Shown here: positions 1-64,000 of the stretch, in pieces
Layout of the letters: every line of letters begins with the position of its first letter
How positions within the stretch are numbered: the stretch's first letter is position 1
Assembly (NCBI RefSeq): GCF_000219725.1
Contig: NC_015732.1
Location: 620,001-684,000, forward strand
Source: Gracilinema caldarium DSM 7334
Lineage (GTDB): Bacteria; Spirochaetota; Spirochaetia; Treponematales; Breznakiellaceae
Length of the DNA: 64,000 nucleotides
Reading direction: 5' to 3'
Notes under the pieces: generated by a model
Databases searched by the model: none
The model's input: only the letters and a program-made list of their open reading frames with translations
Told to the model about the DNA's origin: nothing
Translations under genes and position numbers: made by a program

Positions 1-679
<679 letters not shown>

Positions 680-2380
680 TTACTTACGCCCTTTGAACAG
701 GCTGAGCAGTCTGCTTAAAATGCCCCTCTTCTTACTAGAGCCTTCTTTTTGTTGAGCTGAAACCTTGGGCGTTGTTTTACTCTGCAGGGCTTTGCGGTTT
801 TTCCCTGCACTGGCTTTAGGTGCCCTTGTTCCTTCCTGAGCTTCAGATGATTCTGCCCGGTATTTACGTTTATAATAAGCAAGCCGTTCTTCAAACGTCA
901 GATGTGCCAGATTTGGTTTGGCTGCGGTTTTCTCACGGGGGGCAGGAGTCCCTGCAACTTGTCCCTGATCGTGACGCTGAGGCTGTCGGACTGGGTGTTG
1001 TCCGTTTTTCTCCTTTGCGACGGATGAACGGGAGGGCTGTTTCTTGGCCTTGCCTCTGCCCTCTGATAGAGCTTGCCCTTCACCTTCACCGGTGCGTACC
1101 GGTTTTTGCCGCATGGGTCGTCCATGGTCACGCCGTTCTTCCTTGGCTCTGCCCTTAGCCGGCCCTCTGCCGCGACCAGATCCGGATCGTTCATATCCGC
1201 TGTCATCATAGGTGTCGGTTCGGATATGCATGCCCTCACTTTTGTCTTCACCATAGAGCTCTTCCGAAGCGATCTGTGAGGGAATCTTGGCTCCCAGATA
1301 TTTTTCTATGGCCGGCAGTTCGTATACATCCTGTTCACTGGCCAGGCTGATAGCAATGCCGGTTTTCCCGGCCCGGGCTGTTCTGCCGATACGATGGACA
1401 TAGTTTTCCGCTTCATTTGGCAGGTCATAATTGATAACCATCGCAAGCCCTTCGATATCAAGGCCCCGGGCGGCCACATCGGTGGCTACCAGGTAGCGGG
1501 TCTTGCCGGCCTTTACATCATCAATAATCTTAAGCCGTTTCACCTGGGGCAGGTCGCCGATGATGAACTCACAGGGAATATCGTTAATCCTGAGCCGCTT
1601 TGCTACAATTTCTGCATATTTCTTGGTATTACAGAAAATAATAGCACTTTCAGGTTGCCGCTGTTTCAGGATGCCGAGGAGCAGTTTCATCTTCTCATCC
1701 CCGGGAACGTGATATAAAAGCTGTTCAATTTCATCAACCGTCACCTGTTCCGGGGTAATTTCAATTTCCAGAGGATCCTTGGTGTATTCCCAGGCAAGGT
1801 TTTTTACCCAGGCGTTCAGGGTGGCACTGAACAGCATGGTTTGCCGCCGGTCTACTGGGGGAACCACTTTAATGAGCTTCCGCAGATCCGGGTAAAAGCC
1901 CATATCAAACATCCGGTCTGCTTCATCCAATACGAGGAAGGCGAGATCCATCAGGTTCATCTGACCTGAGCCATTCAGATCCAAAACACGGCCAGGGGTT
2001 CCTATGAGAATTTGCACCGATTCCCGGAGCAGTTTCTGTTGATGAGCATAGCCCACGCCGCCGTAAAAACTGCCGATTTTAAAGGAGAGATATTTCCCGA
2101 TGCGTTTTGCCTCGTCTTCTACCTGAACCGCCAGTTCCCTGGTTGGAACCATAATAAGGGCTTTCTTGCCTGCCAGAAGTGGTTCTGTTAATAGCCGCTG
2201 GAAAATGACAATAAGATAGGCGGCTGTTTTCCCTGTCCCGGTCTGGGACTGAACATACAGGTCGTGGCCTCCAAAAGCGTTATTTAGCACCTGTTCCTGA
2301 ACAGGGGTGCAGGTTACGTAGCCTGCATCTGCAATACCCCGTTGGAGGTCGGGGTGTAAGGTAAGTTCTGTGAATTCCAT
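680..2380 (-). CDS. DEAD-box ATP-dependent RNA helicase, RhlE/RhlB-like, with basic C-terminal tail
   Basis: A cytosolic RNA helicase of 566 residues. Visible motifs are the Q motif TPVQEQ, motif I SQTGTGKT (residues 45-52), Ia PTRELAVQ, Ib GTPGR, DEAD as VLDEADRM, SAT, and motif VI HRIGRTARAG. The two RecA domains end near residue 380. The remaining ~180 residues are low-complexity and rich in Arg, Lys, Gly and Ser, a typical RNA-binding tail, ending in LLSLFKGRK. It leads an operon with the ABC-F ATPase, which fits roles in translation or ribosome assembly. No strong Shine-Dalgarno sequence is seen directly before the ATG. The specific helicase subtype cannot be settled from motifs alone. 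Confidence 0.93.
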   Translation of the reverse strand: MEFTELTLHPDLQRGIADAGYVTCTPVQEQVLNNAFGGHDLYVQSQTGTGKTAAYLIVIFQRLLTEPLLAGKKALIMVPTRELAVQVEDEAKRIGKYLSFKIGSFYGGVGYAHQQKLLRESVQILIGTPGRVLDLNGSGQMNLMDLAFLVLDEADRMFDMGFYPDLRKLIKVVPPVDRRQTMLFSATLNAWVKNLAWEYTKDPLEIEITPEQVTVDEIEQLLYHVPGDEKMKLLLGILKQRQPESAIIFCNTKKYAEIVAKRLRINDIPCEFIIGDLPQVKRLKIIDDVKAGKTRYLVATDVAARGLDIEGLAMVINYDLPNEAENYVHRIGRTARAGKTGIAISLASEQDVYELPAIEKYLGAKIPSQIASEELYGEDKSEGMHIRTDTYDDSGYERSGSGRGRGPAKGRAKEERRDHGRPMRQKPVRTGEGEGQALSEGRGKAKKQPSRSSVAKEKNGQHPVRQPQRHDQGQVAGTPAPREKTAAKPNLAHLTFEERLAYYKRKYRAESSEAQEGTRAPKASAGKNRKALQSKTTPKVSAQQKEGSSKKRGILSRLLSLFKGRK

Positions 2381-2442
2381 GTCTATACAATATATACCTT
2401 TTTTTCAACAATATGAAAAGACCAGCTACAACATGTCAATAT

Positions 2443-2471
2443 TTGCAAAACTATTGATTAAAAATTAAACT
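2443..2471 (+). promoter_or_regulatory. Candidate sigma-70 promoter for the glycosyltransferase operon
   Basis: TTGCAA at 2443-2448 and TAAACT at 2466-2471 are separated by 17 bases. They lie in the AT-rich divergent gap between the helicase gene and the glycosyltransferase genes. The match is only moderate. Confidence 0.35.
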
Positions 2472-2490
2472 ATCTGGCAGGGGGACTACC

Positions 2491-3837
2491 ATGGCAACAG
2501 TAGCTCAAAAACCTCTTGCATGGATTACGGCGGCCGATATGGGGCTGGGTCACAAGCGGGCCGCATGGCCTCTGGCCCCCTTTGGAAAAGGGGGCGTCAT
2601 CATTGCAGGCAGTGATGCAAACACCGATCCGGATGAACTTGCCCTCTGGAATCGGCTCCGGCATACCTACGAAAGCCTTTCCCGAATTAAAAGCTGGCCG
2701 GTGGTGGGCAATGCCCTCTTTGGTATTATGGATGCCCTCATGGCCATTCCAACAGCCTATCCTTTCCGGGATCTTTCCAAGCCCACCATCCAGAATACCT
2801 TTGTTGATAAGCTCGTAGCCAAAGGGCTCTGCCGCACCTTTATCCGGCAGGCCCAATCGGAACCACTGCCTATCGTTACCACCTTTTACGCCCAGGCCAT
2901 TGCCGCAGAAAAGGCGGGGCTTAAGCGCATTTACTGTGTTATTACCGATACGGACCTGAACCGGGTCTGGGTGGCGGCCAATCCAAAAGAAAGCCGGATC
3001 GAATATTTTGTACCCTGCGGCAGAGCCCTCAGGCGGCTGAAACAGTATGGTGTGCCGGATGAACGCATTTATATGACCGGTTTTCCTTTACCCCTGGATT
3101 TGACAGGTGATGAGGACCTCTCAATCCTTCGCAGCGATCTGGGGCTGCGACTTGCCCGGCTTGACCCGCAAAACCGTTTCTGGCCCCTCCATGTTTACTC
3201 GGTGGAACATTTTCTGGGTAAGGAATATTGCCCAGAAAAGCGGGGTCGGGAAGTGGGGCCCCTCACTATTACCTTTGCAGTAGGCGGCGCCGGAGCCCAG
3301 AAAGAAATCGGTGCTACGGTTCTGCACGCCCTGGCGCCTCGGCTTTCCGATGGTTCCTTCCGACTGAACCTGGTGGCAGGTAAACGCCCTGAGGTGGCGG
3401 TCTATTTTAGGGACCAATTGGAAACACTCCGCAGTAAACATCCCGAAGCGGCAGATTCGGTCACCATCGTCTTTAACCCGGAAGATGCCGGTTATTTTGC
3501 TGAATTTGCCACAATCCTCCATGATACGGATGTACTCTGGACCAAACCAAGTGAGCTTTCTTTTTATGCCGGTCTTGGTATTCCCATTATTATGGCACCG
3601 CCCATCGGCTCTCAGGAGGTTCATAACCGGGAGTGGCTTATGGAAATTCAAGGGGGCTTTGATCAGAAAGACCCCGAATATGCCCATGAGTGGCTCTGGG
3701 ACCTGCTGAAGGAAGGCCGCTTGGCTGAATGTGCCTGGGATGGGTTTCTTAAAGCGCGAAAATATGGTACCTACAAAATTGCAGAAATTTTAAAAACCGG
3801 CACCATGCAACGGGAAACCAGTCCGTTGAAACGGTAG
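2491..3837 (+). CDS. Putative GT-B fold glycosyltransferase, distant MGDG-synthase (GT28) relative
   Basis: A 448-residue protein, probably cytosolic or membrane-peripheral. Its N-terminus carries a glycine/histidine loop (MGLGHKRAA, residues 17-25), which resembles the acceptor-side loop of GT28 enzymes. The C-terminal half has a GGAGAQKE segment near residue 270 and a donor-site-like stretch (WTKPSELSFYAGLGIPIIM, about residues 350-370). The ATG has an AGGGGG ribosome site. Four bases separate it from a second glycosyltransferase, so the two probably act in one glycolipid route. It is much more divergent than its neighbour and the donor and acceptor are not predictable. A non-catalytic partner role is possible. 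Confidence 0.6.
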   Translation: MATVAQKPLAWITAADMGLGHKRAAWPLAPFGKGGVIIAGSDANTDPDELALWNRLRHTYESLSRIKSWPVVGNALFGIMDALMAIPTAYPFRDLSKPTIQNTFVDKLVAKGLCRTFIRQAQSEPLPIVTTFYAQAIAAEKAGLKRIYCVITDTDLNRVWVAANPKESRIEYFVPCGRALRRLKQYGVPDERIYMTGFPLPLDLTGDEDLSILRSDLGLRLARLDPQNRFWPLHVYSVEHFLGKEYCPEKRGREVGPLTITFAVGGAGAQKEIGATVLHALAPRLSDGSFRLNLVAGKRPEVAVYFRDQLETLRSKHPEAADSVTIVFNPEDAGYFAEFATILHDTDVLWTKPSELSFYAGLGIPIIMAPPIGSQEVHNREWLMEIQGGFDQKDPEYAHEWLWDLLKEGRLAECAWDGFLKARKYGTYKIAEILKTGTMQRETSPLKR

Positions 3838-3840
3838 AAT

Positions 3841-4977
3841 ATGTCCAACATACTAATTGCGATGATCGAGGTGGGCTTTGGCCATAAGGGGCCAGCTCTT
3901 GTCATACAGGAAGCCCTGGAATCCGCATTTCCCGGAAAGCACCGCATCAATGTGATCGATTTTCCCGCTGTTGCAGGGGCCCACAGAACCGACAGAGCTA
4001 TAAAGGCAGCCTGGGATACGGCTCTACAACACCCCTGGATGGTTCGTGCTTCCTATGCTTTTATGGAAGCAGTCTATCCCTGGAGTAGCAAGGTGCTTTA
4101 CCCCTTTATTGCTGATTTTTATATCCGGGGCGGCCAGTATCTAGCTGAGGATCCACCTGACCTCTTTATCAGCACCCATCCCATGTGTTCCCTGGTAGCC
4201 GCCGAAGCCCGCCGCTGCTACGGCCTTCAGTTTCCCATTGTAAATGATGTTGTGGACCCCTTCGATGGCTACAGCCTCTGGGCTGAACAAAGTGCAGATC
4301 TCTTTTTAGTACATTCTGAGCAGAGCCGGGATCTTCTTAAAAGCCACCATATTGATGAACAGCGCATCAAACTGGTGCCCTATCCCCAGCTTCCTGCGAT
4401 GTCTATTCCAGAAAGGACCACCGATGAGCTTCGTGCGATTTATGGTCTTGATCCACAAGGGACAGAAACCAAACCGGTAGTTCTTGTTACCAGTGGAGCC
4501 CAAGGCCTTGGAAAGGCTTATTCCTTTGCGATCCGGGCCTATCTTGAAGGATATCCTGTGGACTTTCTTGTGGTGACTGGAAAAAACACCCGTTTGTTTC
4601 AACAACTAGAAACAATCCTTTATGCGAACAAGCATAAAAAGCTTCCTGGCAAACTAATACCTCTTTCCTTTGCTACTTCTATGGCTGAGCTCTATAGTCT
4701 CTGTGATATGGTAGTCGGAAAGGCTGGTGCTTCAACCTGTATGGAAACGCTGTTTCATAAAAAGCCTCTGATCTGCATCGAATGGGCAGGTCAAAATGAT
4801 TATAAAATTATCCAGTTTCTTCTCGAGAACCAGCTTGGTAGTTTTACCAGCCGGTATCATGACTGGATACAACTTCTTATAAAACCGCCAATATATAAAA
4901 AATATGATGCAGAATTTTCTAACCATGGTATACTACAGGAGTTGAGGAGCTTCCATGCTGTTTCTGGATCGATGTGA
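3841..4977 (+). CDS. MGDG synthase/UgtP-like glycosyltransferase (GT28), probable diacylglycerol glycosyltransferase
   Basis: A 378-residue GT-B protein. It opens with an MGDG-synthase-type loop (VGFGHKGPA, residues 12-20). The N-terminal domain holds the acceptor region FISTHPMCSLVAAEA, and the C-terminal domain has the donor segment LCDMVVGKAGASTCMETL followed by PLICIEW. Family members transfer sugar from UDP- or GDP-sugars to diacylglycerol at the inner membrane face. Spirochaetes often carry glycosyl-diacylglycerols, which fits, but the sugar is unknown. It overlaps the next gene by 23 bases and sits four bases after its paralogue. No signal peptide is seen. Confidence 0.78.
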   Translation: MSNILIAMIEVGFGHKGPALVIQEALESAFPGKHRINVIDFPAVAGAHRTDRAIKAAWDTALQHPWMVRASYAFMEAVYPWSSKVLYPFIADFYIRGGQYLAEDPPDLFISTHPMCSLVAAEARRCYGLQFPIVNDVVDPFDGYSLWAEQSADLFLVHSEQSRDLLKSHHIDEQRIKLVPYPQLPAMSIPERTTDELRAIYGLDPQGTETKPVVLVTSGAQGLGKAYSFAIRAYLEGYPVDFLVVTGKNTRLFQQLETILYANKHKKLPGKLIPLSFATSMAELYSLCDMVVGKAGASTCMETLFHKKPLICIEWAGQNDYKIIQFLLENQLGSFTSRYHDWIQLLIKPPIYKKYDAEFSNHGILQELRSFHAVSGSM

Positions 4978-5854
4978 CGGAGTACAGGTTAAAGGATTAA
5001 ATCCCTTTCAAAAGGTGATTCCCTATATTATGACTACCCGCAATGGGGCGGCGGTTTATTTTTCTGAGGATGTCGATATTGAACCGGCGATGCATCTAGT
5101 AAAACGAATGAATGAATCAGAGCACACCACAAAGTATACCCTCTTTTCAGTAGTACTAACCGCAATAGCCCGGGTTTTAGAAGAAAAACCCCATTTGAAT
5201 CGTTTTGTGATGGGTAAACATGTGTATCAGCGGAACTATAGGTCCATTTCTTTTATTGTAAAAAAGGCCCTCACTGAAGATGCCCGGGAAACCGATGCAA
5301 AGGTATACTTTGACCCAGGCGAAACTCTATCCACTGTGGCTGACAAGGTCCAAAACGCTATCGCATTAGCCCAAAGCGAAGTCTTAAGCCCCGATGAAAA
5401 GGAAATGTACGTTCTTTCCGCCATACCCGGAGGATATCGTCTTGCCACAGGTCTCTTTCGTCTTCTCGAACGTTTTAATCTGGCTCCGGCTTCTATGATC
5501 CACTCAGATCCGCTCTATACCTCTGTTTATGTGGCGAACCTGGCAAGCCTGAATTTGCCGGCACCCTATCATCACCTCTATGAATGGGGTACCGCTTCGG
5601 TCTTTGTTGTTATGGGTAAAATTGAACGGAGGCTTGTAACCCGAAAAGATGGTACAGTACAACAACGCCGTTTTATGAATTTTAAAATCACCCTTGATGA
5701 GCGTATTTCCGAAGGGCTCTACTTTGCAAGGGCTATCGATCTCTTCCGCTGCTATATGGCAAACCCTGCAGTGCTGCAAACATCCTCAAAACAAAGCGAA
5801 GGGGTTCCTGAAACCGTCCAGGAACCCCTCCCTATAGCCGCATCTCTTTCGTAA
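4955..5854 (+). CDS. Stand-alone 2-oxoacid dehydrogenase E2/CAT-fold acyltransferase-like protein
   Basis: A 299-residue protein with the catalytic-domain fold of E2 acyltransferases and chloramphenicol acetyltransferase. It lacks lipoyl and E1-binding domains. The start is supported by GAGGAG just upstream, and it overlaps the preceding glycosyltransferase. The E2 active-site motif DHRxxDG appears as DERISEG near residue 250, so the catalytic histidine and aspartate positions both hold Glu. As I recall, some stand-alone relatives also have DER but keep DG followed by His; here that position is Leu. The last ~30 residues are low-complexity and are encoded across a perfect hairpin. Its position in a glycosyltransferase operon suggests lipid or glycan acylation or a structural role, not pyruvate dehydrogenase. 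The function is unknown. Confidence 0.7.
   Translation: MLFLDRCDGVQVKGLNPFQKVIPYIMTTRNGAAVYFSEDVDIEPAMHLVKRMNESEHTTKYTLFSVVLTAIARVLEEKPHLNRFVMGKHVYQRNYRSISFIVKKALTEDARETDAKVYFDPGETLSTVADKVQNAIALAQSEVLSPDEKEMYVLSAIPGGYRLATGLFRLLERFNLAPASMIHSDPLYTSVYVANLASLNLPAPYHHLYEWGTASVFVVMGKIERRLVTRKDGTVQQRRFMNFKITLDERISEGLYFARAIDLFRCYMANPAVLQTSSKQSEGVPETVQEPLPIAASLS
5801..5828 (-). terminator. Hairpin inside the 3' end of the E2-like gene, probably terminating the hsp20 operon
   Basis: A perfect 10-bp stem (GGGGTTCCTG/CAGGAACCCC) with an 8-base loop. It lies within the last codons of the plus-strand gene. Read on the minus strand it is followed by a T-rich stretch (TTCGCTTTGTTTTG). It therefore suits termination of the convergent hsp20 transcript better than that of its host gene. 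Confidence 0.6.
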
Positions 5855-5863
5855 GAGGCGCTC

Positions 5864-6223
5864 TTATTTAATTTCGATCTTCCGGGGCTTAGCCGCTTCT
5901 TTGATACTGAGGGTTAAGAGCAGGATTCCGTCGTTCATCACCGCCTGGATCTTATCCCGGTCGATGGTTTCATCGATGATAAACCGTTTATGATATTCGC
6001 CGGTCTGCCGTTCCCGAATCAGGTAGGTCCCTTCGGGACTTACCATAGCGGGTTTCCCTTTAATCACGAGCTCGTTCTTTTCTACACTAACCTCAATCCC
6101 ATCCTTGTCTACCCCGGGCATTTCTACCCGAACCAGGATCTGGCCGTTATCTTCGCAGATACTGCAGGCCGGTTGAACAGTCCGTACCTTCTGTTCCTGT
6201 TTCTTTTCCATAACCTCGTTCAT
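5864..6223 (-). CDS. Small heat shock protein (Hsp20/alpha-crystallin), second gene of pair
   Basis: A 119-residue ATP-independent holdase chaperone. The alpha-crystallin domain begins with ILVRVEMPGVDKDGIEVSVEKNELVIKGK and ends with DGILLLTLSIKE, with an IEIK tail. The ATG at 6221-6223 is preferred because GGAGG lies seven bases upstream; a longer reading starting six codons earlier would bury that site. The N-terminal arm is very short and charged. It is the downstream member of an operon, 23 bases after the first hsp20. The two paralogues are well diverged, which suggests hetero-oligomers or different clients rather than a recent duplication. Confidence 0.92.
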   Translation of the reverse strand: MNEVMEKKQEQKVRTVQPACSICEDNGQILVRVEMPGVDKDGIEVSVEKNELVIKGKPAMVSPEGTYLIRERQTGEYHKRFIIDETIDRDKIQAVMNDGILLLTLSIKEAAKPRKIEIK

Positions 6224-6246
6224 AGCCTTCCTCCTTCTCATCCTTT

Positions 6247-6702
6247 TTATTTAACCTGAACAGCAATCTGCCGGGGTTTCAATTCTTCTTTCTTGCCGAT
6301 GCTGACCGTCAGTACCCCGTTTTTCAGTTCTGCCTTGACCTTGTCCGGATCAGCCGCAACAGGTAAGGAGATGGTCCTGCGGAAGGAGCCTTCCCAGGTT
6401 TCCTTTCTGAAGAACCGCTTCTTATCCTTGGATTCCTTGGTCTCCTTCTTTTCCCCTTCGATGGTGATCACATTGTTTTCCACAGTCAGGTTGATGTCCT
6501 TCTTGTCTACCCCGGGGAGATCTACGGTCAGGGTATATCCCTCATTGGTTTCCACGAGATCCACCGCAGGGGCGAGGGCCCGGTCCAAGAGGCCCATGTT
6601 GTCAAAACCAAAGTCGAACCAGCGGCTCAACTCTCTTTGCAGTCGATCCAGTTCTTCTACCGGATCAAGTTCAGAGGGTCGATTACGTAACATAAGGTTC
6701 AT
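6247..6702 (-). CDS. Small heat shock protein (Hsp20/alpha-crystallin), first gene of pair
   Basis: A 151-residue Hsp20 holdase. An N-terminal arm (about 45 residues, with EELDRLQRELSRWFDFGF) precedes the alpha-crystallin domain, which includes YTLTVDLPGVDKKDINLTVENN and the closing LKNGVLTVSIGKKEE. There is no C-terminal IxI motif, but the tail reads RQIAVQVK. AGGAGGT lies seven bases before the ATG. The gene leads the operon and is preceded on the minus strand by a sigma-54-type promoter about 85 bases upstream, so stress or nutrient signals acting through an enhancer-binding protein are the likely control. No CIRCE element was seen. Confidence 0.94.
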   Translation of the reverse strand: MNLMLRNRPSELDPVEELDRLQRELSRWFDFGFDNMGLLDRALAPAVDLVETNEGYTLTVDLPGVDKKDINLTVENNVITIEGEKKETKESKDKKRFFRKETWEGSFRRTISLPVAADPDKVKAELKNGVLTVSIGKKEELKPRQIAVQVK

Positions 6703-6789
6703 AGCGTACCTCCTTGCATCTCAAGATGTGGTGAGCCTCTTTGAACCCTATCGGGGCTCTAAGGGCTCTTTTGTTTTCATAAATATAAT

Positions 6790-6806
6790 AGCAAAATTCG
6801 TGCCAA
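6790..6806 (-). promoter_or_regulatory. Sigma-54 (-24/-12) promoter of the hsp20 operon
   Basis: On the minus strand the sequence reads TTGGCACGAATTTTGCT. This matches the sigma-54 consensus TGGCAC-N5-TTGCW at every fixed position, with correct GG-to-GC spacing. Transcription would start near 6779, giving a leader of about 75 bases before the hsp20 ATG. The other 6703-7101 sequence is AT-rich non-coding DNA. Confidence 0.72.
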
Positions 6807-6953
6807 GTTTTTTATATGGGTGATGGGATAGTTGAAATCGTATATTATTATATAATAAGAAAATATATTTATATATTGATGGAGGGGTTCTCTTTCCAGT
6901 ACCATAGGTGCTTAACGAATCTATGCAGTTTATGGTCAATTTTGCTCAATAGA

Positions 6954-6988
6954 GTCATTATGATACATTTCAAGTGTGTTATTATGAC
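6954..6988. promoter_or_regulatory. 35-bp imperfect palindrome between hsp20 and the radical SAM gene
   Basis: The ends are GTCAT and ATGAC, and 13 of the 17 base pairs are complementary about a central C (6971). It lies about 170 bases upstream of the hsp20 start point, a normal distance for a sigma-54 enhancer site. It also overlaps a weak plus-strand promoter (TTTCAA/TATTAT). Which gene it serves is undecided. Confidence 0.4.
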
Positions 6989-7101
6989 CTATTATTATTT
7001 ATTTTTAAAATAAGCCCTGGGTCGCTCTGACGCAGTAAAACATAACGCAGGAACAGGCCCCTTGCACGAAAGGCCTGAAAGGGCACATACTCTCACAATC
7101 C

Positions 7102-8766
7102 ATGACAGAGTATTCCCTGATTTTTATATCCATACATTGTGAACAGAGTCCCGATGCGGTAGCCCTCGGGGCCGCCTCGGTGGCGTCCTTTGTTCAGGCT
7201 CGGTTCACCAGGATTCGCATCCTTGATGCCTATGTTGACGAAAGCCCATCACAGATTTTTGAGCGGCTTTTCCGGCTTTGTTCGGGCGCTTCGGGCCCCC
7301 CAGAAACGCTTGGTCCCCAGGAGGCTCACAGACAGGTTGTGGGTTTTTCCCTCTATAGCTGGAATCGGAAACTGAGCCTGACCGTAGCTGCGCTTTGCCG
7401 GGAAGCCTTCCCTGATTGTTTTCTCGTTGCGGGGGGGCCCGAAGTAAGCGCCCGGCCCGAAGGGCTGAGTACCACCGAAGGCGGCCCCTTTTCTGTGTTA
7501 ATCCGAGGAGAAGGTGAATCGGCTTTCCAAAAGGTTCTAGAAGCCTGGTCTGCTGGTATAGCCCCATGCCAGACAATCATAGATGGGAAAACCGAAGATA
7601 TAACTCAACTTCCTTCTCCCTGGCTTTCAGGACTCCTTAAAGGCAAAACAACTGCATTGTGGGAACTTGCACGGGGCTGTCCCTATGCATGTAGCTACTG
7701 TTATGAATCCAAAGGAAACCATCGTCTCCGCTATATATCAGAAGAACGTTTTCATCAGGAGCTGGATTATTTTGTACAAAAACAGATGCACTCTGTTTTT
7801 GTCCTGGATCCGACCTTTAATGCAAACAATAAACGAACACTCCAGATTTTAGACCGTCTTATCGAAAAGGCCCCCAATATTCATTGGCATTTCGAGGTTC
7901 GCGCAGAGCTTCTAAACCGGGATCAGGCTCGGCGTTTTGCCCAGTTGGGAGCTTCCCTGCAGATTGGCCTTCAGACCGCAGATCCGGAGGTTTCTGCCCG
8001 GCTTAACCGTCCGCTGGAACTAGCAAAATTTAAACAGAAAATCGATATACTAAACCAGGAAGGGGTTGTTTTTGGTCTTGATCTCATCTATGGTCTCCCT
8101 GGAGATACCCTTGAGGGCTTTTTGGAAAGCCTTAATGTTGCCATCAACCTTTATCCAAATCATCTGGATATCTTCAGGCTTGCGATCCTTCCCGGTACGG
8201 TTCTCGCTGAAGAAGCTTCACACTATGATATGAACTATGAAACCGAGCCTCCCTATACCCTCCGTTCCAGTGCCAGTTTTTCTCGCCAAGATATGGACAG
8301 GGCAGAACGTTTGGCCAGGGCGGTGGATTTCTTCTATAACAAGGGCCGAGCTGTACCCTGGTTTAACCAGGTACTCTATCCGCTCCATAAAACGCCTGCC
8401 CAGCTGTTTCTGCTCTTTGCAAATTTTATGGATGCAAAAAAGAAACCCTGGGATGCAAACGTAGATCCTTCATATCCCGCCTCTCGGGAAGCTATTATAC
8501 TCGAATTCCTCCATGGTTTATTTGAAAAGCAAAAGTTAGACTACCTGCTCCCGGCGGTTTGGGATGTAGTCCGTTTCCATGGCGCCTGGGCTCGGGCTTT
8601 GGCAGAGGGCATTACCACCACGATAGACTGCAACTACGATCCGGATCAGCTTTTTGGGGCCGGTGTTCTGGACTTGGAAGAGTTCTGTGCTTTGGCAGAT
8701 ATGAATCCTACGAGAATCCGAGTAAAACCGGGTAGAAATGAACCAGAGGTAAGTATCATATCATGA
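7102..8766 (+). CDS. B12-binding-domain radical SAM protein (DUF4080-like)
   Basis: A 554-residue cytosolic iron-sulfur enzyme. Residues 1-160 form a Rossmann-type cobalamin-binding-like domain with VAGGPEVSARP. A radical SAM barrel follows; its cluster motif is CPYACSYC (CxxxCxxC), and it contains LQIGLQTADPEV and LIYGLPGDTLEGF. A C-terminal domain of ~150 residues resembles DUF4080. The substrate is unknown. The canonical cobalamin DxHxxG motif is not evident, so cobalamin use is uncertain. The ribosome site before the ATG is weak. A 6-bp hairpin (7054-7077) sits in the leader. Its stop overlaps the ClC gene start by four bases, indicating coupled translation. Confidence 0.85.
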   Translation: MTEYSLIFISIHCEQSPDAVALGAASVASFVQARFTRIRILDAYVDESPSQIFERLFRLCSGASGPPETLGPQEAHRQVVGFSLYSWNRKLSLTVAALCREAFPDCFLVAGGPEVSARPEGLSTTEGGPFSVLIRGEGESAFQKVLEAWSAGIAPCQTIIDGKTEDITQLPSPWLSGLLKGKTTALWELARGCPYACSYCYESKGNHRLRYISEERFHQELDYFVQKQMHSVFVLDPTFNANNKRTLQILDRLIEKAPNIHWHFEVRAELLNRDQARRFAQLGASLQIGLQTADPEVSARLNRPLELAKFKQKIDILNQEGVVFGLDLIYGLPGDTLEGFLESLNVAINLYPNHLDIFRLAILPGTVLAEEASHYDMNYETEPPYTLRSSASFSRQDMDRAERLARAVDFFYNKGRAVPWFNQVLYPLHKTPAQLFLLFANFMDAKKKPWDANVDPSYPASREAIILEFLHGLFEKQKLDYLLPAVWDVVRFHGAWARALAEGITTTIDCNYDPDQLFGAGVLDLEEFCALADMNPTRIRVKPGRNEPEVSIIS

Positions 8767-10133
8767 ATAGCGTCACGAATATTCAAAATCCTTTAAAAGA
8801 TGAACGTAATTTGCTGCGGCGTTTGTATGTTTCGCGGATTGGGCTTGTGCTGGAAAGTATTCTTGTTGGACTTGCATCCGGCTTGGTGGTTGCCCTGTTT
8901 CGACTGGCCCTAGTAAAGGCTGATGGGATACGGTTTACCTGGTATACCTTTCTGAGAAACCAGATACATCAGGGCCGCTGGCAACCCCTGGTTCTCCAAA
9001 TCGGTCTTTATAGCTTGTTGGGGCTCATACTTGGCTGGATGAGTATCTGGAGGCCTATGGCTCGGGGAAGTGGTATTCCTCAGTTAAAGGGGTATTTCGA
9101 AGGTCGTTTTCAGTTCCGCTGGTTTTCTGAGCTTCTTGTTAAAATAGTGAGCGGTATTCTGGGGATTGGTGCTGGCCTTTCTCTGGGGCGAGAGGGTCCC
9201 TCAGTGCAAATTGGTTCCTATGTTGGTATGGGGCTTCTATCGCGGTCATCGCGGCCCGAAGTTGAAAAAAAGTTCCTGATTACCGCCGGAGCCTCTGCAG
9301 GGCTTGCTGCTGCTTTTAACGCACCCCTTGCTGGGGTGCTCTTCGCTCTAGAGGAATTACACCGGGTATTTTCGCCACTACTGCTTACCTGTACCCTTGC
9401 AGCTTCTATGACTGCCGATATAATGGCAGGCCTCTTTTTTGGTATGCACCCGGTTTTTTCGTTTCGTGCCCTCAATCTGCTTCCAATTAAACTGTATCCC
9501 TGGCTTATGCTTCTGGGTATAGTGAGTGCTTTTGGTGCGGATCTCTTTAAACGAGCTCTCTATAGGGTTCAAGACCTATATAAGGCTTCAAAGTTACCCC
9601 GTATAATCTGGCCAATCTTACCGCTTATAGCTTCTATCCCCTTAGGTTTATATTATTTTGATGTTACCGGGGGTGGCCACCCGCTTATTGAATCGTTAAC
9701 TGAATCTCCGCGGGCTATTGTAATACTTGGTACACTCTTTATCATTAAATTGATGTTTACCGCCCTTTCTTATGGTGTCGGTACAGCGGGAGGCATCTTT
9801 CTACCCCTTCTGGTTTGTGGCGCCCTGTTGGGGACCTTGGTGGGTCAGGTGCTTTCAGCTTTTGGTTTTATTGATCAGAGCTATGTTCTTAACTTTTTAA
9901 TTCTCGGTATGGCAGCCTTTTTTACAGCTGTAGTAAAAGCGCCAGTTACAGGGGCTGTGTTAATTCTGGAAATGTGCGGTAATTTTAACCATTTTGGTGG
10001 ACTTATGCTGGTTTGTCTTGTAGCGTATGTAAGTTCTGATATGCTGGTTTCTGAACCTGTTTATGAGGTGCTGCTCAGACGAATAGCTGCAACGACAGAG
10101 CCTGTACCAGAAAAAACTGGTCAGAATTTGTAG
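8763..10133 (+). CDS. ClC-family chloride channel/transporter
   Basis: A 456-residue integral inner-membrane protein with about ten or more hydrophobic helices. The three anion-pore signatures are present: GSGIPQLKG (about residues 103-111), GREGPSVQIG with the gating glutamate (about 143-152), and GIFLPLL (about 340). The GSGIP serine favours chloride over fluoride, whose transporters differ at that site. There are no CBS domains, so it is the short bacterial form. It overlaps the radical SAM stop (ATGA). Acid resistance or charge balance is the usual family role, and nothing here narrows it further. Confidence 0.93.
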   Translation: MNSVTNIQNPLKDERNLLRRLYVSRIGLVLESILVGLASGLVVALFRLALVKADGIRFTWYTFLRNQIHQGRWQPLVLQIGLYSLLGLILGWMSIWRPMARGSGIPQLKGYFEGRFQFRWFSELLVKIVSGILGIGAGLSLGREGPSVQIGSYVGMGLLSRSSRPEVEKKFLITAGASAGLAAAFNAPLAGVLFALEELHRVFSPLLLTCTLAASMTADIMAGLFFGMHPVFSFRALNLLPIKLYPWLMLLGIVSAFGADLFKRALYRVQDLYKASKLPRIIWPILPLIASIPLGLYYFDVTGGGHPLIESLTESPRAIVILGTLFIIKLMFTALSYGVGTAGGIFLPLLVCGALLGTLVGQVLSAFGFIDQSYVLNFLILGMAAFFTAVVKAPVTGAVLILEMCGNFNHFGGLMLVCLVAYVSSDMLVSEPVYEVLLRRIAATTEPVPEKTGQNL

Positions 10134-10211
10134 TAAGGGTTTATACTACTCTATGGATATGCCCTGGTGCAGGATCCTTACAATCATATCACGCTGAAAA
10201 GGGAGGTTGCT

Positions 10212-11525
10212 ATGGCTCAAGCTGGTGAGCAGAAAAAGGGTGCCCTGGATTGGTATTTTAAGACCAATCTGCTGGTCCGCATTCTGATTGGGTTAATACT
10301 TGGAGCAATTGTCGGTATCATCCTGGGATTTTTCCCCGCTTCGGTAAAGCCCTTTGTGGACAATTCTAAATTCTTCGGAGATCTTTTTATCCGGCTTCTT
10401 AAGATGATTGTGGTGCCGGTGATCTTTTTCTCCCTTGTCTCTGGTGCGGCCAGTATTGCCCCGGGACGTCTCGGTCGGGTGGGTGTAAAAATAGTTCTGT
10501 ATTATCTCATAACCTCATTTTTCGCAGTTATTATTGGCCTGCTTTTTGCGAATCTTCTTCAGCCCGGCGCTGGTTTTGGGATTGTCGGAGATGCAGCAGT
10601 CAAAGGAAAGTCTGCTGAGGCTCCAACGCTCGTACAAATTCTTTTAAATATTATTCCCACCAATCCGGTTGAATCCCTTGCTAAAGGTGATGTGCTCCCG
10701 ATTATCTTTTTTGCTGTTGTGTTTGGTATAGCCCTTTCGTATGTCAAGGATTCAACGAATGCAAAGGTAGCCCAGGGTGCAGGTCTTTTATTTGATGTTA
10801 GCAATGCCGCTGCGGAAACCATGTATAAGGTGGTGGGCGGTATTATGCAGTATGCTCCTATCGGTGTCTTTGTGCTTATCGCCTCGGTCTTTGCCCAACA
10901 GGGACCGAAAGCCTTAGGCCCCCTTTTTATGGTAACCTTGACTGCCTATTTGGGGCTTATAATCCATTTCATCATAACCTATGGTGGTTTTCTTTCAGTT
11001 TATAAACTTGGTTTCTTTAAATTTATAAAAGGCGCCAATGAGGCTATGATTACCGCCTTTGTTACCCGTTCATCCAGTGGTACGCTTCCGGTAACCCTTC
11101 GGGTTTCCGAAGAAAATCTCGGTGTTCCTCGAAGCATCAGTTCTTTCACCTTACCCCTTGGTGCAACGATTAATATGGATGGAACCGCAATCTACCTTGG
11201 GGTATGTGCCATGTTTATTGGGTATGCGACGGGTAATCCGCTTACCTTTGCACAGCAGGCAACGGTCGTTATTACTGCAACCCTGGCTTCCATTGGTACC
11301 GCCGGTGTTCCCGGTGCAGGGGCCATTATGCTCCTGATGGTGCTTGAATCTATTGGCCTCAAGGTTTCCGAAGGAAGCGCAGTAGCTGCAGCCTATGCGA
11401 TGATCCTGGGTATCGATGCCCTCCTTGATATGGGCCGAACCTGGCTTAATGTCACCGGTGATATGGTGGGATCTGTAGTAGTCTCAAAATCAGAGAAGGA
11501 ATTGGATGAGTCTCTGTGGAAGTAA
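10212..11525 (+). CDS. Dicarboxylate/amino acid:cation symporter (DAACS, GltP/DctA family)
   Basis: A 437-residue inner-membrane secondary transporter for glutamate, aspartate or C4-dicarboxylates with Na+ or H+. Signatures are the serine-rich hairpin [12 protein letters not shown] (about residues 285-296), NMDGTAIY (TM7) and the HP2 region [12 protein letters not shown]. The ATG at 10212 is chosen because GGGAGG lies just before it; a longer frame from 10167 lacks such a site. It follows the ClC gene by 78 bases on the same strand. A strong hairpin after the stop suggests it ends the transcript. Substrate preference cannot be read from the motifs. Confidence 0.93.
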
Positions 11526-11554
11526 TGCAAGAATAGACTGAGGTAACTTGTATG

Positions 11555-11587
11555 CGACAGGATTGTTGATCTTCGACAATTCTGTCG
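11555..11587 (+). terminator. Transcription terminator-like hairpin after the symporter gene
   Basis: Arms CGACAGGATTGT and ACAATTCTGTCG form a 12-bp stem with one G-U pair and a 9-base loop. There is no clear U-run, so it may be a weak terminator or an mRNA 3' stabiliser. The rest of 11588-11851 is AT-rich and non-coding, apart from the promoter below. Confidence 0.55.
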
Positions 11588-11765
11588 ATTTGCGCCTAAA
11601 TGGTAGCATATAACCCCTAATTACTCTATTTATTAAGCCTTTTAATTCATCAATTGTTCTAAACCTTGTTTTTCGTGGCTTTGTAAATCTATACATAATA
11701 ATTTTTTAATTTTAACTTTTCCTTTAGATAATTATAGGATATTTTTATGATCAAACTTGTCGTTT

Positions 11766-11781
11766 TGGCGCGATAATTGCT
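11766..11781 (+). promoter_or_regulatory. Probable sigma-54 promoter of the giant secreted protein gene
   Basis: TGGCGCGATAATTGCT matches TGGCAC-N5-TTGCW with one mismatch (A to G) and exact spacing. The predicted start is near 11793, about 60 bases before the ATG. It is the second such site in 5 kb. Confidence 0.55.
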
Positions 11782-11851
11782 ATGGTAATAAAACTCATAA
11801 ATATAGAATTTTATTGATATAACAGTTACAGTATTATATACAGGATAGGAG

Positions 11852-14800
11852 ATGATGAAACACAATCGGTTGATTCGGTTTGCTAAGGTTGAATTTTTAC
11901 TTACATGTTTAATTGTAGCTCCCTTCCTTTATGCGGGAGGTAAAGGAGAAAGCGCCCGGGATAATGCTGACGGGACCCTTAACTGGTCCAAAACCTTTAA
12001 TATTACCGATAAAAAGCCTGGAATCTATAATCTCTATGCAGAAGGTCAGGATGTGGCAGGGAATAAGACCATAGCCGGACCGATCAACTTGTATGTGGAT
12101 CCTAAGTCTGATCTACCGATAGCCCGTATCGCCAATCCTTTACAGGGAATGCGGGTCTCTGGTGATTTGAATATTGTAGGTACCTGTACTGATGACGATG
12201 CGGTAGAGCGGGTAGAACTTCAGATTGATGGAGGCGACTGGATTGTGGCCAAAGGAAAGGCCTTTTGGTCCTATTATATAAAAACTGGTGATATTCCCGA
12301 TGGCCGCCGCAAAATCAGTGTTCGTGGGATAGATATCAACGGGCTTGTAGGCCCCGTCCAGACCATTCAGTTTGATATGGACCGCGCCCGTCCCGGAGCG
12401 ACAATACTTCAACCTCAGGCAGGCTCACTCGTTTCAGGTACCATCACTATGAAAGGGACTGTTCAGGATGCTAATGGTGTGGCAAAGGTAGAATATTCCC
12501 TGGATAATGGAGAAAATTGGATTCCGATAAAAGGTTCCTATGATGTGAAAAAGGGAATATTTCCCTTTTCTGTTGCTATCGATACTAAAAAATTGAGTCC
12601 CGGTCCGACGGTAGTGCTCATTCGGGGTACCGATAGGGTGGGATCAGTGGGGATCACACCGACCCTTTTTGTTATCGATAATACCCGTCCAGAAATAACG
12701 ATTCTATCACCTCTTCCTGGAGAGAAGATTGATCGTAGCTTCGTTGTCATGGGTCGAGTGAGGGATGATGTAGCTCTGAGTAGTTTTTCCTGGAAGATGG
12801 GATCCCAGGGTGGGGAAATTCCCTTCACACCAGGAGATCCCTATTGGGCGCTTCCTATTACTATAACTGATACAAAACTTTCATCTGTAGAAATTCTCTT
12901 TACTGCCCGAGATCTTATTGGAAATATAACTGAATATAAATTTAAGTTCCCCCTAGATCAAACAAAGGATTTTCCACGGACCACCCTACTTAATCCGATA
13001 AGCTCTGGGTCGGGGAAGGCTGCGATGAGTGCAGGAACCTTATTGGTAGCTGGTTATGCCCGGGATGATGATGGAGTTTCGGCCATAGAATATTGGCTGG
13101 ATAAGGAACCAGAAAAAAAAATTGAAACAAGTGGTGCCTTTTCGGTTCAGATTGATGGAATTGTCCCTGGAAAACACACAATCAGTGTGCGGGCTATAGA
13201 TCGAAATGGACTTGCAGGTCCCATAGCATCAACTCTGTTTGAGGATATAGGGCCTGATCCCCAGCTTTCTCTGGAAGATATCATTTATAACAGTGGTGCC
13301 AAGGATGAACGAAAAGAGGCCTTTGATCCCGGTATGGAAGTCGCCCCTGATGCAAAAGCGAGCCTCCGTCTTACTGCAAAGACCCTGGGAAAACTTGAAA
13401 AACTTGTGTATTCCTTTGCTGATGGTCCTGAACAGTCCATCACTGCTAAGGGTGGAGGAACCCAAACCTTTCTGATTCCTCTTCCTTCTGCAGGGCCCTT
13501 TGGGTTCATCCCCTTTACCGCATCGGTAACCGATAGTGCCGGACGGACCGTATCCCTCACAAGTCATGTATATATCACTAATTATGGTGTTGTGAGAGGA
13601 AGCCCTGCCTTCTATTTTACTGATGAACGACTCTCCAGCGATGGGGTGGTATATTTCAAAAAAAATGCCGGTGAAGCTGAACCGGTCCTGTTCACAGGCC
13701 GCTTCGTCGGTGCTGAAATAGCTCAAGTGAGCCTTGAACCGGATTCGAAGATACTGCAGGTTACTGCAGAGTCAAATAGAATTTTGGTAAAGCCCCTTTC
13801 TGCTGGTGTCACCGGTCCCCACCGGATTGTCGTGAAAAGCACCATGGGGCATATCTATAAATCAGATCAGTTTACCTTTAATAATGACGATACGGGTCCA
13901 CAGATCCAACTGAAAAAGCTCGATACACCCTTTATTACAACTCCGACGTATACACTTTCAGCTGTTCTGACGGACATTTCAGGTATACATTCTGCCTCCT
14001 ATCGTATTCTGAATGCAGAAGGGAAAGAGGTTACCAATGGGACCATCCCATTACATGGAAAAGCAGGAGATACTAAGGCTTCTGTAAATCATGAAATTGC
14101 GATTGGGACCCTTCCGAATGGAGCCTATACTATTGAACTTACAACCCAGGATACAGCGGGGAATAGTAGTTTGGAATCGGTTTTAGTATATAAGGATACC
14201 GCAGGTCCAGAAATCTCACTCGTAAGCCCCTCATCAGAATTGACTATTCCCTTTGCAACAGGTTTTGTTCAGGATCCGGCGGGTATCCAGTCTCTCTCCT
14301 ACGCAGCGGATGGCAAAAGCTTTACTGCTCTTGATGCAAATAAGCCCTTCACTATTCCCTTGATAGATCCGGTTTCAGGACAAATGCTTAGTGGTTCTGG
14401 AGGTGTTCTTAAAGCAGTAGACCGGGCAGGAAATGTAACGACTCTGAATATTCCAGCATTTTATAGCTCTTCTCGTGATGTAGAAACCGCTCTTCCGACC
14501 GAAACTTCCACAGGCGGTACGAAGGCCGCTTCCATTCCAGCGCCAAAAATTGAGCTCTTCGGAGTACTTCCTGGTTTTGGAGCTCCCTTTATTGGTGGTA
14601 CCCCCGGGGCTTCCGGTGCAGTGACTCCCTCAGGAACCACGATGATCGGTCCCCGTCCGATACTCATTTTTAAGATGAGTTCCGCCGCTCCGCCTGTTTC
14701 ATTAGCCTACTCACTCGGAACCATAAAGGGTACCATAGATCCTGGAAGCCTTATCCCCATTGGCTCCGGCAGTGTTGAAGGTCAGACAATTTATGCTGGT

Positions 14801-17800
14801 GTACTCTTTGTGGATTTAGGAAGCCCTAAGTCCGGACAAGTTATCGCAGGTATTACCGTAAAAGATAAAAACGGTAAAACAGGTTCAGCAACATTGAACC
14901 TGCAGGTACAAGTTGATGCAGATAAACCAAACCTTTCTTTTGTGTCTTTGGAAGATAATACCCAACAAAGGGCTCTGGTACGTTTTATGGTTTCCGCTAC
15001 CAGTTCTCTCGGCTTACAGGGCTATCGGTATCAATTGGATAAGGAGGCTCCTCAGTTAATTGAAAATCCTGGATCTGCTTTAATAGAACTCACAACCCTT
15101 TCGGCAGGTTCTCATACGATTACTTTAACTGCAGTGGATCTCTTGGGTAGAGAATCGGCGCCTATAAAACGGAATATTCGAGTAATTGGCCCCGTTCCCC
15201 AATTAGGAGAAATTGCGGTAAGTCAAAAAAATGGACGTACTATTGTAGAGCGTTCTGGTACATTCAGCTACGAATCTGGAGCTTTCTTAGAAGGTACGGT
15301 TAGTGCAGCTAATGGATTGACCGGAGTAGAACTCCATTTTGGAAACCGTACTCCCATTAAGGCTGTTTTAAAAAAAGGAACAGGATCTGACACACTATGG
15401 CAGGCTCCTTTACCTGTGGATCTCCCCTTCACCCGGATACCGATTGAGATTATCCTGACCGATGGAGCAGGCCTTTCGGTTACCAAAACATTCGATCTCT
15501 ATAGGATTATTTCTTTAAAAGATCCTTTGAAGTTTGATAAACCTGGACTCTATACGAATGATATTCGATACAATGCAAATGAGAACTCATTCCGTTTTGT
15601 CTCTGATGAAGTACTCCAGTTTCGGTTTATAGGAGAACCCCTTGAATCAGTCCGTTTTAATACAAACACACCCGAGCTTGTAATAGATTATCAGGACCGG
15701 ATGATTACCGTTCATCCTGTTAAAGATGGGAAAACTCAACCTGTATGGATCATCGCTAAAACCATAGAAGGAGATGAATTCCGATGGGGGCCCTGTACCT
15801 TTATTGTGAGCTTAACCGACCCTGCTGTAACTATTGTTGAACCTCGCCAGGATGGCTGGTATAAAGGTTTAATTCCCTTTGTAGCTACCCTAGATCCATC
15901 CCAGACAGGCTTACAAAAAATTGAAAGGGTTGAATATGTAGTTGATAGCTTTAATAATGAGGATGCCCAGTGGACCCCACTTGCACTAACACCTGACCCA
16001 AAGGATCCTCTTAAACTGCAAGGAGAATTCCTGCTGAATGGGGCTGATGGTGCCCATAATGTTCTATTCAAAGCGGTGAATGGGCTTGGCCGAAGCAAAG
16101 AATTCCATATTATAGTTAATCGGGATACCCAGAATCCTGCAGGTCGCATTATGCTGCCACCAAACCAGGACTCTGTAAATGGTCGTATTACCATAGCTGC
16201 CTCTTTTGATGATCCCTCTGGACAGTTGGCCGCGATTTTATGGAGTGAAGATGGAGGTAAGACCTGGGAACCAAGCAATACTTTGAACTTTACAGTCCGT
16301 CGCTTCGATCTGAGTGCCCAAAGTTCCGCCGCGGATCAGATACGCTTTAAGGCGGTCGATGCCTCAGGTAATGAAACTGAACTCACCGGCTCCTTTAACC
16401 TGGATGTCGCGGCCGATAAACCCCGGGTTCAAATCATGCAGCCTGAAGAATTAGAGGTACTTCGGGAAGACTTTGTGATTGCTGGAGCTGCCTTCGACGA
16501 TGATGGATTAAAATCGATCCATTATCGTTTTGATGATGGGCCTATCCAGGAACTGGCCCTGGAAGGCAACAGCTTTAATGTACCCATCCGGCTTGTGGAT
16601 ACTACCGACAATGAACACCATATCACTGTTTTTGCAGAGGATATTTATGGTGTTCATGGTGACCCGGTAGTCCGTACCTACAGAATCTCAAAAGAAGAAC
16701 CCAAGGCTGAAATCAGAACTCCTACCCTCGATACTACGGTCCGTGGTGTAATCGATATATCCGGCGTAGCATCCGATGCGAATGGTATTAAAGAGGTATA
16801 CCTTTCCTTTGACAACGCGGTTACCTTTAATAAATGTGTGGGTACTGAAAACTGGACCTATCGGCTTGATACACGAAATCTGAAGAGTGGACTCCACTCA
16901 ATTTATGTAAAACCAATAGATGGGTATGAAACTACAGGCTTCTATGCAGGCCTCATTTCTATCGATAATACAGCACCCCAGGTCATGTTGGATGTTCCCT
17001 TCGATATGTCTGTGAGCCGGGGAAATCTTGTTTTAAGCGGTCGGATTTCCGATGATACCCAGCTTGCAAGCTGTGATGCGGTTGTTTTCAGCAAACTTCA
17101 ACCTGACAAGGGGACAAGAACGTTCTCGTTACCATTGGAACCGGTGATTCAGCAGACCCTGGATTTGACAGGTCTTCCGAAGGGGGAATACGGTATTCGG
17201 ATTGTTGTCCGGGATAAGGCTGGCAACGAAACGGTTTCCAGTCGGGACTTTGTGTTGGATCCTGATTTTACCGACGAGATGATTGCTATTGCTACTCCTG
17301 TACGGGGTGAATACTTGACTGGTATGTTCCGTATTCAGGGCTTCCTGCGTTCGAGCCGCTTACCCAGTGCAGTAAGTCTCCTCATTGATAATGAGGATGT
17401 TGCTTCTATTACTCCAAAATCAAATGGCTGGTTTTCCCTGGATATCAGCGATGAAAAGCTGAAAACAGGTACCCATACCCTTATTGTTCGTTATACCAAC
17501 AATGAAAATAAGGTTGTTAGCAGTGAGCCTGTAACGATTGATTATAAACCCTCTGGCCCCTGGATTATGGTTAATGCCTTTACTTCAGGTGATTACATCC
17601 CTGGCCGGCCCTGGCTCAAGGGGAACGCCGGCTGGTATCTTGCGTCGGCGGATGCGGAAGCAGAGGCTGATGCCGATGCAGCCCTGGCGGCATCAGCCCC
17701 AAAAAATAAAAAAGTCGATCCTAAATCTCTTGCTCGAGCCCGTCAGCAGGGACGGCAGGTGGCTCTCATAGAGGTAAGTCTCGATAACGGCAGGACATTC

Positions 17801-18571
17801 TTCCCTGCAGCAGGAACAAAAGATTGGAAATTCCGCCTGGAAACCCAGGATTATCCCGAAGGATTATTGCCGCTTCTTGTCCGGGCTACCTTTAAGAATG
17901 GTGATAGGACTCTCTCTAAGGTGATATTAAACCTGGATAAGACACCGCCCAGCATATCCATGTTAAAACCAGAAGAAGGTGGTCGGTTTAACCAGAATCT
18001 TAAAGTGTATGGAATTGCAAAGGATGATGTGAACCTTGCTTCGGTCAGGGTCGTCCTGCGACAGGGTGATAAGGCGGGTTATCAGGTACCAGCCTTTATA
18101 CAAGGTTTATATGTAGATTCTGGGGGTTTAGGAGAAACACTTTATAATGCAGGACTTGGTCTCACCTTCTTCGATGATAATGTAAAATTACAGGCTTCTT
18201 ATGGTTTTACTCCACAACATTATAATAATGAGGAACAACGTTTTTATGGGACGGTATTCAGCGGAAAACTTTTAGCCAATGTTGCAGCCTTACCTTTTGG
18301 TTATTTTTTTGGTCCTGACTGGAATTTCCTTTCTGCCAATCTTGCGGTAGGTGCAAAATTTAGCTACTTCACCGAGACTGCCAGTGGCCAGCCCCTTATT
18401 TTAAGTGCTGTAGTTGGCCAGGTAGAATTCCCCCGGTTCAAATTCGAGCGGCTTCAGTATTTCAGTACCCTTTCACTATATTCTGAATTACAGGCATGGT
18501 TCATATCAGCAGAGGTTTCTGGGGGAATTGCCTATCGGCTATCCTTTGGTGTACGAAGCAGCATTTTCTAG
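11852..18571 (+). CDS. Giant secreted Ig-like repeat protein with C-terminal outer-membrane barrel-like domain
   Basis: A 2239-residue exported protein. Residues 1-28 form a signal peptide (basic start, hydrophobic core ending PFLYA) with no lipobox cysteine. At least 16 repeats follow at a spacing of roughly 80-130 residues. Each opens with a D..P.I.I..P pattern and continues with a G...I.G...D..G.. segment and a VEYSLD/ISVRAID-like strand, typical of bacterial Ig/cadherin-like beta sandwiches. An Ala/Asp/Glu- then Lys/Arg-rich insert lies near residue 1940. The last ~180 residues alternate polar and aromatic strands and end in LSFGVRSSIF. A C-terminal Phe is the usual signal for BAM insertion, so the protein may be anchored in the outer membrane with a long stalk. 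AGGAG abuts the first ATG, so the second ATG (11855) may be used. Adhesion or envelope structure is a reasonable guess, but no function is known. Confidence 0.82.
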   Translation: MMKHNRLIRFAKVEFLLTCLIVAPFLYAGGKGESARDNADGTLNWSKTFNITDKKPGIYNLYAEGQDVAGNKTIAGPINLYVDPKSDLPIARIANPLQGMRVSGDLNIVGTCTDDDAVERVELQIDGGDWIVAKGKAFWSYYIKTGDIPDGRRKISVRGIDINGLVGPVQTIQFDMDRARPGATILQPQAGSLVSGTITMKGTVQDANGVAKVEYSLDNGENWIPIKGSYDVKKGIFPFSVAIDTKKLSPGPTVVLIRGTDRVGSVGITPTLFVIDNTRPEITILSPLPGEKIDRSFVVMGRVRDDVALSSFSWKMGSQGGEIPFTPGDPYWALPITITDTKLSSVEILFTARDLIGNITEYKFKFPLDQTKDFPRTTLLNPISSGSGKAAMSAGTLLVAGYARDDDGVSAIEYWLDKEPEKKIETSGAFSVQIDGIVPGKHTISVRAIDRNGLAGPIASTLFEDIGPDPQLSLEDIIYNSGAKDERKEAFDPGMEVAPDAKASLRLTAKTLGKLEKLVYSFADGPEQSITAKGGGTQTFLIPLPSAGPFGFIPFTASVTDSAGRTVSLTSHVYITNYGVVRGSPAFYFTDERLSSDGVVYFKKNAGEAEPVLFTGRFVGAEIAQVSLEPDSKILQVTAESNRILVKPLSAGVTGPHRIVVKSTMGHIYKSDQFTFNNDDTGPQIQLKKLDTPFITTPTYTLSAVLTDISGIHSASYRILNAEGKEVTNGTIPLHGKAGDTKASVNHEIAIGTLPNGAYTIELTTQDTAGNSSLESVLVYKDTAGPEISLVSPSSELTIPFATGFVQDPAGIQSLSYAADGKSFTALDANKPFTIPLIDPVSGQMLSGSGGVLKAVDRAGNVTTLNIPAFYSSSRDVETALPTETSTGGTKAASIPAPKIELFGVLPGFGAPFIGGTPGASGAVTPSGTTMIGPRPILIFKMSSAAPPVSLAYSLGTIKGTIDPGSLIPIGSGSVEGQTIYAGVLFVDLGSPKSGQVIAGITVKDKNGKTGSATLNLQVQVDADKPNLSFVSLEDNTQQRALVRFMVSATSSLGLQGYRYQLDKEAPQLIENPGSALIELTTLSAGSHTITLTAVDLLGRESAPIKRNIRVIGPVPQLGEIAVSQKNGRTIVERSGTFSYESGAFLEGTVSAANGLTGVELHFGNRTPIKAVLKKGTGSDTLWQAPLPVDLPFTRIPIEIILTDGAGLSVTKTFDLYRIISLKDPLKFDKPGLYTNDIRYNANENSFRFVSDEVLQFRFIGEPLESVRFNTNTPELVIDYQDRMITVHPVKDGKTQPVWIIAKTIEGDEFRWGPCTFIVSLTDPAVTIVEPRQDGWYKGLIPFVATLDPSQTGLQKIERVEYVVDSFNNEDAQWTPLALTPDPKDPLKLQGEFLLNGADGAHNVLFKAVNGLGRSKEFHIIVNRDTQNPAGRIMLPPNQDSVNGRITIAASFDDPSGQLAAILWSEDGGKTWEPSNTLNFTVRRFDLSAQSSAADQIRFKAVDASGNETELTGSFNLDVAADKPRVQIMQPEELEVLREDFVIAGAAFDDDGLKSIHYRFDDGPIQELALEGNSFNVPIRLVDTTDNEHHITVFAEDIYGVHGDPVVRTYRISKEEPKAEIRTPTLDTTVRGVIDISGVASDANGIKEVYLSFDNAVTFNKCVGTENWTYRLDTRNLKSGLHSIYVKPIDGYETTGFYAGLISIDNTAPQVMLDVPFDMSVSRGNLVLSGRISDDTQLASCDAVVFSKLQPDKGTRTFSLPLEPVIQQTLDLTGLPKGEYGIRIVVRDKAGNETVSSRDFVLDPDFTDEMIAIATPVRGEYLTGMFRIQGFLRSSRLPSAVSLLIDNEDVASITPKSNGWFSLDISDEKLKTGTHTLIVRYTNNENKVVSSEPVTIDYKPSGPWIMVNAFTSGDYIPGRPWLKGNAGWYLASADAEAEADADAALAASAPKNKKVDPKSLARARQQGRQVALIEVSLDNGRTFFPAAGTKDWKFRLETQDYPEGLLPLLVRATFKNGDRTLSKVILNLDKTPPSISMLKPEEGGRFNQNLKVYGIAKDDVNLASVRVVLRQGDKAGYQVPAFIQGLYVDSGGLGETLYNAGLGLTFFDDNVKLQASYGFTPQHYNNEEQRFYGTVFSGKLLANVAALPFGYFFGPDWNFLSANLAVGAKFSYFTETASGQPLILSAVVGQVEFPRFKFERLQYFSTLSLYSELQAWFISAEVSGGIAYRLSFGVRSSIF

Positions 18572-18618
18572 CTGAATGTTATACATCGTAAACATTGCAT
18601 CAATTGTATCCATTAATA

Positions 18619-18648
18619 CCCTGTTGGTTTTCTGGCAGGGCATTTTTT
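18619..18648 (+). terminator. Rho-independent terminator after the giant protein gene
   Basis: CCCTG and CAGGG form a short stem, followed by C-A and six T residues (18643-18648). It lies between convergent genes, and its T-run overlaps the stop region of the tetR gene. Confidence 0.6.
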
Positions 18649-19240
18649 ATAAAGCCAATTGTTGGACTGCGAGCACAATTGCGTCCCGCAGTTCGTCTAC
18701 CGAATTCCGTCTGAGAACTACCAGGCGGAAGATAGCGGCTTCTATAAGACCATACAAAAGATCGTCCAGTTCACGAACATTTACCTGTTTCAATTCTCCC
18801 TTACGGATTCCGTCTATGGCAATGGATGCGAGAATATGTCTGAGACGGATGGTACGTTTACGAACCCGGTAATCCGTATCGGTTCCGCTTTTGGAAAGAT
18901 GGAGAAGGTAATTTAATACCACCGAAAGGAGCCGTTTGTTCTCCTGGAGCCGATCGAGAATTGTGGTCAGAACAAGCATGAGTTTGTCAGGGGTTTTCAG
19001 GGTCTGATCTGCCTTAACCCGCTGTAGATCCGCTTCTACCCCCATGAGCATTTGCTTGATGCTCCAGTTAAAGATTTCTCGCTTATTCTTAAAGTATATA
19101 TAGAGGGTTGTACGGGTTATACCACAACGGTCAGCAATTTTCTGAAAGGTTGCATCCTCAAAACCCTCGTCGACAAATACATCCAGGGCTCGCTCAAGAA
19201 TTTCCTTGCGGCGCTTGTCATGTTCTACGATGATCGACAT
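18647..19240 (-). CDS. TetR/AcrR-family transcriptional regulator
   Basis: A 197-residue DNA-binding repressor. The N-terminal helix-turn-helix spans about residues 10-56 with ILERALDVFVDEGFEDATFQKIADRCGITRTTLYIYFKNKREIF, a very clear TetR signature. The C-terminal ligand domain is all-helical and unspecific. The ATG at 19238-19240 is chosen because GGGAG lies eight bases upstream; two codons earlier there is only a TTG. It follows the rRNA methyltransferase gene by 47 bases on the same strand. The ligand and targets are not indicated. Confidence 0.9.
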   Translation of the reverse strand: MSIIVEHDKRRKEILERALDVFVDEGFEDATFQKIADRCGITRTTLYIYFKNKREIFNWSIKQMLMGVEADLQRVKADQTLKTPDKLMLVLTTILDRLQENKRLLSVVLNYLLHLSKSGTDTDYRVRKRTIRLRHILASIAIDGIRKGELKQVNVRELDDLLYGLIEAAIFRLVVLRRNSVDELRDAIVLAVQQLAL

Positions 19241-19287
19241 ATGCAATGCTCCCTATATGGTATGATAAAAATATCAAAATGTTTGAC

Positions 19288-20472
19288 TTATATTCTTTCA
19301 TAGTGATACATATATGATTTCAGTGCTCCATTAGTTATATTCCTAACTGATGAAGCCCGTCGTCCATAAAAGGATTCAAAACCAGGATGATTCGTGATGA
19401 CCACAAGATCCCAGCTTGGGAAATGCTGTTCTAAACTACCCATCGCCTGATAGGTCTGTTCAGCCGCCTCTCGGTCCCCCAACCGTTCTCCATAGGGTGG
19501 GTTGGTAATGAGGTAGCCCGGTTCCCCCTCCGGGGCTCTTGCCTGTTCCATGGAAAGTCTCTGGACGTGAGGCCAATATGCAGAGGGAGGAGTAAAACCG
19601 CTTGCAAGCCGTATGCCCCGTCCTGCTTTTTTACCCTGCACTGTTTCATAAGCCCGGATGAGATTAGACTGGGCAATTGACACGGCCCGGATATCGGCAT
19701 CACTGCCATAGATACGGATACGGTTGGTAACATTGAGCTTGCTCCGTAATTCCTCCCGGAGTCGCCCTTCGATTCGTGTATCACCAATCAGGAAGTCCGA
19801 TACCGCAAAGGTTCTGCCTAATCCGGGAGCCGCATCCCAAGCGTAAAGCGCCGCTTCGATGAGAATCGTGCCGGATCCACAGAAGGGGTCGTAGAGGGGA
19901 TACTTCCGCCGCCATCCGGAGAGGAGGAGCATGGCCGCCGCGGTGGTCTCCCGGAGGGGTGCAGCGCCTCCTTCGGTCCGGTATCCCCGTTTAAACAGGG
20001 GCTCCCCGCAGAGATCCAAAAGAATCTGGACCCGGTCCTTTTCGATATGGACCCTCAGTTCTACCGCTTTACCATAATCGCTGAGGCGCTGCACCCCCCA
20101 GGCCCGGCAGAGCCTGTCCGCGGCGGCCTTGTGGACCATGGCCTGAATACTGGTTTCGGCGGAAAGTTTGGAATGGTTGCTTCTGACCTTGTCTACCACA
20201 ACCCGGTAATCCCGGGGAACAAAATCCTCCCAAGGAATAGACCGGCATCCTTCAAAGAGAGCATCAAAGTCAGTAGCTGTATACGATGCAAGTTCCAGCA
20301 GAATCCTGTCAGCGGTGCGCAGCGACAAGAGGGCTCGATACATCCCTTCTGTATCAGTGGAAAAACGGATTTTCCCATAGCTGGAGTCGCTGATAGATAG
20401 ATTTAGTTTATGCAGTTCATTAGAAAGGGCCCGTTCCGCACCAATGGCACAGAGGGCGACAAAATTCATCAT
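19288..20472 (-). CDS. THUMP-domain 23S rRNA (guanine-N2) methyltransferase, YpsC/RlmL type
   Basis: A 394-residue SAM-dependent RNA methyltransferase. The N-terminal THUMP domain (about residues 45-155) contains VDKVRSNHSKL. The Rossmann domain has motif I as DPFCGSGTILIEAA and the catalytic NPPYGERLGD, which methylates exocyclic amines of guanine. The length matches the YpsC form, which corresponds to the N-terminal half of E. coli RlmL. The reading frame begins with two Met codons, and either could start. It lies close to another predicted rRNA methyltransferase and a TetR gene on the same strand. Confidence 0.9.
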   Translation of the reverse strand: MMNFVALCAIGAERALSNELHKLNLSISDSSYGKIRFSTDTEGMYRALLSLRTADRILLELASYTATDFDALFEGCRSIPWEDFVPRDYRVVVDKVRSNHSKLSAETSIQAMVHKAAADRLCRAWGVQRLSDYGKAVELRVHIEKDRVQILLDLCGEPLFKRGYRTEGGAAPLRETTAAAMLLLSGWRRKYPLYDPFCGSGTILIEAALYAWDAAPGLGRTFAVSDFLIGDTRIEGRLREELRSKLNVTNRIRIYGSDADIRAVSIAQSNLIRAYETVQGKKAGRGIRLASGFTPPSAYWPHVQRLSMEQARAPEGEPGYLITNPPYGERLGDREAAEQTYQAMGSLEQHFPSWDLVVITNHPGFESFYGRRASSVRNITNGALKSYMYHYERI

Positions 20473-20505
20473 ATTTTTTTATTATAACAGTATTTCACCG
20501 AATGT

Positions 20506-21447
20506 TCAATTGTCAGGGTCTCTGGTACTGTCGGCCAGTTTTATCCAGGTAAGTTCGTGTTTGTTGTAATTCAGGTGCACGACCTGGCTTCCAGGGATGG
20601 CTGCAAAGGCCTTGGGGGTTTCAAAATCTCCTTCCCCCTGCATTTTTATAGTACAGATATAGTTTTTTGCCAAGCCAGAAGCTAACCACTTTTGAATCCA
20701 TTCATAAAGCCGCGGTGGATAGCAGATAACATCGCTGAAGAGCCAATCAACAGGGCCAATCTCTTCAGGTTTCAGGGTAAAGGCATCGTGTTTGATATAG
20801 GTAACGAGGGGATGTTGCATGAGACGATCATCCAGGGGAGAACGGTCTATGGCGGTAACCCGGGCCCCCAGTTGGGTGAGAACCCATGTCCAGCCGCCTG
20901 GACAGGCTCCTGCATCAAGACAGCGTTCTCCTGCCTGTGGCCACTTCCGGGCACGGACCAGAGCTTCCTGCAGTTTTAGGTATGCTCGGCTTGGTGGATC
21001 CACCTTGTTTTCTATAAAAGATATCTTGCCCCCGGGAAAAGGGCTGGTACAGAAAGGGCTGGCAAGCATGGTGTTGGCGTCGAGGAGGGTCCAGGAGCCC
21101 ATGAATGAATCGGGGATAAGCCAGGGAAAGGGGCGTTCCTTCTGGTTTATAGGTGGGAGCTTTTCCTGGATGAGCATGCCCCGCCGATACTGGGTAAAGA
21201 GTACTGGTGCCCAGTTACGCTGTATATCCCGCAGGCTTTTTGCCCCTTCGGAGATTGAGTTAAAGGTAATTTTGATGGGTGTAAGCCAAATATTCTCTGT
21301 CCAGAAGGCATCTTTTCTGGGTCCCCCCGCAAAGTACAGCTTACCCCCCAGGTATTCATACTGGCCAAGTTCTTTTTGCAGATGGTCTTGAAATTCATCA
21401 ATCCCCTGATAAATGATTCCTTCCATAACCTCTGATTGGGCACTCAT
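20506..21447 (-). CDS. FtsJ/RlmM-like SAM-dependent rRNA 2'-O-methyltransferase
   Basis: A 313-residue protein. The C-terminal half is an FtsJ-type domain: motif I CLDAGACPGGWTW (about residues 178-190), AIDRSPLDDRL, then DWLFSDVICYPP, and a late Lys (TIKMQG) and Glu (NKHELTWIKL), together consistent with the K-D-K-E tetrad of ribose methyltransferases. The N-terminal half is variable and may bind RNA, as in RlmM. The target is therefore probably a 23S rRNA ribose, but the exact nucleotide is unknown. It overlaps the upstream PilZ gene by four bases (ATGA), so translation is coupled. Confidence 0.83.
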   Translation of the reverse strand: MSAQSEVMEGIIYQGIDEFQDHLQKELGQYEYLGGKLYFAGGPRKDAFWTENIWLTPIKITFNSISEGAKSLRDIQRNWAPVLFTQYRRGMLIQEKLPPINQKERPFPWLIPDSFMGSWTLLDANTMLASPFCTSPFPGGKISFIENKVDPPSRAYLKLQEALVRARKWPQAGERCLDAGACPGGWTWVLTQLGARVTAIDRSPLDDRLMQHPLVTYIKHDAFTLKPEEIGPVDWLFSDVICYPPRLYEWIQKWLASGLAKNYICTIKMQGEGDFETPKAFAAIPGSQVVHLNYNKHELTWIKLADSTRDPDN

Positions 21448-21803
21448 GGCTTCCCTGTTTCTGCGGGATTAGCGTTTGTTCTCCAGGTGAGGTAATCCAG
21501 GTAGCGTTCAAAGGCTTTTCCTGTTGGGGAATTTCGGAAAAAGAAGCCCGATTCAAAGGCATCATATCCTGCCCGGTTCCAGCGGTTCTCACCGGTGATT
21601 TCGAAGGGATCAATGTGAGATGCTTCTTCTGGGTAAATGATAATTTTATATTCTTTTCCCCTATCAAGGGCGATGGCTACGGAGAACTCAAGTCTGCATC
21701 CGGTAATACTGAGGTCCCGCAGGAAGCCCAGGGTATAATCAATATGTTCCAGTCGAGCCTGAGCTAGACTTTCATATCGTGGTACCGAACGTTTTTCAAA
21801 CAT
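21444..21803 (-). CDS. PilZ-domain (c-di-GMP-binding) protein
   Basis: A 119-residue single-domain cytosolic protein. Both ligand motifs are visible: RSVPR near residues 5-9 (RxxxR) and DLSITG near 29-34 ([D/N]xSxxG). The remainder fits the small PilZ barrel, with FESGFFFRN late in the chain. Such proteins sense cyclic di-GMP and act on motility, envelope or enzyme partners. Its overlap with a predicted rRNA methyltransferase gene is unusual and may only reflect genome compactness. The ribosome site is weak. Confidence 0.86.
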   Translation of the reverse strand: MFEKRSVPRYESLAQARLEHIDYTLGFLRDLSITGCRLEFSVAIALDRGKEYKIIIYPEEASHIDPFEITGENRWNRAGYDAFESGFFFRNSPTGKAFERYLDYLTWRTNANPAETGKP

Positions 21804-21849
21804 GGGTGTATAGTGCCCTGACTTATCTGTTTCGTCAATGGTATGTGTC

Positions 21850-21879
21850 TTGTAAATTGTTCTTTGAGCCAGCTATAAT
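21850..21879 (+). promoter_or_regulatory. Sigma-70 promoter of the XRE-cupin gene
   Basis: TTGTAA and TATAAT are 18 bases apart. The predicted start near 21886 leaves a leader of about 100 bases; no riboswitch fold was recognised in it. AGGAGG lies at 21974-21979 before the ATG. Confidence 0.55.
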
Positions 21880-21986
21880 TAAAAGGGGGTATCTCCAAAA
21901 ATTCGGTTCGTATAAAGGCGCCTGAACAAATGATTACAGGTAGTCCTTCTCAAATTGTGTGAGTACTGGATCAGGAGGATGAATCT

Positions 21987-22592
21987 ATGAAGGCTGATGT
22001 GAATCCTTCTCAGCGGATTAAAACCTTGCGGGAAACCTATGGTATGAGTCAGGAACTGCTGGCTGAACGGAGTGCAGTTCCTCTGGAACTTATTAAAAGA
22101 ATTGAAGATGGTATCATCCCTGACCTGGCACCCCTGGTAAAGATTGCACGGAGCCTGGGTGTGCGTTTAGGAACCATACTGGATGAGGATCGGGAATTGG
22201 GGCCGGTCATTACCCGAAAAGGGGAGGGTAAGGAAAATCTCCGGTTCAATCAGGGTAACAACACCCAAGGGACTCATGCTGAACAAGGTGCTCAAAGTAA
22301 GATCGACCAAAATACACTACGATATGCTGTGCTTGCACCAGGTAAAGCCGGGCGGCATATGGAGCCGTTTTTAATTGAGGTTCCCGCTAGTGCCCAACCC
22401 CTCCGTTCTTCCCATGAGGGTGAAGAGTTTTTCTACGTGCTGGAAGGGAAAATCCGCCTTGAATACGGTACCCTGGTATATGAACTCGATACAGGGGACT
22501 CGATTTATTACGATTCCATGGTACCCCACCGGGCCCTTGCCATGGGTGGTCAGGATGCCAAAGTGCTGGCCGTTGTATATACTCCAGTGTAG
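21987..22592 (+). CDS. XRE-family regulator with C-terminal cupin sensor domain
   Basis: A 201-residue transcription factor. Residues 9-65 form an HTH_3 domain (IKTLRETYGMSQELLAERSAVPLELIKRIE). A linker follows, then a cupin barrel (about residues 118-200) with SHEGEEFFYVLEGKIRLEYG and the late VPHRALA segment. Proteins of this layout (PuuR/SutR-like) usually sense a small metabolite. It is intact, unlike the PadR regulator directly downstream. Its target may be local, but no operator is evident. Confidence 0.9.
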   Translation: MKADVNPSQRIKTLRETYGMSQELLAERSAVPLELIKRIEDGIIPDLAPLVKIARSLGVRLGTILDEDRELGPVITRKGEGKENLRFNQGNNTQGTHAEQGAQSKIDQNTLRYAVLAPGKAGRHMEPFLIEVPASAQPLRSSHEGEEFFYVLEGKIRLEYGTLVYELDTGDSIYYDSMVPHRALAMGGQDAKVLAVVYTPV

Positions 22593-22627
22593 GCGGCAGG
22601 TATATAGTACTGGTAACGGTCAGTATA

Positions 22628-23236
22628 ATGGGTGATATCCGGCCTGAATATATTTTTTAGGATATCTCGCCGAAGGACCTGCCCATGGGTACTAACTCTA
22701 CCAATCCTTTAAGAACAGTTTGAATAGCCTTTGGCATATCAGTGAAAGCCAAATGTATGCATCTTTAAAAAAGACTTGAAAAACGGGGCTGGATCGCTCT
22801 GGAAGCAATCTCTGGAATACCAGCTATTGCTGGGAGACAGGTTGCTGATTCAGCAAGTGCCTCTGTTCTCGTTCTTCAGAATGGCCGGCGCAACCGGAAC
22901 TCTTTTTCTTTCACTGTTCAGGGGCTTAAGGCCTTTGAAACCTGGCTGAATGAACCTACCATCGCCAGTCCCCGGTTTTTGAAGCTGGAATTTTTAAGTC
23001 GTCTTTATTTTGCCCTGCGGAGGGATGTTGAATTAGCTTATAAACAGGTCGAGACCCAGCGTCTTTCTCTGGAAACAAAGCTGAACCGGCTTTTTGTGCA
23101 GCAATATGAGGGGGCATCTGCTTGGGCAGAGATATCTGATCAAAGTCCGATTTTTTTTGATATTTCGATCCTTGCAAAGGATTTCAGGATACATCAGATT
23201 CAGGCTGATCTGGATTGGCTGAAAACCCTCCTGTAA
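22628..23236 (+). pseudogene. PadR-family regulator, disrupted (two frameshifts and one stop)
   Basis: Reading from ATG 22628, the PadR N-terminus runs MGDIRPEYIF, then shifts frame at the T6 run (~22653). It continues FLGYLAEGPAHGY, meets an in-frame TAA at 22693-22695, and continues LYQSFKNSLNSLWHISESQM. It shifts again at the A6 run (~22770) into RLEKRGWIALE. The C-terminal part (to LDWLKTLL) is open and resembles the PadR helical dimerisation domain. Two of the lesions are homopolymer slips, but the nonsense codon is not. It probably once controlled the decayed transporter operon downstream. Confidence 0.8.
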
Positions 23237-23316
23237 AAGAGTGATTAAGGCCTATCACTACGCTTCTATCTGTCCTGCTGGTAACTATGATAGTAAATGA
23301 GCTCAGTAGGTTTTTC

Positions 23317-23360
23317 TTGACGGTTTCAGACCGCAGCTTTATACTCATTGAGTGAGTATA
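23317..23360 (+). promoter_or_regulatory. Promoter with overlapping palindromic operator before the decayed transporter
   Basis: TTGACG (23317-23322) and TATACT (23340-23345) are 17 bases apart. An inverted repeat with perfect 8-bp arms TATACTCA (23340-23347) and TGAGTATA (23353-23360) covers the -10 box and start point. This is a credible PadR operator that has outlasted its regulator. Confidence 0.6.
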
Positions 23361-24283
23361 AGCCGAAGAAACTCACCACGATATATTGGCCTTCTGGCAA
23401 TTTTCCTGATCCTGATTTTTTTGTCTCTACCGGACTTGGCCACTTTCCTCTGTCGCCTCTCTCGGTACTCTGTCTTTTCTGGATTCCTCTGTCCGCTTCT
23501 GACGTGCCCCCTGATCTACAACAGGCTTCATTGATCCTCTTTAAAATCAGGCTTCCCCGTCTTCTGGGAGCTGCTCTGGTCGGGGCTGCCCTGGCAGCGT
23601 CCGGGGCAGCTTATCAGGGACTTTTTCAAAATCCTCTTGTGTCGCCAGATGTGCTGGGGGTTTCTGCCGGTGATGCCTTTGGGGCAGTGCTTTCCCTCTT
23701 ATTGGGACTGGATACAGCCGCATTGGTTATCATTGCTTTTCTCTGCGGCCTTGGAACGGCTCTGCTGGTGAGTTTTTTTGCCCGTACGGTGAGGGCCCAG
23801 GTTAATTTATCCCTGGTGCTTTCTGGCATCATGCTGGGTTCTCTGCTTTCATCAGCCACATCACTGGTAAAACTTGTAGCTGATCCGGTCATAATCCTGT
23901 CGTTGGGGCGATTATTGGCCTTTCGTTGGCGTATCAACATACTTATCATGGGTGAAGAAGAAGCCCGCACCCTGGGTACCTGTGTCCCCCAATCCCGGGC
24001 TTTACTCATTCTTGCTGCTACATTAGCTACCGCTTCCAGTGTTGCCATTTGCGGCCCCGTTGGCTGGGTAGGCCTCGTGATCCCCCATTTTGCACGGATG
24101 GTTGCCGGCAGTGACTTCCGGATCCTTATGCCTGTCTCCCTTCTCATGGGCGCTTCCTTTCTTATGCTGGTCGATGATTTCAGCCGCCTTCTTACGACCA
24201 GTGAAATCCCCATCGGTATCCTAACCTCCTTTGTGGGAGTGCTGGTGTTTCTGCTGCTGATTTACCGGGGAGCTGTACGGTGA
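23352..24283 (+). pseudogene. FecCD-type ABC permease, disrupted
   Basis: The homologous N-terminus starts at GTG 23352 (MSISRRNSPRYIGLLAIFL) and leaves frame near 23430. It continues as GLGHFPLSPLSVLCLFW and LPRLLGAALVGAALAASGAA. Known FecCD landmarks follow: NPLVSPDVLGVSAGDAFGA, LGEEEA-like GEEEARTLG, and GPVGWVGLVIPHFAR. Between LVKLVADP and RWRINIL about 40 residues, roughly one or two helices, are missing compared with the family. It was the permease of an importer for iron chelates, B12 or oxyanions such as molybdate. A frameshift combined with an internal deletion makes function very unlikely. Confidence 0.78.
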
Positions 24284-24309
24284 AACAAGGTCATCAGGAG
24301 ACTGTTGCT

Positions 24310-25106
24310 ATGCTCGAAGTTCGACAGCTTTCCTTTTTCTATGGCAGCAAGCCTGTATTGAATTCCCTTTCCTTCTCTGTCGGTGCGGGGGAATTGCTCT
24401 GTATTGTTGGACCCAATGGTGTAGGTAAGAGCACCCTCTTTAAGTGTATCCTAGGGATTCATCGGAGCTATCCATGGGACATCCTCCTCAACGGTCGATC
24501 GCTCCGTACCATAAAAGAGCCTGAGCTTGCTCATGCTCTCGTCTATATCCCCCAGGCCCATGTGCCGGTGTATGGTTATAGGGTCTTTGATATAGTGCTG
24601 ATGGGTGCCTGCAGCGGATGGGCATGTTTGCTCAGCCTCGAGCCCAGGATAAAGCTGCAGCCCGTCAGGCTCTCGACGCCCTGGGGCTCGAGACGCTGGC
24701 GGAACGGAATTATACTGAACTTTCAGGGGGAGAGCGTCAGCTTGTTCTGATTGCCCGCGCTCTTGCCCAGGGGAGCCGGATTCTGGTGATGGATGAACCT
24801 ACGGCGAATCTTGATTACGGTAATCAGGTCCGTATCATGGAACATATCGCAGGGCTAACGGCGGATGGGTACACCGTGCTGTTATCCACCCATAATCCTG
24901 AACATGCCTTTCTCTGGGGAACCAGAGTCATGGTTCTGTACGAGGGCTGTATCATCGCCGATGGTCCGCTAACAGAGGCTCTGACTGAAAACTGTCTTGA
25001 AGCACTGTACGGCATACCGGTACGGCTCTTTGCTTTGGGTAATGAAAAAACCGGCCGCTATCAGGCTTGTATGCCCGTTTTAGGTTTACGGGAGGTGCTC
25101 CGGTGA
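24310..25106 (+). pseudogene. FecE-type ABC transporter ATPase, frameshifted
   Basis: The ATG at 24310 has AGGAG nine bases upstream. Walker A is GPNGVGKST, about residues 32-40. The frame is lost near 24615, after FDIVLMGACSG. The other frame carries GMFAQPRAQDKAAARQALDAL, the signature LSGGERQ, Walker B ILVMDEPTANLD, and the switch STHNPEHAF. One frameshift therefore splits an otherwise complete ATPase of about 265 residues. Its end overlaps the next remnant (GTGA). Programmed frameshifting is unlikely, because no slippery heptamer is seen and the neighbours are also broken. Confidence 0.82.
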
Positions 25107-25871
25107 ATCCCGAAGCCCTGCATAAAGCGCTCATTGCTGACATATCTGCTGATATTTCTGTATTGGAGGCTTTTTCTGGAGCTTCCCACAGTATCGTAAT
25201 TACCGAAGCTGGTATTGGTTCAGTCATGACCCTGGATCCTACAGGCCGCAGTTCTATTCTCCCGACTCAGCTTACAGGTATGCCGCTCCGTAATCTTGCT
25301 GAGGCTGTTCTGTCCTGGAATGCTGCCGATGCTGCACTGGATGCTGCAGCCCTTAACGCCTACTATAATTCGCCTGAGATACTTAAAAAAACTTTGGTTT
25401 TGAGGACTCTGCTCCGCAATTGGCCCTCGGGATCGATCCCTTTACTCGGTATGTCGAACTGAACTGGCCCGGGGAAAACGGGTAGCCAGTGTGGGGCACT
25501 TTACCTCAGTGGTGCGTCATATTGCATCGGTTGCGGCTTCTCTTTCCATCATTGATGACCATCCACAGTCTGGGGACTATCCGGCAGTGGTAGCAGAATA
25601 TCTTCTGCCCAAAATGGACCTGGTCTTTATTATCGGCAGTACCCTGGCAAACAAGACCCTGCCGAGGCTTCTGGAACTGTGTCAGGGCTCTTTTGTGGTG
25701 TTGGTCGGCCCCAGTACCTGCATGACACCAATACTGTTTTCGTATAGTGTGAACTGTTTAGGTGGTACCCTCTATACGGACCGCGCAGGATGTCTGTCTC
25801 TAGTACGGCAGGGACTGCATGGCCAGATGGTACATCATGGTCAGAAACTGTCCTTTGAAAAAGGAGCCTGA
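25103..25871 (+). pseudogene. DUF4213/DUF364 (putative heavy-metal chelation) protein, disrupted
   Basis: A GTG at 25103 with GGGAGG upstream opens VNPEALHKALIADISADI. The N-terminal DUF4213 part continues to NAADAALDAAALNAYYNSPE. Near 25430 the frame moves to IDPFTRYVELNWP and near 25470 it moves again to RVASVGHFTSVVRHIA. The DUF364 part includes GSTLANKTLPRLLEL and VLVGPSTCMTPILF. Such proteins often sit with FecCD-type importers and are thought to bind metal complexes; this is weak family knowledge. Two separate shifts within ~50 bases indicate a pseudogene. Confidence 0.75.
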
Positions 25872-25876
25872 TACAA

Positions 25877-26870
25877 ATGAGGTGTACTAGCGTGAAGCCC
25901 TTTACCATAAGAATATTTAGATTGATGGTTTCTCTCCTTTTCTGTGGTTTTGCCCTTTCTCAGCCCCTTTGGAGTCAAAAAGCGCCCGATGCAGTAAGTG
26001 CCGGGACTGAGTTCCTCACGGCCTCCCTGTGGTCCTTCGTGGATTCCGCTGGTCGGACTGTCCAGATTCCCCACTCTATTACAAAAATAGCTCCCTCAGG
26101 TCCTATGGCTCAGATTTTTCTTTTTACCCTGGTGCCGGATCGTTTGATCGGTTGGTCCAGCAAGCCCGCACCAGAACTGATACCCTATCTGCCCCAAAGA
26201 ATGCGAAATCTCCCCGTATTCGGCCAGTTTTATGGGGCCGCTTCTACCCTTAATATAGAAGCCCTCATCACCGCACAGCCTGACATTATTATGGATATAG
26301 GAGAACGAAAACCTTCCATAGCCCGGGATATGGATGATGTGCAAAAACGGACCGGTATTCCCGCGGTGTTTATTGAAGCTGTATCCTTCGATTCCTATGC
26401 GAAGACCTATCGTACCCTGGGCCGGCTTTTACAAAAAGAAGCCCAGGCTGAAAAGCTCGCCCAGTTTTCCGAGGCCACTGTACGAGATATGGTACAGCTG
26501 TAATCGAAACTTGCAAGCGGACGACCCAGGGTGAAGGTCTATTATGGCGAAGAAGCTTCTGGGCTGGCCACCATAGCGGCTGGATCCCTCCATTCCCAGA
26601 CTATCGAGTCCGCAGGACTTATCAATGTGGCGGATCTGGCCAACAAGGGCGGTACGGCAGGGAAAGCTCTATGATATCCCCGCAGCACCCTATAACTGGA
26701 TTGCCCGGCATCCCTCGATAAACCGCCTTCCGGGGTTCTACTGGCTTGCTCATCTAGCCTATCCTGACCTTATAAGCCGGCAATACCTGGAAAAGCGAGT
26801 GCGGGAATTTTATGCGCTTTTTTATCATACCTCTTTGGGTGATGGAAATATGAAGCGGTTTATCCGCTGA
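25877..26870 (+). pseudogene. Periplasmic ABC substrate-binding protein (FepB/BtuF-type), disrupted
   Basis: A signal peptide (FRLMVSLLFCGFALSQPLWS) leads into a cluster-A/B binding protein: FVDSAGRTVQIPHSITKIAPSGP, then NIEALITAQPDIIMDIG. An in-frame TAA lies at 26501-26503, after VRDMVQL. The same frame then continues SKLASGRPRVKVYYGEEASG up to NVADLANKGG. Near 26660 the frame changes to GKLYDIPAAPYNW, and about 50 or more residues expected in between are absent. The frame closes with YWLAHLAYPDL. It was the substrate receptor of the decayed importer. Confidence 0.8.
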
Positions 26871-26927
26871 ATTGTTTGGTCCCCATCCCGCACCTGGGGT
26901 GGAGCAATAATGTAGTGGGTAAGGTTG

Positions 26928-27815
26928 ATGAAGGGAATCAGTCTGAGCAGGGAAATCATGGAGATTCTCAGGAACGGGCAAGATCTTAAATGTGCAGGTT
27001 CTGCCCAGTTTGAAAACCATGCATCTTTGGAGGCCAGGGGCCGGGAGCTTGTGATTTCGACTGTAGGCGTTGGAGGAAAAACCTCGCTCCTGTACCTCCT
27101 GGCTGAAACCCTTGCGGGAGAAGGCCTGCGGGTCTGCATAACGACTACGACCCATATGTATGATCCCCGAACAGAAGCAAATCCGCATCAGTTTGATAGG
27201 GTTTTAATTATCCCTGAATGGGTCGAAGCTCCTGCATCGTTTGCATCACCTGCACTGAAGCACCTTGCCGAGCTGGGTGCCTATCCTCAGCCTGGAAGCA
27301 TTACCATTATCGCTGCCCGGGATGGGCTTCCTGATTCTTCTGTCCATGTTCAGAATCCTCCTGGTAAGCCGCTTCTTAAACTCAAAGGTATACATCCTGC
27401 ATGGGTTGCCCTACTTAAGGATCACTGGGATGTGGTCCTCGTCGAGGCTGATGGTTCAAAACATTTGCCGGTTAAGGCCCCGGCGGAACATGAACCGGTT
27501 ATTCCGCCGATTACTAATGTAGTACTTGGATGTATTGGTTTGGATTGTCTCGGAAAACCTTTAGAAGAAGGTTTTGTTCATCGGCCCCCCCCTGTTCAGC
27601 ACCTCATCAATCTGATACTTCATCCCGAAGGACTTTTTAAGGCTTCTCCCGAGGAAGCTCAGCGGATTACGGTGCTGAATAAGGCAGACCTCATCCGGGA
27701 AGAAATACTTTGGGAACTGGAAGAGCTTTTCGGTACTCTTTTTACATTACAAAGGAAACCCATACAATACTCATCGGTTCGGTTTCTAATAACCAGTGTT
27801 ATAGAAGGAGCATAG
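26928..27815 (+). CDS. yqeC: YqeC-family selenium-dependent molybdenum hydroxylase accessory protein
   Basis: A 295-residue cytosolic protein. A P-loop-like segment reads STVGVGGKTSLLYLLAETLAGEG, followed by TTTTHMYDP. The family hallmark VLVEADGSKHLPVKAPAEHEPVIPP lies near residue 175-200. YqeC is linked by genome context to maturation of selenium-dependent xanthine and purine hydroxylases; its reaction is not established. The ATG 26928 follows AAGG; a TTG one codon upstream is less likely. It is intact, lies just after the broken importer, and nearly touches the next gene. That context supports a molybdenum-hydroxylase role for the whole block. Confidence 0.85.
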   Translation: MKGISLSREIMEILRNGQDLKCAGSAQFENHASLEARGRELVISTVGVGGKTSLLYLLAETLAGEGLRVCITTTTHMYDPRTEANPHQFDRVLIIPEWVEAPASFASPALKHLAELGAYPQPGSITIIAARDGLPDSSVHVQNPPGKPLLKLKGIHPAWVALLKDHWDVVLVEADGSKHLPVKAPAEHEPVIPPITNVVLGCIGLDCLGKPLEEGFVHRPPPVQHLINLILHPEGLFKASPEEAQRITVLNKADLIREEILWELEELFGTLFTLQRKPIQYSSVRFLITSVIEGA

Positions 27816-27816
27816 T

Positions 27817-28311
27817 ATGATCAATATGCCCCCCGGGGAAAGGCAAAAGGTCTATGGCCTCGAATATGTCAGCACCGCCGTTTCTATCGAAGGCTTTGTG
27901 GACAACCCCTGTACCTTTACTGCTGAAGCCCTCCTGCAGCGGCCCCAGGTTATCATTAAAGACGTGGATATCCGTTGCGGTAGCGGAAAACTTAAGGAAG
28001 AGGGGCTTACCTATGCGGGGGTGCTTCTGCGGGACCTGCTCGAAGTATCCAGGATGCGGCTTGAAGAGCATGAGGTTCCCAATCGGACCTGTATTGTGGC
28101 CACCGGCGCCGACGGGTACCGGGCTCTTTACTCCTGGCATGAAATCTTTAACAGCCCCTTAGGTGAAGGTCTGGTTGCGGTTCTCACCAAAAATGTTCAG
28201 GTTCTCGGTGAAAAGGAAGGGGAGCTCTGCCTCGTCAGTACCCGGGATGAACGGCCCGGTCCCCGCTGCATCCGTTACCTGTGTAAGGTCGAAGTCTGCC
28301 GGCTAGAATAG
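27817..28311 (+). CDS. Small molybdopterin-binding (sulfite-oxidase-like, PF00174) domain protein
   Basis: A 164-residue single-domain protein. The pattern VSIEGFVDNPCTFTAEAL, the glycine stretch RCGSGKLKEEGLTYAGVLLRDLLE, and ATGADGYRALYSWHEIF fit the molybdopterin-binding fold of sulfite oxidase-like proteins. Such stand-alone units occur beside molybdenum hydroxylase genes. No signal peptide is present, so it is cytosolic, and a clear Mo-ligand cysteine is not identified. It is coupled to yqeC (one base between stop and ATG) with GGAG upstream. It may carry or insert cofactor; this is inference. Confidence 0.7.
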   Translation: MINMPPGERQKVYGLEYVSTAVSIEGFVDNPCTFTAEALLQRPQVIIKDVDIRCGSGKLKEEGLTYAGVLLRDLLEVSRMRLEEHEVPNRTCIVATGADGYRALYSWHEIFNSPLGEGLVAVLTKNVQVLGEKEGELCLVSTRDERPGPRCIRYLCKVEVCRLE

Positions 28312-28331
28312 GTTCATATTGGCCCTGCCAT

Positions 28332-28381
28332 GGCCTTACTTGACCGGCCCTGCTGAACGATAGGGCAGAGGTAAGCCTTTT
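28332..28381 (+). terminator. Terminator-like hairpin after the yqeC operon
   Basis: GGCCTTAC and GTAAGCC arms enclose an inner CCCT/AGGG stem, followed by TTTT (28378-28381). It lies between convergent genes. Confidence 0.5.
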
Positions 28382-28444
28382 CCCGAAGCTGAAGATACAG
28401 GTGAGTCAGGTGTGATAGCATATACCCCACCAGAAATGTCTTTA

Positions 28445-29248
28445 TTATCCAACCAGGAATGGATTTTGAAAGGGAAAATAGTAAATCGGTATATCCTGAA
28501 ATTGGGCTCGTAATTCATCAGCAAGCAATTCCATCCCAGGACTTTCGCTTGCACCATGCCCTAGAATGATAAGGGCTGTACCTAGGTTCAGAGTCTGTGC
28601 ATCTCTGCAATATTCAGGGATTTCCCATTCTGGTCCCTCTCCGTATATTACGAGATCTATCTTTTCTTTTGCAATTATCGGCAACAGAAGGGAGCCATTA
28701 CCGCGATAACCGACCGCAACAAGGACTCTGCCGATGGGCTGTTCCTTTTTGCCTATGTAGCGAACCCAGGGCAGGTGTAATGTGTCCTTTATATACTGTA
28801 TAAGAGATCCCAATGTACCATCAAGTTCTACTATAGAATAAGCTGGAAACTGGGCAATTTCTTTATGTGTCCAACCCAAGGTCTTTATAAGCCCTGCGGT
28901 GATTCTATCTGGTAGCGCCTTATGTATACCATCATGATAACGGTACAGAGTTATCCCCTGTTCCTGGAAGAAGGCCTTTTTTTTAAAATATACCGGATCT
29001 TTTGTTGCATGACCGATGACATCCAGCTGCTGTTCTTTGTGATGATACCAGATGCCTTCATGACTGATAATAATATTACAGTTATGTTGATAGGCCTTAT
29101 AACAATGTTCTATGGTAGCTAAAAATGTTATAGCAACACCGGTAATGAGTATTTCTGGATTGCCGCATATATACCCATCAACCGTGTCGGTTGGAAGTTG
29201 TTCCATCCCGGGTAATATACTGATGAAATCTTTAATTTTGATAGACAT
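28445..29248 (-). CDS. Nif3-like dinuclear metal centre protein
   Basis: A 267-residue member of the Nif3/DUF34 family, which forms hexamers with a two-metal site and whose activity is debated. Metal-site segments are IIISHEGIWYHH (about residues 60-72) and the C-terminal ILGHGASESPGMELLADEL, together with TLYRYHDGIH. The ATG at 29246-29248 is preferred, since AAAGG lies nine bases upstream; three codons earlier is only TTG. It is transcribed away from the CE4 gene, sharing a 139-base divergent control region. No link to xylan use is evident apart from position. Confidence 0.88.
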   Translation of the reverse strand: MSIKIKDFISILPGMEQLPTDTVDGYICGNPEILITGVAITFLATIEHCYKAYQHNCNIIISHEGIWYHHKEQQLDVIGHATKDPVYFKKKAFFQEQGITLYRYHDGIHKALPDRITAGLIKTLGWTHKEIAQFPAYSIVELDGTLGSLIQYIKDTLHLPWVRYIGKKEQPIGRVLVAVGYRGNGSLLLPIIAKEKIDLVIYGEGPEWEIPEYCRDAQTLNLGTALIILGHGASESPGMELLADELRAQFQDIPIYYFPFQNPFLVG

Positions 29249-29317
29249 AGTATACAACCTTTATATGTGAAAGTTTTAGAACCTATTGTCTTGAAAGTCA
29301 TTAACAATGATGAAATA

Positions 29318-29329
29318 TTAGTATATTAT
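29318..29329. promoter_or_regulatory. Operator-like TTAGTATATTAT site in the nif3/CE4 divergent region
   Basis: It matches the palindrome CTARTATATTAG, seen upstream of gntR, at 10 of 12 positions. It lies in the promoter zone of the CE4-rex genes. TATACT inside its complement could equally be the -10 box of the nif3 promoter. Confidence 0.3.
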
Positions 29330-29387
29330 ATCAATATTCGTCATGAATTGTCAGTGTACTGAAGCTGATAATGAATAGGATGGTGTT

Positions 29388-30020
29388 GTGGCAGACTCAG
29401 TAAAACTATGTGCTTTAACATTTGATGATGGGCCAGACAATATAAAGACACAACGTGTTCTGAATGTATTACAGAAACATAATGTTCTTGCTACATTTTT
29501 CCTTGTGGGCTCCCGGGTTAATGAACAGACAAAGGCTGTAATTAACAAAATGATCCGATTGGGATGTGAAGTGGCCAACCACAGTTGGGACTATGAACGC
29601 CTCAACACTGTTTCTGCAGAAGTGGTGAGTCAAAAATTCACCAGGACCCAGGAAGCAATTAAGAAGTATGCTGGTGTGGAAGCAAAATTCTTTCGCCCCC
29701 CAAATCTTGCAGTAAGCCAAACAATGTATGAAGCGATTCCGCTTCCCTTTGCGGAGGGGGTGTTGGGGTTTGATTGGGCTGGTTGTAATACCACCGCCCA
29801 GGATCGGGCCCAGAAGGTGCTTGCGGGCATAGACGATGGGGCCATTATTCTGCTCCACGATGTACAGCCCGATCCCCATCCAACCCCGGAAGCCCTCGAT
29901 ATACTGATCCCTGAACTAAAAAAGCAGGGGTACCAGTTTGTAACCCTTTCGGAGCTGTTTAAACGAAAAGGGGTTGATCCTGCTTCCCGAAAAGGAAGCA
30001 TGTGGAAATATGTAAGGTAA
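29388..30020 (+). CDS. Polysaccharide deacetylase (CE4/NodB), probable cytosolic xylooligosaccharide deacetylase
   Basis: A 210-residue NodB-fold hydrolase. Motif 1 TFDDGP includes the catalytic base and metal Asp. Motif 2 reads NHSWDYERL, so the second metal histidine of HxxxH is Tyr. Motif 3 FRPPNL and motif 4 DWAGCNTT are present, and motif 5 is ILLHDV with its histidine. There is no signal peptide, so it acts on imported substrate. The GTG start has AGGA seven bases upstream. Lying before the GH8 xylooligosaccharide enzyme, it probably removes acetyl groups from xylooligosaccharides. Some acetylxylan CE4 enzymes lack that histidine, as I recall. Chitin-type substrates are less likely here. 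Confidence 0.8.
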   Translation: MADSVKLCALTFDDGPDNIKTQRVLNVLQKHNVLATFFLVGSRVNEQTKAVINKMIRLGCEVANHSWDYERLNTVSAEVVSQKFTRTQEAIKKYAGVEAKFFRPPNLAVSQTMYEAIPLPFAEGVLGFDWAGCNTTAQDRAQKVLAGIDDGAIILLHDVQPDPHPTPEALDILIPELKKQGYQFVTLSELFKRKGVDPASRKGSMWKYVR

Positions 30021-30031
30021 TAATAAGAGTT

Positions 30032-30058
30032 CTGCCGGCCACTGGCCGGCAGTTTTTT
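30032..30058 (+). terminator. Strong intrinsic terminator between the CE4 and rex genes
   Basis: A 9-bp G-C-rich perfect stem (CTGCCGGCC/GGCCGGCAG), a 3-base loop and six T residues. Only 16 bases separate it from the next ATG, which leaves no room for a new promoter. Confidence 0.85.
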
Positions 30059-30074
30059 GTTAAGGAGCGTGTAC

Positions 30075-31178
30075 ATGCAGTATGAACCGTCTTACTTTGA
30101 ACGCATCGGTATAAGCCGGGAGGAGATTGACCAGCGGATCGAATCGGCCTGGAAGACCCTCTTTGAGGGAAGCGAGAACGAGCGGATCTACTTTGAGGCA
30201 GGATCCGACATGGGCTATATGGTCGATACGGGGAATATCGATGTCCGCACCGAAGGTCAGTCCTATGGCATGATGATGGCGGTCCAGATGGACAAGCAGG
30301 ATGTCTTTGACCGGATCTGGAAGTGGACCATGACCTACATGTATATGGCTGAAGGCCCGAATGCGGGGTACTTTGCCTGGTCCTGCGGTTTAGATGGCAA
30401 AAAGAATTCCTACGGCCCCGCCCCCGACGGGGAAGAGTACTTTGCCCTGGCCCTCTTCTTTGCCTCCCACCGCTGGGGGGACCGGGACGCGCCCTTTAAT
30501 TATAGTGAGCAGGCTCGTCAGATTCTGTTTCACTGTATCCACAAGGGAGAACATGAACCGGGGAATCCCATGTGGAACCCTGCGAATTACCTCATCAAAT
30601 TTATACCGAATTGTGAGTTTACGGACCCCTCTTACCATCTCCCCCATTTTTATGAACTCTTTGCCCGCTGGGCCAATGAAGAGGACCGGCCCTTCTGGCA
30701 GAAGGCCGCGGCGGCAAGCAGAGAATTCCTCCCCCGATCCTGTCATCCGGTGACGGGCCTAGCGCCAGAGTATTCCTACTACGATGGGCGGCCCAATTTC
30801 TATAATGACCACGGAGATTTTTACAGTGATTCTTACCGGGTAGCGGCGAACCTGGGCCTCGATGCCCTCTGGTTTGGCAGAAAGCCCTATCAAAAAGAAA
30901 TCATCGATAAGATTCACCGCTTTTTTGCAGATAAAAGGCCCGAAGAATACCGCTGGTATAGGATTGATGGGACCCCTCGGCCGGAACCGGCCCTCCATCC
31001 GGTGGGGCTTGTGGCTACCAACGCCATGGGAGCCCTGGCTACCGAAGGCCCCCTGGCTGACAAAATGGTCCGGCTTTTCTGGGACACGCCCCTCAGAACC
31101 GGCGAACGGCGCTACTACGATAACTGTCTGTACTTCTTTGCACTCCTTGCCCTGAGCGGCCGGTATCGGATTTACTGA
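30075..31178 (+). CDS. GH8 reducing-end xylose-releasing exo-oligoxylanase (Rex)
   Basis: A 367-residue (alpha/alpha)6 barrel enzyme without a signal peptide. It releases xylose from the reducing end of xylooligosaccharides inside the cell. The general acid lies in DVRTEGQSYGMMMAVQMD, and the base Asp in the FYSDSYRVAANLGLDA segment. The overall sequence closely follows the Bacillus halodurans Rex that I remember, including FAWSCGLDG and GPAPDGEEYFALALFFASHRWGD. AAGGAG lies eight bases before ATG 30075; an upstream in-frame start lacks this. It sits behind a strong terminator, so its level may depend on readthrough. Confidence 0.92.
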   Translation: MQYEPSYFERIGISREEIDQRIESAWKTLFEGSENERIYFEAGSDMGYMVDTGNIDVRTEGQSYGMMMAVQMDKQDVFDRIWKWTMTYMYMAEGPNAGYFAWSCGLDGKKNSYGPAPDGEEYFALALFFASHRWGDRDAPFNYSEQARQILFHCIHKGEHEPGNPMWNPANYLIKFIPNCEFTDPSYHLPHFYELFARWANEEDRPFWQKAAAASREFLPRSCHPVTGLAPEYSYYDGRPNFYNDHGDFYSDSYRVAANLGLDALWFGRKPYQKEIIDKIHRFFADKRPEEYRWYRIDGTPRPEPALHPVGLVATNAMGALATEGPLADKMVRLFWDTPLRTGERRYYDNCLYFFALLALSGRYRIY

Positions 31179-31299
31179 AATTGAAACCAGCCGAAATCGA
31201 ATGAAGAACCGGGAAGAAATATAAAGGAAACCTGCAGTTGCTGAGACTGCAGGGCCTCTGATGCTGCTTGTAAAGAAAAGGTAGGCTGTACCGGTTCTT

Positions 31300-31365
31300 C
31301 TGAAAAATCAAATTCACAAGTTCAACCTGCTCAATAGTATCCCCGGTCAATTTTTGATTTTTCAG
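31300..31365. repeat. 13-bp perfect inverted repeat with 40-base spacer downstream of rex
   Basis: Arms CTGAAAAATCAAA (31300-31312) and TTTGATTTTTCAG (31353-31365). A second hairpin, CCTGCAG/CTGCAGG (31231-31252), lies just before. Together these are the notable contents of the 269-base gap 31179-31447. They could be 3'-end structure of the rex mRNA or a small RNA. Confidence 0.5.
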
Positions 31366-31410
31366 GTTAGTTTTTGCGAATTCCTAGATGGAAAATAAAG
31401 AAAAAATTAT

Positions 31411-31442
31411 TTGACAAAAATAAAAGTATGCTAATATACTAG
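31411..31442 (+). promoter_or_regulatory. Promoter and candidate GntR operator of the xylooligosaccharide importer operon
   Basis: TTGACA (31411-31416) with TATACT (31435-31440, spacer 18) or TAATAT (31432-31437, spacer 15). CTAATATACTAG at 31431-31442 overlaps the -10 box and matches the palindrome before gntR at 11 of 12 bases. The ATG begins only eight bases after the -10 box. Confidence 0.6.
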
Positions 31443-31447
31443 TATCC

Positions 31448-32389
31448 ATGAAAAGCACAAGCACAGTACGCATAAAAAACGATACTCATCGTTATTTTAA
31501 TAGGTATTGGTCTCTGTACCTCATGCTGGTACTGCCGGTGGTATATTTCTTTGTTTTTAAGTATATACCAATGACGTACATTCAGATCGCATTTAAAAAT
31601 TACAGTATTGTAAAAAGTCCCTGGGAAATGCCGTGGGCCAATAACAATGGATTTGAATATTTTATAAAGGCCTTTCAAAATAAAGATTTTCTGGATGCTT
31701 TACGGAATACCATACTTTTAAATGTTCTTGATCTGGTGATGGGGTTCCCTGCACCTATTATCCTTGCAATTATTTTAAACGAGCTTCCTTACCGGGGATT
31801 CAAGCGGTTTACCCAGACCGTTGCGTATATGCCCCACTTTTTATCCTGGGTCATCATTGCTGGTATGGCATTACAATTGCTTGCTCCTACCAATGGGCTT
31901 TTAAATATCTGGCTGCAAAAGCTTGGATTACAGCCCATACCATTTTTAAATAAGCCTGCTTATTGGGTTGCATCCTATGTCGTTTTAGGAATCTGGCAGA
32001 GTGTAGGCTGGAATACCATTATTTATCTTGCAGCAATAACCAGCATCAATCCTGAGTTATATGAGGCTGCAGCTATAGATGGGGCCAACCGGCTCCAACG
32101 TATCTGGCATGTAACCTTGCCGGGTATTCGGTCGACCATTGTTGTACTTTTAATCCTCTCCCTCGGACGTATTCTGGGCAGTGATTTTGACCGTCCCTTT
32201 GCACTGAGGAATCCCCTTGTGAAAGAGGTTTCGGATGTCATTTCTATTTTTATCTACAACTATGGTATCCGGGGACTGCAGTTCTCGTTAACAACAGCTG
32301 TTGGCTTATTCCAGTCTGTTGTCAGTGTAAGCTTCCTGCTTTTTGCTGATTATCTGGCAAAAAAATTTGGTGAGCGTGGGATTATATAG
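31448..32389 (+). CDS. LplB-type sugar ABC transporter permease
   Basis: A 313-residue inner-membrane protein with six predicted helices. It is one half of a type I importer pore. The EAA loop reads YEAAAIDGANRLQRIWHVTLPGI, about residues 200-225. The N-terminus (YLMLVLPVVYFFVFKYIPM) and length fit the LplB/YtcP group, which import large oligosaccharides in Firmicutes and Treponema-like bacteria. No ATPase gene is in the operon, so a shared MsmX-like ATPase is presumed. No ribosome site precedes the ATG and the promoter lies directly upstream, so the message may be nearly leaderless. Likely cargo is aldouronate-xylooligosaccharide. Confidence 0.9.
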   Translation: MKSTSTVRIKNDTHRYFNRYWSLYLMLVLPVVYFFVFKYIPMTYIQIAFKNYSIVKSPWEMPWANNNGFEYFIKAFQNKDFLDALRNTILLNVLDLVMGFPAPIILAIILNELPYRGFKRFTQTVAYMPHFLSWVIIAGMALQLLAPTNGLLNIWLQKLGLQPIPFLNKPAYWVASYVVLGIWQSVGWNTIIYLAAITSINPELYEAAAIDGANRLQRIWHVTLPGIRSTIVVLLILSLGRILGSDFDRPFALRNPLVKEVSDVISIFIYNYGIRGLQFSLTTAVGLFQSVVSVSFLLFADYLAKKFGERGII

Positions 32390-32400
32390 GAGTAGGTACT

Positions 32401-33270
32401 ATGGTTGCTTCCCGAGAGTCTAAATATTTAGATGTTATTTTTGTTCTTATTTGCTTATTAGTGATTGTTGTGTGTTTTTTACCAATGGTCACCTTACTTG
32501 CCCGTTCTTTAAGTTCTGCGGAAACTCTGATCCGCAATGAGGTAACCCTCTGGCCAAAAGGGTTCAATCTGGATGCATATCGCTATGTGCTTGCTGATAC
32601 CAAATATACCTGGTCCCTTGTATGGACCGCACTGCTGACTGTCAGTGGGACTATCCTCTCCCTTTTTATGACAACCCTTGCAGCGTATCCATTAACCTAT
32701 GACAAGTTAAAGGGAAGGAAAATAATCAGTACCTTAATGCTTTTTACCATGTATTTTAACGCAGGCACTATTCCGATGTATCTGCTTTTAAAGGATATTG
32801 GTTTGTTAAATAAGCCCCTTGTTCTCATTGTTCCCTATTGTTTGAGCGTATTCAATATGATTCTCATGAGGAATTATTTTTACACTATCCCCGACAGCCT
32901 GAGGGAATCGGCGGAAATTGATGGGGCAAGTCCATTAAAAATTCTGACTACCATTTATCTTCCCCTTGCGGCACCGGTTATGGCCACCTTGGCATTGTTC
33001 TATGCGGTAGGCCGATGGAATGGCTTTTCTGATGCTCTCATGTTTATGAATAAGCGGGAATATTTCCCCATACAGCTTTTACTGTACAACTTAATTAATG
33101 CAGTATCCAGTCTGGAAACCTACTCGACTGAAGGTTTTACACCTCCCGGATTAAGTGAAGCCCTAAAGGCTGCGGCTATTATGTTTGCGACTGTACCAAT
33201 TCTGTTTGTATATCCATGGCTTCAGAAATACTTCATTCAGGGAGTTACCCTGGGAGCAATTAAGGAATAG
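32401..33270 (+). CDS. LplC/YtcP-type sugar ABC transporter permease
   Basis: A 289-residue six-helix inner-membrane permease that pairs with the preceding LplB-type protein. The EAA motif reads LRESAEIDGASPLKILTTIYLPLAAP, about residues 180-205. The late GAIKE terminus is typical of this family. It starts 11 bases after the first permease stop, with a weak TAGGAG upstream. The substrate is assigned only from the neighbouring GH67, GH8 and uronate genes. Confidence 0.92.
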   Translation: MVASRESKYLDVIFVLICLLVIVVCFLPMVTLLARSLSSAETLIRNEVTLWPKGFNLDAYRYVLADTKYTWSLVWTALLTVSGTILSLFMTTLAAYPLTYDKLKGRKIISTLMLFTMYFNAGTIPMYLLLKDIGLLNKPLVLIVPYCLSVFNMILMRNYFYTIPDSLRESAEIDGASPLKILTTIYLPLAAPVMATLALFYAVGRWNGFSDALMFMNKREYFPIQLLLYNLINAVSSLETYSTEGFTPPGLSEALKAAAIMFATVPILFVYPWLQKYFIQGVTLGAIKE

Positions 33271-33342
33271 GAGCATTACTGTATATGTCTGTGAAAAAAC
33301 TGTCCGTTGGGACAGATAAAAAATAATAAGGAGTATATGGCT

Positions 33343-34968
33343 ATGAAAAAGGCTTTATTGATGTTTCTTGGCCTTGTGTCAGTGACTGCTCTGCTAATGG
33401 CTGGTGGTGCATCTGATAAGGGACGTGCCGGAACGCAGGCAACCGATCTGGTAAATGGTCGGTTTACTCAAACAAAGACGATAACTGTGGAGGTGTATGA
33501 TCGAGGTACTGGTACACCCCCGGAGGATAATTTCTTTGCTCGGTTTATTAAGGAAGGCATGCTTAGGGATCATAATGTTAATGTAGTGTTTAAACCGGTC
33601 CCACGCTGGACTGAGGTTCAGGCATTAAACAACCTACTCGCCGCCGGTGAGGCTCCCGATATTTGTGTTACCTACGATTATCCAACTATTCAGACCTATG
33701 CTAATATGGGTGGGGTCCTCGATCTGAATCCCTATATGGAACAATTTAAACCATATCTTAAAAATCTTTGGGATCTTTTAGGAGATGCCAATATCTATTT
33801 TGATCAGGATCCTAAGACAAAACAGCTTTGGGCAATAGAAGCAATCAGAAAGCCAAATACCAAAACAACCGTATTTATTCGTGAGGACTGGCTTAAGAAA
33901 CTCAAACTTCCCGAGCCCAAAACACTGGCTGAATTTGAAAAAACAATTAAGGCCTTCCGAGATAATGCAGAAAAATTGCTTGGTAAAGATAAGGATAAAA
34001 TGATTCCCTTTTTGTTGACCGTAGATGTGGGTTGGTATATTAGCAATCTTGCAGAATCTTTTGTTCCTGACAAAACCTCTGATGAAACTCTATATGTTTA
34101 TGGGTTTGATGATCGGCACTTGCTCTGGCCGAAATATAAAGAAGCGGTTCGAGTGGTAAATAAATGGTATAATGAAGGCCTTATCTGGAAAGATTTTCCC
34201 CTCTATCCTGTTGGTGATACTATGAGCGATAATCTCATGAAATCTGGTTATGTTGGTGCTTTTATCCAGAATTGGGATTACCCTTACCGAGATGGGGAAA
34301 AAGGAATCCATGGGAATCTACAAAAACTAGTAGGACCTGAGGCTGCATATATAGCAATAGATACCTTCAAGAACGATGCAGGCAAATATTGCAAATATCT
34401 TGGTCCTGCAGTTGATCGTAAGGTGTTTTTCCCATCTACAAATAAAGAACCCCTTGCATCCTTATTGTATCTTGAATGGATTAGTACGCTGAAGAATCGT
34501 AAATTTTTAGCTATTGGTGAATCTGGAGTGCATCATGAAGTACTCTCCGATGGAGCTGTAAAAATGAAACCCGTAGAAGGGGATAAGCGGATTAATTCGA
34601 TTTACAATATCGATTATACCATCACATTAAATGGTCTTGATGTAGGAGACCCAATATTAAATGCCCGTTCCCTTGCGCTTGGTTATGGTGGTGTGGATCC
34701 CCGTTATATTGAAAGGGCTTACAAAACCCAGACCGTTGATGTCCGCATTGTTCCCGCCTTTAAGGTCGGTGAGATAAAGGCTGAACAGGGAATGGGCCCT
34801 GCGCTTTCTGAAAAGCGGAATACGCTTCTGGTAAAATCTGTTGTAGCCAAGGTAAGCGATTTTGATAAAGTATTTGATGCTGGAATGAAAGATTATCTCA
34901 GTTCCGGTGGTCAGGCAATCATTGATGAACGAAAAGCAAAACTTGATGAGTTAAAAAAAGCAAGATAA
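33343..34968 (+). CDS. LplA-type extracellular solute-binding protein
   Basis: A 541-residue exported oligosaccharide receptor. Its length fits the large LplA group rather than the ~420-residue binding proteins. The signal peptide is MKKALLMFLGLVSVTALLMAGG. No lipobox cysteine follows, unlike Firmicute LplA, so release into the periplasm is expected. Features such as AAGEAPDICVTYDYPTIQTYA near residue 95 are typical. ATG 33343 is chosen with AAGGAG nine bases upstream; ATG 33337 is too close to it. It should deliver glucuronoxylan fragments to the two permeases. A strong intercistronic hairpin follows its stop. Confidence 0.9.
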   Translation: MKKALLMFLGLVSVTALLMAGGASDKGRAGTQATDLVNGRFTQTKTITVEVYDRGTGTPPEDNFFARFIKEGMLRDHNVNVVFKPVPRWTEVQALNNLLAAGEAPDICVTYDYPTIQTYANMGGVLDLNPYMEQFKPYLKNLWDLLGDANIYFDQDPKTKQLWAIEAIRKPNTKTTVFIREDWLKKLKLPEPKTLAEFEKTIKAFRDNAEKLLGKDKDKMIPFLLTVDVGWYISNLAESFVPDKTSDETLYVYGFDDRHLLWPKYKEAVRVVNKWYNEGLIWKDFPLYPVGDTMSDNLMKSGYVGAFIQNWDYPYRDGEKGIHGNLQKLVGPEAAYIAIDTFKNDAGKYCKYLGPAVDRKVFFPSTNKEPLASLLYLEWISTLKNRKFLAIGESGVHHEVLSDGAVKMKPVEGDKRINSIYNIDYTITLNGLDVGDPILNARSLALGYGGVDPRYIERAYKTQTVDVRIVPAFKVGEIKAEQGMGPALSEKRNTLLVKSVVAKVSDFDKVFDAGMKDYLSSGGQAIIDERKAKLDELKKAR

Positions 34969-34992
34969 CCTTTTTTGGGTACAGATGGAATT

Positions 34993-35018
34993 GGACTGTC
35001 TAAAAACCTAGACAGTCC
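34993..35018 (+). other. Intercistronic hairpin after the binding-protein gene
   Basis: A perfect 10-bp stem GGACTGTCTA/TAGACAGTCC with a 6-base loop and no T-run. It suits a 3' stabiliser that keeps the binding-protein message more abundant than the enzymes downstream. Confidence 0.6.
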
Positions 35019-35057
35019 AGAAGATCCCTACAAATATGTAATAAGGAAAAAATAAAT

Positions 35058-36149
35058 ATGAATATAGTATTTAGATGGTTTGGAAGAGAACATGATTCGG
35101 TATCCCTTGATAAAATCAGACAACTGCCTCATGTTACCGGTATAATAAGTACGTTATATAATAAAAAAGCCGGAGAAGTATGGACTAGATCAGAAATAAA
35201 AGAATTAAAACAAACTATAGCAAACTCTGGTTTAATATTACGAGGTATTGAAAGTGTTAATGTGCATGAATCCATCAAAGCCGGTACCCCTGAACGGGAT
35301 CGATATATAGAGAATTATATTAAAACCCTTTCTGCACTCGGTGAAGAGGGGGTCCGTCTTGTGGTATATAATTTTATGCCTGTTTTTGATTGGACTCGGT
35401 TTTTATTATCAAAACCACGGGGCGATGGTACTACCGTACTCGCTTATGATGATGAAGGTATTCATAAACTTGGACCAGAGAAATTAGCTACATGGCTTCA
35501 GGATCAAACGAATGGTTTCCTGTTACCAGGTTGGGAACCTGAAAGACTATCACGAGTCAAAGAACTTATTAGTTATTATAGCACCTGTACCGAAGAGACG
35601 TTATTTACGAATCTGGGCTATTTCTTGAATGCGGTGATTCCAACCTGTGAAAAATATGATATTAAGTTAGCCCTTCATCCCGATGATCCACCTTGGCACA
35701 TATTTGGTATCCCTCGTATCGTTACTCACCTCGATAATCTGAAAAAAATTATCACCCTCAATCCGAGCCCATTGAATGGGTTTACTCTCTGTACAGGATC
35801 CTTAGGTGTACATCCTCAGAATAATGTAGTTGCCATCATTGAAGCCTTATATGATCATATACATTTTGTACATGTGAGAAACTTAAAAATTACCAATACT
35901 GGTAAATTTGAAGAAACTTCACATTTGTCTTGTGATGGAGACCTGGATATATATTCAATAATGAAAACCCTCTATGATTATGGATATGATGGTGCTATGA
36001 GGCCAGATCACGGCCGAGCTATATGGGGAGAGCAATCTATCCCTGGCTATGGTCTGTATGATCAGGCTTTAGGTTCAGCCTATATGTACGGTCTTTGGGA
36101 AGCTATTTCAAAATCAAACCAAAGAAAACATGTTCTAACAGGAGTGTGA
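35058..36149 (+). CDS. uxuA: D-mannonate dehydratase
   Basis: A 363-residue TIM-barrel, metal-dependent enzyme that converts D-mannonate to 2-keto-3-deoxygluconate in glucuronate breakdown. Family segments include VFRWFGREHDSVSLDKIRQ at the start, ALHPDDPP with a metal-site histidine, CTGSLGVHPQNN, FVHVRN and MRPDHGR. The length is normal. It starts with AAGGAA upstream and lies two bases before the GH67 gene. This links glucuronic acid released from xylan to central metabolism. No uronate isomerase gene is visible in the window. Confidence 0.94.
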   Translation: MNIVFRWFGREHDSVSLDKIRQLPHVTGIISTLYNKKAGEVWTRSEIKELKQTIANSGLILRGIESVNVHESIKAGTPERDRYIENYIKTLSALGEEGVRLVVYNFMPVFDWTRFLLSKPRGDGTTVLAYDDEGIHKLGPEKLATWLQDQTNGFLLPGWEPERLSRVKELISYYSTCTEETLFTNLGYFLNAVIPTCEKYDIKLALHPDDPPWHIFGIPRIVTHLDNLKKIITLNPSPLNGFTLCTGSLGVHPQNNVVAIIEALYDHIHFVHVRNLKITNTGKFEETSHLSCDGDLDIYSIMKTLYDYGYDGAMRPDHGRAIWGEQSIPGYGLYDQALGSAYMYGLWEAISKSNQRKHVLTGV

Positions 36150-36151
36150 GT

Positions 36152-38206
36152 ATGAATCGATACTCGCTGTGCTGGCTTGATTACGACAACAGCTATTGCA
36201 AAACAAAGGGATACGCTGCATTTAAGGATCAATTTGTCAGAGACTTTCGCCATATTTCTGTTGATCCGGCAGTTACCAATCCGATACTTATTAAAGAATT
36301 GTCTCAATTCATTACTGAATATTTTCATGTAACAATTCCGGCAAGTGAACAGGAAGATGAACATGCCATTATTTGTGGTATAGCCACATCATCGTTTCTT
36401 GCCAACAAATATGTTACTCAGGACGAAATCAGGCAATTAGGATCCGAATCCTTCATCATTAAGTATATTGAGGAAAAAAAGAGTATACTTCTGGTTGGCG
36501 GTTCTGAATCGGGGCTGTTGTATAGTTTGTTTACATTCATTGCTATGATCCAGAAACGGATTGATTATAAAAAAATTAATATCCATGAGTCGCCATCAAA
36601 TCCGTTACGATTATTGAACCATTGGGATAATTTAGACGGTTCAGTAGAACGGGGTTATGCGGGGGCATCCCTGTTTTTCAAAAACAACCAAATCATGATA
36701 GATCATGAACGGCATCATGATTATGCGCGACTTTTAGCTTCGATTGGTATTAATGGTACCGTAATTAATAATGTGAATGTAAAAGAAAAAGCCCCGTATC
36801 TTATCACTAATGAATATTTGAACGAGCTGGCAGAACTTGCATCCATATTGAGGGCCTATAATATACGGTTGTTTCTCAGTGTCAATTTTATGAGTCCTGT
36901 TATTGTGGGTGGTCTTGATACAGCGGATCCGCTGGATACAAAGGTTCAATCCTGGTGGCAGGAACGAGTTAGCTGCATCTATGACATGATTCCTGATTTT
37001 GGCGGCTTTCTGGTAAAGGCTGATTCTGAATACAATCCTGGTCCTCACACCTATGGACGTTCTCAGGCTGATGGGGCGAATATGCTGGGCAGAGCATTAA
37101 AGCCATATAAGGGCGTTCTTATATGGCGTGCCTTTGTATATAAATTGCAGGATTGGCGGGAGCCCAGTATCGATCGAGCCCGTGCTGCCTATGATATCTT
37201 CTTTCCGTTAGACGGCCAATTCGAAGATAATGTTATTCTGCAAATTAAAAACGGTCCTATGGATTTCCAGGTGCGGGAACCGGTCTCTCCCCTTTTTGGG
37301 AAAATGGAGTGGACAAACCAAATCCTAGAATTACAGGTAACCCAGGAATATACGGGGCATCAGATCGATCTTTGTTATCTCGGCCCCCAATGGAAAGAAA
37401 TTGTAGGGTTTGATACCCATGCCAAGGGAACACAAGCTTATGTTTCCTCTATTATAAACGGAAGTTTTTATAATCGACCCATTGGCGGCATTGCAGCTGT
37501 GTCGAATCTTGGAGATGATTATAACTGGACAGGTCATTGGCTTGCTCAGGCTAACTGGTATGCCTATGGACGTCTTGCCTGGGATCCAAACCTTGCATCG
37601 GCAGACATTGCCGAAGAATGGGTACGCCGTACCATGAGTGATGATCAGGACGCCACACACTCAATTGTTGATATGCTCGAAAAATCCTGGTCTATATATG
37701 AACGGTATACCACACCGTTTGGATTGGGATGGATGGTTACACCGGGAACCCATTACGGTCCCAGCCCGGAAGGTTATGAGTATTCCATATGGGGCACGTA
37801 TCATAGGGCAAACCATAAGGAAATTGGAGTGGACAGGACAAGCAGCGGGACCGGTTTTTCTGCCCAATATCATGACTATTGGACCAAACAGTATGATAAT
37901 CTTGATTCCTGTCCAGAAAATTTAGTTCTTTTCTTTCATAGACTTGCGTATACCTATCCTATGAAGAATGGTAAAACTCTGATTCAGAACATCTATGATG
38001 CACATTTTCAAGCCTATGAAGAAATGAGAGCTATGCAAAGGCAGTGGTCCGATATGCGGTTAAAAATAGATCCTAAAATCTTTGCAGAAGTGGAAGAACG
38101 CTTTACCAGACAGGAAGAAAATGCACGGCAATGGCGGGATGTTATTAACAGTTTCTTCTATAGAAAGTCCGGTATAGGAGATGAGCAGGGGAGACAGCTC
38201 TATTAA
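36152..38206 (+). CDS. aguA: GH67 xylan alpha-1,2-glucuronidase
   Basis: A 684-residue intracellular enzyme that removes (4-O-methyl-)glucuronic acid from aldouronic acids. The acid/base lies in LVKADSEYNPGPHTYGRSQADGAN, and inverting residues match the GH67 pair: Asp in GPMDFQVREP and Glu 28 residues later in TQEYTG. The C-terminal helical domain is complete. The ATG at 36152 is preferred, with CAGGAG upstream; the longer frame would overlap uxuA. There is no signal peptide, consistent with oligosaccharide import before cleavage. It is the key evidence that this operon handles glucuronoxylan. Confidence 0.95.
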   Translation: MNRYSLCWLDYDNSYCKTKGYAAFKDQFVRDFRHISVDPAVTNPILIKELSQFITEYFHVTIPASEQEDEHAIICGIATSSFLANKYVTQDEIRQLGSESFIIKYIEEKKSILLVGGSESGLLYSLFTFIAMIQKRIDYKKINIHESPSNPLRLLNHWDNLDGSVERGYAGASLFFKNNQIMIDHERHHDYARLLASIGINGTVINNVNVKEKAPYLITNEYLNELAELASILRAYNIRLFLSVNFMSPVIVGGLDTADPLDTKVQSWWQERVSCIYDMIPDFGGFLVKADSEYNPGPHTYGRSQADGANMLGRALKPYKGVLIWRAFVYKLQDWREPSIDRARAAYDIFFPLDGQFEDNVILQIKNGPMDFQVREPVSPLFGKMEWTNQILELQVTQEYTGHQIDLCYLGPQWKEIVGFDTHAKGTQAYVSSIINGSFYNRPIGGIAAVSNLGDDYNWTGHWLAQANWYAYGRLAWDPNLASADIAEEWVRRTMSDDQDATHSIVDMLEKSWSIYERYTTPFGLGWMVTPGTHYGPSPEGYEYSIWGTYHRANHKEIGVDRTSSGTGFSAQYHDYWTKQYDNLDSCPENLVLFFHRLAYTYPMKNGKTLIQNIYDAHFQAYEEMRAMQRQWSDMRLKIDPKIFAEVEERFTRQEENARQWRDVINSFFYRKSGIGDEQGRQLY

Positions 38207-38293
38207 ATTACTGCAATAAATATAGGCAAAATTACCTATAGTAAAAAGGTTCTATTATGCATACTATTGCACAAAAAGGAGCATGCAAAATTT

Positions 38294-40393
38294 ATGAATA
38301 CATTCTCAGCTCAAAAAAGAGGACAAATAGAAACACTTATTTCTAACATGAGTCTGGAAGAAAAAATCGGCTTAATGATACATAGAGCCAAGGGTATACC
38401 AAGGCTGGGGATACCTGATTATAACTGGTGGAATGAAGCCCTTCATGGTGTAGCCAATAATGGTGAAGCAACAGTATTCCCTCAGGCTATAGCCCTCGGA
38501 GCTACCTTCGATGAAGACTTAGTTCATCGAGTTGCAGAAGCAATTTCTATCGAAGCCCGTGCTAAGTTCAATGCGGTTGGAAAGGAAAAGGCAGAGCAAT
38601 ATCACCGGGGTCTTACATTTTGGGCTCCCAATATCAATATTTTTCGAGATCCCCGGTGGGGCAGGGGACAGGAAACCTATGGGGAAGACCCGGTACTGAC
38701 GAGTCGTCTGGGTACCGCATATGTTCGCGGTTTACAGGGTTCAGATCCTTATTATTTAAGAGCAGCAGCCTGTGCCAAGCATTTTGCAGTTCATTCCGGA
38801 CCGGAAGGACTCAGACATACCTTTAATGCAGAGGTCAGCCAGAAGGATCTGGAAGAAACCTATTTGCCAGCCTTTAAAGCACTGGTTAAGTCTGGTGTTG
38901 AAAGTGTTATGGGCGCTTATAATCGGGTTAATGGAGAACCAGCCTGTGGCAGTACCTATTTATTGAAGCAAAAATTACGGGAAGAGTGGCAGTTTCAAGG
39001 TCATGTTGTTTCCGATTGCTGGGCTATTTGTGATTTTCATAAGAATCATAAGGTCACCAATGATATCCTTGAATCCATTGCTTTGGCCTTGCGTTCCGGA
39101 TGTGACTTGAATTGTGGTGATGCCTATAATTACCTCGCTGAAGCGGTACTTAAGGGGTATGTTACCGAAGATGATATTAACCGTGCGGTGGTCCGGCTGT
39201 TAATCACACTGGATAAACTTGGTCTGATTCACGATGATGGACCTTATCAAGGCATTACGATACATCAAATTGACTGGAAAAAACATGACAGCCTAGCCCT
39301 TGAAGCTGCCGAAAAATCTATAGTGCTCCTGAAAAATAATGGAGTACTTCCGCTTAAGAAGGATAAAATTTCGTATATCTATGTAACGGGTCCTAATGCT
39401 ACCAATAGTGATGCGCTGCTCGGAAATTATGCTGGTGTTTCTTCGAGATTACTGACTGTACTCGAAGCGATTGTAGAAGAAGCAGGTCCTGAAATCACTG
39501 TTACCTATAAGAAAGGATGTCCTCTGGCAGAACGGAGGGTAAATCCGAATGATTGGGCCAGTGGGGTAACAAAATATGCCGATGTTACCATTGCTGTTAT
39601 GGGTCGGGATACTAGTGTAGAAGGAGAAGAGGGTGATGCAATTCTCTCTTCAACCTATGGTGACTTTGAAGATCTGAATTTAAATGATGAGCAATTAAGT
39701 TATCTGCATAAATTAAAAGAATCAGGAAAACCTTTAATTGTCGTTCTTATGGGAGGTGCTCCAATCTGTTCGCCAGAATTGCACGAAATTGCTGATGCAA
39801 TTCTTGTAGCATGGTATCCTGGACAGGCTGGAGGCACTGCGGTCTCCAACATAGTATTTGGAAAGACAAATCCTTCTGGTAAATTACCTGTTACATTCCC
39901 CAAATCGGTGCGGCAGCTTCCTGAATTTGAAAATTATTCGATGCAGGGAAGAACCTATCGGTATATGACTGAAGAACCTCTGTACCCCTTTGGATTTGGG
40001 CTATCGTATACAAAGATGGAATTTAAACATGTCACGGGTAGATGGAAGTCACCTGAGAAGGATGAGCTAATAGTTTCTACAGAGCTCTATAATCAAGGGA
40101 CGATTGATGGAGAAGAGGTTGTCCAATTGTATTATCATTGGAAAGATGCACCGTTTGCGGTCCCCAATTGGAGTCTTATCGATTTTAAACGTGTCCTTGT
40201 TGCTGCGGGGGCGTCATGTATATGTGAATTTAAAATACCTCTTGAAAAGCTGCAGTGCATAGATCCATCTGGAAAAGGGGTAATTCCGACTGGAACTCTA
40301 CAATTTTATGTTGGCTTTCATGCCCCTGTTGCCTGTTCTCATCTGTATGAGGATTCAGAGAAATCTTTTATTGAAATAGAACGGAAGATATAA
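38294..40393 (+). CDS. GH3 family beta-xylosidase/beta-glucosidase
   Basis: A 699-residue retaining glycosidase without a signal peptide. The N-terminal barrel has YNWWNEALHGVA and the nucleophile Asp in GHVVSDCWAI, about residue 250. The (alpha/beta)6 sandwich follows, then a fibronectin-III-like C-terminus with the FGFGLSYT signature. WWNEALHGVA and SDCWAI are typical of beta-xylosidases, and context agrees. ATG 38294 has AAAGGAG 13 bases upstream, a slightly long spacing; a TTG start nine codons earlier is possible. It would complete breakdown of debranched xylooligosaccharides to xylose. Confidence 0.9.
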   Translation: MNTFSAQKRGQIETLISNMSLEEKIGLMIHRAKGIPRLGIPDYNWWNEALHGVANNGEATVFPQAIALGATFDEDLVHRVAEAISIEARAKFNAVGKEKAEQYHRGLTFWAPNINIFRDPRWGRGQETYGEDPVLTSRLGTAYVRGLQGSDPYYLRAAACAKHFAVHSGPEGLRHTFNAEVSQKDLEETYLPAFKALVKSGVESVMGAYNRVNGEPACGSTYLLKQKLREEWQFQGHVVSDCWAICDFHKNHKVTNDILESIALALRSGCDLNCGDAYNYLAEAVLKGYVTEDDINRAVVRLLITLDKLGLIHDDGPYQGITIHQIDWKKHDSLALEAAEKSIVLLKNNGVLPLKKDKISYIYVTGPNATNSDALLGNYAGVSSRLLTVLEAIVEEAGPEITVTYKKGCPLAERRVNPNDWASGVTKYADVTIAVMGRDTSVEGEEGDAILSSTYGDFEDLNLNDEQLSYLHKLKESGKPLIVVLMGGAPICSPELHEIADAILVAWYPGQAGGTAVSNIVFGKTNPSGKLPVTFPKSVRQLPEFENYSMQGRTYRYMTEEPLYPFGFGLSYTKMEFKHVTGRWKSPEKDELIVSTELYNQGTIDGEEVVQLYYHWKDAPFAVPNWSLIDFKRVLVAAGASCICEFKIPLEKLQCIDPSGKGVIPTGTLQFYVGFHAPVACSHLYEDSEKSFIEIERKI

Positions 40394-40402
40394 GGATCTG
40401 CC

Positions 40403-41225
40403 ATGAAAATTGCCATTATTGGTGCAGGAAGTGTCCGTTATGCGCTCAAGTTAATTGGAGATCTTGCAAAGATTTCAGATCTCAGTAATGCTGCCCCTTT
40501 AGTGGTATTAATGGATATCAACCAGCAAAGACTTGAGGCGGCTCATGTTTTGGCACAACAGTACTTAAGGGAGTTGGAATCGCCAATAAGCATTAAAAGT
40601 ACAAAAACTTTGAATGAAGCGGTAGACGGTGCTGATTATGTTATAAATACGGTACTGGCTTATCCGACCACAAAGGACCATGATGGTTTTACTTCCTGGG
40701 AAAAGATGACCAGAGTTGGTGAAAAACATGGTTATTACCGCGGCATCGATGCTCAGGAATTCAATATGGTATCCACCTATACCTATGGGCTGTGCAGTTA
40801 CTATGATATGCAAGCTGCCTTAACCATTGCGAAAACCATGGAGATATACAACCCCAAAGGTATGCTCCTGCAAACGGGGAATCCGGTTTTTGAAATTACC
40901 CAACAGGGGTACCATATCAGGTGTTCCCGATGATGTTATTGTAGAGATTCCGGTACAAGTGAACAGGACAGGAATACACCGGGAAGTACTTGAACCGGAA
41001 TTGCCACGACGGCTTGTAACTATGTACCTGATGCCCCGGATCCTTCGTATGGAGTGGGCTTTAGAAGCCTTTATATCACGGGACCGTCGGGTACTCGAGG
41101 AGATACTGATACGAGATCCCCGTACCCGATCGTATAAACAGGTTCAAAAAGTACTGGATGCAATATTCAATCTCCCCTTTCATGAAGATTTACGGGATTA
41201 TTTCACACTCCCGAGTAAGCCATAA
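40403..41225 (+). pseudogene. GH4 family glycosidase with large internal deletion
   Basis: The N-terminus is a clear NAD-dependent GH4 enzyme: KIAIIGAGSVRYALKLIGDLA, GADYVINTVL, and LLQTGNPVFEITQ near residue 160. At ~40910 it jumps out of frame to GTISGVPDDVIVEIPVQVN, the family's C-terminal region, ending NLPFHEDLRDYFTLPSKP. GH4 proteins are usually near 450-480 residues, so roughly 180-200 residues, including metal-binding and catalytic parts, are missing. Its position suggests an alpha-glucuronidase or alpha-galactosidase role that became redundant. Its 3' end overlaps the convergent SDR gene by 23 bases. Confidence 0.82.
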
Positions 41226-42048
41226 AGCCGCCATCTACAGGGATAACAGCCCCAGTGACAAAACCGGAAGCACTATAATCACAGAGCCAGGCAGCAATGC
41301 CCACCAGGTCTTCCGGTTTCCCAAGCCGCTTCATGGGTGTATGGGCAATGATCTGTTCGGTCCGTTTTGTGGGACTCCCATCGATGTTCCATAGCAGATG
41401 CTTATTCTGTTCGGTGGAAAAGAAACCCGGTGCAATGGCATTAACCCTGATCTGTGCCGGGGCATAGTGAACTGCAAGCCATTGGGTAATATTGTTAACT
41501 GCTGCCTTTGCAGCGCAATAGGCAAACCCCTTTGTCATGGGAGCGAATGCACCCATTGATGAAATATTGATAATACTGCTTCCTTCTCTGTTGAGCATAT
41601 CTGGTATAAAAACTTGGGTAGGAATAACGGTTCCCATAAAATTAAGTTTAAATACTGCTTCTATACCATCAGGATCTAAACTCAAGAAACTGCCATCTTT
41701 CGGTTCTCCTTCAGGGTCTATATCCCCCGGCTCCCAGGTTTCCCGTGCAGTACTGCCTCTGGGATCATTACCTCCCGCTCCATTTATTAACATGTCGCAG
41801 GGACCAAATACGGAGTTTACCTTTTCTTTAGCCTGAATACAGGCCTCTTTTGAAAGTACATCACAGGCTACTGCCAGGGCTTCGCCACCGTTAGCTATAA
41901 TCTCATAGGCAACCTTTTCAGCTTTTTCAAAGGTACGATTTAAAAGCGCTATTTTGGCTCCCCTTTGAGCTAAGCCTTTTGCAATAGTACTGCACAATAC
42001 ACCGCCGCCACCAGTAATGACGATTACCTTATTCTGAAGCCAATTCAT
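41203..42048 (-). CDS. uxuB: SDR-family D-mannonate oxidoreductase (fructuronate reductase)
   Basis: A 281-residue NAD(P)-dependent short-chain dehydrogenase. The cofactor loop reads VIVITGGGGVLCSTIAKGLA, and the catalytic residues are Ser in INISSMGAF and Tyr-Lys in YCAAKAA. The acidic insert WEPGDIDPEGEPKDGSFLSLD, near residue 110, is typical of Bacillus UxuB/YjmF-type enzymes. It reduces fructuronate to mannonate, the step before UxuA. GGAG lies eight bases before the ATG. It is the second gene of the gntR operon, facing the importer operon. Confidence 0.87.
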   Translation of the reverse strand: MNWLQNKVIVITGGGGVLCSTIAKGLAQRGAKIALLNRTFEKAEKVAYEIIANGGEALAVACDVLSKEACIQAKEKVNSVFGPCDMLINGAGGNDPRGSTARETWEPGDIDPEGEPKDGSFLSLDPDGIEAVFKLNFMGTVIPTQVFIPDMLNREGSSIINISSMGAFAPMTKGFAYCAAKAAVNNITQWLAVHYAPAQIRVNAIAPGFFSTEQNKHLLWNIDGSPTKRTEQIIAHTPMKRLGKPEDLVGIAAWLCDYSASGFVTGAVIPVDGGFMAYSGV

Positions 42049-42065
42049 ATGTATTTCTCCAAGCC

Positions 42066-42797
42066 TTACCTGCGTTGTATATAATTGGTTATAAGCGGAT
42101 CCTCTGTATGCACCGGTTTTCTAAAATAATTAGGATATGCATCGAGTAATTCTTGTTCCTGTTTTGAAAGACGGGAAAAATGATCATGTATCAAAGAGAA
42201 GACAAGGGATTTATCCCCCTTTTTTAGAAAGTTGAATATTTCCTGATGTTGTTCAAATACCGAAATACGCAGGTCTTTATTCCACAACGTCATGATGCGA
42301 ATTCTTCGGTAATGACTGGAGTTATTCTCTATAAGATTCCAGCTTAAATTTTTATTAGCAAAATGAAAAATACTTCTATGAAACTCATCGTCCCAATCGA
42401 GAAATGCAAGAGCATCAGGCTCTTTTAGGCACGTTTCTTGATGTAGCAGGGCTTTTTCAAGCTCTATCAATAAAAACTTCTGATCCTTTTCCAGGCATAA
42501 GGCTAAAGCTTTTTCTTCCAGACTTGTACGAATGAACTGTTCTTCTTCGACCCGCTGCAAGTCTATCCTGGAAATACTGGTTCCTACCTGCGGGATAATA
42601 TCAATAAGGCCTTCCCGTTCAAGACGGATGAGGGCTTCACGGACAGGGGTCCTGCTGACTTCCAGTTTTTCCGTTATTTCCCGCAGATTAAGCACCTGGC
42701 CTGGTTTAAATGTCAGGTTTACGATGTTTTTCCTTAAAGTATGATACACATTTTCACTGATGGAAAGTCCCGTATTTTTAACCATGGTTTTCATCAT
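42066..42797 (-). CDS. GntR-family (FCD) regulator of uronate/xylan genes
   Basis: A 243-residue repressor. The winged helix spans about residues 10-80: NIVNLTFKPGQVLNLREITEKLEVSRTPVREALIRLEREGLI. The C-terminal helical FCD domain, with EFHRSIFHFANKN, normally binds a carboxylic acid through a metal. Its operon partner uxuB and the surrounding genes suggest a glucuronate-pathway ligand. GAGG precedes two adjacent ATG codons. Its own upstream region carries two CTAATATATTAG-like sites and an intrinsic terminator in the leader, so autoregulation plus attenuation is likely. The exact ligand is inferred. Confidence 0.88.
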   Translation of the reverse strand: MMKTMVKNTGLSISENVYHTLRKNIVNLTFKPGQVLNLREITEKLEVSRTPVREALIRLEREGLIDIIPQVGTSISRIDLQRVEEEQFIRTSLEEKALALCLEKDQKFLLIELEKALLHQETCLKEPDALAFLDWDDEFHRSIFHFANKNLSWNLIENNSSHYRRIRIMTLWNKDLRISVFEQHQEIFNFLKKGDKSLVFSLIHDHFSRLSKQEQELLDAYPNYFRKPVHTEDPLITNYIQRR

Positions 42798-42852
42798 AGA
42801 TACCTCATGGATAATAATCTAGGAGCCTAGCTCCTTTGGCAGTTTACAAGGT

Positions 42853-42880
42853 AAAAAATCGCGGATGTCCGCGATTTTTT
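42853..42880 (-). terminator. Intrinsic terminator within the gntR leader (attenuator candidate)
   Basis: Arms AAAAAATCGCGGA and TCCGCGATTTTTT form a long stem with A- and T-tracts on both sides. It lies between the gntR promoter and ATG, flanked by two smaller hairpins (GTCGGAC.../GGAGC...). The 42798-43096 gap otherwise holds only the sites listed here. Confidence 0.75.
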
Positions 42881-42909
42881 CTGATTATTCGGACAAGTCC
42901 GACAAACTG

Positions 42910-42947
42910 CTAATATATTAGAATATAAAAATATCCTAATATATAAG
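42910..42947. promoter_or_regulatory. Tandem palindromic operator sites before gntR
   Basis: CTAATATATTAG (42910-42921) is a perfect 12-bp palindrome. CTAATATATAAG (42936-42947) differs at one base. Their centres are 26 bases apart, and they overlap likely -10 boxes of the minus-strand promoter. Confidence 0.5.
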
Positions 42948-43096
42948 CATATAAAGGTTTTCTGATTTCGTCAAGGAGCCTTAACAGTCTTTAGAATGGA
43001 GGGGGCTTTCTCTTGTCCCCCGCCGGGTTCTCCGCTATATTTACGGGGTTATAAGGTTGCGAGACGGCTTATTCCCCTTTTATATGGAGGTGCCTC

Positions 43097-43642
43097 ATGG
43101 GATCAGAATATATTCCGGGAACAAATCCGGTAAAGGGAAAGCCCCACTATACCTACAAGGATTATAAAACCTGGGGTGAGGATGTCCGCTGTGAACTTTG
43201 GTATGGGGAGCCCGTGATGATGAGCCCCGCACCCCGCAGGCGGCATCAGAAACTGCTTCTTGAGTTAGCTTTACAAATTAAAAATTTTCTCCAAGGCAAG
43301 CCCTACCAGGTTTATTTGGCCCCCTTGGATGTATTCCTTCCAGAGGCCGATGAGTCCCTTGATGAGTGTGATCTGGTGGTCCAGCCGGACCTTATGGTGG
43401 TCTGTGATCAGCATAAATTGATTGATGAAGGGATCCGGGGAGCGCCGGACTTTATTATAGAAATTTTGTCCCCCTCTACGGCTATGCGGGACCAGAGCGA
43501 TAAGAAACTCATTTATGAAGCCAAGGGTGTCCGGGAGTACTGGGTAGCCAATCCGGATACTCTGGAGGTATTTCGCTATGTCCTGAAAGACGGCCGCTAT
43601 GGCCTTGCCCGACCCGCCCTGCTCACCGACTGGAGACGATAG
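43097..43642 (+). CDS. Uma2-family (DUF820) nuclease-fold protein, probably C-terminally truncated
   Basis: A 181-residue protein with a PD-(D/E)xK nuclease-like fold. Visible are the early YELW-type segment CELWYGEPVMMSPAPRRRHQKLLLELA, then VVQPDLMVVCDQHKL and PDFIIEILSPSTAMRDQSDKKLIYEAKGVREYWVANP. GGAGG lies before the ATG. After KDGRYGLARPAL the chain ends in TDWRR, whereas relatives continue for ~25 residues to a final strand. The stop falls exactly where a minus-strand ABC fragment begins, so a deletion probably removed the tail. The family is abundant in Cyanobacteria and some spirochaetes; its role is unknown. Confidence 0.75.
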   Translation: MGSEYIPGTNPVKGKPHYTYKDYKTWGEDVRCELWYGEPVMMSPAPRRRHQKLLLELALQIKNFLQGKPYQVYLAPLDVFLPEADESLDECDLVVQPDLMVVCDQHKLIDEGIRGAPDFIIEILSPSTAMRDQSDKKLIYEAKGVREYWVANPDTLEVFRYVLKDGRYGLARPALLTDWRR

Positions 43643-43936
43643 AAACAAAGGTTCGGAAGGTTCGCATATCTAATTTAGAAAGGTCCCTCCCATCCAGCAG
43701 AATGTGGCCCCGCTGGGGGCGTCTGAGACCCAAAACTAACTGCATCAGGGTCGATTTACCGGAACCGCTAGGACCCACAAAGGCCACCGATTGCCCCTTT
43801 TGTATCGAAATATCTCGACAATTTCTTTCCCCTCGTTTTCCTCTATTTCTTCATCGGTAAGCACTTCTCCAATAGAGTTAATTGCTTCAAAGCCCCGTTC
43901 CAGGTCCGGATAGATATTCAAAATAGTACTTAAGAC
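43643..43936 (-). pseudogene. Fragment of an ABC exporter (fused permease-ATPase)
   Basis: On the minus strand the sequence reads the end of an exporter membrane domain (LERGFEAINSIGEVLTDEEI, then GKEIVEI). After a frameshift near 43805 comes the ATPase start GQSVAFVGPSGSGKSTLMQL and HILLDGRDLSKLDMRTFR. About 25 residues between them are missing and everything after FVSIVS is gone, replaced by the uma2 end. Both ends of the original gene are lost. It is a remnant, not a functional gene. Confidence 0.8.
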
Positions 43937-44015
43937 TCCCTAACAAACCTCTGGCAGTACAATAAGCCTAGATGGAAAAGGTCTGTTTGGAAGGGGACCT
44001 AAACTCTTATTTTTC

Positions 44016-44043
44016 TTGACTTGTATACAATCAGGTATATAAT
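44016..44043 (+). promoter_or_regulatory. Promoter with embedded GntR-type operator before the fdrA remnant
   Basis: TTGACT (44016-44021) and TATAAT (44038-44043) are 16 bases apart. The perfect palindrome TTGTATACAA (44021-44030) fills part of the spacer and resembles FCD-GntR operators. The FCD regulator at 48442-49122 is the obvious candidate. Confidence 0.6.
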
Positions 44044-44073
44044 AATATCTACAAGTAGTGGTGCGGGGAGGCT

Positions 44074-46991
44074 ATAATAAAACATATTCATATCCGAAAG
44101 GACACCTATGTCGATTCGGTATTTTTAATGTTTTTAAGTAAAGAGTTGAAAGAGCGATCCGATGTTACAGATGCCACCGTGACCATGGGTACTCCCATAA
44201 ATCTCAATTTGCTTAAAGAGCAGGGTTACAGCCTGGATACTCTTAAGGATGTTACCCCAGCGGATCTCGTTATTGCTTTGGACTGTGCTTCTGAGAAAAT
44301 CTTTGCAGAAGCCCTAACAGCGGTGGATGAAATGCTGGCGGGCAAAAAGAAATCCAGTTCGGGAAGCCCAACTGGTTCTGGACTGCCCCATACGAAAACC
44401 CTAGACAGCGCCCTCGACACCTTGCTCGATGCAAACCTTGCAATTATTTCAGTTCCCGGCATGTATGCCCCCCGGGAAGTGAAAAAGGCCTTGAATAAGG
44501 GCCTTCATGTTATGCTCTTTTCTGATAATGTTTCATTGGAAGATGAAATAGCCCTGAAAAAATTGGCCCGTGAAAAGGGTCTGCTTGTCATGGGCCCAGA
44601 CTGCGGGACTACCATCATTAATGGGAAACCCATCTGTTTTGCCAATATGGCAGATCGGGGCCTAGTGGGTATCGTCGCTGCGGCTGGAACGGGGCTCCAG
44701 AAAGTTTCCTGTCTTATTAACCGCTTCGGCAGCGGAGTAAGCCAGGGCATCGGGACCGGCGGCCGGGATTTGAAAAATGCCCAGGTTGGCGGAACCACCA
44801 TGCTGATGGGTATCGAAGCCCTTGGGGCAGATCCGGAAACAAAGGCGATCCTGATTGTCTCCAAACCTCCAGCTCCAGAAGTGGCTTCCAAAGTGGTACA
44901 GGCCCTGGAAAAAACCGGGAAACCCTCGGTAGTTCACTTTATCGGTCTAAAGTCAGATATTCCTGCGAGACCCTCCATACATTTTGCTGCAAATCTGGAA
45001 GAAGCCTCCCGTTGGGCCGTGGCGCTGGCCAAGGGAGAACAGATTGATGTACAGAGCCGGCGGGAATGGCCCTTTGATCAATCCAGGGCAGAAATAGAAG
45101 CTCTGGTAGAACGGGAAACCCGCCGTATGTCTAAAACGCAAAAATATATCCGAGGCTATTATACAGGCGGAACCCTCACCGACGAAGCCTGGATACTGCT
45201 CCGTGGGCTCACCGGGGCAGTCTATTCTAATAATCAAACCGACCCTGCCTTTGTACTGCCGGATCCAATAAAAAAGCGAAGGAAGCCGTTGAAAAACGGG
45301 GCGGGTACCTGTTGGTTATTGCTTCTGTGACAGGGACTCCGGGGGATTTCCAGGGCTTCGAAGCCCAGGTTGCTCAATTGCGCAGTGCCGGGGTCATTGT
45401 GATGCCCTCCAACTATCAGGCATCGCTGCTCGCCCTGAAGATTATGGAAAAAGTGACGGGCACCACCACAGGTGCTTTGGGATCGAAGCCTCAAGGAGCG
45501 GCTGTCCAGCCCAAGGCTGATGCTCAGGCTTCCGGCGCTGAAACAGCGGCCCAGGCGGCCAGTGCCGGTGCATCCGATTCAGCTTCATTAAACCTGGTTG
45601 GTCCCAAACGGATCCTCTCCCTCTTTACCCAGGGACTTAAGTTCATCAATCTGGGTCTTGAATCCTTTGCCAAGAATCTCGCGGCCTGCGAAACACCGAT
45701 TGTTCATATGGACTGGGTACCTCCTGCGGGCGGAAAGCCTGAACTGATACAGGTCTTAGACAGGTTGGAAAACCGCGCTACAGTAGATATCGAAAAGGCC
45801 AATGCAGAAGCGGTGGAGCGAATCCTTTCGGGGAAACCAATTATTAAGGGTATCGGTACCGCTCTGGAAACTATCCCCGGGATGAAGCCAAACCTGTTCC
45901 TCCATGCGGGGCCGCCGGTTACCTGGGAAAAAATGTGCGGACCCATGCGGGGGGCTGTTATCGGAGGACTTCTCTACGAAGGTTTGGTTAAAACCGAAGA
46001 GGAAGTTCTGGCTCTGGCTGAATCGGGAAAGATTGAATTTTCTCCCTGTCAGGATCATGCGGCGGTGGGGCCCATGGCGGGGATTGTTACACCGCGGATG
46101 TCCGTCTGGATTATCGAAAAAGAAACCTTTGGTAACCAGGCCTATGCAACCCTGAATGAAGGTCTCGGCAAGGTGCTGCGCTATGGGGCCTATTCCCAGG
46201 AAGTGCTAGACCGACTCCGCTGGATGGAACAGGAACTGGCTCCGATTTTGCAAAGGGCAATCGAACATCATGGTCATGTCGATATGCGGAGTCTCATTAT
46301 CAAGGCCTTACAGATGGGCGATGAGGGCCACAAACGGAACCGGGCAGGAACATCCCTCATAATCCGTGAACTGGCACCCCGTCTTGTGATGCTGGATGAA
46401 AAGAAAGAAGCCCTTTCCCGGGTCTTAAGCTTTATGCATCAGAATGATCATTTCTTCCTGAACCTTACCATGCCGTCGGCCAAATCGGTTTTAATGCCCG
46501 CGGAGGAGGTCCCCGGCAGTACGGTGATCACCGCCCAGGGGCGGAACGGTACCGAATTCGTTATTCAGGTTGCAGGACTTAAAGGCCGCTGGTTTACCGG
46601 CCATGCGGGTATCGTCAAGGGCCTCTATCTCCCCGGCTTTGGTTCCGATGATGCGGCCCCTGATATTGGCGACTCGGTTATTACCGAAACTAGCGTTATT
46701 GGTGGGGTTGCCATGGCGGCAGCGCCGGCGATTGTCAAATTTGTCGGCGGAACCCCGGAAGATGCACTCCGATTTACCCGGGAATACAAGATCCCGATCC
46801 GCGATTTCCGGGGTACTCCAACAGTCATTGATGTGCGAAGGGTCGTCGAGAAGGGTATTTTACCGGTGATCAATACCGGGATTGCCCATAAAAAAAACGG
46901 TATCGGTATGGTTGGCGCAGGCCTCGTAAAGCCGCCGGTCAACTGTTGCCAGGATGCTCTGAAAGCCCTGGCAAAGATCTATACCACGTAA
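44074..46991 (+). pseudogene. fdrA: FdrA-DUF1116 fusion protein gene, disrupted
   Basis: The first half is FdrA, an acyl-CoA-synthetase-like protein of ureide/allantoin operons: MGPDCGTTIING, NRFGSGVSQGIGTGGRDL, GAVYSNNQTDPAFVLPDP. The homologous N-terminus (IKHIHIRKDTYVDSVFLM) begins at ATA codons (44074-44079) after GGGGAGG, so no proper start remains; the first ATG (44128) is 18 codons in. After LPDPIKK about 50 residues are missing and the frame changes to AKEAVEKRGGYLLVIASVTG. An Ala-rich linker then leads to a full DUF1116 (YlbE-like) domain ending at 46991, with FMHQNDHFFLNLTM and NTGIAHKKNGIGMVGAG. In E. coli these are separate genes. Confidence 0.8.
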
Positions 46992-47076
46992 AGGAAACCA
47001 ATTCTGTCTCTCTGGAGGCGTACCTGCAGAGATTCCTGTTCCGACCTGGTCGGACCATAATTTTAGGAGGTGTCTA

Positions 47077-48038
47077 ATGAAAGTTATCGATTTGACGATC
47101 CCGCTGGGCGTAGGGATCCCGCCATGGCCAACCTACATTCCACTTCAGGTGCAATACTTTTTTATACCCCTGGTAAGGATATTGCCAGTCTTGATATGGA
47201 CTTTCTGGTCCATGAAGGAGCGATCGTCGATCTATCCGATGTATGCGGTGATTATGATGTGTACACTTTAAAAATGGTAGAAGAACGGGTGGAAGTAAAA
47301 GAGGGGGACATCCTCATTATCCATACCGGGTATCATCACTACGGCTGGGATCAGCCTACGGGAGATGAAATCCGTTACATGATTAAACACCCCGGACCGG
47401 ACCTGGAATTTGCCGAATGGGCAAAGAAAAAGAAGCTTCGCTGGATCGGTGTGGATTGCGGCAGTGCGGACCATCCCATGAACACCAAAATCCGGGAATG
47501 GATGTCCCGGCAGGCGAAGGAATGTGATGCCCATTCCCAGAAAAAGTACGGCAAGACCCTCGAAGAGTTCTTCAGCGATGATAAATATCAACTTGCAGTG
47601 AAAAACCATGAAAATGGGGCAAAAAATAAGTATGCCCATATCCAGGCACCGGTCAGTATCGAAGCCATAGCCGATGGTCCAGAGGCCGATGTGGGTCCAA
47701 AGGATATTTCCTTTGCAGAACTCCATGACGCATTCTCCATTCTGGAACTGGCGATCAGCGAAGAAGTTGGGTTCTTTGAGCGGGGCAAAAGTTATCTGGC
47801 CGTTCGTAAGGGGGAAACCAAAATTGATGGACGGCTCCCCATCAATACATCGGGTGGCTTAAAATCCAAGGGCCATCCCGTAGGTGCTACCGGTGTGTCC
47901 CAGGTCGTAGAACTGGTCCGCCAACTCCGGGGCGAAGCTGAACCCGGCCGGTAGGTTAAGGACCCCAAATATGGCATGTCGGTCAATTTCGGCGGCTTTG
48001 GCAACAACGTGGTTGCTGTCATCTGCGCAAAGGATTAA
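47077..48038 (+). pseudogene. Metal-dependent cyclase joined to thiolase fragments (deletion chimera)
   Basis: The ATG 47077 with AGGAGG opens a kynurenine-formamidase-like cyclase ([20 protein letters not shown]). Near 47160 a deletion with frameshift removes the HxGTHxD metal motif, and the frame continues [21 protein letters not shown] to [10 protein letters not shown]. There it passes directly into thiolase sequence ([11 protein letters not shown]-like, PVSIEAI), then a second deletion leads to [17 protein letters not shown] and [17 protein letters not shown]. After a stop at 47952 another frame gives GMSVNFGGFGNNVVAVI to 48038. A 295-residue open frame survives but joins two unrelated enzymes. 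Confidence 0.8.
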
Positions 48039-48048
48039 GGGGGCAGCT

Positions 48049-48432
48049 ATGTTTATCGATTTTAGCCAATATGAAGTGAAGGCCCCCAAGATTAAGGCTT
48101 ATAAATGCCAGGCCTGCGGGGCTATTTATTATCCGGCACCCAAGGTGTGTTCCCAATGTCATGCCCGGCGGGATCCCGTAACCGGCAAGGGGTGGGAAAC
48201 CTTTGATCTCGAAGGTCTCTGCACCCTGCTCACCTGGACCCGGGCGTGGAATTTGCCCGAAGGGTATACCAAAAAGTATCTGCTCTTTGGTATAGTCCAG
48301 TTCGAAAACGGACTCAGGGCATCGGGGCGGCTCGAGGTGGAAAACCCGGTCATCGGGATGAAGCTGAATGCTACGGTTATCGAGTCCGATGAACGGCCGG
48401 GAAAGCCGGTCAAGGTATTTGTGTTTAAGTAG
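48049..48432 (+). CDS. DUF35 (zinc ribbon plus OB-fold) thiolase partner protein
   Basis: A 127-residue protein. A rubredoxin-like zinc ribbon has Cys20, Cys23, Cys34 and Cys37 (CQACGAIYYPAPKVCSQC), followed by an OB-fold with LLTWTRAWNLP and LFGIVQFENGLRASGRL. Such proteins form complexes with thiolases or HMG-CoA-synthase-like enzymes and help acyl-CoA binding. It starts ten bases after the thiolase remnant with AAGGGGG upstream. Its frame is intact, but its partner gene next door has been destroyed, so it is probably an orphan. Confidence 0.85.
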   Translation: MFIDFSQYEVKAPKIKAYKCQACGAIYYPAPKVCSQCHARRDPVTGKGWETFDLEGLCTLLTWTRAWNLPEGYTKKYLLFGIVQFENGLRASGRLEVENPVIGMKLNATVIESDERPGKPVKVFVFK

Positions 48433-48441
48433 GAGGCAGCT

Positions 48442-49122
48442 ATGGCAACAGGGCGGACGGGACATAATTTGAGTGCGGAAGTTTATGAAACTTTATCTGA
48501 ACGCATTCGTACCTGGCTCTATCCGCCCGGCCATAGATTTACCGAAGAAGAACTTTGTACCGAATTCGGTGTCAGTCGCAGTCCCATCCGAGAAGCCCTG
48601 AATATGCTGGTAGAGGCAGGGCTTGTGGATAAGGCCGAACGTAAGGGCTACCGGGTACGCCGAATCGATCTGCAGGAACTTCAGGATCTTTACGATACCC
48701 GGCTTGTACTGGAATTGGCAGTGATTGAACGGCTTTGCAAAGAAGGAATTGATCCAAAGCTGCTGAAACAGCTCCGAAAACGCTGGACAGAACTATTGGA
48801 AGCCCTGCCGGCCATGGCCCATGAGGCAGCTCTGGAGGATGAACATTTCCATCAAGCCCTGGCTGCAGAAGCCGGAAATAGGGTGATGCAACGGATCCTG
48901 AAAGATATTGATCGGAGCATCCATTTTGTCCGGCTCTCTGACATAACCGATCCGGAACGTCTGCAGAAAACCTGCCAGTATCATCTGGAAATTCTGGATG
49001 CCCTGGAACGCTGTGATATGGAAAGGGCCCGGGACCTGATCCGGGAAAATATATTATGGGGCAAAGAAAAGGTGTTCCATGCCCTCAAAGAAGCCCTGGT
49101 GCGGTCCTATGGTATGGTTTAG
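48442..49122 (+). CDS. GntR-family (FCD) regulator of the purine/ureide-type locus
   Basis: A 226-residue repressor. The winged helix covers about residues 10-78: RTWLYPPGHRFTEEELCTEFGVSRSPIREALNMLVEAGLV. The FCD domain contains DEHFHQALAAEAGNRVM with metal-ligand histidines. AGGAGG lies upstream of ATG, nine bases after the DUF35 stop. A palindrome of the type bound by such proteins (TTGTATACAA) lies in the fdrA promoter. It remains intact while most of its probable regulon is broken. The ligand is unknown. Confidence 0.88.
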   Translation: MATGRTGHNLSAEVYETLSERIRTWLYPPGHRFTEEELCTEFGVSRSPIREALNMLVEAGLVDKAERKGYRVRRIDLQELQDLYDTRLVLELAVIERLCKEGIDPKLLKQLRKRWTELLEALPAMAHEAALEDEHFHQALAAEAGNRVMQRILKDIDRSIHFVRLSDITDPERLQKTCQYHLEILDALERCDMERARDLIRENILWGKEKVFHALKEALVRSYGMV

Positions 49123-49123
49123 T

Positions 49124-49279
49124 ATGGATTCGGTAAGCTCAGACCATGCTGTAGCTTCCGATATGGTATATAGGTTACATGCACTTCAACGGGGTTCGAT
49201 GTTTCCAAAAGAACCCTTTACCTGTCGGGTACATTCTGTATATCCCCATGCGGTCAATCTGAATATTTCCGAGCGGTAG
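49124..49279 (+). pseudogene. N-terminal fragment of a DUF2877 (YlbF-like) protein
   Basis: A 51-codon frame directly after the gntR stop. Its RVHSVYPHAVNLNI segment resembles the start of DUF2877 proteins of allantoin-type operons. It ends at a TAG, and the remaining ~230 residues are absent. The assignment rests on one short motif and on operon context. Confidence 0.5.
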
Positions 49280-49455
49280 TTGATGTAGGAGGTAATGCTC
49301 TAATCCGGGACCCTAACAAGACGAGCCTGCAAGACCAGTTTGAATCGGTTTGCATAACCGTGCCCTTTATAGTAGATCTTATCAGTGCTGGGTGGTTGAT
49401 AGCGAAAATCCATGGGAACGGACCCCAGGTAGGATTCCTTAGGACATATACATAA
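49276..49455 (+). pseudogene. N-terminal fragment of carbamate kinase
   Basis: A 59-codon frame with VVDVGGNALIRDPNKTSLQDQ and the later HGNGPQVGF, both characteristic of the first ~60 residues of carbamate kinase. It then stops (TAA 49453-49455) just before the xdhB ribosome site. About 250 residues are missing and there is no start codon of its own. In fdrA operons this gene makes ATP from carbamoyl phosphate, so the fragment confirms the original locus type. These two fragments explain the stretch 49123-49467. Confidence 0.75.
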
Positions 49456-49467
49456 CAAGGAGGTGTT

Positions 49468-50286
49468 ATGTTACATCAATTTACATATGCCGCGCCTCGT
49501 TCAACGTCAGAACCCTTAAGTATTCTGGATGATCAGGCGGAGAAGGCGAAAATTCTTGCGGGGGGTACCGATTTACTGGTGAACATCCACAATAGGGTGA
49601 TGAAACCCCAGCTTGTGGTGGATATCAAAAAAGTCGCTGGTTATGAAGGAATCAGCTACAGCCCGACAGAGGGCCTTATATTCCGGCCTACGGTAACCAT
49701 CAATGACATACTTCGAGACCCATCGGTGCGGGATCACTATCCGCTTCTGCAGGATTGCGGCCATGATCTGGCCAGTTACCAGGTACGGAACCGGGCACCT
49801 ATTATGGGAAATGTGGTGAATGCATCTCCCTGTTCGGACATGGCTCCGGCTCTACTCTGTCTGGGAGCCCAGGCGCGCATTGCTTCCAGCAAGGGTACAA
49901 GGGAAGTACCCTTTAAGGAGTTTTTTACCGGTGTTAAAAAGACTGTCCTGAGTCCGACGGAGGTTCTGGAAGCTATCGTAATTCCCGCCGCGTCAGCGGG
50001 CGGTCGGGGAGCCTATAGGAAACTGAAACGAATCAACGGCCACGATCTGGGTATTATCGGAGTGGCGGTCTATATAAAGGGCGATGTGCTCCGTATCGCG
50101 GTGAGTTCTGCCGCTCCCACACCGGTGGTAACCCTCGATTTACCGGCCTCAATTCCCATAGAAGATGCGGTTGTCGCGGCACGGAATATCATCAATCCTA
50201 TAAGCGATGTCCGGTGCAGCAAGGAGTATCGGGAATTTATGGTAGAAGTCTTTGTAAAACGGCTCCTCCAGGAGATACGGAAATGA
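49468..50286 (+). CDS. Xanthine dehydrogenase/CO dehydrogenase-type FAD-binding subunit (XdhB-like)
   Basis: A 272-residue flavoprotein subunit of molybdenum hydroxylases. FAD-binding segments are KILAGGTDLLVNIHN (about residues 29-43) and the mid-chain QVRNRAPIMGNVVNASPCSDMAPALL. The C-terminal CO_deh_flav_C part follows. AAGGAGG lies before the ATG, and the stop overlaps the ATG of the broken xdhC (ATGA). The frame is complete, but its iron-sulfur and molybdenum partners are destroyed here. It can only work if other copies exist elsewhere. Confidence 0.9.
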   Translation: MLHQFTYAAPRSTSEPLSILDDQAEKAKILAGGTDLLVNIHNRVMKPQLVVDIKKVAGYEGISYSPTEGLIFRPTVTINDILRDPSVRDHYPLLQDCGHDLASYQVRNRAPIMGNVVNASPCSDMAPALLCLGAQARIASSKGTREVPFKEFFTGVKKTVLSPTEVLEAIVIPAASAGGRGAYRKLKRINGHDLGIIGVAVYIKGDVLRIAVSSAAPTPVVTLDLPASIPIEDAVVAARNIINPISDVRCSKEYREFMVEVFVKRLLQEIRK

Positions 50287-52371
50287 AGATCTCGGTAAAC
50301 GTTAATGGTGAGCTGTACGAACGGGATGTGGCGGAAAACCGGACACTATGCCCGGGCTCGTATTAAAAAGATTGATGTATCCAAGGCCGAAGCCCTGCCG
50401 GGGGTCCGGGCGGTACTGACCGGGGAGGAGCTGCAGTATAAATTAGGGCTGTATATTGTTGATAAGGATATCCTGGCTAAAAAGGAGGTCCGCCATTACG
50501 GTGAAGCCGTAGCAGCGGTGGCAGCGGATACGCTGGAAATAGCTAAACGAGCGGTGGACCTCATCGATGTGGAATATGAGGTTCTGGAGCTCATCCTGAA
50601 CCACATGGATGCTAAAAGAAGAAGCTCCCCTCATCCACCCGGATCTGGGCAACTACGATTACTTTAAACCTGCCTTTTCGCCCCAACCGGGAACCAATAT
50701 CGCCACCTTTAACAAGATGCGCAAGGGCGATGTGGAAAAGGGCTTTGAAGAATCCGAATGGATTATTGAGCGGGAGTATACCAATCCTAGTGTTCAGCAT
50801 GTACCCATGGAAACCCATGTCGCTATTGTGCAGTGGGGTAGAAATGATGAGATCACCATCTGGTCCAGTGCCCAGTCTCCCTTTACGGTGCGAAACCTCT
50901 TCTGTTATGCCTTTAAGCTTCCCCTGAATAAGGTAAGGGTCCTGGTCCCCCATGTGGGGGGCGGTTTTGGTGGCAAGGCGGGTATCCATATAGAGCCCCT
51001 GACGGCGGTCCTTTCTAAAAAGGCCGGCGGCCGGCCGGTTAAATTCCAGGACACCAGGGAAGAGGAATTTTCTCTTCTTCCCTGCCGCAGTGCTTTGACC
51101 TACCGGATTAAGACCGGGGTATCCAAGGATGGCCGGATTCTTGCCCAGAAGATGACCATGTACTGGGATGCGGGGGCCTATGCGGACTATGCGGTCAACG
51201 TGACCCGGGCTTCCTGTTATTCTGCCAATGGTCCCTACGATATTCCCAATGCCTGGGTGGATGCTTACACCATTTATACGAACAAACCCTATGGTACAGC
51301 CTATCGGGGCTTTGGCCATGTAGAATTCCACTGGGGTGTAGAACGGCATATGGAACTGGTAGCCCGGGCAATTGGTATGGATCCCCTGGAATTCCGCCGT
51401 AAAAACGCCCTCCGGCCTGGTTCTACAACCCTGACGGGGGAGGTGATTCAGGAACATACGGGCAAGGTCCTTAAATGTATGGATACGGTGGCTAAGGCTA
51501 TTAACTATGGAACCTTAACCGAAGCGGAAAAGGAACGGGAGCGTAAGACAGGCCGAAGGATCGGCAAAGGTATTGCAGCCCTGCATAAGGCTCCCGCCAT
51601 GCCCTCCTTTACTGCCACCTCGGCGGTCATCAAAATGAATAGTGATGGCTCGGTGAATGTGAACGTTGGCCTTATGGAAATTGGTCAGGGGTCCACGACA
51701 GCCTTCCAGCAGATTGTGGCTGAACGTCTTAGCTTCCCTCTGGAAAAGGTCAAGGTTACCGTAGAAAAGGATACGGACCGGGACCCCTACGACTGGTAGA
51801 CCGTAGCCTCTAAGGGGATGATTATGTCAGGCAATGCCTGTATCCTGGCTGCGGAGGACCTGCTTAAAAAGGGGTACGAAGTTGCTGCCCAGATATTGCG
51901 GGCTAATCCGGCAGATCTCGCCTATGATGGGGATAAGATTTATGTAAAACATCCCCCCTCGGAGGCGGTTACCTGGGCGAGTATTGTTATCGGCTATGCC
52001 TATCCGAACGGCAATGGTGTCGGCGGGCCCCTCATCGGTACGGGAACCTATATTGCCCATGGCTTAAGCAACCTGGATAAGGAAACTGGGGTCGGCAATC
52101 CTGCCCTCGATTGGACCTATGGCGCCCATAGGGCCATCGTCGAAGTAGATCCGGAGACAGGTGAATACAAGATCCTCAAGATCGCCAGTGCCTTTGATGT
52201 GGGTAAGGTTATCAATGAGGATATGGTGCGCGGCCAGGCGGTCGGCGGCATGATCCAGGGCCTTGGGACTGCAATTTGTGAGATGATGCGGTAGGTGTGG
52301 AACTGACCCATATGCCTATACGGTTTGAGGATGTCTGGCGGGCTTTACAGAATAAAGACCCCCTCGGGTTC
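50283..52371 (+). pseudogene. xdhC-xdhA deletion fusion (molybdenum hydroxylase large subunit), disrupted
   Basis: The ATG at 50283 starts an XdhC iron-sulfur subunit (KISVNVNGELYERDVAENRTL), which after 22 codons jumps out of frame into the XdhA large subunit at HYARARIKKIDVSKAEALPGV. All cluster cysteines and the XdhA N-terminus are lost. The frame shifts near 50600, then stays open through VPHVGGGFGGKAG and AYRGFGHVEFHWGVERHME. A TAG (51797-51799) replaces the expected Gln in DPYDW-TVASK. The frame then runs to GGMIQGLGTAICE, where a C-terminal deletion leads to VGVELTHMPIRFEDVWRAL. The 3' limit is approximate. Confidence 0.82.
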
Positions 52372-52448
52372 CTCTGCAGATCCGATCCAGCTACCCGCAG
52401 GCATAGCCCCGATGCGGGCAGTAATGCCTTAAAAAAATGTTACAATTC

Positions 52449-52489
52449 ATGGTTTGTACCATACACTGTAAACCATGATGTATTATAAT
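52449..52489 (+). promoter_or_regulatory. Operator-like inverted repeat and -10 box before the NCS2 permease
   Basis: ATGGTTT (52449-52455) and AAACCAT (52470-52476) form perfect 7-bp arms, with TGTA-CCA-TACA nested inside. TATAAT follows at 52484-52489. The -35 box is weak. It may be a target of the nearby GntR regulator. Confidence 0.45.
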
Positions 52490-52548
52490 CTTATTCCGGA
52501 GGTCTTCCTGGAAGGCTGACCGGGGAAAGCGAGATAAAAGGAGGCTGT

Positions 52549-53802
52549 ATGGAAGAAAAAGACCTCTCCGGAAAGAACGTGATTCTTGGTTTACAACACA
52601 CGTTCGTTATGTTCGGCGCAACGGTCCTGGTACCAATTTTAACAGGTCTGGATGTAGGGGTAACCCTCTTTGCTGCCGGCATCGGGACCCTGTTGTTCCA
52701 TATCGTAACCGGTTTTAAAGTCCCGGTTTTTTTGGGCAGTTCCTTCGCCTTTATTCCCGGTATTATAGCAGTTGGTGCCAGTGAAGGGCTCCCCTATGCA
52801 CTGGGTGGTATTGTTATTGCGGGCTTACTGTATGTGGTTGTGGCAATTATTTTTAAATTCGTTTCATACGATAACCTCCATAAGATATTACCACCCCATG
52901 TTACCGGACCCATGATCATACTGATTGGTATGATTCTCGCTCCTGTAGCAGTACAAAATGCCAATGGTACCAATGCCAAGGCTATTGCAGATGTCATCGG
53001 AACTAATGGCTGTTGGGCAGTAGCACTCTTTACCTTCACGGTGGGTGTATTTGTTAAAGTTGCTTTCCCGAAATTCGGCTGGAAATTTGCATCCAATCTG
53101 CCGGTTATCATAGCCCTCATTGCTGGCTATCTGCTTTCTATTATCATCGGTATTGTTGATTTTAAATCGGTTGGTGAAGCCACATGGATTGGTATTCCAA
53201 AATTCAGCCTGCCTCAATTCTCAATTTCAGCCATTACGGTTATGGTTCCGATTGCCATTGTTACCATGGTAGAACACTTTGGTGATATTCTTGCTATCGG
53301 TAATGTGGTTGGGAAAGACTTTATCAAAGATCCCGGGATACATAGGACTCTCATTGGTGATGGTCTTGCAACGTCTCTAGCGGCATTCATCGGCGGTCCT
53401 GCTAACACTACCTATTCAGAAAATACCGGTGCAGTAGCTCTGACCGGTGCTTACAATCCCATTATCATGCGGATTGCGGCAGCCTTCGCGATTCTGCTTT
53501 CCCTAGTCCCGAAATTCACTGCCCTGATTGGCACTATCCCTGCTCCAGTTATCGGTGGGATTTCGATTCTGCTCTTTGGTATGATCTCTTCCATTGGTAT
53601 TAAGAACATGGTAGATGCCAAGGTGAATCTTTCCAATCCAAAGGTACTGATTATTACCGCAACCATGTTGGTGCTCGGTTTAGGTGGTGCGGCATTTAAA
53701 CTGGGACCTATCAATCTTTCCGGTCTTGGTCTTGCAGCAATCTTTGGTGTTGTGCTGAATCTGATTCTCCGCCCCAAGGATGCAACAGGTTCTGAAGGCT
53801 GA
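52549..53802 (+). CDS. NCS2-family uracil/xanthine permease
   Basis: A 417-residue inner-membrane nucleobase transporter with about 14 hydrophobic segments. Family marks include GLQHTFVMFGATVLVP at the start, PVFLGSSFAFIPG, the substrate-site VEHFGDILAIGNVVGKDF (Glu-His in TM8) and GGPANTTYSENTGAVALT. The GGPANTTYSENTG motif is of the UraA type, so uracil is the best guess; xanthine is possible given the neighbours. AGGAGG lies before the ATG. It has its own promoter region and is intact, so it may still supply bases to salvage. Confidence 0.92.
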   Translation: MEEKDLSGKNVILGLQHTFVMFGATVLVPILTGLDVGVTLFAAGIGTLLFHIVTGFKVPVFLGSSFAFIPGIIAVGASEGLPYALGGIVIAGLLYVVVAIIFKFVSYDNLHKILPPHVTGPMIILIGMILAPVAVQNANGTNAKAIADVIGTNGCWAVALFTFTVGVFVKVAFPKFGWKFASNLPVIIALIAGYLLSIIIGIVDFKSVGEATWIGIPKFSLPQFSISAITVMVPIAIVTMVEHFGDILAIGNVVGKDFIKDPGIHRTLIGDGLATSLAAFIGGPANTTYSENTGAVALTGAYNPIIMRIAAAFAILLSLVPKFTALIGTIPAPVIGGISILLFGMISSIGIKNMVDAKVNLSNPKVLIITATMLVLGLGGAAFKLGPINLSGLGLAAIFGVVLNLILRPKDATGSEG

Positions 53803-53832
53803 AACAAAGTGTTATAAAGCTTTACAATGAAA

Positions 53833-53865
53833 CACCGTTACCTACCTAGTATGTTTGTAACGGTG
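53833..53865 (+). terminator. Hairpin terminator candidate after the permease gene
   Basis: A perfect 9-bp stem CACCGTTAC/GTAACGGTG with a 15-base loop and no T-run. A second hairpin, CCTCTGCC/GGCAGAGG (53938-53965), overlaps the 3' end of the convergent cupin gene. Confidence 0.5.
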
Positions 53866-53953
53866 CAGAGGATCAGGCTGTCAGAGTCTTAGCTCTGTGT
53901 AACGTGACACAGCGGCCGACTAAACAAGACTGGTATGCCTCTGCCTGAGTTGG

Positions 53954-54304
53954 TTAGGGCAGAGGTAAAAAAATTGATTTTCTCGGTTTACCATCGGACG
54001 AGCGGGATTTATGTCCTTTGCCGGTGGTATCCTCTACCAGGACTATGTCTCCGGGGCCCAAGGTTCGTGTCTCGCCATCGGAAACCTGTATTTCTACAAG
54101 ACCTGCAAGCATCACTATATATTGTCTGCGAGGCGCCGTGTGCCAGTCGTAGTCATAACCCGCTTCGTTTTCCCGCAGTATCATCGAAGTTACCGGTATT
54201 GGGTCCGACATTTTGCCTAGCGGGTTCGATATGGTGTATTCCACTTCCAGATCCTCATAGTGGGATTCACCTGTGGCGTCCGCATAGATTTGTGCAATCT
54301 TCAT
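53954..54304 (-). CDS. Small single-domain cupin protein
   Basis: A 116-residue beta-barrel protein. Cupin motif 1 is only partly kept (YDYDWHTAPRRQYIVMLAGLVEIQV) and motif 2 is LGPGDIVLVEDTTGKGHKSR. One or two histidines remain as possible metal ligands. Relatives are mostly uncharacterised. The ATG at 54302-54304 is chosen with GGAAGGA upstream; a longer frame extends into the AT-rich intergenic region. It is divergent from the pectinesterase gene and convergent with the permease gene. No pathway can be assigned. Confidence 0.72.
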   Translation of the reverse strand: MKIAQIYADATGESHYEDLEVEYTISNPLGKMSDPIPVTSMILRENEAGYDYDWHTAPRRQYIVMLAGLVEIQVSDGETRTLGPGDIVLVEDTTGKGHKSRSSDGKPRKSIFLPLP

Positions 54305-54461
54305 AAAGGTCAATCCTTCCTTTATTAAAACGAACCTTGTTTTTATTGTATCGAAGGTTTCCTTACATAGGAACAAAAAAACGGTAAAGTACAAATCTTT
54401 TTCTGAAATTCCCATACTAATAACTATATTATAACGATTATATGATTGGGGGGTGGAGGTG

Positions 54462-56348
54462 ATGAAAAAAAACTTTATTTTTTATGTATTACTCGTATAT
54501 GGAGGTCTTTTTTGTATGGCAGATGTTGATACTTCCTTTTTTTTATATATACCTGGGAAAAAATCCTTAGATATCGTTCAAGATTTAGCTGAACATGGTT
54601 TTGGTCATTTAGATGAAATAAAAAAGCATGTATCGTTTCTTTATAATGTTGATAAAAAACCAATGGCAATACAATTTGATACAACCGATGGCAATAATGA
54701 TTTTATTACCTATCCTGTACCAGAACAAACGAAAAGGGTAACGATTCTTTTCAAAGCCCGTGGTGCAAAGGATGCAGATACAGGAACACCTTATGGGATG
54801 TTTTGGGCAGGCTGGCAACGGGGCGAATACCAATCCCTACTACGGCATAATCATAGCAACCAAATTAAGGGCCCTATAGGTCAGACCAATCTAAAGCCCG
54901 ATGATATTGTTTCAGACTGGCATGATTTTCGTCTTGTTTTTGAAGTAGCCTCAGATAACAAAGCTATGACTGCAAAAGCATATATTGATAATAAACTACG
55001 GCATATTACAGAACAATATGTAAGACAAAATACAGAATGGGCTGGTGCAGGTAATTATATTGCCTTTGGAGATTATGATGGAAGTACCAATGGTTTTGCT
55101 CGTTATTTATATTTACTCTTAATTTTTGATGAGGATGTATCTGAATTGTCCTTATCTCAATTGAGCCAACGGGTTGGATTTGATTTAACAAATATACCTG
55201 CTTTAGTTAATGATAAGGATCCACCAAGCAAACGACCGGCTTTTAAACCAAACGGTATTACCATGTTTGCCCATGAGGTGAATAAAGATGCTGCATGGGT
55301 GGATCCTGCGACAATCCACAATGATAAGATTGACCTTGATTGTTTGCCGTACAGTAAAAATAAAGCCTTAGTTATTCAAAAAAAACCACCATCTTTTGAT
55401 ATAAAAAAAACTGTATCATCTATTACCGTATCATCCGATGGTTCGCCGGGAACCTTTAAAACTATTGCAGAAGCCATCGATGTAGCACAACCTGGAACTA
55501 TAATTTTCATTCGAAAGGGTTTGTACAAGGAAAAATTAAAAATTACGAAACCTGATATAACACTTATTGGAGAAAATCCAGCTAATACCATTATCTATGG
55601 ATATGAAGCGGATGTGGGTGGTATTGATGGAAATATTTTAGTAGAAGTTTCATTACAAGGTGAATCCTTTAATGCCTGTAATCTTACCTTTTATAATAAA
55701 GGTGCTGAATGGAATAAAACCTGGGGTAAAGCTGAACGACGATCTGTTGCTTTCGCTGTCCGGAATGTAGGAAAAGGTTTTGTGAGAAATTGTATCTTTT
55801 TAGGACAGCAGGATACCTTGTATTTACGCTCTGGACGATTATATATGGAAAACTGTTATGTGGAAGGCGAGGTAGACTTTATTTGTGGTGGTGCTACAGT
55901 ATTTTTTCAGAATTGTCAGATCCATTCAATTTATTATCCACAAGGGGGCTATATAACTGCAGCAGCTCCAGCTGATTCTGGCGGTTTAGGGTTTGATAAT
56001 GGTTATGTATTTAATCAATGTATATTTACCGCTGATCCTGCATTGGAACAAGCAAAACCGGTCTATCTTGGTCGTGGGGCATGGCAAAATGGTAGTAATG
56101 GAAAGGGCCCTGCAAAGGTTGTTATCCAGAATTCGATAATCTCGAAAATATCTGGTAAAACAGGGTGGACCGATTGGGATACAGAAAGCACCGCAGAACG
56201 GCAATTTTTTAGAGAATATAACAATACTGGTGAAGGGGCAATTCAAGGAGAAAGACCTGGCAGAAAAGTATTAACAGATCAGGAATATCAGACCCTTTAT
56301 TCTACACCAGAACAAGTATTAGGATATACACCTCAATTACCTTGGTAA
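54462..56348 (+). CDS. Secreted pectinesterase (CE8) with N-terminal accessory domain
   Basis: A 628-residue exported enzyme that removes methyl esters from pectin. The signal peptide is MKKNFIFYVLLVYGGLFCMA; Cys near the site is not in a good lipobox. Residues ~25-240 form a beta-sandwich-like region (GRYLYLLLIFDEDVSELS-type strands) of unclear type. The CE8 right-handed beta helix starts near residue 320: GTFKTIAEAIDVAQPGTIIFI, the catalytic GQQDTLY, VDFICGG with the nucleophile Asp, and YLGRGAW. GGAGG abuts the ATG. It faces the downstream importer and GH31 genes. Polygalacturonase is not seen in the window. Confidence 0.88.
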   Translation: MKKNFIFYVLLVYGGLFCMADVDTSFFLYIPGKKSLDIVQDLAEHGFGHLDEIKKHVSFLYNVDKKPMAIQFDTTDGNNDFITYPVPEQTKRVTILFKARGAKDADTGTPYGMFWAGWQRGEYQSLLRHNHSNQIKGPIGQTNLKPDDIVSDWHDFRLVFEVASDNKAMTAKAYIDNKLRHITEQYVRQNTEWAGAGNYIAFGDYDGSTNGFARYLYLLLIFDEDVSELSLSQLSQRVGFDLTNIPALVNDKDPPSKRPAFKPNGITMFAHEVNKDAAWVDPATIHNDKIDLDCLPYSKNKALVIQKKPPSFDIKKTVSSITVSSDGSPGTFKTIAEAIDVAQPGTIIFIRKGLYKEKLKITKPDITLIGENPANTIIYGYEADVGGIDGNILVEVSLQGESFNACNLTFYNKGAEWNKTWGKAERRSVAFAVRNVGKGFVRNCIFLGQQDTLYLRSGRLYMENCYVEGEVDFICGGATVFFQNCQIHSIYYPQGGYITAAAPADSGGLGFDNGYVFNQCIFTADPALEQAKPVYLGRGAWQNGSNGKGPAKVVIQNSIISKISGKTGWTDWDTESTAERQFFREYNNTGEGAIQGERPGRKVLTDQEYQTLYSTPEQVLGYTPQLPW

Positions 56349-56421
56349 AGAAATGTTGCTAAAATATTAGTGGGGGGATAAGTAGCTTATTCGAACTGAT
56401 GCTCAAGGAAGTTAATTTTTC

Positions 56422-56478
56422 TTGACAAAATGGGAAAGTGGTTTTATCGTTAAACAGTCAAAACGTTTTGACTGTTTA
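56422..56478 (+). promoter_or_regulatory. Promoter and perfect LacI-type operator of the importer/GH31 operon
   Basis: TTGACA (56422-56427) and TATCGT (56445-56450) are 17 bases apart. A perfect 28-bp palindrome (56451-56478), with central half-sites GTCAAAACG/CGTTTTGAC, immediately follows the -10 box and covers the start point. This is a classic repression position for the LacI regulator encoded by the last gene of the operon. Confidence 0.8.
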
Positions 56479-56490
56479 TGGAGGTAAACG

Positions 56491-57729
56491 ATGAAACAGA
56501 AAAAGACAGTATTGTGGTTGATGTGTCTTCTTTTGATGATTGCTTTAGGAAACCTCTGGGCACAACCCAAGACAACACTCACTGTTCTATGGTTTAATGA
56601 TTCAAATGAATCAGATGTGTTTATGGCAACGATAACAGACTATTTGAAAAGCCATCCAAATATTTCTATTGATATGCAGGTTATTCCCTTCAATGACTAT
56701 GAAAACAAGCTTAGAATGATGATTGCAGGCGGAAATCCTCCTGATGTGGCTAGAATTGCAAGTGCGCATGTGCCTCTTTTTGCGAATAGTCTCGAACCAC
56801 TTTCCGGGAAACCAGTTTTTGATACACTTGCGAAATCTTATTTTGATTCTTCTTTAGCACTTGGTCGTGATGAGCATGGTCGTCTTTTAGTGATGCCTAC
56901 AGAAGCAACCGCCAATGGTATGATCGTTAATAAAACGTACTTTAAAAATGCTGGTATTGATGTTGAGAAGCTTTCCCAAACATGGACTTGGGATCAATGG
57001 GTTGATGCAATGAAAAAGGTACTCAAAGCAAACCAAAAGGCAAAATACGGAATTACAGTTGATTTTTCGACCCATCGTTTTTCAACCTTTCTCTATGAGG
57101 CAGGAGGACGCTTTTTAGCTGCTAATGGTAAAACGATGAACTTTAACACCCCTGAAACGTTAGATGCTTTGAATTTTTTCAAAAAGTTGCATGATGAGGA
57201 TCTAGCTCCAAAATCAGTATGGATGGGTTCCGAAAATCCTCAAGAATTGTTCCAGTCAGGGCTTGTAGCTTGTCATGTTGGAGGTTCCTGGCTTATCAAT
57301 GCCTATCAAAAAAATATTAAAGATTTCGAATGGGCTGCAGTACGTATGCCTAAACGTAAAATAAATTCTTCAGTACCGGGTGGTAAATTTGTAGGAGTCT
57401 TTAAAAACGCTCCTAATAAGAAAGATGCTCTCGATCTTATAGCAGTATTTTCCGATAAGGCTCATAACGAACAGTATTGCAGAGACACTTTTAATTTGTC
57501 AGCACGCAAGGATGCGAATATTACCTATGCTACGAGATCAAAGGACTTTGCTGTGTTTACTGAAGAGCTTAAACTGACACCTGCTTATACTGCAGATGAT
57601 TGGAAGAGTAGCGTGGTTGCCAAACTTAATCCTTATGCTCGTGAGCAGATTATAGAAGGGCTACTTGGAAAGCAAACAATGGAACAGGCAGCTGCAAATA
57701 TTCAGGCTAAAGGTAATTCCTATTTCTGA
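56491..57729 (+). CDS. Sugar ABC transporter substrate-binding protein (family 1)
   Basis: A 412-residue periplasmic receptor. The signal peptide is MKQKKTVLWLMCLLLMIALGNLWA, with probable cleavage before QPKTT and no lipobox. The mature protein has LRMMIAGGNPPDVARIASAH (about residues 75-95) and MPTEATANGMIVNKTYFKNAGI, typical of MalE/UgpB-type proteins. GGAGGTAAACG precedes the ATG. It leads an operon with two permeases and a GH31 glycosidase, and no ATPase gene is present. The sugar is unknown; alpha-glucosides, alpha-xylosides or pectin-derived sugars all fit. Confidence 0.92.
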   Translation: MKQKKTVLWLMCLLLMIALGNLWAQPKTTLTVLWFNDSNESDVFMATITDYLKSHPNISIDMQVIPFNDYENKLRMMIAGGNPPDVARIASAHVPLFANSLEPLSGKPVFDTLAKSYFDSSLALGRDEHGRLLVMPTEATANGMIVNKTYFKNAGIDVEKLSQTWTWDQWVDAMKKVLKANQKAKYGITVDFSTHRFSTFLYEAGGRFLAANGKTMNFNTPETLDALNFFKKLHDEDLAPKSVWMGSENPQELFQSGLVACHVGGSWLINAYQKNIKDFEWAAVRMPKRKINSSVPGGKFVGVFKNAPNKKDALDLIAVFSDKAHNEQYCRDTFNLSARKDANITYATRSKDFAVFTEELKLTPAYTADDWKSSVVAKLNPYAREQIIEGLLGKQTMEQAAANIQAKGNSYF

Positions 57730-57737
57730 CAACAAAT

Positions 57738-58631
57738 ATGAAAGCTACAACGCGATCCCATGGTACTTTTGAGCAGACCCTTGTTCCTCTGATGTTTTTG
57801 ACTCCAAATTTGCTCATATTTAGCCTTTTTATTATTGTCCCGGCAATTATGGGACTGCGTATGTCTCTTTTCGAATGGAGCATTCTTGATGGTTCAAAGT
57901 TTATTGGGCTTATGAATTTTCAAGATTTACTTCATGATTCAATGTTCTGGCTTACGCTTAAAAACACACTGGTGTATGTTGTCATAGTTGTGCCAATCCT
58001 GGGCATAGTTGCGCTTATGCTTGCCCTCCCCCTTGCAAGTGAGGGGGGAGGTATGGGTGTATTTCGTGCAATATACTATATGCCTACCATGCTCAGCATG
58101 ATCATTGTTGGTATCGCTTGGAGATGGCTTTTAGGGTATGATCTAGGGATTATCAACTATTTATTAAAGTTACTAGGGAGTAAACCAATACCGTGGCTTA
58201 CAGATGGCATTATGGCAAATGTAAGCCTTATTTTCGTTACGCTGTGGACAAGAGCAGGGTATTTCATGATGATGTTTGTTGGTGGGTTGCAGGCAATTCC
58301 GAAAACGTATTATGAAGCTGCACAGATCGACGGTGCAAGCTCTATTACCACGTTCCGGAGTATTACGCTTCCTCTCCTAAAGCCTATTATACTTGTTGTT
58401 GTTGTTCTTGCTACAATAGAAGCTTTTAAGGCCTATGAGCTTGTTTTTGTTTTAACCCAGGGAGGGCCTGGTACATCGACTAAGTTTATTGTTCAATATA
58501 TTTTTCAGGCAGCCTTTCAAGAAGATAAGATGGGGTATGGAGCTGCCATGTCTGTAATACTTCTTATTATTATAGGGATAATTACCCTGTTCCAGTTCAT
58601 GGCGCAAAAAGAGGAATATACAAATGAATAA
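57738..58631 (+). CDS. Sugar ABC transporter permease (UgpA/MalF type)
   Basis: A 297-residue six-helix inner-membrane protein. The EAA loop reads YYEAAQIDGASSITTFRSITLPLLKPI, about residues 192-218. The tail FVLTQGGPGTSTKFIVQYIFQAAF is characteristic of MalF/UgpA partners. It has no obvious ribosome site, eight bases after the receptor gene, and overlaps the next permease by eight bases. Translation is probably coupled. Confidence 0.92.
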   Translation: MKATTRSHGTFEQTLVPLMFLTPNLLIFSLFIIVPAIMGLRMSLFEWSILDGSKFIGLMNFQDLLHDSMFWLTLKNTLVYVVIVVPILGIVALMLALPLASEGGGMGVFRAIYYMPTMLSMIIVGIAWRWLLGYDLGIINYLLKLLGSKPIPWLTDGIMANVSLIFVTLWTRAGYFMMMFVGGLQAIPKTYYEAAQIDGASSITTFRSITLPLLKPIILVVVVLATIEAFKAYELVFVLTQGGPGTSTKFIVQYIFQAAFQEDKMGYGAAMSVILLIIIGIITLFQFMAQKEEYTNE

Positions 58632-59433
58632 ATTAATGAAGTATATCTTACTTTGTTTTATATCCTTTATATTCATCTTTCCTCTTTTGTGGGTGGTGCT
58701 TTCTTCTTTAAAACCTCAATCGGAACTTTTTACATATCCGCTAACAATATTACCACGTTTTCCGACTCTTGAAAATTATGTTAAAGCCTTTACTAGTGGC
58801 GACTTTGTTACTTATAATAAAAACTCAATATTTGTATCAGTGGTTGCTACATTTATTACGATCACTGTCAATGTTATGGCAGGATATGCTCTCTCGAAAT
58901 TTTGGTTTAAAGGACGTGATCTGATTTTTTCTCTCATGATTAGTACCCTGATGATACCACTTCAGGCTATTGTCATACCGATTTTTTTGCTTTTAAAGAA
59001 TTTGGGTATGCTCAATACTTTGTGGGGTATCATTATTCCGCCCGCAGCTTCTCCAACTGGTGTATTTCTGGCACGGCAATACATTCAAACAATTCCAAAT
59101 TCTTTAATCGAGGCTGCAAGAATTGATGGATCAGGGGAATTCCGCATTTTCATCAAAATTATAATACCACTGGCACAACCAATTATTGCGACAATAGCAA
59201 TTTTTTCATTTATGTGGCGATGGAACGATTTTCTATGGCCTTTTATTGTTATTTCGGTTAAAAAAAAGATGACTCTCCAATTGGCTCTGGCAAATTTTGT
59301 GGGGCAGTTTCAGATAAATTGGGGTCAGCTTCTAGCGATGACTGTAGTGACAATGATTCCTATAATCATTGTGTTCCTTGGATTACAAAAATACTTCGTA
59401 ACAGGTTTAACCGCAGGTGGAGTGAAAGCCTAA
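58624..59433 (+). CDS. Sugar ABC transporter permease (UgpE/MalG type)
   Basis: A 269-residue six-helix partner permease. The EAA motif reads LIEAARIDGSGEFRIFIKIIIPLAQP, about residues 160-186. The C-terminus GLQKYFVTGLTAGGVKA is the standard MalG-type ending. It is translationally coupled to the upstream permease, and the GH31 start follows its stop by two bases. ATP hydrolysis must come from a subunit encoded elsewhere. Confidence 0.93.
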   Translation: MNKLMKYILLCFISFIFIFPLLWVVLSSLKPQSELFTYPLTILPRFPTLENYVKAFTSGDFVTYNKNSIFVSVVATFITITVNVMAGYALSKFWFKGRDLIFSLMISTLMIPLQAIVIPIFLLLKNLGMLNTLWGIIIPPAASPTGVFLARQYIQTIPNSLIEAARIDGSGEFRIFIKIIIPLAQPIIATIAIFSFMWRWNDFLWPFIVISVKKKMTLQLALANFVGQFQINWGQLLAMTVVTMIPIIIVFLGLQKYFVTGLTAGGVKA

Positions 59434-59435
59434 TC

Positions 59436-61856
59436 ATGCTTTATACAATAAAAAACTTAGATAATATACAAGTTAACAAAGAAAAGGTAATTATTTTTGG
59501 TGAAAATGGCAGACTGGAAGTAACGATAATTACCTCTTGTGTTCTGTCTGTGTTCTATATTTTTAATGATTCAATTGTTCCATCACAGGAAAATATTCCT
59601 TATCCTGGTCTTCTTGTTGATAGTAACCTACATACTTCTGGAGTTTTTTGGGATTCCATCGTAGACAGAAATTACGAATATGAACTTCGTTACGGAAATA
59701 CTTTGGTTAGCATTAATAAGGAGACAGCTCTTTTATCAATTTATGAGGATGGAATACTAGTACATGGTGGTGAGATTGGTCATAGTGATCTTGTTATACC
59801 GCAGTATCCACTTAGGGTACAAAAAGAAAGTACATCTGGTTTAACTCGCGGTAAATTTAATTTTCGACTAGAAGCAGGGGATGCTTTTTTTGGTCTTGGA
59901 GAGAAAACCGGAAGTTTAAATAAACGCAATCGACTCTTTAAGTTGTTTAACAGAGATGCTCTTGGTTATGATGCCTCATCGAGCGATCCTCTCTATAAAT
60001 CGGTTCCCTTTTTTATGAAAATAAATAGAGAACAAAAAGTTCTATGTGGCCTATTTTTCCCAAACCTTCAGGTTGATGAAGTAAATTTTGGTGTAGAGAG
60101 TATTTTCTATTACAATGTCGTACTCAGAGGTGGGCCTTATGGTTATTATGTTATAACGGGGCATCATTATCATGATCTTCTCTCTGCTTACTGTAAACTC
60201 ACTGGTATGCCTTTTCTTCCCCCGCTTTTTTCATTTGGATATCTCACTTCAAGTATGGGATATACCGAACCAGATAATGCACAGGAACGAATACTTGATT
60301 TTTTTGACCGTGTTGAAAAAGAGAATATCCCCTGTGAAGGTATGTATTTTTCTTCAGGATATGTGAAGGCAGACAATAACGAGCGTTATACCTTTGTATG
60401 GAACAAAAAAAAATTCCCTGATCCTGGTAATTTTATACGCGCCCTACGAGCCAGAGGATATCGTATCTGTTGTAATGTAAAACCTGGTATTCTGTTAAAT
60501 CATCCTTGGTATGATTCATTAGCAGCAATTGGGGTTTTTATTCCTGACATCGAAGGTGGTCCATTAAAAAGTTATTACTGGGGCGGTACTGCCTCGTTCA
60601 TCGATTTTTCACGGAAAGAAGGTTTTGACTGGTGGGTTAAAGCTTTAACTGAGTATATTCTCAACGAAGGTGTTTCAGGTGTGTGGAATGATAATAATGA
60701 ATTTGAAATTGAGGATGAGGCTTTACCTGTTCAGGCTTATAAGAAATTCCTTCCAGTAAAGATGGCACAAGCCTCATTTGAAGCTATTTCTAAAGCTAAT
60801 CCCGGCAAACGTCCATGGCTTATAAGTCGTTCAGGTTATGCAGGGATTCAGCGATATGCACGTACCTGGACAGGTGACAATGTATCAAGCTATGAGTGTT
60901 TTAGGTTGAATATTGTAATGGGCATGAACTTAGGGTTGAGTGGTATACCAATATATGGGCACGATATTGGTGGTTTTGTTGGGCCTACTCCAGATGAGGA
61001 ACTCTTATTACGTTGGTGCCAGAGTGCGTTGTTTCAACCACGTTTTGTGATGCATTCATGGAAACCAGATGGAAGTATTACAGAACCATGGTTGTTCCCT
61101 CATAGGTTACATACTATACGCTATTTCATCCAAGAACGTTACCGCTTTTTGCCCTATATTTATGATTTGGCTATTCGAGCTTCTGAAACAGGAATCCCAA
61201 TGGAGAGCCCAGTAGCACTTGAATTCCCGGATGACATATCTCTATCCTATGAAAGTCTCGATAGAATGGCCGGTGATGCTATCTTGGTTCCTGGCCCCCC
61301 CGAACGAGGAAAACGAGACACAGAAATCCGGTTCCCTGTGGGAGCTAATTGGTTTGATCCGATGACAAATTTACTATATCGAGGCGGATCTTGCCTAAAA
61401 TTTGATTATCCTATTGATTCGTTGCGGTATTTTTTTCGCTGTGGAACAGTAATTCCTACTTCACGTAAACAAGAAGCGATAGGGAAGGCTTCTATGGATG
61501 AGTATGAGTTTCTCATTATTCCTCCGGTACATAAAGATCTGGAAGCTTTTCGCTCTATTATATCTACACATAGTGAAGATGATGGAGAGAGTGATTTTTG
61601 TATTGGAAGCTTCTGGCGTTGGCGTATGACCTTTGAAATTACTTCGACAGACAATATTATTTTTATAGTTATTCTTACTCATACGGCCATTAATAATGAG
61701 TATAGAAAAAAGTGGCGATTTACTGTACCTGAAGGATTTTCCATTATTGGTGATGATAAAAAAGTATTTGGACGAAGTGTCGATTTTCAATTCCTTGAAG
61801 CGCCGAAAAATATTAGACTTATACTGAGAGGGACATATCGCACAACGAGTGAATAA
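59436..61856 (+). CDS. GH31 family alpha-glycosidase
   Basis: An 806-residue intracellular glycosidase. The N-terminal sandwich (FGLGEKTGSLNKR, about residues 150-165) leads to the TIM barrel. The nucleophile Asp is in GVWNDNNEFE (about residue 419), and the acid/base Asp is in RTWTGDNVSS (about residue 482). Also typical are GIPIYGHDIGGF and FVMHSWKPDGS. Enzymes with WNDNNE-type motifs include alpha-glucosidases and transglucosylases, and the exact specificity is open. It has no signal peptide, so it cleaves imported oligosaccharides. It is coupled to the permease genes and followed by the lacI-type gene. Confidence 0.9.
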   Translation: MLYTIKNLDNIQVNKEKVIIFGENGRLEVTIITSCVLSVFYIFNDSIVPSQENIPYPGLLVDSNLHTSGVFWDSIVDRNYEYELRYGNTLVSINKETALLSIYEDGILVHGGEIGHSDLVIPQYPLRVQKESTSGLTRGKFNFRLEAGDAFFGLGEKTGSLNKRNRLFKLFNRDALGYDASSSDPLYKSVPFFMKINREQKVLCGLFFPNLQVDEVNFGVESIFYYNVVLRGGPYGYYVITGHHYHDLLSAYCKLTGMPFLPPLFSFGYLTSSMGYTEPDNAQERILDFFDRVEKENIPCEGMYFSSGYVKADNNERYTFVWNKKKFPDPGNFIRALRARGYRICCNVKPGILLNHPWYDSLAAIGVFIPDIEGGPLKSYYWGGTASFIDFSRKEGFDWWVKALTEYILNEGVSGVWNDNNEFEIEDEALPVQAYKKFLPVKMAQASFEAISKANPGKRPWLISRSGYAGIQRYARTWTGDNVSSYECFRLNIVMGMNLGLSGIPIYGHDIGGFVGPTPDEELLLRWCQSALFQPRFVMHSWKPDGSITEPWLFPHRLHTIRYFIQERYRFLPYIYDLAIRASETGIPMESPVALEFPDDISLSYESLDRMAGDAILVPGPPERGKRDTEIRFPVGANWFDPMTNLLYRGGSCLKFDYPIDSLRYFFRCGTVIPTSRKQEAIGKASMDEYEFLIIPPVHKDLEAFRSIISTHSEDDGESDFCIGSFWRWRMTFEITSTDNIIFIVILTHTAINNEYRKKWRFTVPEGFSIIGDDKKVFGRSVDFQFLEAPKNIRLILRGTYRTTSE

Positions 61857-61873
61857 TGTAGTATGGTAGGAAT

Positions 61874-62863
61874 ATGGTTACCATACGTGATGTTGCAATC
61901 GCCGTTGGAGTATCGGTGTCTACTGTAAGTCATGCTCTTAGTGGGAAACGACCAATTAGTCATGCTACGAAGAAAAAAATTTGGGAAGCGATTGATCGTT
62001 TAGGTTATGAACCAAACCCCGCAGCCAGAGCGCTTCGTACAACTACTTCTGGGGTAATAGGTTTTTTTGCCTACGATATTACCGAAGTATTTGCCGCAAG
62101 GATTATTCATGGTGTGGAGAAAGTTGTTCGAGAAAAAGGATGTTATTTACTTTTTACAAGTGGTGTTGAATTCAATAACGATATATCAAGTGCTATCGAA
62201 TTTTTAAATAAGCGTCGAGTAGATGGTATAATTGCTGCTTATGGTGTGCGTCAGACGATCAATTCTGAGCTGCGGAATATTTTCGATCTACCTGCGATTA
62301 CTGTTAACACGTTCTATAATGATTCGATACCTTCTATACAGCCTGATGATTTTAAAGGAGGACGAGAAGCCGCGTTTTATCTTATTTCGAAAGGGGTACA
62401 ACGCCCTGCTATGATTGCAGGGCCAGAGAATCGAATCGCTAGTATCGAACGTCTTGCAGGCTTTGCAAGTGCTCTTAACGAATGTGGAGTTGAGTTTAGT
62501 GCTTCAAAGAGCGTGATCCATGGTGATTTTACTGCCGAATCAGGTGCACGTTGTCTTGATATACTGCTCGAACAACACCCTCATATTGATGCCGTTTTCT
62601 GTGCTAATGATTATATGGCTGCTGGTGCGATAAACAGAGCTTTTGCGCATGGACTAGGAATCCCTAGTGATCTTAAGGTTATTGGTTATGACAATAGAGA
62701 ATTTTCATCCTTTTGGCCTATACCAATCACCACCTTTGCACTACCCCTTGAACGTATGGGGGAAATGAGCGCGGCTATGCTCTTTGATTGTATCGAAGGA
62801 AGAAATCCCGATCCCATGCAAGTCATGCTTCCTTCGACCCTTATTATACGTCAATCATCATAA
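61874..62863 (+). CDS. LacI-family transcriptional regulator
   Basis: A 329-residue repressor. The helix-turn-helix is VTIRDVAIAVGVSVSTVSHALSGKRPISHATKKKI (residues 2-36), followed by the hinge PNPAARALRTTTSGVIGFF. The periplasmic-binding-protein-like domain has GFASALNECGVEF and AVFCANDYMAAGAINRAFAHGLGIPSDLKVIGYDN. It is the last gene of the importer operon, 17 bases after GH31. The perfect palindrome over the operon promoter is its likely site. Its effector is probably a product of the GH31 reaction. Confidence 0.93.
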   Translation: MVTIRDVAIAVGVSVSTVSHALSGKRPISHATKKKIWEAIDRLGYEPNPAARALRTTTSGVIGFFAYDITEVFAARIIHGVEKVVREKGCYLLFTSGVEFNNDISSAIEFLNKRRVDGIIAAYGVRQTINSELRNIFDLPAITVNTFYNDSIPSIQPDDFKGGREAAFYLISKGVQRPAMIAGPENRIASIERLAGFASALNECGVEFSASKSVIHGDFTAESGARCLDILLEQHPHIDAVFCANDYMAAGAINRAFAHGLGIPSDLKVIGYDNREFSSFWPIPITTFALPLERMGEMSAAMLFDCIEGRNPDPMQVMLPSTLIIRQSS

Positions 62864-62907
62864 ATAGAAACCTCCATCGCCCTGATCATTCCGGCACTAT
62901 ATTCCCC

Positions 62908-63864
62908 TCACGCCTTGACAAGATGTACCGCAAAACCACCAATTTCTTTATCAAGATATATAACTTTTAAAACACCCTTTTCTCGTTTGGCAGTTTCTTC
63001 AATTCCAGAAAATCCGAAAGTTTTAAGGTACGACAAAGCCCGTTCTACATTAAAACACGTAATTCCAATATGTCCCCTGGTCCCACGGTAATTACTTTTC
63101 ATGACTTCAAAACAAGTCCCAGCAAAGATTGAGGAATTTCCTATCTTCTGAGGAAAACCAAAAGCAGATAGTAATTCCGCTGTTCCTGTGGCCAGGCTTT
63201 CATTGTCCTGATTTATTCCTACATGTGCAAAAGAAAATCCTTGCAACGCAAGCCGAGCTTCTCTGCATAATCGTGCAATCTCATCCCATTTTTCGTTTTG
63301 AATAAGATCTGGTTTTACCATCCAACTACCACCAATAGCAAGCACCGAATCGAGCCGAGCATATTCAGCTACATTTTTTGTATCAATACCTCCTGTTGGT
63401 ACAAAATGGACATTCCCAAAAGGGGCTGATAGAGCCTGAATCATGCTTGCACCGCCAGAATTTTCAGCGGGAAAAAATTTAAACACTTCAAGACCTTTAG
63501 AAAGTCCTTGTTCGATAAGAGATGGGGTATTCGCACCTGGAATAATTGGAATTTTCTGTTCCATACACCAATCAACAGTTTCAGGATTAAATCCAGGTGA
63601 CACGATGAATTTTGCACCAGCTTTAATTGCTTTTTGGGCCAAAGTCCGGTTAATAACTGTTCCAGCACCTACAAGTAATTCAGGAACTTCATTGGTAAGC
63701 CGTTCTATTACTTCTTCTGCTGCTGCAGTTCTGAATGTAATCTCAGCTACCGGCACCCCCCCTGCAATAAGAGCCTTCCCTAATGGTATGGCATGGTCTG
63801 GGTTTTCAATTTTGATGACTGGTATAAGACCGATAGTACTGAGCTTTGTAAAGATATTGAGCAT
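62908..63864 (-). CDS. KDPG/KHG aldolase fused to a VOC-like (glyoxalase-fold) domain
   Basis: A 318-residue cytosolic protein. Residues 1-212 are a class I aldolase that splits 2-keto-3-deoxy-6-phosphogluconate into pyruvate and glyceraldehyde phosphate. The Schiff-base lysine is in LEVFKFFPAE, with the catalytic Glu in VAEITFRT and GGIDTKNVAEY at the phosphate site. The rest (from FAHVGINQDNESLATG to GGFAVHLVKA) resembles one VOC repeat pair. AGGAGG precedes the ATG at 63862-63864. It is the final step of both uronate and pectin routes, and so serves both neighbouring clusters. The added domain's role is unknown. Confidence 0.88.
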   Translation of the reverse strand: MLNIFTKLSTIGLIPVIKIENPDHAIPLGKALIAGGVPVAEITFRTAAAEEVIERLTNEVPELLVGAGTVINRTLAQKAIKAGAKFIVSPGFNPETVDWCMEQKIPIIPGANTPSLIEQGLSKGLEVFKFFPAENSGGASMIQALSAPFGNVHFVPTGGIDTKNVAEYARLDSVLAIGGSWMVKPDLIQNEKWDEIARLCREARLALQGFSFAHVGINQDNESLATGTAELLSAFGFPQKIGNSSIFAGTCFEVMKSNYRGTRGHIGITCFNVERALSYLKTFGFSGIEETAKREKGVLKVIYLDKEIGGFAVHLVKA

Positions 63865-63918
63865 ATACTAATCCTCCTGATGAGCTGAATACAGCGCAAT
63901 TGTTGATGTTTCATAATT

Positions 63919-63947
63919 AGTATATCATATAATAAATTAAAAATGAA
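63919..63947 (-). promoter_or_regulatory. Promoter of the KDPG aldolase gene
   Basis: On the minus strand TTCATT and TATACT are 17 bases apart, with a TG extended -10. An operator-like TTAGTATATCAT (63917-63928) overlaps it and matches the CTARTATATTAG pattern at 9 of 12 bases, though TATACT itself accounts for half of that. Confidence 0.45.
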
Positions 63948-64000
63948 CCATCGTTTCAAAAAAATATTGACGAAAATTTGATATCCGTATACTATAAAAG

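Follow-up and report, generated by a model that had tools for sequence, protein, structure and literature searches.

Eight-stranded outer-membrane barrels have both termini in the periplasm, and in BamA, LptD, PgaA, OmpM and SlpA the domain that lies N-terminal to the C-terminal outer-membrane barrel is periplasmic. This order, with the stalk first and the barrel last, is the usual one and is shared with the classical autotransporters. The Lig proteins of Leptospira are lipoproteins without a C-terminal barrel. In Deinococcus radiodurans, the SlpA-like proteins carry an eight-stranded C-terminal barrel behind a periplasmic coiled coil (PMC9388160), while OmpM serves Veillonella as a tether between outer membrane and peptidoglycan (PMC10628300).

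We analyzed a window of 64,000 nucleotides (positions 620,001 to 684,000 of contig NC_015732.1) from the single-contig genome (3,239,340 bases) of Gracilinema caldarium DSM 7334, of the lineage Spirochaetia, Treponematales, Breznakiellaceae; positions below are those of the window. A first-pass annotation had described one giant gene in it as a possible surface-display protein of inverse order, with at least 16 Ig-like repeats followed by about 180 beta-rich residues that end in Phe. The open reading frame, here called protein A, was confirmed at the stated place, on the + strand with an ATG start and 2239 aa, and its parts are as follows.

11842..11850, + strand: Shine-Dalgarno-like ribosome-binding site GGATAGGAG, just upstream of protein A (sequence)
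11852-18571, + strand: giant protein A open reading frame, ATG start, 2239 aa
11852..11935, + strand: predicted signal peptide, residues 1-28, ending in ...LIVAPFLYA and followed by GGKG (sequence and N-termini of relatives)
11957..12679, + strand: conserved N-terminal tip, Ig1-Ig3, residues 36-276 (repeat profile and relatives)
12686..16126, + strand: Ig4-Ig12 and two unmatched beta-like stretches, residues 279-1425 (repeat profile)
16133..17938, + strand: basal Ig13-Ig18, residues 1428-2029, conserved from Ig14 on (repeat profile and relatives)
17945..18061, + strand: last Ig, truncated, residues 2032-2070 (repeat profile and alignment)
18062..18568, + strand: predicted C-terminal eight-stranded barrel, residues 2071-2239, ending in Phe (model and alignment)
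18619..18640, + strand: terminator-like hairpin and T run, 48 bases past the stop codon (hairpin search)

The hairpin is well placed, but the number of hairpins was not above shuffle expectation. At the other end of the gene, no lipobox was found at the cleavage site of protein A or in the N-termini of its relatives, and the signal peptides of the orthologues have A-x-A/G-type sites without Cys. By its sequence, the N-terminus is an SPI-type signal peptide, which would direct protein A into the Sec route. Protein A resembles the Lig proteins and OmpL47 in being a spirochaete protein with many Ig-like repeats and in holding an OmpL47-type domain (NCBIfam NF047446, residues 408-453, inside Ig5; 60.6 bits vs. 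a cut-off of 40), although the whole protein scored below the cut-off of the OmpL47 equivalog NF047441 (30.7 vs. 250 bits). It differs from the Lig proteins in its C-terminal barrel and in the lipidated N-terminal Cys, which was absent from A and from the relatives whose N-termini were inspected.

The main Pfam match of protein A was Big_7 (E 4e-59, eight stretches), and other bacterial Ig families matched as well. An iterated profile built from the protein's own repeats detected 19 Ig-like segments, 17 of them more or less complete, one an N-terminal partial and the last truncated to about 40 residues, in agreement with the earlier minimum of 16. Residues 576-681 and 1220-1322 are beta-like stretches of about 100 amino acids each that the repeat profile did not match. 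With the same profile, 12-20 segments were counted in 39 other full-length relatives, and the total length of A is therefore not fixed. The tip, Ig1-Ig3, was 31-66% identical across sampled relatives. Pairwise alignment with 14 relatives showed that the middle, from about Ig6 to Ig12, is divergent in sequence and variable in domain number, and that the base, consisting of Ig14-18, the truncated Ig and the barrel, is conserved (barrel, 34-74%). An RxGDK motif, kept in most members, joins the truncated Ig directly to the barrel, and a linker of about 10 residues separates this half Ig from the first barrel strand. Two conserved ends with a variable middle fit a cable that has two fixed contacts, unlike a diversifying surface adhesin. 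At about 4 nm per Ig, our own estimate, the cable would measure about 70-80 nm, which is longer than the radial span of the periplasm and speaks against a simple radial tether; such a cable would fit only if it were folded or ran obliquely. A reading of protein A by way of type IX secretion was rejected, since the PorU and Por_Secre_tail matches were below their cut-offs.

The last 170 or so residues of protein A are beta-rich, conserved and end in Phe, close to the extent first proposed. They matched no Pfam family, including OmpA_membrane and OmpA_C, when the full protein and 19 barrel homologues were searched with E values up to 1, and the Pfam Autotransporter profile had no match in the same set. 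Sequence comparison of the barrel with the PDB gave chance matches only (GPCRs at E 0.2). Structure prediction with AF2, from an input alignment of 5 sequences, yielded an eight-strand meander both for the 280-residue C-terminus (pLDDT 47.8) and, somewhat better, for the barrel alone (pLDDT 54.9), and the predicted barrel has low confidence (pTM 0.54). This low confidence counts against our main reading of the protein, which is given below. The best structural match of the model was OprF (Z 14.4, 2.6 A over 124 residues), followed by NspA (Z 13.5) and OmpA (Z 12.7), with CarO also among the best; Foldseek likewise placed OprF first (E 5.6e-4). The top eight-stranded outer-membrane barrels align first strand to first strand with the model. 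Thus, the outer-membrane-barrel-like C-terminus of the first-pass annotation was upheld by the structure prediction that it had proposed as a check, and the modeling supports assignment of the C-terminus to the fold class of OmpA-like eight-stranded outer-membrane barrels. We consider it very improbable that the domain is instead a soluble beta-barrel or a lipocalin-like periplasmic domain that is not embedded in the membrane. Lipocalins do appear lower in the list of structural matches, and the model confidence is low, but outer-membrane barrels dominate the top of that list, and the family has a conserved C-terminal Phe, strands rich in aromatic residues and glycine, and an alternation of variable loops and fixed turns.

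This alternation is read directly from the alignment of 65 members and needs no structural model. The standard deviations of hairpin length across the 65 sequences were 3.43 (L1), 0.00 (T1), 8.70 (L2), 0.00 (T2), 8.64 (L3), 0.89 (T3) and 2.83 (L4), so that four variable-length hairpins on one side strictly alternate with three near-fixed hairpins on the other. T2, at about 19 residues, is unusually long for a turn, and it is conserved. The variable segments look like extracellular loops, and the fixed ones, which share a side with the N- and C-termini, look like periplasmic turns. The even number of strands together with this alternation would place the ends of the barrel, and hence the Ig chain, in the periplasm, and eight strands with a C-terminal Phe strand that ends at the periplasmic face imply that the chain leads into the barrel from the periplasmic side. 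We therefore regard the topology of A as well supported; by the rules of the fold, the Ig part of about 2000 residues is most likely periplasmic.

Display of the stalk by A on the cell surface is accordingly unlikely. We weighed the proposal that A exposes its own Ig stalk, with the barrel as its anchor in the manner of an autotransporter, and judge it improbable. In its favor are the stalk-then-barrel order, which classical autotransporters share, the frequency of Ig arrays among surface adhesins, and a cable longer than a simple periplasmic span; however, the barrel has eight strands, there is neither a linker helix nor a match to an autotransporter profile, the N-terminal side groups with the short invariant turns, and the tip is conserved (31-66% between distant species), which is unlike an adhesin tip. 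Like type V and inverse autotransporters, A combines an outer-membrane barrel with a long beta-rich part. It differs from type Va autotransporters in having 8 rather than 12 strands and no linker helix, and from the inverse autotransporters (intimin and invasin) in that their barrel is N-terminal, before the Ig stalk, whereas that of A is C-terminal. The order in A was thus correctly described earlier as stalk first and anchor last, but it is the usual order and not an inverse one. The same annotation had named two outcomes that would speak against surface display: of these, periplasmic localization is favored, although unproven, and a soluble C-terminal domain is not.

Like OmpA and OprF, protein A has a predicted eight-stranded barrel with both ends in the periplasm and a periplasmic extension. 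Unlike theirs, its extension is N-terminal, consists of about 2000 amino acids of Ig and lacks OmpA_C, and 19 members of the family had no Pfam sequence match to them. As in SlpA and OmpM (Deinococcus, Veillonella), the spacer is N-terminal and periplasmic and the outer-membrane barrel C-terminal, but nearly all members of the A family have an Ig array in place of the coiled coil, and the family lacks SLH and has a co-inherited giant lipoprotein as partner. The N-terminal SLH domain and coiled coil that define OmpM and SlpA were not seen in A, although the spacer-then-barrel order was; Pfam detected neither an SLH domain nor any known peptidoglycan-binding domain in A, and the lack of the latter weighs against our main reading. 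Having neither SLH nor OmpA_C, A is not a member of these families. Its conserved tip, Ig1-3, is the candidate contact. Four ordinary OmpA_C domains are encoded elsewhere in the genome, and A is therefore not the sole possible tether.

The 219-aa C-terminal query matched 24 of the 59 related genomes searched, at 44-92% identity and at the C-terminal end, and a draft genome of Gracilinema caldarium encodes the same C-terminus (92% over 79 residues). Of the 296 Spirochaetota genomes sampled, 66 were positive with the barrel profile, and a broader profile added only one further marginal match. By these comparisons, conservation of the C-terminal domain is far beyond chance. The search for this domain in other spirochaetes, which the first-pass annotation had also suggested, therefore found it, always at the C-terminus and almost always after an Ig-rich part of about 1000-2000 residues; A is normally single-copy per genome. 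No barrel match was obtained by profile search in the small genomes of the class that are Borrelia-like by size and kinship, or in a genome of 1.1 Mb (G045) that is by the same token T. pallidum-like; the Ig1-3 region was not found in G045 or in 10 further A-negative members of the order.

An exception to an Ig-rich stalk is seen in the distant genome L111. There the barrel belongs to a protein of 262 aa, which has a signal peptide and, in place of the Ig array, a charged stretch that is a coiled coil by inspection. This coiled-coil spacer brings the L111 protein closer to SlpA and OmpM, and the gene is directly followed by one for a lipoprotein of the type described next. The swap of stalks indicates that the barrel is a module and supports a spacer role for the part that precedes it, with the link to the lipoprotein kept.

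In many relatives, the gene for A adjoins a second giant open reading frame, B. It encodes an Ig-rich lipoprotein in which a GLGxxVD segment recurs after the lipobox Cys and the C-terminal region is unlike that of A. The frames are mostly 1300-6200 aa long, with 20-26% identity in the C-terminal region; in G. caldarium, B is a 3379-aa frame at about 2.23 Mb, far from A. We searched the same 296 genomes with a profile of the B C-terminal region, which has no domain in common with the A profile. Within the class, each of the 56 A-positive genomes (47 in the order, including G. caldarium itself, and 9 others) has B, and none of the 11 A-negative genomes in the order does; these 11 are spread over 8 genera, some with A-positive species as well. 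For co-occurrence in the order, the naive hypergeometric chance, which ignores relatedness, is 4e-12. At the level of the phylum, 8 of 10 A-positive genomes had a B match. We also obtained weak hits to part of the B profile (E 3e-18 or weaker) from 22 A-negative genomes belonging to other classes; most of the frames were short, and we dismissed these hits as generic, propeller-like matches. Among the 59 genomes with usable coordinates, A and B lie at most 15 kb apart in 39 and at most 1.5 kb apart in 32, the latter arranged as A then B in 22, B then A in 6 and on opposite strands in 4. This co-inheritance and gene pairing make a functional link between A and B well supported. A TM-anchored protein of about 330 aa (family A6) was rejected as a general third component, being present in only 9 of 296 genomes, and the protein that adjoins B in G. 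caldarium is not clearly homologous to it (hhalign probability 3.8). We found no account of A or B in the literature, in which subscription papers were covered only in part, nor any described family laid out in this way, as had been noted at first; the A family is an old, uncharacterized spirochaete family that is co-inherited with giant lipoproteins.

B is multi-copy, with up to five genes per genome (G257) vs. a single A, and fast-evolving, as surface proteins are, an observation that runs against a scaffold. It raises the alternative that A is an outer-membrane partner that helps B to reach or stay on the surface, its tip and cable capturing B in transit, so that B and not A would be surface-exposed. 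One A would then serve up to five B genes, the constant Cys-proximal GLGxxVD of the long and divergent B proteins could be a sorting signal, and the good conservation of A and its strict co-inheritance with B also fit. However, an eight-stranded barrel is too narrow for a protein channel, and A bears no likeness to a known translocon; we hold this alternative to be rather unlikely, although it is the main rival.

We think it probable, with some reserve, that A is anchored in the outer membrane with its Ig cable in the periplasm, and that it forms with B an envelope scaffold linking the outer membrane to inner layers. Sec would export A, and the C-terminal eight-stranded barrel would insert in the outer membrane. 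The Ig-like domains, about 19, would form a long periplasmic cable whose tip and base are conserved and whose middle varies in length, the base being made of Ig14-18 and the half Ig touching the barrel; Ig1-3 at the tip may form the contact. The cable would cross the periplasm, and A and its co-inherited B would together make up the scaffold, possibly in physical contact. A tentative proposal, which we find conceivable but somewhat doubtful, is that A and B form a hitherto undescribed spirochaete trans-envelope system, in which B is engaged through its Cys-proximal GLGxxVD or its Ig arrays, and which either bridges the inner and outer membranes or hands B to the surface.

Genes of this kind resemble those of surface adhesins, and their products are more likely periplasmic, which calls for a correction of annotation. 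How the outer membrane is attached in spirochaetes, in which flagella turn between the outer membrane and the cell cylinder, is not well explained. Altogether, A, a long-conserved and normally single-copy barrel with an inward Ig cable of about 1000-2000 residues, always co-inherited with B in the class, is a testable candidate for a component of this envelope architecture.

The last Ig domain of A, the giant protein with a chain of Ig-like domains and a C-terminal outer-membrane barrel, is cut to about 40 residues (window 17945-18061) ahead of the barrel, and this half-length domain is a feature of nearly all relatives of A. An A-type barrel was also found on a short protein (L111, G080:C139) in which a charged coiled coil replaces the Ig domains, and the gene directly after it encodes a lipoprotein of type B, the giant Ig-rich family co-inherited with A.

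B is amplified in some genomes, with five genes in G257 (frames of 2038-6178 aa); A is usually single, and a few genomes have two (G018 and G298, two copies each). The B of G. caldarium is a member of A's partner family, yet its gene is not adjacent to A. The two neighborhoods contain:

L081:3460-13599 (G000 C1, about 2,229,460-2,239,600), minus strand, giant Ig-rich lipoprotein B, 3379-aa frame
L081:2137-3384, directly after B, TM-anchored protein of 415 aa
within window 7102-11525 and 18647-20472, flanking A, B12-binding radical-SAM protein, CLC channel and dicarboxylate symporter
within the same two intervals, strand opposite to A, TetR regulator and RlmL-like methylase

The downstream neighbors of A are common to G. 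caldarium and its near relative L026. A few other genomes have proteins (family A6) adjoining A or B in a position like that of the 415-aa protein, the likeness being one of placement; a solute-binding-protein-like protein is among those adjoining A or B (L032).

The lipobox region of G. caldarium B reads LFIASC DLFTAGLGAKVD. Immediately past the lipobox Cys, the pattern C-x(2-12)-[GSA][LF]G-x(2-3)-[VI]D recurs among B N-termini (L031, L041, L081, L084, L088, L089 and others), and this Cys-proximal segment is possibly a sorting or docking signal.
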